This document shows, one piece after another, positions 1-64,000 of a DNA stretch of 64,000 bases (positions are counted from its first letter, which is position 1; each line of letters starts with the position of its first letter). A program made the translations under genes and the position numbers. The DNA is from Cantharellus purpuraceus (taxonomy: Eukaryota; Basidiomycota; Agaricomycetes; Cantharellales; Hydnaceae): assembly GCA_025174535.1 (NCBI GenBank), contig JALBUN010000034.1:704001-768000 (forward strand). The letters run 5' to 3'. Below the pieces are notes generated by a model. The model made no database searches. It was not told the origin of the DNA and worked only from the letters and a program-made list of their open reading frames with translations.

Positions 1-1665
1 TTGTTTGGCGGTGCATGCTCGTAAAGAAAGAGTGATGCCCCTGTTTGCGCTGCGTGATTATCGATATGCACGGTTACTTTTCTTCCCGTCACTGGCCGTG
101 TGTTAAGCACAGCAAGCCAAATGACTCCTGACAAGCCCTCACCTTGCGAGTCACCATGCTCAATTATATTATTGAACATTCGTAGGGCCTCGCCTCCCGG
201 GTAGTTCGCCATAGAGGCCTGAGTCAGCAGCACGGTGGCTAGCAGATTAAGGCCGAAGAACCCCAGAAGGACGAGCTTCCAAAACCCACGAGACACGATG
301 GCGTTTCTTGCATTTATACGCTTAGTGAAACTAGTCATGTACCATTAGTCCAATGTGTTGAGAACCACAGATATGCATACGCACAGCCAAGCGGCCCCTT
401 TTGCGCCAACAATATTCCAAACGGGTACGACGTAGACAACAAATCGCCACTCTTTGTGACCAAGGCAGGATAAAAGCCCTACAAAGGCAATGTAAGGAGT
501 GAGAAGCGTTCGCATTCTTGGATCAGCCAATAGGCCGATGACTGATAGAGGCAGACTGGACAAAAGAAGCTTCGGGAGGTGAACAGTGAAATAAGTATGC
601 GGCGGAGAAATCTAGTCAAGTTTCAGACTGAGATCACAGGGAAATTTTGGGAACTGCATACCCCCCATTCAGAGCTCTTGCCCTCGAAAACATTGAAGTA
701 GAGTCCAGAAAATTCAGGCCATAACCCTTGCTGATCCCAGAAATACGAGTCCACAGACACTGTCAAGACTGCACGAACACGTGAGAATTATCCACACCAA
801 GACTCTCGACAGGCCCAACCTAGTGATAATATGCCAGATATCATCCCTGTTTTTATGAGTGAAAAGACGTCGGTTCGCCTGAGAAAGAGTCCCTGGAGCG
901 CTAGCGGACCCAACAGGAGTACTACTTCAGACCGTAACACCACAGCAGTGAACGTGAGAATGGCCACCGCCGTGTTGAAGTTCTTTTGACCCTCCATAGC
1001 AGCAGCGGGCTTTGTGATAATGAGCGATGATGCAATATTCACTGCAGAATATCGGTCATGAGCGTCCCTTGGCAGTTAACAGCAACGTCGAGAAGCAAAA
1101 GCTACCAGGAAATAACGCAAACATATTTGGTAGAGTTCTTCCCATCCAAAAGGGAATATGAAACTGGGTGCAAGTGAACACCATGAACATGGCAGACATT
1201 TTAGTGCCAAAGCGACGCGCTACAGCACGCTGCAAGATAAACAGACCACACGCGTTGATGGCTGCGAGGGTCAATCGCACTGTTCCTGGCAGTGTCAACG
1301 CTGGAACGAGACAAACACGAGGAACAGCCCTACGTGCCTAACACCTGGAGCTCATATTTTGAACGAACAGGACGAAATGGCTGGGTAACGAGGGCGACAG
1401 CTTGACTAGCATAACCCAAGGCAAGGCTGCCGACAAACGAGCGAGGCACTGCACCTGGAAACACAAAGTGATCATACTTTCTGGGATGAACGTGTCACAT
1501 ATTCACAAGAGGTGTAAACCATCAGAGAAATCGTACGTTTGGAAGGGCTAAGGGTGAGGGCCCGTGAAGAATAATATCATGGATGGCATGTAAGTTGAAA
1601 CTTTCCTCTACTTTGGTGTAAGGAGCCAAGAGGACATATAACCACCCCACAATGAAGAATAGCAT
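1..1665 (-). CDS. ALG12: ALG12-type alpha-1,6-mannosyltransferase (GT22), 3' end beyond window
   Basis: Members of this family are polytopic ER-membrane enzymes that add the eighth mannose, in alpha-1,6 linkage, to the dolichol-linked N-glycan precursor, using dolichol-phosphate-mannose. Near the start is [14 protein letters not shown], the lumenal acidic motif of GT22 enzymes. It is followed by [22 protein letters not shown] and [10 protein letters not shown], and near the C-terminus by [12 protein letters not shown] and NYPGGEAL, all in the order and spacing of Alg12. Long hydrophobic stretches fit a multi-spanning protein. The gene is split by several short introns. The chosen ATG is at 1665 and gives a hydrophobic first segment directly before the acidic motif; an additional upstream mini-exon cannot be excluded. 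The frame is still open at base 1, so the C-terminus lies outside the window. PIG-B and Alg9 are alternatives within GT22, but the HKEWRF and RTLPN motifs favour Alg12. Confidence 0.85.
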
Positions 1666-1826
1666 GAGTTGGATCACTTGACGCGTCCTGGCTTACTAAG
1701 TCGGACACTTCATAATGATGATTAACGGTGTAATGGAACAGCATCTAGCCTACTGTATTTCTTAGGGAATTGTACAAAACTGCGAGACATGACATAAAAA
1801 TCAATAGCGTAGGAGTAAGCGCAGGT

Positions 1827-4800
1827 CTAAGATTGCGCAGTAGCGAAAGCAATAGCAACAGTCTGCAAGGACATTAGTACAAGCAGATCATTCTTGTTGA
1901 GACAACGTACCTCGGAATGAGATAGAGAAACATGCACTGTTGTGATGTTTTTTTCTTGGGCAGCGCTTTTGGCTTCGCCATGCAAGGTGACTCGGGGGAC
2001 GCCCACGTCGTCAGGAAGGATCTCGATATCCCTCATCGCCGCTCCTGCCCCTTTCGACGGGACGCCCAAGGCCTTGAAAACGGCTTCTTTTCCAGCCCAT
2101 CGTGCAGCGAATGAGGCTGCTGGATCAGGTTGCGCACGACAATAAGTTTCTTCAACATCGGTAAAGTTCCGTTGCACGAATGTTGGATTGGACGAAGGGA
2201 CGGATGATATCAACTCTGTGACGGTGCTCAATGAGGCAATGAATGTAAAAGCCTAGACGAAATGAGCCTACCCTGATCAACTCCAACACCAGCTGTTCCT
2301 GTTCCCCGTTGCGAATTCAACAGTGTGGAGATGATATTGACGTTGCCTTCGTCTAGCAACCTCTCGGAAGGTAGTTTCTTGGGGTAAGAGTAACTACCCA
2401 ATTTGTCCAACTGTGTTCTTGCCAACGGATTGAGGAGCACAGGGGTCTCGAGGTCAGGTGTGTAAGGGGGATGATCTTTGACTTTGACTAGCGAGTTGCT
2501 CGTCATCATCTCTGTCATCGACTTGTACGAAAGCAGAGCGCGCGATCGGTTCAACTCTTTATACTTCTCATATCGTGCGGGCTCCACTGCAGCGAACAGG
2601 TGACGCGGATGAACGATGAGTGCGGACCCCCCAACCTGTCCGAAGCCGAAAGATGTCTGAGAAATGCCACCGTCAGGGAAGAATAACCATGCGAGGATAA
2701 CGCTGCACAAACCATCAAGCCAGCTGTGATCCCATCTGTGTGGATTGACTTTGAAGGGAACATCAGATATTCCCACTCGCGAAGCTCCTTGTCAACATTA
2801 TCGGCATTGCGGTTTCCTGGGATGATGCCAGAGTTCACGGTCTGACACAAGCCGATCATCTGCCATGCGGCCGAGCCACCCTTTGAATGACCGATCAAGC
2901 TCTTCTGTGCCATAACAGGGATGGCATTTCCAGGAGTTCTAGAGATTGATGTGAAGATATCGTGATAAACATGCGTTTCGTTCGCTTCCTGCAATTTACG
3001 ATGAAACAGCAGACGATACAAAGGAAGAAGTCATCTTACATTTGCCATCGTACTTGTACCGTGTATCGAAATAACGCCTTGATGACAGACCGCAGTCAGC
3101 ACAATCTACGGGGCTATTTGCATGGGACGAACCAAGATCATCGGCATTTAACCCCCAAACAGCCAGAGCACGACGGAGAGGAGCAACGCGGGAATCACTC
3201 CCTCGCAACATGCCGTAGGTCGATTGAGCAGCCTTCTCTTGGCGGACGGCTTCTTGTTCGATGTCGGCTTCACGCGACGCAACATAGTTCGGCTCAATCC
3301 TCTCTCCCTTATTCTGACGCAAGGCAACTTCCTCGCGCAACATCTCATGCTCGTTAGCGATCCATTGAGAGATTTGCCTCCGGCGGAATGCCATCTGTCT
3401 TGAACGATATGTAATATCAAGCATCGGAGAAGGTTGGGTTTCGGCAGCTTCACGGGCGATTGAGACTACTCCGCGACCTGGTGCTGGAACAGAGCGACCA
3501 GCCTTGTCTCTGAAGAGAATTTAGTGCAGTTCGTATGTAGAAACATAAAAGCTCAGCAGACGTACGTGGACGTCGAAGTGAATGCTACAACCCCCCTGAT
3601 GGGAGCACCCATCTCAAGCGCAAGCTTGGCATTCATTACAACTTGGACACCACAGCCTTGGCTTTCCATGAACTGTGATAAAAGTCAAAAGAGCCTGATG
3701 GAAGTAAAAAAAGACATACGCCTGCCCGAGTACTTGTCGTAGGCCTGGAGAATTCGTTTGGCTCACGCCCAGCAGCAAACTCTGTTATGGAGTTGCTGGT
3801 GGCCTTCATATTCGCAAACTCGTAAGACCCCTCCTCGACAAAGTCGTCGAAACCTCCAGCTAGCATAACCTTCGCTTTACCACTGATAATGGTGTCGCAT
3901 GCGATGTCGAGAGACTGCAAAGCCGTGGCACTAGATGTAAAGCAATTAATACGATACAAGGAGCCACCAATAATGAACATACCAAGCACCGACTGGGATC
4001 TTGATGGGACCAGCAGACGAGAGCAAGAGCATGTTGACCCATCCCGCAACAGTGTTGATAAATCTAGCCACGAGCTTTAGTAAATAACAATCAATGCAAG
4101 CAACCAGCACTGACGTCTCTTGCAATATATCCTTTTGTACTTCGATCTCCTCCCTACGATCTTTAAACATGGAGGCGATACTAGTCATTCCCCCCATACC
4201 ACTTCCGATGCTGGATCCGACTTCAGAGGGATGTACGTATTTATACAGTTCGTACGGGTCCGTGACCCCTGACATAATGAGAGCCTCTGCAGCACAGACA
4301 AGTGCCCACAGTGCTGTACGGTCGGTCTGGGCGATGATGTCCTCAGGGAGGCCATAACGACCCGCATGCCAGCCGGTGGGAATTTGCCCAGCGACAAGAG
4401 TGCTGAAATGGAATGCCTTCGGAACCTTGACAAGAGCCCCTTTCTTGAACTTGACGAAGCATTGCTCGCCATCTTTAGACCAAATGTCGCACTTGTCCCC
4501 ATGTTGGTACTTGAATTTTTGGGCCTCGTGCTCGGATACCTCAATGGGTTCGAGATCGTGGATGAGTTCAATCTCCTGATAATAGACCTTCTTCTTAGGA
4601 TCATAGCCATTATTCAGCTCAGGCTCTGTGAAACATCAAGTCAGTTACGAACGTGTATAAAAGGATTGTTCACAGACCGATTAAACGAACACCAGCATGG
4701 GCAAGAATATCCTTCTCGTATTTGCCTTTGATGTCCTTATCATCCACTGGTTCATTAGTCTTGCCATCGACCCACCCAACGTAAAGCGTTCCGTCCTTCA

Positions 4801-7800
4801 GGCGACCATCGAAATGCTTGATATAACCCATAATCCAGGCCATTTCAATGCAACCTTCGATAGTGAACTCCCCAATTGCTTCCATCTCCCAGCGAGTGCG
4901 AGAACTACCCCAGGGTCCGACCTCGGCGAAACCTGTGACAACAACGACCTGCTCTAAGTCAATGAGCCCACGCAACTGTGACAACTGCTCCAGAGCACTC
5001 TCAGAGTCCAACTTGGGGAATTCGAACTTGAAGTTCGCCCGCGGTGTGACTGGCACATTCTGGAGGACACGTTCAGCATCTGCACCATGAGTGACCTTGA
5101 AATCTGCGGAGTTGTCACGGGTAATAGCGCGGCGAAGTTCACTTTGCTGATTCAGTGTAGTGCGGATACGCGTTGTTATGTCTGCGAGATCTGCGAGACG
5201 GTCCATGCCACCATTTAAATCAGCCCAAATGGGCTCGACCTGCGTGATACTGAATAGTAACGGATGCATGAGGCCGAGGAGATTGAATGCCATCTCTTTA
5301 GCGGAGAACGTTCGTACACCATGGGTCTCAACTTGGTGTGCGACGATATTAGTCGCTGCCATGACACCTGTGCCTCGGGTCCAACTGCATGGGAGACAAA
5401 GAAATCATTATACATGGACATGTATATCAAGGGCTTCTAAGACGTACCCTATCACCGCTCCTGCAAGGCAGAGATATTCGCCCCAGCTTTCTGAGTTCCA
5501 TCTGTTAAAGAGAGTTTCGAGAGAAATCTTGGACTCCGAATACAACCCATCAGATCCAAACATGCCATGGTTTGGCGACAGTGGAAGAATAACTTGTGTT
5601 GGACGAGTAACAAACTGACGACTGGCCTTCTTCGTTTTTACAGCACCGAGAAGACGGAGGAGGTTGACCAACATAATACGATGAGCCAATTCGGACTTGT
5701 CATCAAGGCCATCGATCTCACGACCATTTTCGGGGACCGCCGCGAAGGGTAATATGTAGTCGAGATCCAGACTTAGTGTGGCATATATGTAATCCACTAA
5801 TGCTTCAACATCCTGCTTAGAGCCTTGATTGAATGGAACCACCGTAAGAGCAGAGCCTCGCGCGCCGACTTTCTGATAGATGTCCTGATAGAATTCGACA
5901 GTAGCACGACTATACCTGGATGTTGTAACGACAACATGTGCACCACCTGATAAAAGGCCTTTCAAAACTTCCACGCCGATGGAGCCTTTCCCGACACCAG
6001 TTAATAGAGCGTTCTTGTCCTTGAATGTAGTGCCAGACGTGGCAATTTCTGTTAGAATATCCAAGTAAACACTCGTGAGATTGCTGCTGTACTCCCATTG
6101 CATGCCAACGCGTCGCTTCAAATGGAGAAGGGGGACTTTGTCAGCAGATACTGATGTAATCCCAGTGATCTGAGGTCGAAGGAACTGAGAAGATGAGCGA
6201 CGGTTACGAGGAGTTGGCCCGATGCGAGGTCGAGGCTCGGGTCCTTTGCGTAATGAGTGTACCACACCCTCGTAGAGAGCCTTTATCCGACCCTTTTGTT
6301 CCTGGCTGATCCCGGGCTGCGATTTGACGACATTCCATAATTTCAGAACATCGTCCTGGACCTTCTGAATGTTTATAGTGCCCGAAATTGTGTCGCCGCT
6401 AGCCATTTCTTCGACATACGCTTCGAGTTTGCGGACGTTTTCGCGCACGACCTCAGAGTAAACAATGTCACCTTTCTCAGATATCTCAGTGCGTGGAGCG
6501 GTAGGAAAGGTCACTGTAGTTGTCCATTAGCTTTATAAAAAAGGTTAGATAGAAGACATACCATCTTTGTATAAAGGAGGCTGTCCAACAGCTTCGCGAC
6601 AATTGTCAATGAGCTGCTGTCCAAATTCCTTCGCCAAACGATAGGTCTCCCCCCGCGTCGGATCACATATGTTGACGTGATATTGCATGTACTCCAGTAA
6701 TACGGGGTCAGCACGATTCATGATAGCGATGCAGCGTGCCGTGATTTCGCGATCAACAGTGGTGAGACGACCGTGTATTATATCGTACCACATTAGAAGG
6801 GCATCCTGTCTGACCCAATTCCACGATGAATCGAAATGACGTGCTTTAAGCGGCTCAAACATGGGTTGGATGCCTTCGACGTACATATCACCATGTTCTC
6901 GACTTATATTGTCAAGCTTTGACTGCAGAGAGAGCATGCTTTCTTTTGCGGTATCGAAGGCGCGTTCGCCGGCGCGTGAGTCGCGATTGAGATACCGCAT
7001 ATAGACTTCGATTTGTTGGGCAGCGAAGCGTTCTTGTTCCGCTTGGAATTTCAGGAACTCTTCGCTGTTAATGACGGCACCTCCGGAGCTTCCACCTGCA
7101 GCACCACCCGCCGCACCTGACGACAAAGAGATGCCACTTTGCTGTGCATAGACTGCCGCCATGCTATCAAGCCATGCTTTTGCTTCTGCCTCAGACCCCA
7201 GTCGCTTTGGCGGCTCCAAGGTCAAACCGAGGAGAAGTAAACCGTCTGCGCGAGCCGGGCCAAGACCCCACGTCTTGGAAAGGTATGCCTTGATAGAAGA
7301 CATATTGAAGCCTCCAGGCATCTTTCCCCCTACCAAGCGTGAGATAAGACCCGAGGTATGCTTCCCAAGAGTGCCCGAGTAGTTGGATCCTAAAGCCGCA
7401 CCAAGCTCTTCAAGAGATAGCTCTTCTCCTTTCTCAGGGGCAGATGCAAATTCCAATTGGAGGTCACCCAAAATCTCATTCTGGAGCGTTGACTTGCCGC
7501 CGACCAGGTCCTTGATGCTCTTTGAAAGAGAAACCTCATCTATCTTCTTCTTCAACTTCTGTGCAACGATGGTGCGCAATGTATCCACAGCCTTGAGAGG
7601 CTCGTCAGCAATCGATGCGGCAGGGCCAGCGGAAGGTGCTGGAGCCATCGGAACAACGGGCACTAGCGAACTGGCGGTCGGCGGTGCAGGAATCGTGCTC
7701 GCATCGGGAGTCTCGGGAACAGCAGCTTCTTGCTCATTCTCAAACTGATAGTAAATCTCTTTGGGGTGTTTCGCATGGCAGAAAATGGCGCGAGTGCGAC

Positions 7801-10800
7801 TGACAGAATCATCGCCCTCCTCGTACTTTGCCTTCCACGTGCGCGTGGCCATCCCAGTCAACGTAGGTGAAGGGCCAAGTTCGATCATGCGTTCAAAATT
7901 GAATTGTGTGAATAGCCGATCTTGGGTCTCGATCCAGCGTACTGCAGATGCGAATTGGTAAGAGAGCAATTCCACCAAAATGATATACGCGAGTTTCTGG
8001 CGCTGCTCTGAGCTTCCCCAGTTATCTCTATCCCAGTGCCGAAGAACTTTATCAAGACGAGGCGAAGATGTTTGATCATAGATTCGCTGCGCGTAGGTTT
8101 GAGTCACTTCAAACGGCTCGGCGGTCAGGTTTGGCACATATTTCCCTATCAGCATATCCGGGTCGAGCTGGGAAGGATTTATCTTCTTAGACAAGTCTAT
8201 GCACAAATGAGCAAATGTGTCGCACAATATTAAGGTTACTCACACGCTCGGAAGGGCATAACACCAGCCCAAAGATACCTCGAATGGAATGGCACATCAA
8301 TACCAGGGAGAGGAATAGTTGCATAGCCACGTTCAAGCTGAATATACCCTTCGGCTTTCTGTTGTGCATGCGCTCGTTGAAGACATTCTTCGACAATCTC
8401 GGTCAACATTTCTCGAACTTTTTCCACCGAAAATGTAACAGTCAGCTGTAAACAAAGCCCAGATCAGAATGTGCATTGACCACTAAAAAGTTTGAGCCAC
8501 CTCACCTTGGCAATATCTACCTTCTCAATCTTCAGGTAATTCAAGACATTGGTCAGACCCTGTAAAGCGACAAGCTCTCCAGCACAGACATATTGTTGAC
8601 CCTAAGATACATATTATTCTTTCCAAGCATATCCTAATAGAACTAGATGCTTACCTCAACATTGAAGTTCACGATTTCGAGAAGCACATTGCCCTTGGTT
8701 GCGATACAATCTACAACTTCACGAAGTGCAGCGTCGTTGAAGGTTTTCGAGATACGGCTTGGGTTGACAGCGCACATAGCATAGTTGGACCTGTTGTGCG
8801 CATCCCGCTCGACAGCACGCTGCATGGTGATACCACGATAGAATACGACGTCGACAAGGGATGAAATTGGCAAGACATCTGCAATGGAAGCGAGGGCAGA
8901 ATATTCGCCAAGTGAGTGACCCGCGAACGCGCCACCTTGAACGACTAGTCCTTTAGATCTCATATCTTCAAACGCTGCTTTCTCTGTAACAACGAGGGCA
9001 ATTTGTGCAAACTGGGTGGCGAAGAGGAGGCCAGCGGGGTGGGAGAAAGTGTATGCAGGGGTACGAACGTCGATGTCGGCAAACAACGGTAACGTTTTGA
9101 TGTTCCCATCCTTGTCCATGGTATCGTAAGTCATGTCCATATACCTTTGGCGAATAGCTTGGCCTTTGATGCCACCGAAGTGTACAGTCTTGCTTTTGGG
9201 ATTGTTCTTAACAATGTCAATAATCGAGAACCCGTACACTGCACGCAGATGTGCATCGGCATTTTCCCAGACATCACGGGCAGCCGGAGAGTTATTATAC
9301 AACTCCATGCCCATCCCTGGTTCTTGTGACCCCTGACCAGTAAACACATAGGCCGTCGTAGGTTGTGCAACTTCTGCTGAGCCTTCGAGCACCCGTTCGC
9401 CTCGCTCATTGGATGTTTCAACTCTGACAACGAGGTTGCCGTCTCGCATGCCAACATGCTTGAGTATAACTTGCAATCGATCCCCGGGGAGAACCATTCC
9501 AACAAATGCCACATCATATCTGTACCCAAAGCATTAATATCGCCATTGCGAGCGATTCTCGGTGACACTCACGAAAGAACTCTTTCCGGATTGCCTTTCG
9601 CAACAACATTTTCAACATATTTCCGGGTGGCTGCACTTGACCAAAGTCCGTGGGTGATGGTTCCCGGCAAAAAAGCGTAGTCTGAGAAATAAGGGTTGAC
9701 GTGGATTGGATTGAAATCACCGGAAATCTTGGAGTATGGTTCATTTGTAAAAGGAGCAGTAAATTGAGCGGGTTGGTCCGTTGATGTTAGTGTATACCCG
9801 CCACTCTCGAATAACGTCGGCAATCCCAAAGGTAGGCCATGACGTTCCAAGTAACTCAAAACAACATTGCCATGCGCTTCTTCAACAATGGAATCTACAG
9901 TTGCCACCTTGATCAGTTGTTTAAGCTGGTTTTTGACATATGCGGCCCCAGTGACGCGGACAGCGGAAAACGAGCCTTTCCCTTTGTAGGTGAGCTCCGA
10001 GCGGATCTTGAAGACGAGAGATGTTCCGGCACTGGGTGGATTCGCAGAATCATCCCAATGGAACCACTCTTTTGATTTCAGAACTCCAACCTGCGCATCG
10101 GTCTTGAGGTCTATGACGTAATCAGTTTCATCTACTAGCTCGAACGTGTTGGCGTAGTCCAAAAAGCGTCCACGGTACAGAAAGGCAGAAGTAACTTCAA
10201 TGACGGGTTCGCCATCGCGTAGAATAACACCCTTCACTTTCACTGTCTTTCCACTGTCACTATTCGTGACAGAGATGACCCTAGCTTCAGCGTAACAAGT
10301 GTCGCCCACTTGTAAGACGCGTGCCCCAGGGATCATACGGAAACCGTTTGATAGATGAACTAATTTAAGAAGGTCGCCATCCACTGCATCTGGGAAGATT
10401 GCTTGCATGATCGACTAAAAAGTATATAAGCACGAGTCTCTTAATAAGGATAGCAAATGCACCGACCCGCCAGCCTGTGACAATGGCATAATCCATTGGT
10501 GCTTTGACATTGGTATTGCGAACCGAAGAAAACGGTTCACCCTGGTTTCCAACGACGGAGCAAAACCGCTCTACAGTTAAAGAATCCACAACAACTTCGG
10601 GGCCAAGGAATCTGTCTCTCAGTTCAATGTCTGGTAACCCCGCATCATCCCCAAACCAAAGTCTCCAGTAGAAGGCTTTGATGCGTTTGTTTCGACCGTC
10701 TACCACTTCATGGATTGGTGCATACCCTTGTTCTGGGCGATAATGGAACTCAAACTGCAGCGGTATTGACGAGCCTTGACGATCTTCAAATATAGTGAGG

Positions 10801-13800
10801 AAGATTTTCCGCAATGAAGAGTTGAATGTGAGCTCAACAGCCTTAAAGTCTGCGTCGTGTGGGCCAAATGACCGCGCACCACCATAAATATTGACAGAAA
10901 GTGGTATGCCCTTGTCGTGCTGAATGGTAACAGTCTGACCAAGGCGAGGGGTGAAAACGCGACGAATAGGGTTATTAACATATGCAGCGCCTTGGACGAT
11001 AGTTGCAGAAGTGAGGAATGCACGAAGCCAGGAGGTAGACGGGCCTGCGAGAACCTCTAACCATTGCGTAGCATCTGGAAGAGGAGACTGGATTTTGTAC
11101 GTTGTTGAAGATTCGTGCGCTACCACCACAACACCAGGTAAAGAGATATCCGTCGAGACATGGGGAGGAAGACCACCGATGTACTCTACGCTTGGCACCT
11201 GGGTCTCGTCACCATCATAGAAACTTGCTAAGACTTTTTCAATGAGAGACGATTCGATATTTCCAAGAAGCTCTTTGATAGGTTCGTCTTTCTTCGTAGC
11301 ATGTTTCACTGCCACAGGACCTTGTAGGATACACACACGCTGAGGATCTTGGTCGAATACTGCTTCAATATCTTCTGCAGCCCACAAAGAATCCTGAAAA
11401 TTGAGATAAGCGATCAAATTTTAGTGCCTACAGGGTTAATGTAGCTCTCTGCATACCTTCTTAAACCAAACCTCAAAGTTGGAGTCAAGAACTGGAATGA
11501 ATGGTGCGGGTTTCTGACCTGGACGTTGAGCAATTGCTAGGAAGTATGCTTTGTCTTCGCTAGCCAGCAATTGCTCCTTCGCTTCCGGGTAAGCCTTGAA
11601 AAATTCCTCGAGGAAGGGAACAGGCTGATCTAAACTGCTCAAGGACTGTAGGATAGACGCTTTTGACACCTGTCGAACTCCCGCAAAACGCTCCTCCACA
11701 CGGCGTAACCAATCACCAACAAGATTTCGCAGAGACACATCGATCCAACGAGACTGATGAGAGACAAACATCAGGCGGATGAGGCGGACAGTCACTTCCT
11801 CGTAGGTCATGTCACCAAGGTCGTACACGACGGTACCGTCCTTCTTCGCTCCAAACCAGGGCTTCGAGAAATCTTTGTTCAATCTTTCAACCACGGAATC
11901 ACGATTCTGCTGAAGCCACGCAGCACGCTTGTCCTTCGGCAGACTGAAGACGGTGTTATCATATTCCTTCCACAACTTGACACCACGTGTAGCGATCTTG
12001 TGGATTGGCTCACCGAGCTCTGAGCGCACGGTGAGGATCCCACCAGTCTCTTTAGTATATGTAGCTTCCCATTGGCTGTCTTCAACACCAGATGCCGCGA
12101 CGATAAGGTCCTTGACTGAGGAGCTCGTGTGCGCCTCTTTCGCAATCATGACTCGGCTGGCAAGGAGTAACCCATCGAAAGGCATAGCTTGAACGCCGTA
12201 TCGCTTGACAGACCATTCTCCGCTAAGATACGGGAAAAAGTCGTCTGCACCGCCAAATCCTGAACCTGCAATCAATGCGATATTGACCTGCTGACGGATA
12301 GCACCATAAGTTGCGAGAATGGGCTGGTGAAAGTCTTCGCAAGAGTGATGACCACCAGCTCGGCCGCCAGTCCATTGAAGGATTACGGGGAAATCAGGGT
12401 TGGAAGCAGCAATATTGACAACTTGTCGGATACCGTCTATGGAGCCCGGCTTGAATGCAACGTGTTTGATGCCGGCATCTCGAAGTCCTGAAATGATCTC
12501 CGCAGCCTTCTCGGTGCTAGGAATACCAGCAGCTACACAAAAGCCTTCAATAGGCAGTCCTTCCCTCCTCATCTCCTGCCAAAGTGGTAACTGAAACCCA
12601 AACTGGCGGGGATTGATATAGAGAGAGTTCAAAGTAAGTCCAACGCCGGCTGGGATTAGTTTCTGTATCTCGGCGACCTTGGTGCGGACAGCTGCAGCAT
12701 TGTAGTGCCCTCCACCCGCAAGCTCAACGTGATATCCCGCGTTCAGGATAGCACTAACAAACCCAGCCCTGACGGTAGAAGGCGTCATACCAGCAACCAT
12801 GATAGGAGGCTTGCCTAACAACCGCGAGTAAGGAGTGTCAATATGAATTTTCCCATCGCTAGCAGTGGGTAGTGTCAGTGGCAGTACGGTGATATAGAAT
12901 ATAACAGACCTCGTCTTGACCAAACGTGGTGCGAACTTCTTGCTCCACCACTCCTCGTACTTGACGGGCTCTGCATCATATAGCTCCGTGCTTCCTTTAC
13001 CTTTCTCGCCGATGACGATCACCCGCACGCCCCTTCCTTCTAAATTGCGAGCTGTAAGACTACCAATTCCACTTAACCCTCCAGGACCAAAATCTACTGC
13101 ATGCGTCGCTGTCGGTGCAAAACGCGTTGCTTCAGACCAATGAATGGGCTTGGTGAAAATCTGATCGCACAGCGATCGGGTGAGGGAAGTCGACAGTTTG
13201 GATAGATCAGAGCCTGTGCATAGTGAGTAATTTAGCGTAAACAAAGGACAATTAAAGAGACATACCGTCCTCAGTGTGATAAACCGCGACCGCTAGCTGG
13301 TCTGGCGTCCACATCTCTTCACCATTCAAATCGATCTCCACGACCTTTGCAGCCGCATTCTTAAGATATGCGCTGTGATACGGGACGCCCACGACCAAGA
13401 AACGGACAGAAAACACTGCTTTACGCTGGGAATACGGGACTTTGCTCTGATCCAGTCCAGAGGGTGCGCGAATCTTGCGCAGGCTGATAACAAGTCCATA
13501 CAGCGCACGCGCGGGACCAGTCACCACGAATGCTCTGGGTCCGTTGTGAAGGGACACGTAGAGTTGGGAATTCTGGGGTAGATGTGCGTTCGTCTTGTCG
13601 ATAAATTTGCTGAGGTCTGAAAGGGGAAGCCCCGTAACCGCGAGCATCGGGCTCGGAGCCCCTTCGCCGCCTTCAACGGAATCCTGGACTATGGTTGGCT
13701 CAACGGAAAGAACCGGGAATGACTCTTGCCCCCTCAAGCCACTATAGAAAAGCCATTTGAGAGCCTTTTTTGTGTTCTGAGAGAAAGCCTCGAATGTTGC

Positions 13801-14772
13801 AGAGGCTGAAACCGCGACAGCAGAAACAATACCCTGCGAATGTCCAGTGGCTCCAGAGAAGAGATTGCGCATCTCTCCAGGATTCAAGTTGGCTACTCGC
13901 GTTGCAACAAGATATTGGGTCAATTGCGTAAGACCAATGAGCGGAAATGATATAGGGATAGAAGCAAGGTATTCTACTGGAGGGCGTGGAATACTGCCGT
14001 CAAGCCATGCTACGACGTCGAGACCATGAGAGTAGAAGGCAAAACCGTCATGATCGGCTTTGCTGGCAAGCGGCACAAGAACGTTGCATGAGGCTGCCAG
14101 GAAAGAGGATACGAATGGCTTGTAGATATCATAGAGTGACTGCAATTCGTCAAAGTACACCTCATTGGTACCCTGGCCACCGAAAAGTGCATATATGGAG
14201 GCTTTCGATTGGGAAGCCGCGGTCAGAAGAGCAGATGGGAGAGAACGTGGAATTTCCGAGGGCTCCACGTGAGTCTCTAGAGTAGTTAATGCAGAGAAAT
14301 ATGCGCTAAGTACGTCCTTGCGCACTTCGGTGTCATATGACACGACAAGAGAATGCACGTCCTTGGTCGCAAGATAGGTTGCTGTGAAATGACGGAACGC
14401 TGCCAAAAGGACAGAGACATGCTGCGATGACTGATTTGCTTGGTTTGCCGAGAAGCTAAGGAACTTTGAGACAAGCTCGACTTCGGCTTCAGCTGTAGCG
14501 CTCTCGGGTTGTTCTGCCGCGTCAATGACATCCCGCACTTTGGTGGAATGTAAAAACTCCTCGCGTAATATCTCAGCAGCGATCCAGTCCTCTGAGTTTG
14601 CAGACACTGGCACGGAAACCTACATAAATGCATGTAACTGTGAGTATCTGCAAGCTTTGGAGGGTAGAAAATAGCGGAAAAGAGACAGCAGCCGTGTTCC
14701 CCACCACTAAGCATGCATGTCAAGGCATATACTCACTCTTGCTTGACCAAATTGAATGATTAGAGGACGCAT
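1827..14772 (-). CDS. FAS: Fatty acid synthase, fused beta-alpha single polypeptide
   Basis: Cytosolic type I fungal FAS, which makes palmitoyl/stearoyl-CoA from acetyl- and malonyl-CoA. The order read along the minus strand is: acetyltransferase (GHSQG at 13831-13845), enoyl reductase ([25 protein letters not shown]), dehydratase, and malonyl/palmitoyl transferase ([12 protein letters not shown], 8907-8921). Next comes ACP ([10 protein letters not shown], pantetheinylated Ser codon 7490-7492), ketoreductase ([12 protein letters not shown]), ketosynthase (PVGAC, HGTST, GHSKGG) and C-terminal phosphopantetheinyl transferase. The end of beta ([13 protein letters not shown]) and the start of alpha ([20 protein letters not shown]) lie in one continuous exon near 8000-8060, with no stop or new start, so both subunits form one chain of roughly 3,900 residues. 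The first exon (14737-14772, [12 protein letters not shown]) is followed by a 117-nt intron; later introns are about 50 nt. A 48-nt last intron (1863-1910) is divisible by three and must be removed by homology. All catalytic motifs look intact. Confidence 0.95.
3931..3982 (-). other. Intron splitting the FAS ketosynthase catalytic cysteine codon
   Basis: On the minus strand the exon ends GTCGGTGCTTG and is followed by a GTATG donor. After 52 nt an ACATCTAG acceptor precedes TGCCACGGC. Joining gives PVGA-Cys-ATALQ, so the TGT codon of the active-site cysteine is made from two exons (phase 2). Reading through the intron would instead give Trp and destroy the site, so correct splicing here is required for ketosynthase activity. 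Confidence 0.85.
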
Positions 14773-15694
14773 AGTAAATGAGTCCTTCCCGCCACGAATG
14801 GCGCTTCCGTTGGGGTGGGTCATTGAGGGTAGATGCGGACGATTGGGGGAATAACTCTATATTGTCGTGATGCCTCTATGGTATAGTGCAGAGGGAAGTA
14901 ACGGGGACTGACACAAAGCAGCTACAGTGAGCGGAAGTGCGCCAAGAATCGTGTACAGCAGTGAAGACTCACTGAACCTGGATGGAGACTGGATGAGACA
15001 AACTGTCAGGGGAGACTCAAGCCAAGGTGTTCACAACAGGCAGTGGCTGAGAGACTTTTATGCCTGAAGGAAAAAAGTTTCCTTGGGGCTGGGGAGGTTT
15101 GGATCCGCGAACCAGATCAGGCGCTAAGTGCTAGAAAAATGAGTTCAGGCTCTTGCGCTGGGCGTCACGCATCATCGATCAGCGCTCAGCCATGGAGCAC
15201 CCAATAACCAGCAGGACAGACAAGAACGCCGCTGCGGTGTTATAAACACCCTCTGACGGCCTTTCATGTTAATCACAACAGACTTGCTGGCGGTCACTTG
15301 CAGTTGGTTCCACTGCGACCACCTGTTCGTGCCAAGACTACTCCTCCCGGTGGGGTAACTTCAAACGACACGATCAAAGCCAGACTGCACCTAGGGACCG
15401 AAACCTCCACCTCTGTCACCTGTTCAACCTTGCACGCTTCTCGCTAGATAAGACTTTTGCTTGCAAGTATGCTGCCCGCCTCGTTCACAAAGGTTTCCAT
15501 GCTGTATCCTCCAGCTACACACGCACATTGTGGCGATACTGATACACCTCTTATGCAACCCAACATTCCTAAACTGCACAGGCACACGCTGCGTGTTGGA
15601 GATTGTAAAAGCTCCAATACACGGTGGAGTGAGAATTACAATCGCATTATAGTTACAAAATTACAGCTAAGACGAGTATAGTTCTCCATCAAAC
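14773..15694. promoter_or_regulatory. FAS upstream region / DBP5 3' flank, no gene seen
   Basis: This stretch of about 920 bp separates the FAS start codon from the DBP5 stop codon; both genes are on the minus strand, so it holds the FAS promoter. A TATA-like CATAAAAG lies on the minus strand at 15055-15062, about 285 nt upstream of the FAS ATG. A TATAAA occurs on the plus strand at 15241. Short open frames here have no recognisable content. No specific regulatory element could be named with confidence. Confidence 0.4.
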
Positions 15695-17467
15695 TCAGTT
15701 CTCCACCTTTTCATCTCTCAAAATCTTCTTCAGATCCTGCAAATTCATTCATTTAGACACTCTAGAACGCCCAGTTGCGCTACAAATGCACTTACTCGCT
15801 CCATGTCATCGAAATTCTCCGTCTTGATACGTTGAATATCCCGTTGGATAGCCTTTTCAATGAACGCCATTTCATCCCAGGACTGCTTGTCATGCACGAA
15901 ATTCACTGATACGCCTTGCCTTCCAAACCGACCCGTGCGACCTTCGAATGTACATGTGAGAAGGCGTGCAATGCTAGTGCCATCGCAGTCTTACCTATTC
16001 GATGCAAATAAGTCTCCACGTCCGGCTTATTATCAGCGGTCAATGGCATGTCATAGTTGACGACCATATTGACTTGTAATATATCGATGCCTCGAGCAAC
16101 GACATTGGTGGTAATCAGCACCTTTGATTTGCCGTCCCTGAAATCGTCAATGACTTGGTCGCGTTCTCGCGCATCCTTGGCACCGTGTAAGGATGTAACG
16201 TGATGCCCTTCCGCTACCATACGTGCAGCAATTTGGTCCGCAGTTTCCCGACGCTAGAATACGTATGAACAATCTGAATCGATTTGAGGGGCAATACTCA
16301 CCTTGCAAAAGATGATACTCTGACCGATTGTCAAGAGTCCGTACAACTCGACGAGAACCTCATACTTGTGCGACTCCCCCTTGCAATCAAGATAAAATTG
16401 TTTGATCCCCTCCACAGACAACTCCTCCTTCTTCAGCGCAATCTCATTTGCATTTGGGGCGAACTTCGATGCGAAGACCCTCACATTGTCGGGAAACGTT
16501 GCAGAAAACAGCAAGGTCTGGACTCCCTTGGGAATTTGACTGGACATGTAGATGAGACGCGTGTTGTCGTCTCGAAAGATCAGAGACGTACTTTTTAATG
16601 CGCAGTGTATATTCTCCTAAACTCTGAGCGTCAAGCATGTGATCCGCCTCGTCAAGAACGAATACCCGGAGACCGCTGGGGTCTATTTGACGTCGTCGTA
16701 ACATGTCTGCCATAGTGCCCGGAGTGCCGACCACAATATGTTGAGTGACCTTTGTGTCTTTCGAAGGAGCATCCTTAATAGCGTAGGCAGTTTGAACAGG
16801 CGTGTTCTTGCCCATCTCTACTACAACACCCATTATCTGTCGGGCAAGTTCACGGGTTGGAGCCACACAAAGAGCCTTGGGATAAGAAGAGAATAAGCTT
16901 AAACAGACCGCTTTAATAAACAATCTCACTTGAGGCTGGTGGAGGTTAAAATCGACACGACTGAGCATGGTAAGGACGAAAGCTGCAGTCTTTCCTGTTC
17001 CCGACTGCGATTGGGCGATCATGTTTCGAGGACTATTACACATTTTATGACCTGGTGAATGAACGCTACAAACAAGAAAAGCAATGAGCTTACGGGTTCT
17101 GCAGCATGAGGGGCAAGGCTCGCTCTTGAATTTTCGATGGCTTTTTGAAGCCCATTCCATATATACCCTTGAGTAGATCGGCATGACTAGTATAGTCGTT
17201 TCGTCAATAGTACGGATAATGGTGAATGTGTTGCGTACAGGCCAAGCTCTTCAAATGTCTTCACACTGTGCAACGGCGAGTTAGGATCGGCCTGTTGATC
17301 TGCAAGCGTGACCTAGATGATATCCAAGATAATCACTATTTTGGAGGCAGATGGGGACCGGACATGTAACATACCACGACATCGTAGGATGAAACCTGGA
17401 GATTGGTTTCTGCTGGAGGTGGGGCAGAGGTAAAGAACCCGTCTTTGTCCTTGTATGTGTCGGCCAT
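15695..17467 (-). CDS. DBP5: ATP-dependent RNA helicase DBP5/DDX19
   Basis: This DEAD-box ATPase remodels mRNPs on the cytoplasmic face of the nuclear pore, activated by Gle1-InsP6. The spliced frame contains the Q motif region ([14 protein letters not shown]), [12 protein letters not shown] (motif I), PTRELARQ (Ia), VGTPGTM (Ib), VLDEADHM (II), [11 protein letters not shown] (III), [13 protein letters not shown] (IV), [10 protein letters not shown] (V) and HRIG+RTGRFGR (VI, joined across an intron). [11 protein letters not shown] and the short N-terminal extension before FEELGL separate Dbp5 from eIF4A and Dhh1. The start ATG at 17467 ([12 protein letters not shown]) is the first in frame and gives a normal Dbp5-like N-terminus. 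The last exon is a 14-codon piece ending at 15695. Several short introns interrupt the gene. It follows FAS in the same orientation and is unrelated in function. Confidence 0.93.
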
Positions 17468-19717
17468 TAGAAAGAGCACGTAGCAAACGTGAAAGACGTG
17501 ACTTTCGACGTTAGTACCCAGTTGACTTATTTGTAGGCGCCAACACCGTGAGAACCCCAGCTGCGTGCTCATATTCCCTTTGTCCAAGTAGCCATATTTC
17601 ATAAGCTTGTAAAGTCCGGGATGCCCTTTGAAGACATGGCATTGATTTCTAACAAAGACTTCTACATCTGCGTGCATGTTGAAATCTGTACAAGTAATCT
17701 GTAACGGTACTCACTAAGTTAGGTTATAAAGTGGAGCAATTGACGCGTGGTTGTGGCTATTCCATCCAACAGTGCACTGTATATAAGGCTCATCAGACTC
17801 TTTCAAATTTCCAAAGACCCTCATTGCTAGAGCTCATCTAGATCAAATACAACAGACCAGCCAGCCAATCAATGCCAGTACAAGAGCTGGCTCAACAAGA
17901 TTGGCTGCTATTCTCTCGTGATCGATGGACCCGGAAGTTTGTATATGTCACTAGGAAGTAAATCCACTGGAACATGCTCTATATGGGCCGCCGTTTGAAG
18001 TCCACCACATATTTTTTTAGAGAGAGAGATATTCAATTAGGGTGCATGAAGCACTTGTGCGCTTATGGTACACTGTGTCTACTGTGTGCTGTGGTTTCGC
18101 GGGATGCCCTTTAAAGGTGGGGATATATGGACTACTCTTACATGAACATGGGGTGAATTGATTCTAGTGTTAGTGAGCTTTATATCTGGCCAATTTGATG
18201 GCTGGTGATACGGTTCTCAACCTGTCGCACTTTGGGGAATGATTGCATACCCGGGTCCACTTATGCCTCTTGCTGCGTAGGGATCCCGTGTCTGGTTCTC
18301 CAGGCGCGGTCAAAACTCCCCACATCACCGATATGGGGAGCTCTCATTATTACAGGAGTTGAGATGGCATTGTCAGGGCAGTGTAAGAAGGGGAGTGTGT
18401 GGAACGGTGTAGCACCACATGTTTACTTTTAAATGATGCAGACTACGTTTCATTCAACGATTTGGTTCCTGCTTGACCAACCTCTCAAGCGACCTTGACT
18501 GCTCTTTAATCCTCAGGATCAGTTTACCATGTCCGAAGATCAGATAGACAGCCCAGAATACGAATATACTTAGACCACCGTCGCTCGGAATAACGCAAGG
18601 CTAACTAATGCATGAGATGAAAACTTCTCGGATACACATAAAGGCCAAACAGTGTTAAACGCGAATACATTCAAATCGAGCGCGAGTGTGGCTATCAGCA
18701 ATTATCCGGGACCGAGTATTCGGTGATGTATAACACTATTCAGCAGAGCTCTACGGCAACCAACACGTGAAATACGTCCGGTACAGCTATACTCATGACA
18801 ATGTACAGTTGACAGCTGATAAAGATCCAAAGAATGACGGTGCAGCTTATACAGTGCAAGACAGAAAACCTAGTCACTGAGTCATGCACCGTGCAGGGCA
18901 ACGACCAAGGTTGAGCGAACCGGGTGTAGCATCAGAGGTCCGGCGATTCTGAATTGGAAAGGAGGCCGTTTGTCATCTCCGCTTACAGGACATTGAACAC
19001 GGATTGCCATATCCGCAGCTGCGTGCTTCCACAGCTCAGCTCAAAGTACTTCCGTAAGGTTGGTAAAGCGAAGGACGTTACAGGCCTTCGCCTTCTGAAT
19101 AGAAAAGGAAATTGGACAGACGAAATGCGTCGAAAGGACTAATTAATCAACATTTCAAGGGATCCTAGCACCAACCCACGCAGTTGAGCTTTTATGAGGT
19201 ACGCCAGGTATGGAAGACTCACGCGAACCCAGATAGCCCCCAAGCCGCTCAGAGCGAGACTAAGATAGATCCAAGGTGTAAAACCTGGCAGGGTATCTTC
19301 AAGTATAGAACATATGGCAAAAAATCGAAGCGCAACCCCAGCATATTAATATCGCCCCTGAACCATAAACAGCCGTGTGTGGGGATTGACGAGGTTTTCG
19401 GCTGATTAGTGATCTAGGAGATCTGTGGCAAATTTGAGACGCGTTCCTCGACTCGACTGGCATGCTCGCTATCTTGCGTGAGTGATCACATAATCGCCAC
19501 CTTGCTTGATGGCCGGCGCATGGGCAATAATTGTAGAGTCGAAAGAGACATGGTATTACTGAGCGACATCCTAGACCCTGGCATAGGAGACGCAAATCTG
19601 GTCCCGTGACTCCGGATGCGGAGATTGATTCGGTATGGCCCGTGCGCACCTCAGACCATTTATTTAACTTGACCATCACTCTTCCAGCTGAACCCCGCCA
19701 TTTATCTTCCGCACGCC
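17468..19717. other. 2.2 kb without a recognised gene
   Basis: This stretch holds the upstream region of DBP5 and, at its far end, the promoter of the gene at 19718. A good plus-strand TATA box (TATATAAG, 17780-17787) is followed 92 nt later by a 29-codon open frame (17872-17961). Other plus-strand frames of 60-75 codons (18205, 18954, 19184) show no family motif, no clear splice-consistent extension and no compositional bias. No repeats or mobile element remains were seen. Confidence 0.4.
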
Positions 19718-20513
19718 ATGTCTTCCGCCTCTCCCACCTCTGAACAGGACTCGCACTCTGCCCCAATCCCTATCAGCTCCCCTACACCTCATCGCTCCCG
19801 TCCTCGCTCGGGCTCTGAGACATCCGACGATTCTGTTCCTTCCCTCTCGCCTTCGCAGTCGCCAGCCTCAACCGCCAGTGTCAATGTTCAAACTCCCTTA
19901 TCTTCGTCTTCCCGGGTTCCTCTTTCGCCTGTGTCTCCCTCCTCGCCCATCTTATCTTACTTCTATGGCTCGCCCACCAAGTCGGCTTTCGCCCGTGCTG
20001 CCCCGCCCAGTACGATGGTCGAAGGTCAGCCTTGCCCTTTCCCAGAAAACGAGCGCCTCATCTTTCGTCCTGCAGACGAGGAGTCCCAGGAACCGTCTCC
20101 AGCCCCGGCCAGTGCCCACAGCCGCCGTATGAGCTCCAGCTGGATTCCCGTCAGGTTTGCCCAACCACAACAAAACACACCTGCTGTTGAAAGTCAGCAA
20201 GATAGAGGCGCTGGACTTCTGAGGAGGCTGAGTATCAGCAACCCCCTCACCAGTAAGGTCCGTGCGATTTGACCTCGTTCGGCGTGTACGCATGCTTATC
20301 CTGACGCTTTAGCCGCCGGCTGCCTCTCGCAGCACTACTCCCTCCAAACAAGATGGAGGCACGCGGGGCAGCCCCAACCCCAGCCCGCGAGCTTCAGGGC
20401 AGCTCCGCAAGGCTGCTACTTTATCGGCTGGAACTGTCGATGCTAACAGCAAGCCTCGTGCTCCATCTCCCATGGGGGAGCGCATGCTCAAGGGTCACTA
20501 CGACGGCTTTTAG
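19718..20513 (+). CDS. Ser/Pro-rich protein with conserved-looking C-terminal GHYDGF tail (unknown function)
   Basis: I do not recognise a named family. The first exon encodes a strongly Ser/Pro/Thr-rich, probably disordered region with SP and TP dipeptides (possible proline-directed kinase sites). It then has the more ordered stretch ILSYFYGSPTKSAFARA and a basic LLRRLSISNP motif resembling a PKA or 14-3-3 site. Splicing at 20258-20312 (55 nt, donor GTCCGT, acceptor TTTAG) joins NPLTSK to PPAASRSTTPSK. It opens a further 67 codons ending PMGERMLKGHYDGF, giving a protein of about 247 residues. Without this intron the frame stops at 20272. The non-consensus donor is supported because it alone preserves the frame. 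The sharply ordered C-terminal tail after a low-complexity body suggests a short binding motif. It lies tail-to-tail with CTF8. Confidence 0.7.
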
Positions 20514-21051
20514 TTTGCCTTCTGTTCAGCATTTAAAGTCATACCCAGGCGACGCATCAACATACATCCTCCAATTTGTGCAATCACATCGACTCGGATC
20601 GTTTAGCAACTTCCACTGTTCCCAATGTTTCGATCTCTATATCACCACGACTGTCGTCTACTTCGCCTCGTCTCCTTGATTCTGTGTAACGTCTACGTCT
20701 ATTCTTCCTGACTCTTCGTCTGCAACGTCGTTCTCATCTGGTGGTGTTCGGATCATCATGCCCTTGGTCAATTCCCCGCCACAGACCCTGCTTCTCTACC
20801 CCGTCTGAAGTGCACCCCGATTCGCCACCCAAACTCTAGGCCAGAAATGATTTCAAAACGGTATGCCGTCATCAATGGCTCGTGCGACCGACAAAATGAT
20901 ACTGTTTCTCCTCCCTGTCAACCATCCTGACTCTTTCCAAACCATTGACTCAAAATGTCCTGCAATATTCTTTAGTACTTTGATCCATGTAACGTGTACT
21001 ATTCACTCACGGTGGAATGCCATGTACTTGTTGATACCATCGCTATGACGC

Positions 21052-21493
21052 TCATACGTGCTTCAAGTTGACCATCGGTATCGGTCTCTTCGAGAACAGA
21101 ATCTTGCGTTTGACGATAGTCACAACGTCGTACCGTGTTGAAGATATCCCGCCAAATTCATCTTCGTCCGTCTCCCCTCGCGCGAGGACCGCGAGAGGTT
21201 TGGGCAACGAGACGAGCTTGCCTTCTAAGTGGTGATGTCCAATTTTCAGGACAGGCTTATCCTGAAGGACAGCTAACTATTCACACTCCCAGAGTTGACC
21301 AGATGGACACAACACGTACACTCTCCATGGTGAGATTTCCGATGAACCCACCTTGCTTCTCCCCCTCGACGACGTCTAGCCATCCCTGGAGTTCGATGAG
21401 GACAACTTCGTTCGAGCCAAGTTTAGCGAAGGCGGGTTCCAGTGTCGTTGGAAGGCGATGCGATGGGGGTGAGAGGTTTATGGGGATGATCAT
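21052..21493 (-). CDS. CTF8: Chromosome transmission fidelity protein 8 (Ctf18-RFC subunit)
   Basis: Ctf8 binds Dcc1 and Ctf18 to form the alternative clamp loader that loads PCNA during cohesion establishment. The first exon reads MIIPINL, then LGSNEVVLIELQGWL and IGNLTMES. A GTACGT donor and CAG acceptor remove an intron and join KPVLKIGHHHLEGKLVSL and PKPLAVL, followed by the acidic TDEDEFG and a basic end with IVKRKILFSKRPIP. This is the full order of short Ctf8 motifs (LGSNE..LIELQG, GKLT-like, IGHHxLEGK, KPLAVL). ATG 21493 was chosen because Ctf8 proteins characteristically begin MIIPI; an in-frame ATG about 33 codons upstream adds unrelated sequence. The predicted protein is about 130 residues, normal for the family. 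Confidence 0.9.
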
Positions 21494-23089
21494 CTTGGCC
21501 AAGGACGCGGTGGCGAGTTTGACGCGTCTAGTCACACAGTACAGTCCTGTGACATGCTGGCCTGCCAGCGAGTAGTCTACTTTTTGACTCACTGTCTATG
21601 ACACGCGCTTCCATGGTATGCATAACTTTGAGCTAAGGCTACATATGCTGTAGATGTACGTGGCCAACGGTGGCCTGAAAACGGAAAATTCAACTCATTC
21701 ATGGATGGCAAAGCCAGGAACGACGGACCCCGTCTAGGAGCCCGTGCCCTGTGCCTTGTGCGCATCTCGCGAATATTGGCCGCCATTAATGTCTGCGCAG
21801 GTCCACATCAGATGCCGGCCATTGTTCGTAGAAGTATTACATCTCTTATTTAGTGCATACTTACCTGAAGTCCCATGGGTGTCTACACGCCGAGTACATG
21901 GCAACAATAGGAGTCCCATCATCAAGGAAGTGTTCCTTACGGTAACCTCACAGCAACCACATTCGTGACTTGGCTTCTGCGAGAATACTGCCATTCATAG
22001 AATCCATAGGCTTTAAGTTTATGGTGATCTTCTGCTCGGCGCTGCGGCCGTTATCTCGTTCTCGCTGTGCAGTGTGGCCATGTGGCCTGTCTGACACCGA
22101 ACAGAAACTACTCGCTGGAACGACTCGCACGCCGTTGGCTATGACCTTATCGGTTAAAACTTGACTGGTGCTCGAAGAAGGATCGGGGACAAGAATAAGA
22201 TGATTTCGAGTCGGATACCTGCCGCCGTTGCTGCCGTCATGGAATAGCTGAGATGCCAAGATCATCCACGCAGTACACTGGTGTTCACGTTCAGCGTTCG
22301 ACGATGGCACAGGGTGCAAGCCATTCTGTTTCCGACGATATGAGCAGTATAACATAGCACGGGACACCCAGAGTTTAAGCATCCGAGTCATATGCCTCAT
22401 CTAGTTCAAGCAATGAGATCTGTTAGATGTGAAATCGGTGATAAGAGCTAGACGCCACCAAGTATGTCCAAGACAAGTGAGACAGACATCGTGTGACAAT
22501 ATCCGGTAGTGGGGCTGACGGCGGTACCTATTGGTTTATACCAGAATTTGAAAGTTACCTCTCACGCTAGTTTGTAGGTGCGCTCACGGAGGCACCGCCA
22601 TGCGCAAACCTTATGCCACGGACCAACGAGCAGCAGTAGGTTCCCCCTACTAGTAGGCGTCTGGTAAGCTAAGCTAGCGGTTCTTCCTATCATCATGCGG
22701 AACTAACCTGCGACGGTACGGGAATCACTCAGGTTTCACTAATACAGGGGACTCACATGGCCACGCGATCAAGTACATCATGCAATTACTTTCCGTATTT
22801 GGAGTTGAAAGAAATAATCACTGCCCTGGTTTTGCATAATCCACGAGTGTTATTGTTCTCTCAAAATGAACCCACTGGCGCTACGGTGCACCACGGTCAA
22901 GACAGCCTCCTAGCTCGCTGTCTAGCCCAGCGTGTTTATCGCGCCTGGACATCTTTCGCCGTCTTCATTCGTTATAACTTGGCGATAATCTTTATTCCTC
23001 AGCTCGGCCACGTGATCCGTTCCCTCTTGGGCTAGATTGAAAATCACCAAGTTTCATCTTTTGTCTGCAACTTTGACCAAGTTACAGCC
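21494..23089. other. 1.6 kb with no confident gene
   Basis: A minus-strand open frame of about 150 codons (21948-22400) and a plus-strand frame of 92 codons (22757-23035) are present, but neither shows a recognisable family motif. The plus-strand one sits just upstream of the PX/PB1 gene and may be leader sequence. Around 22640-22665 a short inverted repeat of GTAGG-type units occurs. Nothing here could be assigned a function. Confidence 0.3.
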
Positions 23090-25630
23090 ATGATGATAAT
23101 GGCAGAGTCGATGCTCATGGTACGTGCACCTGAAAGGCCATTGTGTTCTCGGCCGTTCACCATCTGGATCAATAGGGCGCCGAGAGTGGCCCCATATCGC
23201 CCTTGGTGTGTCCCTTCTAACTCGCGTATTCACTTCTGCAGGATGGTGACTTATTTACACCTCACAGCAATATAAGCGGGCCGTCATCAAGTCTGCTCCT
23301 CGTGAATTCACTGTCGATGTGCTAGAACCCACCAAGCAAGGCAAGCGTGCGTCCGCATCTAGTCTGGGATCTTGCTTACTATTTCTCACACGTACAGGAA
23401 GCCACTATGCGTACGGTCTCAAGGTCTGCGCCGTCTTTTCGTCGAAGGGAAGCTCAGACTCTCGGTCCACATCAAGCCTTTCAGAATATGATATATGGCG
23501 TCGATGGGAGGATTGTCTTGATTTTCAGGAGACTTTGGAAAGCGAATACAGCAAAATGTCTCGACAAAAGGTCAAGGTGCTCAAACGTGCGGCAACGGCT
23601 AAGAAAAAGAACAACCATTCCGTTGGTCCTTATAATCTACGAAACGCCGCAGCCTCATTTGAATCCTTGCCAGATGGTCCAGATCCTCGAGAAGTGGTGA
23701 TGGACGTGCATGAATTGATTCCTCAGTTGACTCGCAAGGGGTCTCTTTTTCGTGTTGGTCGTTCCACAGTCAAACAACGTGGGAATGAATTCGCGGCGAT
23801 GATTAGAGCCTTGTTTGATGCATCGCCAGAGGCGCCAGTGCTCCTTCAAGAGCTGAGGGACTCTTCAGCTGTCAGGGATTTTTTCGCGATTTGGAGAAGG
23901 GACCAGGAATTTTCCAAGAAGAACGGAAAAGGCATCAGTCGGCTCCACCATTCTAACCATTCAATGTCATCGCTCTCGAATCTCTCCTTTTCAACTTCCT
24001 CCGCCCCTTCGAGTCCTGGAAATTCTGCGTTTCCGGGCAACACATCTCCAGCGGGTCTTATGCGGCACAGCATGTTTACGCGAACCATGCCTGACCATTC
24101 AGGAGATGACATACCTCCAACTCCTACCTCCGCCCCACCAGGAAATCGTGGATTTGCCGATGCCATGTCTATTCACTCAACTATGTCCTATGAGCACCGT
24201 CCAATGATGGCTATGGGAGCGTCCTCTGGATCGATCATGTTCACTGATGAACTTCTACTGGCAGACGAGCCTACGACATCTGCTCAGTCAACTTCACGCC
24301 ACCCACCCTTTTCTACCCATCCTCTACTGCAACAAAGTCTTCTTCGTCCCCCTTCCCGGGAGGATGAGCTCGGGACGTTTCACACATCGACCACTCGTCC
24401 GCCATATCCAATTCCCGAAGACATTCTAGGTCAGTTGCCTCGGCCACAGCCTCGACAAAGGAGTAACTCTGCCACTACGCCGGGGTATAGAAATGCTCGT
24501 ATATTTGTTACAGCTCCTACCTCTGCGCTCGGAATTGAGGAGCAGTCATCTTATCTATCGGATGCCCAATATCTCCCGCATGAGGAGCCAAGTTCCCCCC
24601 TGCCTACATCGTCGACACGATATGCCGCACATATTTCCACATCTTCTCAGCCGTCGTCACATGACCCCTCTGTTACTTGCACACCTTCTACGTCCACGAA
24701 CCGAGTTTCAATTGCCTCATCTTATTCGTCTTACACACAGGCATCGAAGCGATCCTCGGGTCATGATTCAGAGCGTTCTCACACATTAGATCATCTAGAT
24801 GAAAGTCTCTCTAAATCCCCGGCCATCTCTTATACACCTTTATCTGAGATTGCAGAGGCACAAGGTTTTGTACCTGGCCACCATTCTCGAGATTCAGCCT
24901 CGAGCTTTGCATCGCTCCGTACAGAGGCTTCGGCCGATGGCGTTTTGCCACGCCACCTCCGTCCTCATGTGAATTCTCCACGCGAGGGGGGGTCACCGTT
25001 TGAACGCCGAAACCATTCACCTATCGAGGAGTCCATATCGGAGGGGGGGGAAGATCTCCTAGACGCCTACTTTGCTGGTAAGTTTTTGAACGTAAAGCAC
25101 GAACAATCTGATAGTTAGTCAATCGGCGAGTATCAGACCTTACCGATGGCGCCACATTCTCTATGGAAACTCTGGATAAGGAGTCACCCCGGTTTCTTGG
25201 TCACAACGGAAAGCACTCCATCAGTTCGGTCAGTTCTTTGGGTTCCATTGGCAGCGTCAACAGCGCCACAGAATCCCAGGCGATGTGGTCCCCACGAGAT
25301 GATGCATTGGTTATCAAAGCTGTCTACAACGAATGCGTCATTGTATTCCGCGCAGAACGCAAAATGTCACTGACTATCATCCGGAAGAGGATCAAGGAAA
25401 GGTTTGCCCTTCACGAATGCGTTCCGTTAGACGACGACTTCGGTCTTGCATATCTTCCCTCCAGGACGACTGCAAACGGACGGGTGGGTCGAAGCAATTC
25501 TGTGAATTCAAAGGCATCGGATGCATCGCGTCTGCGGTTGCTGCAGGCCGACGCCGATTGGCAAACTGCGACGGTCACTTCCAATGGCAAAGTCACCTTG
25601 CGAGTGCTCGATCCTGACCTTCATGTGTAA
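23090..25630 (+). CDS. PX-domain / PB1-domain protein (polarity scaffold-like)
   Basis: The N-terminal part (KRAVIKSAPREFTVDV; HYAYGLKVCAVF; YDIWRRWEDCLDFQ) has the layout of a PX phosphoinositide-binding domain, including the arginine-bearing strand before a DF-type helix. A helical linker is followed by about 300 residues rich in Ser, Pro and Thr. The C-terminal exons encode a PB1-type fold: MWSPRDDALVIKAVYNE, FRAERKMSLTIIRKRIKERF, the acidic PLDDDFGLAY loop and a final strand ending LRVLDPDLHV. PX plus PB1 is the pairing found in Bem1/Scd2 scaffolds and p40phox, but no SH3 domain is visible. Introns confirmed by frame lie near 23349-23399 and 25080-25136. The start is uncertain: ATG 23090 with an intron to about 23268 is one option, and a micro-exon is possible between them. 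The stop is at 25628-25630. Confidence 0.72.
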
Positions 25631-25837
25631 CACTAAGAGGGCTGCCGACCCGCTTTCGTTTTCGTCTTTTCGTTCCATTCCAGACTTTTGAAGATTGTAA
25701 TTATTTGGACGTCGTGGATGAACGCTCAATTATATGATAAGTAATCATACGCTATGTATAACATCATGACACAGTTTCTTTATTATTGATACGAATGTAA
25801 TGGTAGCTACTAGTCGGCAATTCTTCACAGGGTCATT

Positions 25838-27893
25838 TTAGTTCACAGTTATCAATGGGGTGCTCGGAACGGCTGTCGCAGATGGCGCACCGAGTGGCAA
25901 TGGTGTTTGCGACCAGTCCGGCAAGATGGTCCCACCACGACTCTGCTGTTGACTAGCTCTAGGTGTGACAGGATCAACTTCCATGCTAGTATCGGGATTA
26001 CCATCTCCTTGAGTAGCCTCATCCCACCGCTCACGAAGAATTTCTTCGCCGCCCGTCTTCAAAGCACTGCAAATAACCAGGATCAATATTAATGGAAACC
26101 AGCATGCTACAATGATCTCACCCAGCTAAAGACCCTCCAACCCAAGGCAAGGCTGCAGGCGAGAATGCTGGCGCCTTACCTGCACTCGACCTAGAGGTAG
26201 TAGGTGGAGGAGGGGATGGATTATTCAAAATACTGATGAAAGGAAGAAGGGGTCGAAGAGGAGTGTATGGACTATAAGTGCGTCTTCCTAAGCTTCCCTC
26301 ATTGTCTGCAAACGGTGTGAGAGCCCGTACGAGCTCAATATGGAGACGAGGGATGAACCCGGGTAACATCGCAGTGCCACCCACAACAAGAATAGAAGAG
26401 GCGAGGTTTTTACGGAGGTCTCGAGGAACCTATCTTGCTGGCTTGTGTAACGTTCGAACTCAGATAGCCTTGAACACGAACCTTCAAAAGGGACTCTAAG
26501 ACTACTTCAGCCACGCTGCATTCATCAATGTCCCCTCCTGCAAATAAAAACTCTGCAGCTCGCTCTCTGATCCATCCAGGTATGATCAGGGTGCCCCGAC
26601 CAGTGCCCATCTGCTGCGCAACAGGAGGTATGACTTTGATATTCAAGTCTGTCGCGGTGGAATGACGGGTGTACATAGTAGCGATCGCCTGCAAATGACT
26701 CTCTGTCGGTCTGGCCTGACTATGTGGCAGTCCCATTGAATGGGCTGCGTCCAAAGTGAACGACGGTGAAGAAGAATGGCGAGAAGAATCCATGTCCATG
26801 GACCCTGAAACTCTTGAAACACCGGACTCAGAAGGCGGCCCACTGGGAGCCATATCTACAGACAGAGAGTCATCCGGGGGCACAGCGAGTGGTGTTGACG
26901 ACCGTTCCGAAGGAAGATCTAACCCTGTTCCTACAAAGCAACATCGCGTCTTGATTTCTTCGATGACAGCATCTGTGAGAACTTCTTGGGGAACACGAGT
27001 CGAACGTGTTGCCGTTGGGATATTTGCTGCACCGCTTAAAGATGTTGGTGGTGGCATATATGTGCCGAACACAAGAAGAAGAGCGCGAATATGGGAGGTC
27101 AACCGGGAGCCAGCAAGCGGAGTCGTGCGCAAAAACGGATATAATGGTCGCGACGCTACAATCTTGAGAAAGTTTTGAGTTCCAACATTCAGCAGGGATA
27201 CCAAATAGACACAGACAGGTAAAACAGTTGACTCCAAGTGACCTGTGTCAAGTACAAGTCCCGACATTCGTCCCACTGCAAGCAGTGAGAGCAGGTGGCT
27301 GGGAGAAAAAGATATTGAAGGAACCTTTCTTGCGTCAGGACGAATCACATGCATGAGAGTCGCGGATACGAACTTGAAGGTTGCCGAACAGTATGCGGGC
27401 CATCATTTCCTTGATTGAGAGAGATAACAAAGGATGTTCCACTATGATAACTTTTCTGGATTTAGGATCTGTCATGAGTGAACTGGAATTCACTGTTCAA
27501 CCTGACAAGCAGATGCAAGAGTTTCGAAAAGTAAACATACTCATGAAAAACACTCCGCAGATGATTTTGCATTTTGGCTTCAAGCTGCCTGTCCTCTTCT
27601 TCCCTGTCGGGAGAACTTGAGGCGCTCGACAGTCTCCAAAGTCCACCACTTTCACTACCAACTGCAAACACATCGCGTGGACGGCCTTCACCACTAAAGC
27701 CCACCTTCCATACGCAGGACCCTGGATCGAGTATTATTCTGTCTTCCGTCCCATAGAGGGAATGCCTGCGAGTGGTAGTGTAGTGAGGGGACGACGCTTG
27801 CACATGAGTACCGGGCCGTTCATGTCGTTGGGGAGGGGGTGTTGTGGGATCAAGGGAAGCCTTCGTGCGAGGGGTGGCAGGGACCACCGACAT
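25838..27893 (-). CDS. ARP10: Actin-related protein 10 (dynactin pointed-end complex)
   Basis: Actin-fold protein. The first exon contains ILDPGSCVWKVGFSGEGRPR, the phosphate-1 loop region of Arp10/Arp11. Later exons give GLVLDTGHLESTVLPV (adenosine/phosphate-2 loop type), HIRALLLVFGTY, IPGWIRERAAEFLF, and NLASSILVVGGTAMLPGFIPRL, the conserved C-terminal actin motif. A Ser/Pro-rich insertion of roughly 80 residues interrupts the fold, and the C-terminal tail is Pro/Ser/Gln-rich; both are common in fungal Arp10. Arp10 caps the Arp1 filament of dynactin and is needed for dynein-driven nuclear and endosome movement. ATG 27893 is the first true ATG of the frame. The gene starts 140 bp downstream of the ASA1 stop on the same strand. 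Other Arps are less likely because canonical nucleotide-binding residues are altered, as expected for Arp10. Confidence 0.83.
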
Positions 27894-28032
27894 CACATAT
27901 CCTGCAGGATGAAGACCTCCAAGCAGCTAGCGTGACGCACGACGCCACTCCGCCAGTCACACCGCAGCGATAAAATCGAATTTAGAATGGACACAAAACT
28001 ACACTGAGCACAGCCGACCCTGGGTCCGGTTT

Positions 28033-29457
28033 TCACCGTTTTGTAAAGTCCATTAACTGCCAAATCGCAATGCGACCGTCTTTACCACCAGTAGCAAGCC
28101 ATCTTCGTTTTACCTTCATGTCATCCTCATCATCAGTATCCTCTTCAGGGGCCCTTGAGTCGCTAATGTTATATGCGAATGCAATGGCACAGCATCCCTC
28201 TTTATGATATGCCAGTGTGCCAAGGCTCTTGAAGGTCCTGGTAGAATAAAGCCGGCACTTTCCATCCCAGCCTCCGACGGCTACAACCCGCCCATCATCT
28301 CGAATGCATATGGCACCATTACCAGGATGCTTAGTCCGATATACAGTCGAACGATCTGCATCGGGTACCTTGTTCTTCACAGTAGAATTAGGCTAAAAAC
28401 GCGTCATTGTCAAACTTGATGTACCTCAAGGTCATATCGACAGAGCAGATGGTCTGCAGAGACGGTGAACGCAGCCGTGTTGTCTTTCCTTACAATCATA
28501 GCCATCACTAGCAAGATCCACCCGTCAGCATAACATTCACATCTTGTCGCAAGGTTACTTACCAGACTCGACATGCGACTTGACTGTCCATAGTATATCC
28601 CATCCTCGTCCTTCTATAGATTTTTCAGTAGCCCCACTATGCACCACGAGAGAAACACCTCCATTCTCGTGAGCTAACAATAGACATAAATGCATCTGAT
28701 TACTATTGGAAGCTTGGGCGCGCTGGAAGAGATGTAGTGACATGATAATGCCTGACAACTCACGAAGTAAATTTCAGTACGAGCTTCTAAAACATAGGCG
28801 TGCCTGTTTTGTTTGCACCTCTCCCGTCTCCTGGGCCATCTCTTCCGCCTGCTTTACCAATCGCTGCATGTAATCTATCTATGGACGGAATAGCCCAAAT
28901 GTCGGCCTCGAAACGAAGTCAACTCTGAAGAAGGGCCACAATGTCGGCGTACCTACGAATGTCGAGTCTATTAGATTTGGCAGTGCAATCAAGGCACTTG
29001 AATTCTTTGAACCCCCTTCGCGTTGATGTAACAAGGAAAACCGACAATAGTTTAGTGCATTCACATCCATGGAAAACTTGAGTGATGGCAGAGGCAAGGG
29101 AGGCGTTGCCGCCGTCTCTGCGAGCGATGTAGGCTCTAAGACACGCGCCCAGACATGAAGCCTATGATCTCGACCATGTCTGTGGGAAAATCCAAAGGAA
29201 GTTTGTTGGGAGTCACCGCAGTGTAATGATCCTTGAACAAACGTGATAATACTGTCATCGTTCCATTCCTGGATGGCTAAAACCCCATCGGTATGCGCTT
29301 TCCAGGAAGCCAGAGGCCTCAACGAATGTGTTGAAGTGATTATGACTTGACCCGACGAATCTCCAGAGTATAGCCTTTTTCTGTCTGTTGAGAACGACAA
29401 AATGTTAAGTTGTGCCCCATGGCCACGAAGAATATGAGCTGGCGATGGTGGAAGCAT
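28033..29457 (-). CDS. ASA1: ASTRA-associated protein 1 (WD40 repeat, GNB1L-like)
   Basis: WD40 beta-propeller protein. It opens with PAHILRGHGAQLNILSF and RLYSGDSSGQVIIT, followed by LASWKAHTDGVLAIQEW and DHRLHVWARVL. It ends with HPGNGAICIRDDGRVVAVGG, WDGKCRLYSTRTFKSLGTL, YHKEGCCAIAFAY and LATGGKDGRIAIWQL. The C-terminal block, including a short acidic insert (EEDTDDEDD) before the last repeat, is typical of Asa1/GNB1L. In yeast, Asa1 is a subunit of the ASTRA complex with Tra1, Rvb1/2 and Tel2-Tti proteins, which assembles PIKK kinases. Short introns separate the exons; the start (29457) and stop (28033) codons are clear. It lies in tandem between PRP38 and ARP10. Confidence 0.85.
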
Positions 29458-29708
29458 GAACGCTAGTGACTTATGCCAGCATGGTTATGTAATAAACGCG
29501 TGACGGTCACGCGTCCTTTTCGCATGGTTGTGTTAATGTTCCTCATTTAACCCTAAATTGGGACCATCTCACCTATCTCATACTCACACGACCCCGAAAG
29601 ACGCATATAAGTAAAGTTATACCATAGACTACAAAATTACACTAAAAAGCAATTTTTGTTGAGACCGTGACTCGACATGCTCGCAGGGGTGATCGCACTC
29701 CTCAGATT

Positions 29709-30674
29709 TCAAAGAGTACTCTCAATGCTTCTACTGCTTGGACTATGACTTGGACTGCGACTTGGACTACGACTTGGGCTGCGACTTGGACTACGACTTG
29801 GACTGCGACTTGGACTGCGACTTGGACTGCGGCTATGTGTCGCACTTCGACTGGCGGAGGAAGGACTTCTCTCAGTAGCCTTGTGGTCCTCGGCCCCCTC
29901 CATAACCTCCAATAGACGACTTTTGCGGGGCCCTACTTCTCCGGCGTCCTCCAACACCTCTCTCTTGGGCAACCTGGGAAGTATGATGTCGCATACTCTT
30001 TCCTCGTGCAGTAATTGATCGACATATTCATCCATAAAAGCCAAGGTGTATCCAGCTGCACACAAGCATTCATAATAGCAACAGACGGACAGACAGCAAC
30101 GCACCCATTGACCGGAGACGAAGTTTTCGGTAATCTTTCATGAGGGGTTCCAGGAGCTCGTAGACGTCTATAGAACGAAATGTCATGCGAATGTACATTG
30201 CGGCCAATGCTCGCAGATACCTGTACGTGCTCGATTAGTACCGAAATAGACCCCAAGCAGTGATGTAAATGCACTTGAACTCATCTACAAGTAGATACTC
30301 TACAAGAATCTCCTTTTCTGGTTGGATTTGTAGTAATTTGAGTAGGAGGCATATGAATTCGGTTGGTTTCTGATTTCCGTACACACCACCAATGTTTTTC
30401 AGGGCAATCGCCTTATCGATGAGAGTTTCAGCTGGAGCGAGGATTCTCATGCACTGCAATGCGCCAGAAAATTAGATCGACGCTCACCAGTCAGAGCGAA
30501 ACAGTGTTCTTTCCAATATGGAGACTCATATATTCGGGAACGTATAACATACTCAACAAGAAACTGGAAAGGAGGTATAAGATACGGGTCTACTGATCTA
30601 AACCTTGCGCCAAACTCTACCTGTGGATTTTGACCATGAATAGATTGGGCTCCTTTGACAGTGGTGTTCGCCAT
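29709..30674 (-). CDS. PRP38: Pre-mRNA-splicing factor 38 with C-terminal RS repeat
   Basis: Prp38 is a component of the U4/U6.U5 tri-snRNP needed for spliceosome activation. The start at 30674 gives MANTTVKGAQSIHGQNPQ, the near-invariant family opening, followed by YVIRSRIYESPYWKEHCF, KAIALKNIGGVYGNQKPTEF, LLLKLLQIQPEKEI, IDVYELLEPLMKDYRKLR and FMDEYVDQLLHEERVCDIILPRL. Exons are joined by short introns. After about residue 190 the protein continues into a charged linker and a Ser/Arg tail made of repeated RSPS units encoded by a 12-bp tandem repeat. Yeast Prp38 lacks this tail, whereas animal PRPF38A/B have RS extensions. The gene is divergent from MIC60 with 266 bp between start codons. Confidence 0.93.
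29737..29832 (-). repeat. 12-bp tandem repeat (8 units) encoding RSPS in PRP38
   Basis: Eight consecutive 12-bp units of the form CTTGGACTRYGR (plus strand), with few substitutions, are visible. On the minus strand each unit codes for Arg-Ser-Pro-Ser. Most changes are synonymous or conservative, such as TAC/TGC within the Ser/Arg codons. The array is in frame with PRP38 and a unit gain or loss would keep the frame. Confidence 0.9.
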
Positions 30675-30940
30675 CTGGAATAGTCATATTTTGAAACTCC
30701 GTAAAAGTTGCGTCTTCAGTACTTTAGTGGTAGACTCTATTGATCGGACTAATTTCGCCCGCGATTAGTCCTTTACCTTAAGAATTTCGTCTGCGACATC
30801 TACATAGCTACTAGAGCACCCTTGCTTTCACGGACACAACGCTTCATCTTCATTGGATCGTTAGGGGTATGTTGTCATTTTACTTTACCAGTATCTGTAT
30901 CTCATGTACGCCCAGTACGCAGGAGTTGTTCCGTTCCCCC
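30675..30940. promoter_or_regulatory. Divergent promoter region, PRP38 / MIC60
   Basis: The 266 bp between the two start codons must hold both promoters. No TATA box with normal spacing is evident on either strand; CT-rich and ACGTC-like stretches are present but not distinctive. A minus-strand ATG-free leader for PRP38 and an in-frame upstream extension of the MIC60 frame (starting at 30869) were seen; the latter lacks presequence character. Confidence 0.45.
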
Positions 30941-33143
30941 ATGCAGCGGTTATCCTTAGTGTCTAAACGAGTGCAATCACGGAGCAACCAAGTTGTTTTC
31001 AAAGCGACACGTCCGCATTATGCTCGGGTGAGGCTTTCTACGGACATTGACAGGAACAGCTCTGCTCAACGTGTTGCATTCAGTGGTTGGCAACCGAGAG
31101 CATCTCATCTTCCAGCTCTGGTGCTGCAACGCAGCTACCTCCCCCAAGAAAGCGAGGTCGACGTATTTTCCTTAGGGTACTGTTGTATTCCTCGGCCTTG
31201 ACGTTAGGAGTCTATGGCACCGGCACTCTCATTGCATCCCAAAACGAGCGATTCCATGATTTCTTTGTCGAATTCGTCCCTTATGGAGAGCGTATTATGG
31301 AGTATGCAAGTCATCTTGGCTGGAGAGGCCACCCAGTCGAACCCCAAGCCGTGCTGGACGCTGGCCGAGCGGCGGTCGAAAAACAGCATGCTGCGAGCGG
31401 TCTGGTTTCGGCCACCCAAAAATGGATTGACAAAACCAAAGAAAAGGCAAAAGAATCTTCGCAGAGCGTTCACAATGGGGCGGAAAAGCTCAAAGCCACA
31501 AGCGATGCGTTGAAGACAAAGGTTGTGAAGAACACCGAAAAGGCGCCGCCTGTGGTCATAGAGGAGAAGAGCGATGAAAAACAGCTGGCTCTATCAGAAG
31601 ACATTCTGAACCTTACTCGCACCGCTGAGGAGGCGCTTACAGAAACTGGAGTGACATCTTTAGAGACGGCCTTGGAGTCTCCCTCTGTTGCACCACTGTC
31701 GATCGAAAATAATGCTTCGGCCACGTCATTTCAGCCAACTTATACCGATAGACTTCCAATAGGATTTGAAGCCCCGCCTGGCTTTGTTTTACCGTCATCA
31801 CTCAAGCATGTTGCTGTTGGGACGGATGTTCCCCTCCGTCCCCCACGTGAAGTTCCTGCGGCTCCAACTTCTCTCCCTCTTGTTGCTCCCGCTATCTCAG
31901 AATTCTCATCTTCCGAACCTGTGCTTGCTCAGATCGCATCGACCATAGACAATCTTGCTGCTTTCGTGAAGGACAACCCATCAACTTCAACAAATTCTAG
32001 TGTCAAAGATATCTTAGACACCGCCCAGACCGATCTTACACAACTTGGCGAGCGTCTTCAAAGAATAAAAGAAGAGGCGAGGGACAGGTTAGAAGCAGAG
32101 CTTGATGATCAAGCACGAGAGTACTCGCTCAAGCTGCTGCAACAGGAGATGGAAGCGCGGGATAAGATGGACCTTCAGGAGGAGGAATGGCGCAAGTTCT
32201 CTGATCAAGAGCGACAACATACACTTCAAATGTACCGTGCAAAGCTTGAGCAAGAGCTGCAAACACAAAGTGAGATCATTAACCAACGGTGAGTGGGAAC
32301 GTATTCCCGGAATGTCACGCTGAATAACAACTGCCGGCACAGCTTAAAGGAAGAAGTGATCGCTCAAGGCATAGAATTGCAAAGAAGGTGGATCCGCGAA
32401 ATTAAAGTCCGAGTGGAAGCTGAACGAGGGGGACGTCTCGCAAAGTTAGATGAACTCGCCGCCGATCTTAAACGCTTGTCAAGGGTCACCCTTGATAACT
32501 CGGCCTACCTAGACGACAATCTCCGTATGCATGCACTATGGTCGTCAATCCGTGCGTTAAACGCCGCGGTGCAAGAGTCTACAGTTCGAAGACCCTTCCG
32601 CGAAGAGCTTCGTATTCTCCGTCACGTAGCCATTGCTGGTGGTGCACGAGAGGATCCCGTTCTTGCCGTAGCCCTGGAAACGCTAGAAGACAGTGACATT
32701 CCTGATGTTGGTGTCGAGCCATTCGCAGACCTCGCGTCTTGGTTCACGACAAGTGTGGCACCACGCGTGAGCTCTGTGGCTCTTGTTCCAGATCAGGATG
32801 CTGGTGTACTCTCATACCTTGCGTCCAGTCTGCTTTCCTCGTTCAGGTTCCAGCGACAAGGACTCGTTGAAGGCGATGACGTTCTTAGCGTTCTTTCCCG
32901 TGCGGAATATTTCATGAATGAGAAGGATCTAGACAATGCTGCGCGCGAGCTCAACCAGTTGAAAGGTCCTGCGAGGGTGTTACTGGGTGATTGGTTGAAG
33001 GCAGCAAGAAAACGCCTTGAGGTGTTGCAGGCGATTGAGGTGTGTGACGCTTCATCCTCATTGTAGGAACAAACACCCTAGTGACTGATCCATTCTAGGT
33101 CGTACAATCTCAAGCCACTCTAGCGTCGCTCCTTCTTATTTGA
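30941..33143 (+). CDS. MIC60: MICOS subunit MIC60 (mitofilin)
   Basis: Inner-membrane protein that forms crista junctions. The basic, Ser-rich N-terminus (MQRLSLVSKRVQSRSNQ) fits a mitochondrial presequence. A phase-0 intron (donor GTGAGG) joins HYAR to WLATES. The single membrane segment RRIFLRVLLYSSALTLGVYG follows, then FHDFFVEFVPYGE, a Lys/Glu-rich linker and long coiled coils (residues about 300-450). The mitofilin domain contains MHALWSSIRALN, LRILRHVAIAGG and EYFMNEKDLDNAARELNQLKG. A second intron near 32290 and a last intron at 33040-33098 are needed. The latter replaces a read-through end (stop at 33064) with VVQSQATLASLLLI, the conserved membrane-binding Mic60 C-terminus, ending at 33143. 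It shares an intergenic promoter region with PRP38. Confidence 0.92.
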
Positions 33144-33288
33144 TACTTGTATCAATTGAAACATAGACAATGCTGCACACTTGTTTTCCATCAAAAGTCA
33201 CAAACACGCTTATGATGCCTTTCTACTCATGCAACATGGCATTGTCTGCCATGAATCTTAGAGAAACTCTCTTTGTCCCCTTCACTCC

Positions 33289-33534
33289 TTAGGATGACTT
33301 GTCACTTAAATACTCGCGTGTAGCAGAAACCAAGCCACTTGTTCCAGCAATTGTGGCGTGCTTCGATGCCGCTCTGGCTCGTTCGCTGGCCAAGCGTTCG
33401 GTAGTGATCAGTGATAGTAAGACGTAGAGGTTATCGCCATTCTCGAGTGTTTGAAGTGTATATCCAACCACGAGCCTCAGGCTGTGATTTGACGGTTCGT
33501 TCAGAATTAAATCGTCTCATCTCAGAGCGATTAC
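33289..33534 (-). CDS. Small unrecognised protein, last exon (tentative)
   Basis: A minus-strand frame ending at 33289 reads LILNEPSNHSLRLVVGYTLQ, then TLENGDNLYVLLSLITTERL, SERARAASKHATIAG and a short SGLVSATREYL tail. It has the amphipathic, helix-rich look of a real small protein rather than antisense noise, and lies convergent with MIC60. The frame is closed upstream by a TGA near 33520, so a splice acceptor (TCTGAG or ATGAG, about 33515-33530) and an upstream exon are required. A candidate start (MKGQQIDVFDGD) lies near 33600. I do not recognise the family, and the 5' exon is unproven. Confidence 0.35.
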
Positions 33535-33902
33535 TTAGCAGTCTCTAATTAGACAATTGTGATTTTGCGTCCCCATCAAACACGTCTATTTGCTGCCCCT
33601 TCATCTCTATAAGTAGTTCCTTCTTAGTAACGACCACTAACGTCTGTTAACTTCAGGATCGATTGGACTAACTGTTGGCAGATCGGTTCACTTTAAACTT
33701 TATATTCACACGTGGCAGTTATATACAGATTTGAGCGTGTTTCGTCATCCCAGCCTTCTGCTGTAGCTAGCCTTATAAGCCATTCGCTGTTGCGCTATCT
33801 CTATCATGAGTCATTGGATGTGGCTTGCACATGGGGATCGATATATCATATTTCGTGTGAATTCTATCTTCAGTTATCACTGATAGCGCCTTTCCATTTA
33901 TC

Positions 33903-36610
33903 ATGACTAGCTTGACCAGCTCTCCTGCAGTATCGAGTGGCGAACAAGAGGAGGTGAAACCTATGGCTGGTGATATTCTCTCTTGGCAAAACGACGACAC
34001 AGGTGAAGAGTGGGCAACAACCAAGGCAGAGCTCTATTCGTTTTATGCCTATTACATTGGGAACAACGGTCTATCTGGTTTCAAGTAAGGAATGGACCAA
34101 AAGTCGTCTAGGTCAACGGTGTTGCATCATATACCTATTCTGAAAGGAGTTTTGTAGCTTCGGCCCCTCCCAATTTCAGAATCTTCTGTTCCTAGCAGGT
34201 TATGACGCCTCCCAACCTCCCTTCAGCACATCATGCGGAGCAGATTCCCTATGCGGTAGGCTGCCTGTTTGTGTGCATATAGAAATTCTCACTTTATAAT
34301 AGTTCTTCCTTTCATGGGCAAGATAAGAGACAGTGCGTAAAATAGCAATATGGCGAGATCGGCTAACCTGTGTGTACTTATGCAGTCTCCTCGATCGTCC
34401 TTATTACCAATGGTATCAGCTTTTCAATTCAAGCAGGTGTGTCCGGTTAGTAGTATTGTAGAGTTGCTTTTCTTACACAAAACGATATCCCAGTTTTATT
34501 CTTGATGATCGGTGCGTGGGCCGATTATGGCCGGTGGAGAGTTTGTGCCCTTTATGCCGTCATTCTTGATGTGTCCTATTGACAAATGCAATAAGTCAAG
34601 TATAACAATCGTATTTACTCTCCTTTCCTTTCTGGTATCCTTCGCCTGGCTTGGGGTTGAGACTCCCGACAAATGGAAATTTGGTGTTGGTCTGTATATC
34701 GTTGGCTGTAAGCTTCGTATATATGGCTTCCATGCGAAGGATCCCTTGACTAAGTTTGCTGCTCTGTGCTCTGCTAGTAATATCATACCAGGTGTGTCTA
34801 TGTCCTCCTTTGTTTTCGTCTCCTCACAGCTTTTCAGGGAGCGTAAGTTGACAACACATGTCTATGCACTCTCGACGCGACTGGTGTTTTCAGACTGACC
34901 TTCTGGACTGCCGCATTCCCAGGCTTAGCCAGAAACTTGCCCGAAGGTGAGATCTCTATATGCTTTGTGTGATGAGCCGATGACTTTTTTGTTTTAGTTA
35001 AAGAGTCTGCACGTCAAGTAGCCTCTGGGGAAAAGAGGTACATCCTGCCTTCCTCCCTCCAAGGACGTTTGTAATGCTGCTTGTCTAGCCCACAGGACCA
35101 CGCTGCTTTTGAATCACTACAACGCAACCGCATCTCGAACAGTTCTTTTGCTGTAAGCTCTGTAGGCGAAATTTTAATCCTTGCCGTCATGGTTGGGATT
35201 CTCAAGGGTCTCAAATCCGACTTGAGCACCGAGAACAACACGAGGGCGTTCAGTGTCCTCATTGCTTTCTCAGGCGGCGTGTGGCGTATGATTCCTCCCT
35301 ACCATGTGTCGTCTAATAATTGTTTCTACTCTTTGGTTAAGTTCTCTGCGCGTTGCCGTGGTTCTTCTTTGAAAAGCGACGGCCTGGTCTCAAGCTTCCT
35401 GCCGGCATTCCATTGCTTACTGTGGGCTTTTGGCAGACTTACGTGGCGCTACGGGAATGTCTTAAGCTGAAGCAGACCTTTCTCTATCTCTGCTTCTACT
35501 TCATAATGGGTGACTGTCTCAATACCTCCGTGTAAGTGACTTTTTGTAACGGTTGACCTAAATTGGTCAGATTCGTTTCATTAGATTGACCAGAATGCAA
35601 TAGCACGGTCATTGCAACACTACAAAACAGGTGCTTATTCCCTGATTAACCCATTTTCATCTTTCGGTTTATGAGTTGTGAATCAGTGTTGTGTCCTATT
35701 CAACCCTGCAACTGACCCTCCTTCTCATCGTGGGGATCTTTACCCAAGCACTAGGAATTTTGCGAGTGGTATTCACTAACTACTGGCGTCGAGAACCTGA
35801 TGTCTTTTGTTAGTTTGTTTTGGCTGGTGCAGAAAAGGTTTCGCATATCGACCAAGGCTGTATGTCAAGGCGTGACCTGGCTGTTGCTCCATCTTAACAT
35901 GCTAGTCGCAGATGCTTAGCTTCAACGTTCTTTGGATTCTGGTCGGATGTCTCTCGGAAGCCCTGATTTCTTTTAACTGACCGCTCTTTCTTCTGTTCCA
36001 AAGCTGTTGCAAGTCTGGGGATTAATCGGGATCAATAGATCCCTTGACTTTGGCTTTAAAAATGTCTGGGAAATATGGTAAGTGAAAAAAATGATATCTT
36101 GTAGCCCCATAGACGGTTTGACTGTTTCGATAGGCTTTATCAAGGTGCGTGGTCATATTCTACACCATACTAGTGGTAGTTCAAAGTCAGAGCAGCACTC
36201 TATGGTCTTCTTGTTTGTCCGTGGTACGCATATTCGCAGACCATGATCAGTGAGGTGTCGCCGCTCTCGCAAATGTAGGTTGCTTTTTATCCAGCTAGAC
36301 ATTCGTCTTAATTTCTAACACATCTAGGTTTTTGTTCTTCGCTATGTTCTCAATAGTCGGAAAGACGAGTGCATTTGTGGGGCCATTTGTATCGTGAGTG
36401 CAGGTTCCTGGCTTTGGCCGTCACTGATTTACATTCAGTTCGGCCATTATCCAAGACGCGAACGGGAACAACAATGCTCCTTTCATCTTCCTGTTGTCGA
36501 TGGGGGTCCTGAGTTGCCTACTGCTATACTCGGTGGATGTGGATAAGTCTCGAAAGGAGTGTGACGCTTTTGTGGCTGCAGAAACCAAACGTAAAGCCTT
36601 TGGGGAATAA
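33903..36610 (+). CDS. Atg22-like major facilitator (vacuolar amino-acid effluxer family)
   Basis: Polytopic transporter of the Atg22 branch of the MFS; yeast Atg22 exports amino acids from the vacuole after autophagy. After a short cytosolic N-terminus come TKAELYSFYAYYIGNNGLSG and FGPSQFQNLLFLAGYD, joined across a phase-2 intron, then IGAWADYGRWRPF, a loop marker of MFS proteins. Later exons give WLGVETPDKWKFGVGLYIVG, NLPEVKESARQV, GEILILAVMVGILKGL, LPWFFFEKRRPG and YAYSQTMISEVSPLSQM. The final membrane block is VGKTSAFVGPFVSSAII followed by FLLLSMGVLSCLLLYSVDVD. The gene is cut into more than ten short exons, so long ORFs cover little of it. Basidiomycetes usually have several Atg22-like paralogues, so orthology to yeast Atg22 itself is not claimed. 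It ends 130 bp from the convergent phosphatase gene. Confidence 0.82.
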
Positions 36611-36739
36611 CTTCCTATGGGTGTATGAACACTTTGAAATAGCGTGTGCTTCCCAGCTCCAATTCACTAGGGAGATGTTTAAACGAGCGCTCTATTTGAT
36701 CTAAACGAAAAGCGTCAGAGTCGAAAAGTATTCATGTCA

Positions 36740-39700
36740 TCAATCGAGACTACGGCGCGCCAAAAGCTGTGTGATCTCGCGGTGCTCATTTAGCCACACA
36801 GGGAATGTTTTCGTGCCCGAGTTTGTCCGTTGCTCTCGCACTTCCACAAGGTAATTTGCAAACACGATCAGTGTCCCATAGCGATACCTGGCAAAATATT
36901 AGCGTGTGAAGGAATGATAGATGTATAACATGGCACCGTACAAGTAGTTGAGTGCTATGTTTTGCAATTTAGCGTGTTTGACACTTCCTAGGGAAGTGGC
37001 GTCAACTTTCAGTTTATAGCTTGGCAATGACTATTCAGTTGCGAAAGATTTAAAGGAAGACGAGCCTCCTCACTCATATATAGTCTTTCTGAGATTTTGC
37101 ACGTCTGTTCCAATGTTCACTTGCTGGAGTTCGCCGCCGTGTCGAGATAGCACGTACCTTGCATAAGATCAATGGCCATGTCCGTAATTCTTTTTGAGAT
37201 CTTGCCAAAGGATAGCACGCCCACCAACTGTAAGATCACTTTGTACTCGCCTGTGTTCTGTGAATCAAGATATTCTTGGAACATATTTGCGAAGCTTACC
37301 CTGGGTGTAGACTTCCTCAGGAGATGGCCCTTCTAATGGGTCAGGCGTTGTTAAGTCCTGTTCCTCAAGATATGACGGATCCCAAGTGGGTTCTTGGGTC
37401 AAGATGGTCGAGATTAGGCAAGCAGCAACCATCCCCGTTGTAGTTCTACCTCGACTACCGTGAAGAAGTGTGAGGGGTAGTAATGGGATATCGCGGATGC
37501 AACGTACCCCATCTGACAATTAAATATCAAGTCGCCGGCATTGCTGAGACTGCCTTTGACTCTCTCTAGCAATTGGGCAAGCGCGGACGGCAACGGGGCT
37601 TGTTCATCAGTCTTTTCCATGGGTCAACTCTCTCACTACCACAACTACGACTAGCACGCACTATTGGTATCCTGGCATAATCCACCTGCATTCACGAATC
37701 GCTTGTCAAGAGTCAATGTACGATCGGAAATCGCATACTGTCGCACCTTGAAGCCTTCCTTTGCGACCAGCTCGAAAACTTCTCTGGGTGTGAGAATGTC
37801 ATCTTCAGTTACCTTTTCCCACTGAGGCACAATCTCGAATATCCCGGGCTCCGTTTCCAGTTCATCATGTAGCAGGAGCTTTCCACTTTTACCACGCACT
37901 TCCTGAAGGACATCCTCTTTCAGGTTCCTTTCAATTTGTTCGACAACCGCAGTAGTGATCCCGGTCGATCTGAGAGAAGAATGAGCCACGAGTTTGCAAG
38001 AATAACGCGAACCTTACTCCACATTTTCCAGAGGGCGAGTGAGAAGCCGCAAAACATGGGGTCTGCCAGAAATGTATAACACAGGCTCCTATACGTAGTC
38101 AGAAAGTATACTCCAACATCTACTCAGCAATGTGCGCCCAACCTCACGGAGCGATGTCCAAGCTACTATGTTAGCCCCGCTCGCATGCGCATCCACTCGA
38201 GACAATGCGAGTTTTAATCTGCCGCATGGTGTGGATTCAACTGGAATAGTGGGATCGAAGAAAGAATATTTCTGCTTACCCCTGGATTGTCGGGATGCCT
38301 GTTCCACAAACTTGCTTTCCATCTTGGGCAACAAGGTGGAATCTCATGGTTGCAGGACTCCCTAAGCAGAGGGTCAAGGGAAGCCGTCGGAAACTAGCGT
38401 GTACAATAAAGACGAGAGTAATATCCGCGTCTGTTACAAATCGACGTACTTAGGGGCTCCTTCCAGTCTCCTTAAAGTATGAGGGACATTAGCGATACCT
38501 CGGCGGGTTATGATAACAACGGGACATACTCCGGCAATGTTAATTTCTGTAGATTGGAAAAGAAATCGCTTTTGAGAATTGTTGATGCGGATAGCACGCT
38601 CCCCGATCGGTTCGTGACAACCTGAATAACTTCGTCTGATAAAGCAAGGCCTTGAGTGACCTCTACTCGTTCAAGCGGTTTCAGAGCGTGAATGCCGTCA
38701 ATGAATATTTCTTGTTCAAAAGTGTGGAATACTATGGTGCCTCAACAAACACGAAATGCCTGATATCAGGAGTCAGGGTGATACTGACCTGGACGGTGTT
38801 TGACAAAGTTCTCAAACGTTTCCATGTCTCTTACCGTATCCGGAGGAGTTCCATTTAGATAGGCTTGGAATATCACAAGTTTAAAATACCGTCTAAGATT
38901 ATGTATTCCTGCGAAAGGGCCGTGATCAATTTCCATGAGATGTTTTGGGTGTGATACGAACCTCTCTCAATGTGTCTGCGACTCTGCTGATCATCCGTTG
39001 CTTCTTCGGCCCGCAAAGCAGAATCCTCGATGGAATCTCGTAGATTAAAAAATTGAGCACATTGTTCGATTGCCGAATCGACGGCAGCTTTGACCTCCAG
39101 ACCATGCCGGACGACGCGCAAAACATCTGTACAATCGTTATCAACACCCGCCACTTCAAACATATAGCATCTCACTATTGATAACTTTATATGAGTGATA
39201 AACAGATATTGGTGGATTTGGTACTTCTTCTAGGTGATTTATCAATGATGAGGGAGGTAGGAGATCTGTACTTGGCGTCCGAGGGGTATGTGGTTGTGAA
39301 TAGCCTGCTTGGAGCCATCGTTGAACCATGCACAGTATGATCTAGCGCAACGGCATGAGTGGTCATCCGACAAGGACGATAGAACCTCACCGAAGTCACT
39401 GTACTTCGCCCTCTACCCAGTTGACAATTTATCACGATTGGTCTTTCCGTCCCGGCGCGGATAACAACGTCGAGCAACCTTGTTATGCGAATGAATAAGC
39501 GGACTTGCTGTGAGAAGTACATAACATACTCGGCGAAATCACTGAAATCAGGTGGAAGCTCGGACGTGATAGGGATTCGACGATGATACAGTTCGACTCC
39601 TTGGTTGAATTCGCGAGTAGCCATAATATCCTTGACTACCTTAACATTGTCTGGGTGAACCTGTTCCCAAACCGGAATTACCGACCCTTCTGCAGTCTCC

Positions 39701-42700
39701 GTGTGTAGAAGGAGGCTGCATGAACACGATCATGAGCACCAAACATGAGAAATAAGTCCATGACAACCTACCAACCGCCAAAAGCGTTAAGTTCTGTCAG
39801 CGCCAAAGTAAACAGTGTACTTCACATCTCGATATGAAAAGAGTTTACCTGCGATAACATCGCTTTTCAATCGATCTGGGTCAGGAGATATGTGAGCGCC
39901 GACTCTTGCTACGTGCATTCCTAATTCACCTTCTAGTGTTTCCAAACGCTGTGCACTGACTCCAGAATAGTCCTGGGGCCAGAGCATCATCAGTGGTGGC
40001 ACAAATCAATTATGAATGCATACCTTCATGTTTCGCAAAGAAAACTTGTCTCGCCGAAGGCAAAATGGTGCGCCTTGTGGTTTTGAGTGTAAGGATCTCG
40101 ACAGCATACCACGAAGTTGCAAAACATGCACCGTTGACATAAACTATCGGCTCCTCCCTTAATGTAATCCAAACAATCTTCTTTGCGGAGGGATGGTCGG
40201 ATTTGACTCTCCCTATCACAGCATCAATAGCATCAAGAGAAGGTTGACCAAGTGCATAGATCTTGGTGCCCAACACATTTCGAAAGTTAATAGCGCCACG
40301 GACACCGTTTTCTGTTGGGGCTGATTCTTTGATCCATTGATCAGACTTGAGAAGAGTGCTATAGGGACATCGCTTGTCAGCCATCGTATGGGGAACAATC
40401 AGTTGCGTACTTGGCACGAAGGACTATTCCGCCTCGATTCTGCTCAACTGTCAGGATATGCACACAACATCGATGTTTGACGAGAAGAATACCTCAACAA
40501 CATGCGTTGTCCATTCGTCGCCAAGCACCTGGCCTCCGGAGACTGCGATGTCGTTTCTCGGACCTGCCTCTAACGGATTGCCTTCCGCTCCGGTTTTTGC
40601 CAGGCTAGAAAGGTCGCTAAGTGGCGCAAAAATGTTGAGACGTGATCCCCTTGTCTTTCGAAGGAATGTAACTTGGCTAAGACAGGTAAGAAACAAATAG
40701 AACCCCAGAACCCGTATTAAAACTTGTACTGACTTCCATATTTCAACACGAGCCTAACGTACCGTATATGTCAGGATCGTGCGTAACTGACAAGTGGCAT
40801 TACCTTCATCCAGTCTCCAAATGATTCCGCAAAGTCAGTCTGCTCTTCGACGTAGCTCGCAAAAGCGATGAGGAAAAAGCTAGACATCCATAATTGTGTG
40901 CCACTGTGTACACCTACACGGGTATGATACGCACTAGTGTTCAAGTGACTTTGCAGCTTTATCCAGGTAGACTTCTCGTTGTTTGTCTTCCATGGTAGTC
41001 AAGGAGAATTTCATGCGATGCAATAGAATATCTTCACGTAGATTCACGACGTGATCGCCTATTGTATATTCCGTAAGGCTGAGGTGATGGACATCAAAGA
41101 GAAAACCCATACACGAATCAATCACTCTATCAACAAGGCGTTTGACGGTTAATCCGTTGTCTAAACAGCCTAACAGGCTAAGAATTATGCCATAGTTCCC
41201 ATGTGAAGCCTTGCGGAGATTATCCATCAAAGATGGATGAGACAGAAGCAGTTCGATAGCCGTGCTTGTATCGTTCCTTTGGAGACCTGGAGAGGGTCAC
41301 ATAAGCCATACAAAACTATTTCGTCCTGAGGGATTTGAAAGGATAGAAATAAGAACGCACATTTCTGCAGGATGGAGGTTAACCTGAGCAACGACTTGCT
41401 GAACTCTTGTTGAGCACCAAACTGACCTAAAGCCACTGCGACCTGAACTCCGGGTGGCTACTGGCACCATTAGTTGTGTCCGTATACTGTATTGGGGGAC
41501 TTACAGTGGAGGCGCGCCATTCCTCTAACAAGGAGGCACCAGATCCAAGATGAGAGGATCCATTACGCACATGTTTGTTGGTGGTAACTCCGGACGACGA
41601 GGAGGACATGTCATACGGGTCGGGTAGTCCCTTCAGAACGAGTTGCCGTCTCCTGACGATGCTCGAGGCACACATTGCAAATGTTGTACGAACAGCTCCC
41701 ATTCCACAGGAAAAGAGTAGAGAGGATATCGACGGGTCGGCCGAACAATCCAGAAGAACATGCAAGTAAGCATCCCTGGAACACTGGTCTGTTAGGCAGA
41801 AGGTACGAAGTCATGGGTGACATTACAAGTAGTTATCTTCTATAGGTCGTGCCTTGGAGATGGGAATGCTATCAAATCATCAAATTGCATCAGATTGAAA
41901 TATTGAGCACGGGTAGAGGAGCATTTACCGGTGATACTGGTGAAATTAGTTTTGAATGTGAGTACAATTGGGTGGGTATTCAGCGAACCCACATGAGCGT
42001 TCCAACCACGATCACGTAAACTCTTCCACAATTCTGACATTGTTAGAACACTGTCAGGATCAGCTTCTGTCCACGTTGGAACAATAACACCGTCTCCCTC
42101 AGCTATCATGCATGAAGAGAATCGCAGTGTAGTGTTGCGTTGTCGAAATGTAGGTTTTGATGAGACACGCATATTTACAAATCGGGATACATATTACGTT
42201 GATGCATGAGAAGCAGCCACAAAAGAAAGAGTCCGAAACCTCACCTGTTTCAAGATGTGTAAGGATCAGACCGCCATATCTGATCCCAAATGTGATCTAG
42301 TAGGAAAAGTAATATAGTTTGAAAATATACCTTGAAGCTTCAGAAAGAATGTCCATTTTAAGACTGAAAAGTCATGCGTTAGATATATACCTGCAGACCA
42401 ATAATGCAGATCGCACCGATGTTCAATATCCTCCAAGTTCTCAGCGCGGTCAGACAAAGCTAAGTTTTTTCTCGGCTCGGCGCCATCTCGAAGCACATAT
42501 GGCCTTCAAAGACGTATGTATTATAAACAATAAGGCAGGTCAATTATTCACCTTCCTGAGATGTAAACTGAGGCAGCATCATCAGTCAAATCTTGCTAAA
42601 TAATATGCTTAATGTCGCTACTTGCCAATAGGTTCTTCTCGGGTTGAAAACCAAATGCATCGCGACGGGACTTGAGCATCTGGTCTGCATCCAAGGATGG

Positions 42701-43118
42701 AGAGAATTGCCTTCAGCCCTTGAATCCGAGGTTGAGCTGCTCCAAACACGTTCAGAGCACCATGACGAGGTGCCCGAAAGTTAGGTGCCCCCTGGAGATT
42801 GATATCCAGCTGTAACGCTTTGCCCGAAGGGTAATGGTCGCTCTTAAGGATCATGCCTCGAGCGAGAACACTGCCTGTTCGAGTTTTGACGATACTGGCA
42901 ACTGACCGAATTAGAGTAGGTGTTGCATCCTGCGCCTTAAGCCCTTCAGATTCCAGGCCATCGAACTTATTAGTTTGCACTGGTGGAAGAGATGAAGACG
43001 GACTGGCATCAGTGCTCACACAGCGACGTCGAGTGTCGCTATTGTCGTGAAGACTGCCAGGAGGGACCGACACTGATCTATCAGTTTCAGCCTCGTATAT
43101 CTTGAAACGGTGTGCCAT
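36740..43118 (-). CDS. Paladin-like protein with three PTP-like phytase/inositol-phosphatase repeats
   Basis: Large protein (roughly 1,400 residues after splicing many short introns) made of three related units. Each unit has a REEP motif: IWFSTREEP near 42640, KIVWITLREEPIVYVNG near 40160, and ANIVAWTSLRE joined to EPVLYISGRP near 38100-38150. Each unit also has a CX5R P-loop: FSCGMGAVRTTF near 41690, INCQLGRGRST near 39420, and FNCQMG joined to RGRTTTGMV near 37460-37520, split by an intron. This matches the PTP-like phytase family that includes animal paladin (PALD1), reported to act on phosphoinositides; in fungi it is often labelled inositol hexakisphosphate-domain protein. Start 43118 gives MAHRFKIYEAETD. 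The last exons end with YGTLIVFANYLVEV and FPVWLNEHREITQLLARRSL, stop at 36740. Active or not, each P-loop keeps Cys and Arg. Confidence 0.82.
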
Positions 43119-43336
43119 GGGGGAAGATACGACGAGTACGCGTTAATTACAGGTCATGTGACTTTTGAAAGCATGTAGAACTCGCGTAGACAAGAATGTA
43201 CAAGCTATATTAGGCGATGTAGCTCAAAACTTCATGAGACTTTGTTGTAGAGGGCAGGTGGTTAAGTAACTACAAAGCAATACGTACTTACATTGAACGT
43301 GAATAAATAAGATCTTACATAATAGCTACTGCAGTT

Positions 43337-46300
43337 CTATCTCTGCTCGCGTACATAGAAATGTAGGAGCAGGTAACTGAGGATAGTGAATGATCCAAAC
43401 ATAATCCCAAGTAAAGCCATGTTGGGCCACCAGAATGACTAATTTTCCATCAGTATACCTTTTGACACAACATCAATGACAACGCACTTGGGCACGTAGA
43501 CCGAACAGGGAGAGAATGGTGGCCGCTGGTACATCTATCTCTACGCCATACTGAACAAGCATTCAGAAAAATACGTAAACTGCAGCTATTGATCTACCTT
43601 CGTTTCCTTTAGCTGCAGGTATCGTAGCTCGTTGACGGCCAAGGCTTCAAACGCGGCATGGAAGAAGGAGATGGTATGGAGCCAACTCAGCGCGGACCCA
43701 ACTGATTCGCGATTGATCAAAAGACCAGTGAACAAGAGACTGAGAGGGTGTGAGCGCGGCGATAACCTAGTTAATTAAGTCCACAAACTTGTAAAGCATA
43801 ATCAAAGTCCCAGCCAAGCTGGCCACGCCGATGCTTGAGAATGCCACGGAGATTAATAGAACCACGCTTGCCGTCGTGAGATTGAAAAGGACCAAAGTGA
43901 GAAGGAACTTCCAAAATGCAGCTACGGTCGGAACGAGACCGACGAGACCATACACGATGCCACCGAATACTAATGGCGGGACAACTCGCAATGGGATGAT
44001 GTCAAAGAGAATCTGGACATTGACATCAATGGAAATGTAAATTTGATCGAGGTTATTATGACCGACCTTCGAGGCAAAATATGTGAAAGATGAATAGTAT
44101 CCATTGGATCTGGAACAATTGAGATTGAAAGCCGATTGATTTACCGCAGAAAATTACCTTTCCCTCATAAATAGAATACGCTCATTTGCGAATAATCCAA
44201 GGCTAGATAGGCAGGAGAAGCCAAAGAGTGCGAGTGAAAAGAAGAATAAGCCTGCGCCACATGATGGTAATATAATAAATCAAACAGAGCAAAAGTGGTA
44301 TTTATATTCTGAACGAACCCAAACGATTTTGGAATCCTGGCATGTCATTGCTATACCATACCTGCGTGAGAAAATGTGCTATGATATTAGCATTGGAATA
44401 TCTTACGCCACATTGCGGAACAATAAACCAGAAATAACTAGAATAGACTGAGTGTACATCCAAGATGCCATGATAATTCCACATACCAGCAATAGCAACG
44501 GAAGACAGGTAATGTGCCGCTAATAGAGCTGGGTCCCGATACAAATTCTTAAACGCTCGACCACTTAAGATGCGAAACTGTGTGGTCCAGCTTGCTCGCT
44601 GACGCCCCCGGAGTAGCCTGCTCTCTACTGAGACATCTGGCAATTGTGCTGGATCATTTGGTCTTCGAACATTCTGATTAGCGGAAGCAGCGAGGCTGTC
44701 GATTTCGGCTCGTAATGATGAAGCAATTTCGCTTGATGCATAAGCGTCTACAAGTGCCGCGAGCTGTGAAGATAAGGGGGTGTCGACCTTGTTCGCCCCA
44801 GAAACAGCTTGAAGCAATTGGGAGGTTTTCCGCTTAATAAAATTGCCAGATCCACTCGTCGCCTCCGCCAGAGAATTGGGACGCGTCTGCAATTCCGTCT
44901 CATCTTCAACATCTGTTGGAGATGATTGACCACCTTCACTGTGGCCATTCAAACCAATCAGAGAGTGCGTGGTGTCACGATGGACAGCTACAGATCGTAG
45001 GCCAAGTCCACGTTCTTCGTCTGTGCAGCTTCCTTCATCCTGACCATAATTTGAATGGCGCGATGAAGCTCGAGGTGACGTTTCATCATTGCCAGCCTGC
45101 ATGGTCAAATCAACTGTTGGAAGACCAGCATATAAGCAAGCATTATACAGGGATTGTGATACTGGACCTACTCAGATAATCCCCGATATTAAAACCTGGG
45201 GGACAGGGATGTCCGATATGCTCGAAGTAACCTTGACATTGGGCCAGCGCGCCGGAATATACGAGTTTCCCCTGAGCAAGCAGGATCAATTGATCAAATA
45301 AGGCAACAATATTGCTGCGTGGTTGATGAATAGTGAAGATCACAGTTCGATTATAGTTTCGCGCCAGAGTGACCAGACAGTCCACGACGTTGAATGCATT
45401 ATACGAATCCAACCCTACAGCAAAATTGTCAGGGAAGAGAGCATTTTATTCATTCAGCATACCACTCGTGGGTTCATCCAAAAAGAGAATGGAGGGACTA
45501 GTGACGAGCTCGCATGCTATGGAGACACGTCGCTTTTCTCCACCAGAGATAGATCTGCGGCCTAGAGAGATACTGAGCTATTGAATTCATCCATATCTCA
45601 TGTCGCACCTGAGTCACCAATTCTAGAATCCTTGATATCTAGTATTCCTAACTCCTGCATGGTCTCCAACGTTCGAAACTTCTTTGCTTCTAGGCTCATG
45701 TCTCTAGGTAGCCGGAGTAGTGCCGAATATAAGACGGTTTCGTAAACCGTTAAGGTACTCATAAGAGTATCTTCTTGATCTACGAATCCTACTACCTTTC
45801 TGAAATCCTCATCCTTTACATCTCGACCGTTTACAAGCATGGTCCCAGCGACAGCGCCCTTCTTATTCTTACGAGCAAGGATGTCAAGGAAAGTTGATTT
45901 GCCCGCGCCTGATGTTCCCATAATGGCGAGAACCTGACCTGGCTTGACATGACCAGTGATTCCATCAAGAATGGTCCGAGATCCGAGGGTATACGAGAGA
46001 GTTGAGAAGTGGAGAGACGCCGGGACGTGGTCAGTCATCAGTTTAGCTGCCTCAGCTTCTGGGAGACGAATCTTGCCGAGACTGTCGGAACGAGCACGAC
46101 CAATATACCAGAGGCCTGGAAGATTTCAGTTGGATAGAGGTAATAGAATGATGACCATACCAGCCGAGGCGATGAGAAATATAAATCCCGCAGCGGCTGC
46201 ATTCAGAGCAACCCAGATCGTGCGATTTGGTTTCGGTGGACGCTAAGAATGGAATGCTTTATCAATAGCACATTGAATGGTCTGACACTTGTTTACCTTG

Positions 46301-47625
46301 TAACCGGGAACCATCGTATAATGCAGACATTCACCCCCTTCACATGTCAATGAGATAAATCCATCTGCAAAGACATCATTGATCAATTGGTTCATAGAAG
46401 GCTCTTCAAATTTGCATCCAGAGCCTGTCGTACAGCTGAATGAAGCCGGACCCTTGATCTCCTCTGTGAGGAAGTCACCGATGTCTGTTAAGGTGTATTC
46501 AGCTATATTAACGCATCACCCAGCAGTCAAATCAACACACCTATGCTTCCTTCCTCTCCACATAGCATTCTGCCTGGTATACAGTTGCATTTCATGTTCT
46601 GGCAACCATATTTTGTAACGTTCCTGTCGTAACCGGTCTCCAGCCCAGTCTCGCACGTATCAAGCGCACAATAGAATGATTCAATTTGGCCTATCCAGAA
46701 TTGGAATTGGCAGGTCGAAGAGGGTTTGTCACAGCTGAAGGTAACTTGCGGAGGACGACCTGGCAGCATATCAAGAATCTTGCGGTCTGACAAAGTATGT
46801 TGAGACATGGTGGCGGCGCGATAAATATTAACGCCTTACTGGTCACATTACACATCTGATGGTTCTGCCTCACTGTAGCCCCGTTCTGATAGCATGTCAT
46901 ATTGGGAGCTGAGTCGGTGGTGTCCAGGGACGAAGGTGGGCTGAGAGGAAAGCTCGCGCACGCTGCATCTGTTTGACACACTAATATGGTATTATTGTTT
47001 TAAGCAAGTTCTCCAGCAGAGACGACTAACTCCGCACCATTGCAATTTATGCCTCCCCACCCATCCTTGCATTGGCATTGCTCTCCATCGTTCCGTGGCA
47101 ATCGGTGGTCTCCATCTGCTAATGAACCGCATTCTATTTGCCCCAATGCCTGCTTAGAATGCCAGAATGCTTGAAATGTTTGACTTACGCGGCCTCAAGC
47201 AATCAATCCCTCCCCAACCTTCCGGACACTTGCATTGTCCATCGTATTTATTGCACTCTCCAAACTATGTGAAAAACTTAGGTATAGCGTCAAGGGGAGA
47301 TACAGAATTAACGCCACCTGGCCACAAGTAAACTTGGGTAGGAGACAGTTGAAGCAGTCTGCTTGCGATCGTTTATCAGGCAACTGCTGGAGAGTATGTC
47401 TAGTGTTGTTTACCGTTCGTCGAGCCCTTGGAACGAATAGATAATTGAGCATCGATAGCTCCTTTGGTTTTGCATTGGACTACTCACAGACAGCGCACTA
47501 GCAACACGATCTGCTGCGGACCAACCCAGAGTATCCCATGAAGTTTCATTTCTTAAAGCAAGCGAACAGTGTGCCAGCGATGGCGAAAGCAGGATCCCAG
47601 CGAAAAGATGCTTGAATTTGAACAT
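43337..47625 (-). CDS. ADP1-type ABCG transporter with N-terminal EGF-like cysteine-rich domain
   Basis: Half-size ABC transporter of the fungal Adp1 branch of ABCG. The N-terminus ([20 protein letters not shown]) is a signal peptide. A lumenal or external Cys-rich region follows, with EGF-like units [12 protein letters not shown] and [12 protein letters not shown], further spaced cysteines and a membrane segment ([20 protein letters not shown]). The nucleotide-binding domain has GTSGAGKST (Walker A, near 45900), the Q-loop [18 protein letters not shown] (signature, restored across an intron near 45553-45600), [11 protein letters not shown] (Walker B) and FTIHQPRSN (H-loop). A charged, Ser-rich linker of about 200 residues precedes the C-terminal transmembrane domain ([36 protein letters not shown]). 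The protein ends at 43337 with [13 protein letters not shown]. The substrate is unknown for the family. All ATPase motifs are intact. Confidence 0.88.
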
Positions 47626-47777
47626 AGGCAACTATAGCGCAGTAATTACTCTCGCTGTACAGGTATACCAGAGTCGTGACGACGTCACACTGGATATCCC
47701 CTAAGTATCCAAGAAAGATGTAACATAATTCATATTTGGTAACAGTCCAATTTCTGTTGTCCACTAGTTTCTGCTGT

Positions 47778-49855
47778 CTATTTGGCTTGCCATGCTCTAA
47801 TACTTTCAACCACCCATCCTGCAAGTTTGATGACTTCCTGCTCGTTCTTGTTGCGGTCCTTGACGTGTCTCCCCTTCTTTCCCTTGCGATATGCCTCCTC
47901 CACCTTCTTAGCCCATTGTCCAGATTCATACTCATGACGTGAAAGTTCCACTCCGGTGCCTTCTGCCTCGAGCAAGAGCCGTAGTCCATGTTCTTCGACA
48001 AACAGTGGGCGAGGAACTGAATATACGCAAGATATTGAAGGAAATCTACCATGACCAAGAACCATGAAGACCCACCATAAACTAAAGGGGTCGAATTTAT
48101 TACACTTTCGGAAACAGTTCCGTACCCCTATGATAACATTTTATAGGTCATCATGTAGTCTGATCTAGCTTACCAGTTTACCCAAGAGAACATCAGCGAC
48201 AGCTGTAAGGTCTGGCATGTAAACATCTCGAGGCGCAATGTAGAAAGCTGGTGGGAGATCTTCTTCTTCGTCTCCTGAGAAAGACCAGTTTGAAGGCACC
48301 CCACATATTATCGCAATCCAGGATAGGGACGGTAGAAGGCTGGACTCTTCCAGTTCCTGGCATGCTGCGGGAGAAAGCATAGAATGTGTGGTCATGATCG
48401 CCGCATTCGAAGCTAGGGAACGTGTGCCGGCTGGTTCAATATACACCGCAGATGGCATTTTAGGACTAATTGAGCTGTGAGGTGATGCGGGATTAGTTGC
48501 AGGAGCGGGTGCCCCAGGAATAAATATCTTCGTCGAGCCTTTGCGCGAGAATGTTGTTATAGGACGCACTACATCTGCCACGGAATGTCTAGCGTCATTT
48601 AGTGGCTCAGAATCATGCACAAGGCTGAGATCGGAGCTGTACGTCCAATCATTAGGGTGACAGTCGGCTTCTTTAGGATAGAGAGGTGTTCTGGAGGAAC
48701 TTTTACCGCTGTACGGTCGTCGGATGGTCTGTCCACCAAAGCTAACCAAGAGAATGCGTGTCTGATCTCGTTCACAGAGAGCTTCCGGGATGCCGATGCT
48801 TTTAAGTAGTTTTAGTCTACCTTCACGAGTGTTGATACCGGGCGAGGTCGGCCGCACCAGGAGAGGCGCAAATTTGACAGTCCTACAAGGTTTCCAACGA
48901 TAATTGAGGTCGCGGTTGTTGTCCGGAGAAGGAGTACAAAGCGGGAAAGATATCGAAGGACACAGCTCAGATGTAGACAGTGCTAGAAGGGCGGACTCTA
49001 TTTCCGGTCGAAACCTGTTTGTTGATGGATCGATCCATGTTGTAGCTGGGAGTGAGGGGAACAGAAAGAAGGAAGGTATAGGGATGAAGCCTGGAAGGAG
49101 GAGCAACGTGTCCGCGTGGCTGTAACCTGCCAGCAACTGTGAGACGAGAGGCTCAAGGACGTCCAAGGGTATGGGTGTGTCATCCAGTGTCAAAATAGTT
49201 GGGTCAGATATCTGAGGCATATCACTGGGAATTCCAAGACTAGAATCGCTAACTTGTGTCCCGAGATAGGAATAGACCGAATCAAAAGTGAAGTTGGTGA
49301 CCAGAATTGACGGTATGCGAGCCATAGTCGCCGCTTCGCTGCGACAGCCATACAATCTTCCCGAAGCTCACAACCAAGAAACGACGTACCATGCTAAAAA
49401 GGCGGAGTCGCTAAGCACACAATCAATCCGTGCTGATGACAACCAGGCGACTTCAACAGCTAGCTTGTCTTCCTTTTCGGCGAGAAAGGTTTGAAGAACC
49501 TGAACACTTCTCTGTCGATCTACTTTATACCTACAGACGGAGTTATGGAGAAAGCAACAGTGTAATACACAGCGGTCAATGTACTCACGCAAGAGGCTGG
49601 GATATGATCGGATCAACCTCAGCATACCGATAATGCGCACCAAGCTCAATACATTCAGAGAAAACACGCGTCGGGGCAGAGGAGACCACATAAATTTCGG
49701 GTTTGTCTTTAAGAGACATCAAAGTGGATGCAAACGCAGAAACTCTCGTTGCATGTCCATATCCTACAAAGATCCAGGATGGGTTAATTGAGGCTAGCCC
49801 AGGACAACTCACCATGCCCTGAACAGTAGTAAGCCAGTCTAATTTGAGCAACCAT
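47778..49855 (-). CDS. Arabinokinase-like glycosyltransferase (GT1/GT28 fold, no kinase domain)
   Basis: The spliced N-terminus MVAQIRLAYYCSGHGYGHAT (joined across an intron) carries the GHGxGHATR motif of the glycosyltransferase-like N-terminal half of plant L-arabinokinase and of bacterial MurG-like enzymes. It continues with EIYVVSSAP, RIDCVLSDSAF, IPSILVTNFTFDSVYSYL, RILLVSFGGQ and, late, VPSNWSFSG. Joining two short introns downstream of ADVLLGKL gives GYGTVSESVIN, TPLVYVPRPLFVEEHGL and the family-like end GVELSRHEYESGQWAKKVEEA. The frame stops at 47778. A poorly conserved Ser/Pro-rich insert of about 100 residues (48440-48640) interrupts the catalytic region. No GHMP kinase domain follows, so it cannot be a full arabinokinase. 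The donor is probably a nucleotide sugar; acceptor unknown. The start ATG at 49855 lies at the 5' edge of the gene. Confidence 0.78.
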
Positions 49856-50155
49856 GGGAACTTTAGTAAACCGTCTACTGTGTATCTAGGCCGTTATGGA
49901 AATTACGTTCCGTAGAGGAGATTACGGCACAACCTAGGTTACTTGCGGTGCAGGGTACGCAAGTAACGCGTGACAAGCCGCGAGAGCGCGACTACAATAA
50001 ATACTTATGTTCGCAGAGACAGTGGCTTTTGTATCTTTAAACACGTCCAAAACCATCTGTATCCCCTTACAAACAATTCAGAAGTGTCTCATATGCTCAC
50101 CCACGAAAACTGGTCAGGCTGGATCTCTGGACGGCAAAGAACTGCCTCAGTACCT
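49856..50155. other. Intergenic 300 bp beyond the NUMT-like insert
   Basis: This segment separates the glycosyltransferase start from the AT-rich insert. Read on the minus strand it begins right after TTCAG with GTACTGAG, a good splice-donor-like sequence, and contains short frames such as CRPEIQPDQFSW. It does not contain a clear EGFGWxN trehalase motif. It may be the decayed remainder of the trehalase 3' end plus the glycosyltransferase promoter. Confidence 0.35.
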
Positions 50156-50284
50156 GAATAAAATTCTCATTTTTAAATGATATTTTTAACACACTAATAA
50201 GTTTAATAGATGTGTTAGTTGTATTATTGCCCATGTTATTAGCAGTGGCCTTTATGACAATCATAGAAAGAAAACAATTAGCAG
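50156..50284 (+). other. Mitochondrial nad1-like fragment in the nucleus (NUMT), inserted in trehalase
   Basis: A sharply AT-rich stretch with a 42-codon open plus-strand frame (50158-50283) and no ATG. Its residues read TLISLIDVLVVLLPMLLAV followed by [12 protein letters not shown]. This is the hydrophobic first helix plus ERK motif at the N-terminus of mitochondrial NADH dehydrogenase subunit 1, with TTA-rich mitochondrial-style codon use. Similarity ends abruptly at 50284. The next base, read on the other strand, is already intact trehalase exon. The left limit (about 50156) is set by the drop in AT content and a TGA. Orientation is opposite to trehalase. The alternative is chance similarity of a hydrophobic frame, but the co-occurring ERK motif, base composition and exact boundary argue against it. 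Confidence 0.72.
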
Positions 50285-52857
50285 ATTTCCATACTCAGCA
50301 TCAACGAGATGGGATAACTTCACAGCGTCAAACTGCCAAAGGTCGTCAGTGGGGCAAGTCTCGCTGGCGCTCAGATATAGTTACCTTTTCAGGAACAACG
50401 CCATTAAAATCAACAAATGCCGTAGTCATCCTGAGGTACAGAACAAATCAGCAGCCATCTGATTCAAACTACACAAAACGCACATATAAAGAAATCTATA
50501 AGCAAGACGCTGTGCGTCATCTAGATAGCCATAACGTTCTAATCCAACCCAGGCCATGATTTGATGGGGCGGCCTAAAGAGATAACCAAGAGTTTAACGA
50601 CAACCTATGTAATACTCATAACTCACCAAGCGTAGCTACAAGACAGAAAATGTCAACAACTGAGATGAGCATCAAACCGTCCTACTCACGGATAATCCCA
50701 TTGTCGATTTGGGCGATCGATGGTAATTTTCCCTCTTGACTCTTCAGTTCCAGACACTAACCCCCCAATCATTTCGAACTTCTTCAATGAGTGCACTCTG
50801 TACAGACTTCGATTACCAGTCCATAATTGGAAGATCTACGTACTCACACTAATTTCCAACATTGCTCCTCGCTCGCGCATCCCGCCCACAGCGACCAAAA
50901 TGCTGTCACGCTCTCATACAGACTTTGCTTTTCTTGAACCGTATCGTAGTCGAAATATAAGTTCTTAGCATCGTTCCACAGATACTTGTTGACCCTCTCT
51001 TTACGGAGCTCTGCACGGCGGAACCACTCCTCACTCGTTTGCATGCGCGACGTGGAGTATTCTCGCATTGGATTCGCAAATGCCTGAGGTGATGGTGGGA
51101 ATGGCGATAAGGAAAATGTCTCTTCAAGTTCCAGCGCATCGTCGAATACGTCTTGAATAGCGGTCGCAATGTCCATTTCATATTTATACAGAAGAGAGTT
51201 TAAATCAATAGTCGCCAAGTTTGCGCATCGCTTCTCAAAACGATAGGTGGTGTCGTGTCCAGATTCGCGCACGGCCCGGTCGTGTAGGAAGTATTCGTCA
51301 AGTCCGGGCTCTTTCAATGTCCCTTCGTTGTATTTTTCACTGAATTCGAGGACAGAAAGCCCGTGTTTGTCCGCATACGGCTGAAGAACGTGAGTGAAGT
51401 GTGTGGCCTCGGTCTCAGGTGGAATGCCAATGCCATCAGGACGGTAGCGAGAAAGACCTGTCTTGGGGTCGATTCGGGGTTGTGCAGTCCAGATCGTGTG
51501 GTACTCCTTGATAGCGGCCTGGATTGCACGCTTCAGCCAGGCTTTGTTATCCTCCAGCTTGTTACGATCTAATTGATTATAGATTTGAAGGGCCATGTCA
51601 GTGAGGAATGGTGGCTGGGTACGGCATAGGTACTGAGAGATAGGCTACAATTAACCAGCCAATCTACGTGTGATGGAAAGAAGGACTTACGTAGCTACGA
51701 CTCCCGTTTAAGATCTTGCCATAATGCTTGATCTCAAAGATGAAGTGTTCAACCATGCCTCTGGCCATGTCTACGTATCCATCGACTAACAGGCCTAATG
51801 AAATGAAGTATGAATCCCAGTTGTACAACTGACGAAAAACGGCACAGTTAGTATGCCAAGTCAATACGGCCAACAAAGAAAGGTGCACCTCATTGAACCT
51901 GGCGCCCGGAACGATAAATGGAATTCCTTTCAAAGTTCTTCCGCCGTCTCCGTCATCCACCTCGTCCATTGCCAGCGCGAGAATACCTGGCTTCGAATTC
52001 AAGGTCTTTACATATAGTGGATCGTCACAAGCTAGAGGTAGAACCTCAACTTCAAGGCCTAAGTGGGGCTTGTCTTTGGCGACTTGGCGATAGTACTGAA
52101 CCATCTTGGATTCACCACGAGGGACATATATGCGAGGATTTGTCTTTCCCGAACGGTTCTTGGGGTCAGCGCAAATGATTTCTAGCCCATCACCATCTAT
52201 GCGTCGAGTGAGGGAGTTCCAGAATGATGACCTTATCATGCGAGAAAGGCGCGAGACAGGGTTCTCGGTAAGACGTGCCTCATCAAGAACAATGCGCTTC
52301 CTGCCATGATCACGAGCCAGCGCGAGCTCTTGAAGGAGATTGGAGAGCATGTAGGTACCCTAGATTGGGGTCAACTTCAATCAACACGCCACAGCAAAAC
52401 TCATAACTGACTCGAACATCAAAGCTCTTGAAGCCATTACTAGTCGCAGTACCGAGAGACATGACCTTTGGTCCCGAGTCAGTGATACTGATTTGAAAAT
52501 CGCCATCGGTGTCCTCTTGCTCCAACACAAGCCGAATGGTCTCGTCGACGTCGATGAGAAAGCGCCTGGGACCGGCAGAGGATTTTTCGTCATGAGATAA
52601 TCTGCGGGAGCGACGAATGTCATCCTGATCGAACTGAGGACGTCGCTTTGGATTATAGCCGTGGAGATGCGCCTAAAGGAAGACACATGATGAGCGCGAA
52701 ACTCTACATGCTTTGGGAGGTGGGTGGAGTTCACACTACTGTAAGTCCTTGAACGAGTGTAGCGGTCGTTGCCGTAGTATGTGCTGGAATCGACATAGGT
52801 GTCGTTGAGTGGAGCGTCGTCGAAAAAATTAATGGTTGAGGGATGAACCGGGGCCAT
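50261..52857 (-). CDS. NTH1: Neutral trehalase (GH37), C-terminally truncated by an insertion; possible pseudogene
   Basis: Cytosolic trehalase hydrolysing trehalose to two glucose units. The N-terminus ([14 protein letters not shown]) is followed by a PKA-type site (SRRLSHDE) and the Ca-binding loop [12 protein letters not shown], as in fungal neutral trehalases regulated by PKA and 14-3-3. Catalytic-domain motifs are [44 protein letters not shown] (general acid Asp), RPNRQWDYP, joined to [11 protein letters not shown], and [10 protein letters not shown] (general base Glu). A 9-nt micro-exon at 50627-50635 is needed. The frame is intact up to HLVDAEYGN at 50285, then continues into antisense nad1-like DNA as LLIVFFL and stops at 50261. 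The normal remaining tail of about 45-60 residues, including EGFGWxN, is missing. Both catalytic acids remain, but loss of a conserved active-site segment makes activity doubtful. ATG 52887 is an alternative start. Confidence 0.85.
50627..50635 (-). other. 9-nt micro-exon of trehalase
   Basis: On the minus strand QWDYP ends ...TATCC before GTGAGTAG. A TTGTAG acceptor precedes CTACGCTTG, which is immediately followed by the donor GTGAGT. The next acceptor, TTTAG, precedes GCCGCCCCATC. Joining all three pieces restores DYPYAWPPHQI, the trehalase signature. The middle exon is therefore only nine bases (CTACGCTTG), phase 2 at both ends. Confidence 0.8.
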
Positions 52858-53481
52858 AGTAGCAACTAGAACAAGACAGATAGACACTCAGCTAGAGAGA
52901 CAGGTATATAGTAAGCAATGAATCAAATATCAGGAGAGGTAATTAGCAGCGAAGTAAGGAGGTCTGATACAGGTGAGGTCAAAGGATTAAGACGCCGGCC
53001 TATTTACGTGGACCATTACGTCTACAAGTAAGTACCTATAGTTGTAAAACAAGGAACATAGCATTCATCATATGTCTATCAGCATCAATACAAGTGCCAA
53101 GATTCTCTCTTCACTCGGCGGTCCTTGCAGATTTCCGTCGGCGATCCACAAGCCAAGCGGTGCTTCGAGAAGGGTACAGCTCCATGCCGGGGACCCAACA
53201 GTGGGGCTCAGTGAAGTCGCACGCGCGCTACAAACGATGATTCGCTCAAGCCAGCAGGTTCTAGATAAGTCGATAATCAAGCTGTGCTGATGTTGGGGAT
53301 TGAACACCGGTAACCGCGCGCGTCTACAACAACTGCGGAACTGCCTCCAAACGGTGGCTCCGGAATTATGGTACCATGACCAAGTCTGGTGTAAAGCTCT
53401 GAAATTCTGGATGTCATGGGTGAAGGAATGGCGTAATCTGGTATGGTTGCCATTAGTTCCACGTAAGAGCCTCCAGGAGTC
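52858..53481. other. Trehalase upstream / NPR3 downstream region, no gene seen
   Basis: This stretch of about 620 bp contains the trehalase promoter and the 3' flank of NPR3. Open frames occur on both strands (53072-53290 plus; 53068-53307 and 53277-53480 minus), but they lack family motifs. A minus-strand GTTCAATCCCC near 53305 resembles a tRNA T-loop but has no supporting stems. Confidence 0.35.
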
Positions 53482-56115
53482 TCATAAAGGACTTGCATGG
53501 TCACTAAAATGATGCAACACTTCCCGTAGCTGCTTTCTTGAAATCTCAGCTTTGTAGAGGATTTCATCTACAGTTTTTTTGCCGTCGAAGTACTTATGGA
53601 TGCTGTTCGTACAGTCAGCCTATGAGGTCGGATGCAAGGATGGGTCACGAGAGACATACTATTCAAAACGCTTGGCTACCACGGGATTCTTGCCCATTGC
53701 CATACCCCTCAACCATCGCCGCTCCTTTGGCGTTGCCCTTTCCGGGTTTGATATTAGACTCGGTGCCTCTAGGTCATCTGGATCATCTGGATCGGACTCG
53801 GACTCACTCTCCATACTATACCCATCGCCATGTCTCTGGCCATCCAATTCCTGATTTCGCATCCTCATTCTGGACAACAATGATGAAGTGTCCGAGAAAC
53901 GACGATGCCGTTGCCAATGCTCTGGCGCCAATTCCGCCCTTGACCCTCGTGGGTTGTGATCATCAACAGAAGGTGGTGAACGAAAGTAACGCCTCAGCGC
54001 CATGTCCCCGCTGATGTGCATTGATGATTGAGAGGTGGGTGAAAACGGTACATCTTCTCCTGATTCATCCTCTACGACCTCTTCGTCGTGATCTGGCAAC
54101 GCCACCGAACGAAGTAAGCTCCGACTCAGGCTCTCGCTCGGGCTTCCACTATGGTTTTCCGCACTGCTCTTCCGCCGCCTTCCACGCGTCATTCGCTGCT
54201 GATAAGCGCGTTGGTGCTCGCGCGCTGTACGCATTTCTCGGCGTGTCGCTGTAACAAGTTGCTTGAGTGTGGGGGTAGCAATTAGTCGGAAGCGCATATG
54301 AAGCATGACGAGGAGGTCACGCTTGAGTAGCCAAATGATGACATTCTGATAAATGGCAATGTTTTCTTTGGACTTCACTACGGTTTCAAAGAAATTGTCG
54401 GGTGAAGACGAAAGCCTGGAGAATATGAGGGGCAGAGGAGGTAAAGTTGTAAATGCCTTGGCGAAATCAGTAGTTAGCTCAGATATACTGAACGGAGTTA
54501 GCACAACGTTACAGAGACATAGAAAGCCAACATACGGTGTTTCTATGCGCATGGGCAACGTGAAGATACTTTTTAGACTAGACCGTACAAGGTCTACAAC
54601 CTTGGCTCGTCTACGCTGCACCAGGTACCTCACGGTAGGAAAAACTTTCTGGTGCAAATCCCAGTCTAAAAGTGATGCCATATCATTGATGCTGACCACC
54701 CATGGTGTTAGAGTCCTTCAAGAATAGCAAAGACTTTCCGGTCACTCACGATACAAAAATGGAGGCAGTATCCAAGAAACGCGATACCCCCTCTGCAAAC
54801 TCACGCTCATCCTTTGTAAGCCCAGGCCTATTCAAGTTTTGCAGTGGATCTGCTTTGCTATTCTCATCCCCTGGGTCTACATCGAGGAGTAAAAGTGATT
54901 TCCATGGCGTGAGTGCTGGAAGCTTCCAGCCAAAAGAGAGCTCGGGTCCCCAATCAGCATAGTCATCGTCTCCACTTTGTTCTTCCTCATCATCATAGCC
55001 ACCTTTCCCCGAACGGCCAAGTGAGGATGCAGATGGGTCTGAAGGGTCAGCGCGGATGAGCAAGTCCAAGAACGGAGGAAGTTGAAGGTCTAGTGAAATA
55101 TTGTGAAGTGTCAAACGCGCAAGGGAATTGGCACGAATGGATGCATAGATACGCTCGAAAGCACGTGCCAGAGAGGAATGTTGCAAGCATTGTACGACAT
55201 AAAAGTCATACGGGTTGCCTGTTGATCTGTGTTTGAAAAGCAATAGTGTTAAGGCAGAGGATACTCACCATTGGATATGCAGTGCTCTTTGAGCTTGACT
55301 AACATGTCCCACTCGTGTTCGACGTATTTGTGTAGCACTTGCTCATTGAAAAGTACCGCGGTCAAGGGGAAAGCTACAGTTTGATAGATAGTGTCAAAGT
55401 ATTTGTTAAGGTTTCCAGACGCAGAAGATGATGGGTCTGGCAAGTCCATCACGAACACGACGTGGAACAGTTGCAGCATGCTCTGAGAAGAAGTCTCAGT
55501 ATTGACTTTCAGTTGAGCCCCTTCCTTCGCTCCTTCAGCAAAATCCTCTGCTGTAGCATCTTCTGATGGTTTCTCCCATCTGAAACACCAGTTACCTTGC
55601 TCGTCGACACAGACTGGATGCCCAATAAATGCAAGGTCGTCCACAATGAGCTCAAACTTTTGATGACAATTGGCAATCCTCGGACAGAGAAAATGTGCTA
55701 AGAGATCCTCGTTGAAGCCAAGAACAGTCTCGTATTCGTCAATATCCTCGTTGATGTGCAATGTTCCATGATCCCCACGCTGATTCACAGGGGAGTGTCT
55801 GCCACCACTAGAGCTCCGCCCAGAAGAAGTCAAGGAGTGGGAGCGATACCGCTTTACGGTCGGTCGCTGCCACTCATATTCAAAGCGACCTCCGTCGTGA
55901 TGAGGAAATGATAAGCGTTGGAAGTTATCAGATGGCACTTCCGAATATGCAGCAGCACGATATGGCGCGTCAACATGTTTGAAGTTGGGCTCGGGGGGTG
56001 GACGTGGTCGAGCGAGTCTGGGGAATGCGCGTGGAGACGATGGCCACCTGAAAGCTATAGTCTGATCACTAGCGGAGGATGTCGCGAACAAAATCGCGAG
56101 GAGAGTCTGTGCCAT
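53482..56115 (-). CDS. NPR3: Nitrogen permease regulator 3 (SEACIT/GATOR1 subunit)
   Basis: Npr3 with Npr2 and Iml1 forms the GAP complex that restrains TORC1 at the vacuole when amino acids are scarce. The start MAQTLLAILFATSSASDQTI and FRWPSSP match the Npr3 longin-type opening. Later come NEDLLAHFLCPR, KFELIVDDLAFIGHPV, LFHVVFVMDLP, FNEQVLHKYVEHEWDMLVKL, ISLDLQLPPFLDLLIR and LSFGWKLPALTPWKSLLLL. Toward the end are LLDWDLHQKVFPTVRYLVQR, a charged Ser-rich insert, KYFDGKKTVDEILYKAEISR and KQLREVLHHF. After HHFSDH the frame ends ASPL and stops at 53482, without the Tyr/Leu..FLHP ending I would expect. A GC-AG intron or a lost end are possible explanations. The insert rich in Asp, Glu and Ser (residues about 620-760) looks disordered. 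Confidence 0.87.
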
Positions 56116-56231
56116 GAACGGCAGTACATGAAATGCTGTGTACTTGATGGGTCGCGCGTGGCCATTACGGTCATGCGGGCTTCAAAAGGCCTTGACAGCC
56201 TCACCCGAACTTGCAGAACACCGTGTTGACC
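56116..56231. promoter_or_regulatory. Short divergent promoter, NPR3 / coiled-coil gene
   Basis: Only 116 bp separate the two divergent start codons, so core promoters and leaders must overlap. No TATA box is visible. An ATG-containing plus-strand stretch within it belongs to short out-of-frame ORFs. The compact arrangement implies possible co-regulation, though no shared function is known. Confidence 0.5.
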
Positions 56232-57472
56232 ATGGCGTACAACTCCCACTTGCAGCCTAATAATCCCTACCAGCACCAACAGCAGATGCAGCACCAACAG
56301 GCAATGCATTCCCCAGCGCCGATGATGAATGGCCACTCCAGTCCCAGCATCAATAGCGTGGACATGATATCAGGGGAGCAGTACCGCTATGCACTAGCAA
56401 ACTTTGTATGCGTGTCTCATCGACTGTATTCTACACGTTCTAACTTCTGAACCGTCTATGCTTAGCGAATCGCACACGAGAAAGTAGAGAGTCAGAGACA
56501 ACAGCTCGAGGAACAGGAGCGGCAGGTTGCACTCCTTAGGCAACGCATCACTGTCCTGGAGGGCGGTGATGGCCAAGATCAATGGCAGAAGACAAGTCAG
56601 AAGGCAGGAGGCTCGTCGGTCGACGACTTCTCCATCAAGGTGCGCCCGCGAGCCCCCCACCATGGTGCACGAGGCACACTGACATTTTGATAAAGAACGC
56701 AGCTTCCCAACTCGAGAAACAGATCAATCGCTGGGCAGCGGAGACAGTTCGCTACCCTCCTGTTCCGCTTGAAGAAATTCGTGATGCTGCGCTTTCCGAT
56801 ATCATAGGCAATGCACCGCCTGATCCAACAGAAGCGTCGCCGATGATTGTTCAGAACCTACTGCGGCATATTGTAGCCGAGACGATCTCGGAAGGCGTCG
56901 TGAATTGCCTCATCGTGACAAGTTCTCACGAAGCCAATGTACACTTGACTCGCATTCATGAGCACATATTTGATCGTAAGTTGTGGGCACCTGGTCTTTC
57001 CGCGTCCATTAACAATATTTCAGGCGATCCAACTGTTGCTTGTGTATGGCGACGCCAGACATTCTCTGCGGCCGTTGAATCGTGTTCTCCTGAAATGTCC
57101 GAATTTATTGTGACAGAGCATATGCCTGCACTCGCCCCGCTTCTCTCTAATTCCAGCTCTACCCTCACGACCATCCTTGATTCCGCATATGCATTCTCTC
57201 GCATGCTCCATGGGTCCAAATCGACTTCGGGCGGCACCATTGACGCATTCTACCGTGCTTTTGTCCCAGAGCTTAGTGCGATCTTATATCCGAGGCAGAT
57301 CGAACTCGTAAAACGATGCATCAAGAGTGAGCAGGGTGAAGCTTGTCGAGTGGGTGCCAGCGTCTTTCCCGGCTTGGTGAAGGTTTCCAGGGGTGGGCCT
57401 GAAGGACAACAAGTTGTCGTAAGGCGGGCTCAAGTCATTTGCGAATGTGCATTAGGCCTACGAACGTCTTAG
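56232..57472 (+). CDS. Conserved-looking coiled-coil protein of unknown function
   Basis: I do not recognise a named family. The protein of about 345 residues begins with a Gln/His/Pro/Asn-rich stretch (YQHQQQMQHQQAMHSP). A short coiled coil follows (IAHEKVESQRQQLEEQERQV, then LLRQRITVLEGG), then a globular helical domain: ASQLEKQINRWAAETVRYPP, LEEIRDAALSDIIG, IVQNLLRHIVAETISEGVVN, VTEHMPALAPLLSNS, FYRAFVPELSAILYPRQIEL and RRAQVICECALGLRTS. Three short introns are clear from frame: one after ANF (GTATGC donor), one after DDFSIK, and one joining HIFD to RDPTVACVW. The coiled coil plus helical bundle suggests a dimeric adaptor, possibly Golgi- or cytoskeleton-linked, but that is inference. It shares a 116-bp divergent promoter with NPR3. 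Confidence 0.75.
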
Positions 57473-57715
57473 TGTTTCTTGGCCCTCTCCGTATTGTCGT
57501 CTTGCGTACATCAGTTGAAGCTGGTGCACTCTTCATTTTGAAACCCTCATTTCTCCTACAGAGTCTATACAGAGTGTATTACCCCATTAGTACAAATGGC
57601 CCAGAAAGATTTCCAACCCAATGTTGGGTATCACACTAACTTTAGTTCCATTAGTGTGTAGGATAGACAGAAAGTTTAATGATAGACGGACGGTGGTATC
57701 CCAGGTTAAATCTGT

Positions 57716-59220
57716 CTATCGGAAAATAGATACAGCATCCTTCATCAATTGGAAACGATCCTTGAAGTCTTCGCGACGGGGATCAACATATCCTGGTGGT
57801 GCCTGAGAACATGAGGAAGGCCCATCCGCATCGTGCGTCGTAATTTGTACAGGTTGATCCACTATAAACGAGTGGGGATCTGAAGCTGTGAAGCCAGCGA
57901 CATCAAATGGAAACATAACCACAGAATACTTCAAAGTCTCTTGTCAAGTAGTGTTGCTGCCATCAGTGTTTCAATCTTTGGCTCACCTGAATCGCCGCCC
58001 TAGGCGAAACTGTGGTTGCTGGCATTCTCATAGGCAATTCGATCTCGCCCATTAATGTCCTGCAGTCATGCCATTCTCCAATGGAGGAAGGTGACTCCCA
58101 CCACACTGCACGTGCAACCGCGGATACATGTGCGTCGCGCGAGAATCTATGCTTTTCCGAAGACGCGTTCTTTCCCATGTAAATGCATTGCAGAAGAGTC
58201 ACAGACACCGCTCGAGGTGTCAAGAATAGGTCCAAAATACTTTTGTCTGAGCATTGAACAGCAAGATTCATAGGAATATACTTTCCCCGGCTATACGAAA
58301 GCTTGGGCATGTCAACAAGTAGACACCCTGTGTTCGGAAAAGACACACTGGCTTAGCTAGAGAAAACTGGAGGAAATGTCAACGAAGTAAGCAAGCATAG
58401 CAATTATTGCAACTGACGGAGCAAACTATGTCCACTGAGCGACCACTGGAGAGCTTTCCTTTGACCTTGCTGGGCGAGTTGACAGTATGCCAACCAGCCG
58501 GATCACCCAAAGGGTCTGGCGCAAGGGTGCCAGCTGCATATGCCTGCTGGCGCAACACTGAGGAAGGACTAGGCTGTGAACGTGGAGAATAACAGAATGT
58601 CATAGTCAGACTTGAATTTCATCAGATGACAGCTATACGTGAATGCTGAAGGGTTCTCACATAGTGTTTGCCTTCAGAGCACCTCGAACGACGGTAACAC
58701 AGACGGCATAATCAACAGCAACAGAACTTCTCTTGCTAGACCAAGAGCTAGGAAGCGCGCATGTCGAACGATAGTCATTCTGAATTGGAGTATCTAGAGC
58801 GATTGTTTGGGGGAGACGTAGTGTGAAATGAAACGTGAATTTGCCCTGTAGCTTTCCATCCTTAGGATAACCATACGGAGGGGGCTCTGCAAACTTTGGG
58901 ATGCCTTCGGTGCTGGACCACAGCGTCTCTACAATGTTCATGAATGTATAACTGTTAAACGAGGTGGGGCGGCGTTCTCTTTGATGGGAGGTATCTCCAC
59001 TTGTGAAGGAAGAAGTACCCCGTATGGAGACCTTGACTGCCTGAATGACTTCCGGTTTATCGAGTTTCAAAACGATATCTCCCGAAATTGCAGAGCCAGG
59101 CGTTCTGTAGAGGGGGATGATGTTGGAGTTGGACCGAGCCGTTTGTGTACTTTCGACACTGAGGGTGAGCCATGGAGTCCCCCCCCCTCTGACAGAGAGA
59201 GGCTGAACACATTGGGTCAT
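57716..59220 (-). CDS. Arrestin-like protein
   Basis: The first recognised exon reads PLYRTPGSAISGDIVLKLDK, VIQAVKVSIRGTSSF and GKFTFHFTLRLPQTIAL, the N-terminal beta-sandwich pattern of arrestin-related proteins. Downstream exons give TFCYSPRSQPSPSSVLRQQA, a linker and VDIVCSV. The C-terminal sandwich has PKLSYSRGKYIPMNLAVQCS, PRAVSVTLLQCIYMG, and LKYSVVMFPFDVAGF ending at 57716. Fungal alpha-arrestins act as adaptors that bring HECT ubiquitin ligases to membrane transporters; no clear PPxY motif was found, only a PPGY-type stretch (QAPPGYVDP), so the ligase link is uncertain. ATG 59220 is the first clear ATG, but an upstream exon ending just before GGCCGTGCAC may extend the N-terminus. About five exons. 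Confidence 0.75.
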
Positions 59221-59232
59221 GTGCACGGCCAC

Positions 59233-61489
59233 TTATTCGTGATTTGCTGTTAGACAGGCATCATAAAGGAAATGGTGATAGACTCCGAAACTAACCCCGG
59301 GAGAAGGCGGTCAGGGTGAAAACTGAATGATATCTACGAAGGCTGATGAAACTAAGGTCGGAACACACACATATAGATCTTACCTTTCCAGGTCTGCAGG
59401 GTGGTCATGAATATTCTACTATCTGGAAATCAAACTCAGTCTTTCGAGCTTGCATGATGCCTGGTCGTCCGACCGACCCCCTCAAGACCACCCGGCGTCC
59501 TCCCCTGTCCGTTCCCACTGCTGATACAGTGTGGTCTCTCAAGATCTCGTCGCTAGATATCGTGCAGCCTGGCAACGAGTAAACAATTCTACTTACAGTA
59601 TATATAGGAGTGGATTGATCGTTGACCGGTAAAAGAACGTTGACCGGCCAGGCCAGGTGTTACCAACTCCCAGCCACATATCCAAAGCAGCATTTTGGTC
59701 GTAGATAAGTGCCGATTTTTATCTGGACTGCCGCCTTCGTGATGAGCTTTCTAAGGCTATACATACTACTTAAATAGTGTGGGGTGTGAAGACTTTTGCG
59801 ACCTTCATGTGTCAAGCCATTTGTCTTACATAAGAGAACACCCGAAGTCTCGACTCAGGCGTTCGTCAAAATGCCTATTGATACCGTCGAAGGGACCAAT
59901 AGTATCTGCAGCGACCAATAGGTATGTCTAGAAGTTCAAACAGAGGTGGCACAGTGGCAGCTTAGGAGCCGTCTCCGCAGTTCCTGGCTTCATTGCACTG
60001 GGATTCAAGTGCATGACTATCGATCTTGTTGATAACAAATACGAAGCTATACCACTAATATACCTACACGTGTACACTATCAAGTTGCGTACGGATTCAG
60101 ACCGATCATACTGCTGCGCTATCCCTGAGTTAGAAGCGTAGAAGTTCATATGGATCTTGCCCCCGAAACCATTCAGGCCATCCAGTCGTCATATTGACGC
60201 AAAGTGTTGGATTCTGATTCGAAGCTCGTCATTGGGACTAGGTAATTGAGAACCATTCATGATAGCTATAGCTGATATCAAACATATCAGTAGCACTATC
60301 TGCGTTGACCCTGATAAGCCGGCCCAGTATATCTGATGATATCGGTCAGTGTATGCGGTCTCGTGGTTCCCAGCGCGTTCATAAGGGTCACTACTGTGTC
60401 CCCAGACCTATGAGCGAATAATCGCCAAGATATTGCTTTCGTCTTTGCAGTTGATACAGTGCATCTTGGAGCGCGGTTTTCGTGGTAGCGCAAAAGGAAG
60501 ACACCGTGGACGTCTCGTTGTTATTTTCTTGTAGTGGAATTGCAATATCTTCATCTGGCGTAAACGCTGCACATTGCTTGGCATGCTGCAAGATCTACCT
60601 TTGCCTCTGTGGTGCTCCACTCTGCATTGGATGTCCTTGAAATCCTGAATCTTGTGTTCTAAACCTACAGGAACATCACTAGCCTTGCAATGACAGAGTT
60701 CCAAGCAACCAAACAACGATATACAAAATCTAAACGAGAAGGACAGGTGATGACAATGCGGCCTCAATACGGATACTTGCATAGCTTTCAAGTGGCAGCC
60801 TCTTACTTCAAGCTTCAAGAATGCACTAGAATGTTGCTATATTAGTTTCAGGACGCAAGGCGCATATGTAGTTTTACAGGCCACTAGGCTGAGCCTACAG
60901 AGCATCAGATTAATCATAGTATTCACATCTGGTCTTACGAATAGGTCCTCGATCGTCTTTTGTCGAATTCTCAAACTCATCCAGGAGTGTTGTCAGCCAC
61001 CATGCCAGGAGCATCGACCGCGATCTGGCGCTAACCCAGAGCCATGCCGAGCGTACTCGTCCCAAGTTTACACTTTTTAGCACTACTCCAGTCTAAATCT
61101 GACATGGACAGGTGACACCGGTGGCGTTGGGGGTCTGAATAATTGCCTATAGGTTTAGGATTTTAGGCTTACATGTAGGCATCCATTCTATCATGATTGC
61201 AAACGGTCCAAGAAACCGCTGTGAATCAATTTTACGCATCCACTATGTGCGCTGCAACATACATAGAAGCATGGATATAATATAGCTATACGGGGAAATC
61301 CTATGTCCATGGTGAAACGGCTTCTGCGAATGCGTGGAGGAAAACAAGTAGATTGCTGGGGTACTGAGTTATGCACGATATGATAGAACCAGGAGAATCC
61401 GTGGCAATAGTTCGAGTGGAACAGGGAAAGGGAATAGCGAACATGCATTCTTGAATCTATTCATCACATCAGTCATAAGGTCCACAGAT
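59233..61489. other. 2.2 kb with only a tentative gene
   Basis: The region between the arrestin-like gene and the membrane protein gene. It contains short direct repeats (GTTGACCGG twice near 59620-59650; GACCAATAG twice near 59890-59920). The plus-strand frame 59346-59582 and minus-strand frame 59928-60149 lack recognisable motifs. The part at 60296-61010 is listed separately. Confidence 0.3.
60296..61010 (-). CDS. Possible unrecognised spliced gene (tentative)
   Basis: Several minus-strand pieces look exon-like and are flanked by usable splice sites. These are MLLAWWLTTLLDEFENSTKD (from about 61010) with a GTAAGA donor, ILYIVVWLLGTLSLQ after a TTTAG acceptor, and an acidic-helical stretch IQDFKDIQCRVEHH. 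A frame at 60391-60591 follows, with FTPDEDIAIPLQENNNETST, KTALQDALYQLQRRKQYLGD and YSLIGLGTQ, and then TLMNALGTTRPHTLTDIIRY. I could not join them into one consistent model and recognise no family. The helical KTALQ..RRKQYLGD segment is the most gene-like. Confidence 0.25.
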
Positions 61490-62715
61490 TCATCCTAGGA
61501 CATTTGGCCCAGGGCTTCTGGTCCTATTGGCCATTTCTGGTGGCCCACTCAACGCGCTTTGAACGCTGGGGCTTGGACGCCTATCCAACCCCAGTGCTGC
61601 AGTTGGCCCAGGGCTGATTGTGCGTCCTGGCGCGGGGGAACCTCGCCCGCCCATGTCATAGCCTTGGCCAAGAGCGGGGCTAGCGCGTCCGGGCGCAGGT
61701 GATCCACGACCTCCCATATCATAAGCCATGCCAGGTCCCGGACTCCTGCTCCGTGAACCAACAGGGTACGTGCTCATTGGAATATTCTCATGCCCCTCTA
61801 TCGACCCGTCATGAAACGTCTGTGGGATGGGTCCTCGGTATGGATCATAAAACCCTGCATTAGAAGCAGCGTACGGATCGTCACGGTAAGGCTGATTAGG
61901 GTTAAACTGCGGAAGTGGAGGTACGGCATACGGATCCATTGGATCGGACTGGTCGAAAGTCGATGCGTTTCGGGATGGTGTGTTGGAGTATGTACCAGAA
62001 AGTTGACGTGATAGACCACCATTCACGCCACCCGTCTCTGACTCTCGATTGAGCTCAGGCCACTTGATAGCTTCTGAGGGGACATCGTATTGGTTTCCTC
62101 TGTCTATACAGCAGAAGACTCACCGTCAGGATCATCCAGGTCAGAGAACCGCTTCCGTGTAAGCTTCCAAACAATGAACCCAATGATGGCAAGAGCAGCA
62201 ATGCCGCCTGCAACGGAAAGACCTATAATGGTGCCGGAGGAAATATTGGTGCTGCCACTATCGGAAGAAGCCGGGGCCGATGGAGAGGCGGGCGGTGTGG
62301 TCGAAGGCGTGGCCGAAACAATGACTGTAACCGGGGAGCCCTGTGCGTTCGTGGAGGTGATTGCAGTGGTCGTATCCGACGCGACAGATGAGGATGACAA
62401 TGGAGACAATGGAGAAGAGCTAACAGATGAGCTTGTAGACACTGTCGGCGCGGATGTTGCCGAGGTGGGAGGCGTAGACGTAGACGTCGGTGTTGAGGAA
62501 GGAGGGGTGCTCGATGCCACTGTCGTCGCAACAGGGTTGGTCGAGGCCGGTTGCGATGCACTGGCAGAGGAAGCTTGTGCAGGAGACGATTGTGCTTGAG
62601 TGGTCCCTGGTTGGCTGATGGTGACTCCCCCCTGCCTGCGAATAACGTAAAGAGGTGTAGATGCAAAAACGGAGGTGATCATGAGGAACGAGTGTGCGAC
62701 GGTATATTTGCGCAT
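61490..62715 (-). CDS. Ser/Thr-rich single-pass membrane protein (Mid2/WSC-sensor-like layout)
   Basis: The N-terminal signal peptide MRKYTVAHSFLMITSVFAS is followed by about 130 residues almost entirely Ser, Thr, Pro and Ala, expected to be heavily O-mannosylated and rod-like outside the cell. A single membrane segment follows (SGTIIGLSVAGGIAALAIIG), then basic KLTRKRF. A 50-nt intron (GTGAGT..CTCAG) joins DLDDPD to EAIKWPEL. The cytosolic tail of about 180 residues has many SP sites, a Tyr/Asp/Pro-rich part and two copies of YDMGGRGSPAPGR. The layout matches cell-wall stress sensors of the Mid2/Wsc type, but there is no WSC cysteine domain, so function is inferred from architecture only. 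Many basidiomycete genomes hold several such proteins. Confidence 0.8.
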
Positions 62716-63078
62716 GGTTGAGAGAACGGGGGTCGTAGTAGTCGTGAAAAGACAAGAGTTCAATTAGCGTCCGCGAGTGATCGCTGGCTGCGCAGCTTTG
62801 TGGCTCAAATTTCACAGCAGCAGGCGGTCTTTCAGCCCGAATCTATGGTATGCATTGCATTTTGACCCAATTGTCGACAAACTTTAAAATTCTGGAAGTC
62901 GGATTGAAGCCCTTCAAATTTCAAACTTATGCATTGTTGATCACAGTAACCTACATACTCTCACTACGAGGCAGTGCCTGCCGTTGTTCCCGTCGGACCA
63001 AGTTTGATCTGTCTACCTAGCGTGAGTACGTTCCTGTGTAGATCTAATACTAGACGCACTGATGTGCCTCCCTCAGGT
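62716..63078. promoter_or_regulatory. Divergent region between sensor-like gene and TAN1
   Basis: About 360 bp between two divergent start codons. No TATA box with good spacing was found. A plus-strand GTGAGTAC..CCTCAG pair just before the TAN1 ATG (about 63020-63077) may be a 5'-UTR intron. Confidence 0.35.
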
Positions 63079-64000
63079 ATGTCACAGCAAGGTAGCAAGC
63101 GCAAGGCTGAGAGCCAGAGTGGTCAGAGAAAGCGTGCGGTTAGCGATGCAAGGTCCCATGTCCATATATCTCAGGTTGATTTATTTCATAGAACTACGTT
63201 CCATCTCGGAACAACATTGAAGGTCCTGGTGTTTGGGCGACCTGTGACAAAGGGCGAGAGAAGAATGCGATCGGTGAGCTATACGATCTGTTTGAAGCGG
63301 TGCGCCGCCAATCCTTTTGCCTCCTTACTGGTGTATCTGACATTTCGTGTCAGTAGATAGCAGAGGAGCTATGGCCCACAGCAGAGTCACAGGCGCCGCA
63401 AGAGGACAATGACGATCTAGCTGATAATCTTGAATGCCAAATCTTGAAAGAAGTCGAAGGGCTAAAGAGGTCGAGATTAGAGAAGAGGTTTGGTACGTCA
63501 GAGCTGTGTCTACACCATTCAACATACTAACAGCAGTGCGTTGAATTAGCTAACTGTCGTACGGGGACACCATGTGGTAGGGCCCCTTCTACATGCCGCC
63601 ATAGACAAAGATCAACCCTTTCTGTCTAGTTGTTTTTATTTCCTGTAAACCGCCTGTTGACCCCGTGAAGCTAGTAATCTACCATCTTGAAAACGTCGAA
63701 CGTACGGGTGTTACGAGAACCAAGTGAGTTCTTGGTCGCGTACTTTACCCAAGTCATAACCATCGTGATCGCCATCGTTAGGCATGTTCTTCGACTTGCC
63801 CCCGTATCTGCTTCTTGTGTTGCAAGCACGCCCGAGATCTTTGTACTTGCCAAAAGACTCATTCCATCAGCTTTTGCAGCCCTTCCCGAGAAATCTGACG
63901 GCTCACGGAAATATCATGTGAGTATCAAATCTGTTCGCAAGGATACTTACTGTCTGACTTTCAAACCTTCAGTACAAGTTAGAGCTGACGTTTCGCCACC
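63079..64000 (+). CDS. TAN1: TAN1/THUMPD1, tRNA N4-acetylcytidine adaptor, 3' end beyond window
   Basis: Tan1 is the THUMP-domain protein that presents tRNA-Ser and tRNA-Leu to the acetyltransferase Kre33/NAT10 for ac4C12 formation. The first exon, MSQQGSKRKAESQSGQRKR, is basic. A 48-nt-class intron ends before GPGVWATCDKGREKNAIGEL, then YDLFEA, the characteristic Tan1 block. It continues with IAEELWPTAESQ, the acidic DNLECQILKEVEGLKRS, and FVSCKPPVDPVKLVIYHLE, the THUMP region. Later exons give TRTKYVQRLTPVSA, IFVLAKRLIPSAF and HYKLELTFR at the window edge. Missing beyond the window are the final THUMP strands. The ATG at 63079 follows an acceptor-like CCTCAG. Confidence 0.87.

Follow-up and report, generated by a model that had tools for sequence, protein, structure and literature searches.

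What is a short AT-rich patch doing against the coding exons of a neutral trehalase gene in Cantharellus purpuraceus, and what became of the gene when the patch arrived? An earlier note had read this patch as a fragment of mitochondrial nad1, captured as a short NUMT at a double-strand break inside the trehalase gene and possibly young. We followed up this reading in the window, that is, the whole stretch of 64,000 nucleotides, and in the 40.15 Mb assembly to which it belongs. Positions are those of the window unless a contig or another locus is named.

Identity and setting of the AT-rich patch

The patch and its borders comprise the following features:
50158..50283, + strand: NUMT, nad1 codons 2-43 without start codon, from protein matches to mitochondrial nad1
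50284..50284, no strand: right junction base G, fitting both nad1 and trehalase, placed from the relatives' proteins
50157..50158, no strand: left junction, last flank base A followed by ATA (nad1 codon 2), placed from the relatives' proteins
49856..50157, no strand: nuclear flank on the far side of the insert, 47% GC, without visible trehalase tail, from base composition and assembly search

The codons that align with nad1 span 50158-50283 (42 codons, 126 bases), and bases 50156-50157 lie outside the alignment. The AT-rich patch with an open frame of 42 codons was borne out: the frame is present with both peptides previously quoted from it, and GC content is 25.4%, compared with 48.5% for the 64-kb window. 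Among all 63,875 stretches of 126 bases that the 64 kb contain, just five, with starts at 50154-50158, have a GC content this low or lower.

Searched against 5.77 billion proteins, the nad1 segment gave a best E of 1.6e-9, with the two best matches 84% identical over 83% of the query. The query was padded, so that full-length nad1 proteins were eligible as candidates, with scoring over residues 1-46 only. E<=10 was obtained for 658 of 660 candidates, and all 120 matches listed of these 658 bear PF00146. The nad1 matches listed include Schizopora paradoxa, Pyrrhoderma, Inonotus obliquus, Rhizopogon and Pisolithus, which we take to be basidiomycetes. In 84 of the 120 relatives listed the motif ERKQLA ends at residue 43, which indicates that the insert corresponds to nad1 codons 2-43, the start codon being absent. 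Twenty positions are near-invariant (at least 118 of the 120 relatives listed), and the segment keeps the residue at all 20; since these relatives were chosen by their likeness to the fragment, they make the positions look somewhat more conserved than they are. Solved complex I ND1 chains match the segment independently (best E 0.0022), and the full nad1 protein of a relative locates 50158-50283 in the assembly as its sole match (E 4e-11). At the level of sequence comparison, the patch is confirmed as a piece of basidiomycete mitochondrial nad1, with a match well above chance, and the nad1 identity proposed earlier holds; the parentage of the insert is judged from relatives' proteins.

A stretch this short and hydrophobic could also be a chance open frame or part of a nuclear membrane-protein gene, and Pfam alone gives it 13.2 bits, under the cut-off of 27. 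We consider this reading refuted, with practically no probability left to it, by the collinear nad1 match over 42 codons starting at codon 2 (E 1.6e-9 and 4e-11), the conserved residues kept, and the GC minimum. A retroposed spliced nad1 exon, considered for an insert made of codons 2-43, was set aside: the first 30 listed relatives all continue as nad1 past ERKQLA, and no intron at codon 43 was seen in them.

The insert is interior to a contig of 1,580,578 bases and, as assembled, is continuous with nuclear DNA on both sides: a trehalase exon on one side and a single-copy flank of 47% GC on the other. Together with its flanks it matches only itself in the 40.15 Mb assembly, and the far flank 49860-50157 also occurs once. 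A gene starts near 49855, about 300 bp from the insert on the far side.

Profile searches of the assembly with PF00146, PF00115 and PF00361 found no mitochondrial contig. The PF00146 search overlooked the nad1 segment at 50158-50283, which indicates that short NUMTs escape such family searches, and we give no NUMT count. Pieces of cob on contigs C23 and C17 nonetheless indicate that other NUMTs exist in the same genome. On C23, a larger NUMT at about 94620-95840 (L015 about 4620-5840; ends judged from GC) carries cob exon 1 in a GC-poor patch. The exon sits in an open frame of 261 aa whose end matches LAGLIDADG weakly (19.3 bits against a cut-off of 25). Over 143 residues the exon shares 98.6% identity with a protein from a 71.5 kb contig, and a copia gag frame lies nearby (L015:6151-6804). 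On C17, a cob piece occurs twice, 46 kb apart (C17:238514, L016:2509-2673; C17:284526, L017), each copy lying in one of two duplicated segments that are about 4 kb long and about 89% identical; this is probably a NUMT copied along with its surroundings.

The trehalase gene and its missing end

The host gene is made up of these features:
50285..50332, - strand: last surviving trehalase exon, ending ...HLVDAEYGN, from translation
50385..52857, - strand: nine other trehalase exons, open throughout (52857-52735, 52672-52412, 52359-51889, 51828-51691, 51632-50848, 50797-50690, 50635-50627, 50573-50484, 50430-50385), from domain matches and relatives, splice sites by eye
50261..50284, - strand: seven codons LLIVFFL (the first includes base 50284) and a TGA stop, antisense nad1 in the trehalase frame

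The exon said to begin directly at 50285 is a genuine trehalase exon; with the trehalase exons on the - strand and the nad1 frame on the + strand, the antisense arrangement and the undamaged mitochondrial frame were likewise found as described. In a gene model predicted from sequence, with splice sites picked by eye, the ten spliced exons give 693 trehalase codons without a stop, up to ...DAEYGN. The pieces match both the calcium-binding domain (PF07492, E 2.9e-17) and the catalytic domain of neutral trehalase (GH37). Identity is 92.8% to Gautieria morchelliformis and 92.5% to Ramaria rubella, two close trehalase relatives, both Gomphales, that are 91.4% identical to each other. By this likeness the host is a Gomphales-like basidiomycete. 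The catalytic domain is incomplete: the PREGFGW segment is absent after EYGN, and the trehalase frame crosses 50285 into the insert, where it reads LLIVFFL and then TGA at 50263-50261.

Two further observations concern the gene model and its neighbourhood. The exon at 50627-50635 is a micro-exon of nine bases, CTACGCTTG, required to read QWDYPYAWPPHQ as the relatives do. An NPR3-like reading frame (PF03666, E 9.7e-26) adjoins the trehalase gene at 53659-54717 on the - strand.

The trehalases of Gautieria and Ramaria extend 74-79 residues past EYGN (74 in Gautieria), PREGFGW included. Among the 120 trehalase relatives listed, EYGN is found in 116 and EGFGW in 114; of the six without EGFGW, two have EGFAW, two are records ending earlier, and two have a tail lacking that word. 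Conservation of at least 95% is reached in 24 of the first 45 tail columns, a share similar to that before the break (389 of 686), and alignment of the relatives' tail with yeast Nth1 extends to residue 738 out of 751.

We did not find this tail in the far flank (49856-50157), which gives no sign of an alternative last exon there, and in the 64-kb window the best match had only E 0.19, at 31780-31691, about 18 kb off. A trehalase query of 90 residues matched only the site itself in the 40.15 Mb assembly (residues 1-21, E 0.011); since 16 of the 21 matched residues belong to the true exon, a short exon is detectable by such a search. A protein query with the tail only, a search without a positive control of its own, gave no match in the assembly. 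Relocation of the tail was also sought with a degenerate EGFGWMN pattern allowing at most two mismatches, which returned C17:520336 and C23:1799251; the reversed control pattern also returned two sites, and we take both matches as chance. Near the first, another frame reads by eye like cytochrome P450, and around the second no trehalase-like reading was seen.

The trehalase gene ends at the insert and does not resume on the far side. The earlier picture of an insert inside the gene, with trehalase on both sides, has to be abandoned, as the last 74-79 codons of the relatives are absent from the window and assembly searches. The broader proposal of a short NUMT captured at a double-strand break in a coding gene keeps its nad1 identity and its contact with the exon, but insertion alone missed the loss of the tail; since searches of the window and of the assembly did not turn up the tail, a loss needs explaining as well.

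A second trehalase as a possible replacement was also considered: a PF01204 profile search of the assembly gave 14 matches, including the window trehalase, a diverged gene on C10, and weaker ones on C22, C30, C3 and C23. The C10 gene is a second GH37 trehalase, at about 345689-347742 and beyond, with its own GFGWTNG tail (its last exon reads QAGFGWTNG).

Many basidiomycete isolates are dikaryotic. The insert could be real but heterozygous, carried by one nucleus while the other holds an intact trehalase omitted from the assembly. The assembly contains neither a second copy of the window trehalase nor the tail, as expected if one haplotype was dropped, and the upstream trehalase exons have no stop. 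We hold this as a tentative possibility; it is a version of the explanation preferred below, does not contradict it, and overlaps with it in probability. A second nucleus, or sister strains, may thus carry an intact copy.

Changes in the surviving exons could bear on how old the loss is. At columns at least 90% conserved, the host trehalase has 12 changes, against 5, 6 and 6 in three intact relatives, the third of which itself belonged to the reference set; the corresponding counts are 6 against 3, 2 and 2 at columns at least 95% conserved, and 2 against 1, 1 and 1 at columns at least 99% conserved. Private residues number 7 in the host and 6, 1 and 15 in the three relatives. The excess of changes at conserved columns could fit an older loss, but the private residues do not show it, and we draw no conclusion of relaxed constraint.

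Junctions, origin and age of the insertion

Base 50284 can be read in two ways. As nad1, it would open residue 44, which is Ala (codon GCN) in 108 of the 120 relatives listed; as trehalase, it is the C of a Gln codon on the other strand. At the left junction, A precedes ATA where the nad1 ATG would give G, so no microhomology is seen. Judged from the relatives' proteins, microhomology would amount to at most 1 bp on the right and 0 bp on the left. No target-site duplication is visible by eye in the flanks of 50158-50283. As signs of end joining we took no or short (1-7 bp) microhomology together with no target-site duplication.

We consider it highly probable that a short NUMT was end-joined at a broken chromosome end in the neutral trehalase gene, with loss of the 3' end of the gene. 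A double-strand break would have occurred in the 3' part of the gene, and a fragment of about 126 bp of mtDNA covering the start of nad1 would have been joined at the break by non-homologous end joining. The tail would have been lost, which for a gene built like that of Gautieria means about 225 coding bases including the stop, and the antisense nad1 would now give the trehalase frame seven codons and a stop. We infer that the tail was lost in the same event, that the repair was by end joining, and that the event was fairly recent. Counted against this explanation, a loss of about 225 coding bases is unusual beside primate NUMTs.

The same arrangement could come from a chimera of the library or the assembly, in which mtDNA became part of the contig by ligation or misjoining while the true 3' end of the trehalase was dropped. 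mtDNA is abundant in sequencing libraries, the insert has no decay, and the trehalase is otherwise open, all of which a chimera would fit. However, this would call for artefacts at both junctions, where the overlap does not exceed 1 bp, and for an artefactual loss of a 3' end beside a gene 300 bp away; a misjoin based on overlap requires shared sequence, and the far flank is nuclear-like and single copy in the assembly. The other NUMTs in the same assembly also speak against a chimera, though they do not vouch for the nad1 insert. A chimera thus appears distinctly unlikely.

The NUMT could instead be filler at the breakpoint of a larger rearrangement, the far flank having been brought from elsewhere and the tail left elsewhere or lost later. 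The far flank has no visible trehalase sequence, and a review, PMC2820518, records a translocation breakpoint carrying 41 bp of inserted mtDNA. The tail, however, was not found elsewhere in the assembly by protein searches (the pattern search gave the two imperfect matches), and the far flank is single copy there; we regard a breakpoint filler as unlikely.

If a NUMT was end-joined with loss of the 3' end, the predicted product of 700 residues would presumably be inactive or impaired, because both PREGFGW and the C-terminal portion of the catalytic domain are missing from it. Conversely, the antisense mtDNA might now serve as a working, expressed 3' end of the trehalase (LLIVFFL and a stop), fixed in the species, so that neutral trehalase would have been lost or remodelled naturally in a Gomphales-like fungus; we find this quite improbable.

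The 20 near-invariant nad1 codons hold 47 nonsynonymous sites with zero changes, giving a 95% upper bound of about 0.064 substitutions per site if the donor mtDNA carried the common residues. The suggestion that the insert is young stands as this bound, under the same condition.

If real, the locus would provide a datable case, in a mushroom-forming fungus, where mtDNA capture went together with the loss of the last part of a conserved metabolic gene, and would mark a strain in which intracellular trehalose breakdown is possibly impaired. It would also be relevant to the proposal, made from primates, that NUMTs guard breaks against deletion (PMC2567098).

Comparison with known trehalases and NUMTs

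Among the matches listed from the open-licence literature, no title dealt with the nad1/trehalase locus or with a NUMT in a fungal trehalase. The host protein can be compared with yeast Nth1 (GH37, PDB 5jta and 5n6n), with which it shares the calcium-binding and catalytic domains up to ...DAEYGN; in contrast to Nth1, it lacks the counterpart of what follows Nth1 residue 693. According to PMC9523730, catalysis by Nth1 depends on residues in a flexible 'lid' loop.

As for NUMTs, PMC2567098 reports no deletion in 49 of 90 primate insertions, and mostly small deletions in the others. The blunt or 1-bp junctions seen here fit the end-joining patterns described there; however, those 90 insertions are in non-coding DNA with no or mostly small deletions, whereas here about 225 coding bases were apparently lost. 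In the human reciprocal translocation with the 41-bp mtDNA insert (PMC2820518), mtDNA is filler at the breakpoint, and here too it lies between sequences that were perhaps not neighbours before, but no partner breakpoint was found in our case.

The closest parallels are short exonic NUMTs in human disease genes, given in PMC2820518 as 72 bp in GLI3, 93 bp in MCOLN1 and 36 bp in USH1C, one of which creates a stop. As with the nad1 insert, tens to about a hundred bases of mtDNA lie in a coding exon, and GLI3 also gains a premature stop; unlike these, the host here is a fungus and the 3' end of the gene is missing on the far side. Exonic capture of a NUMT is thus an ordinary, known kind of event, and its apparent coupling to the loss of the end of the gene is the unusual part.
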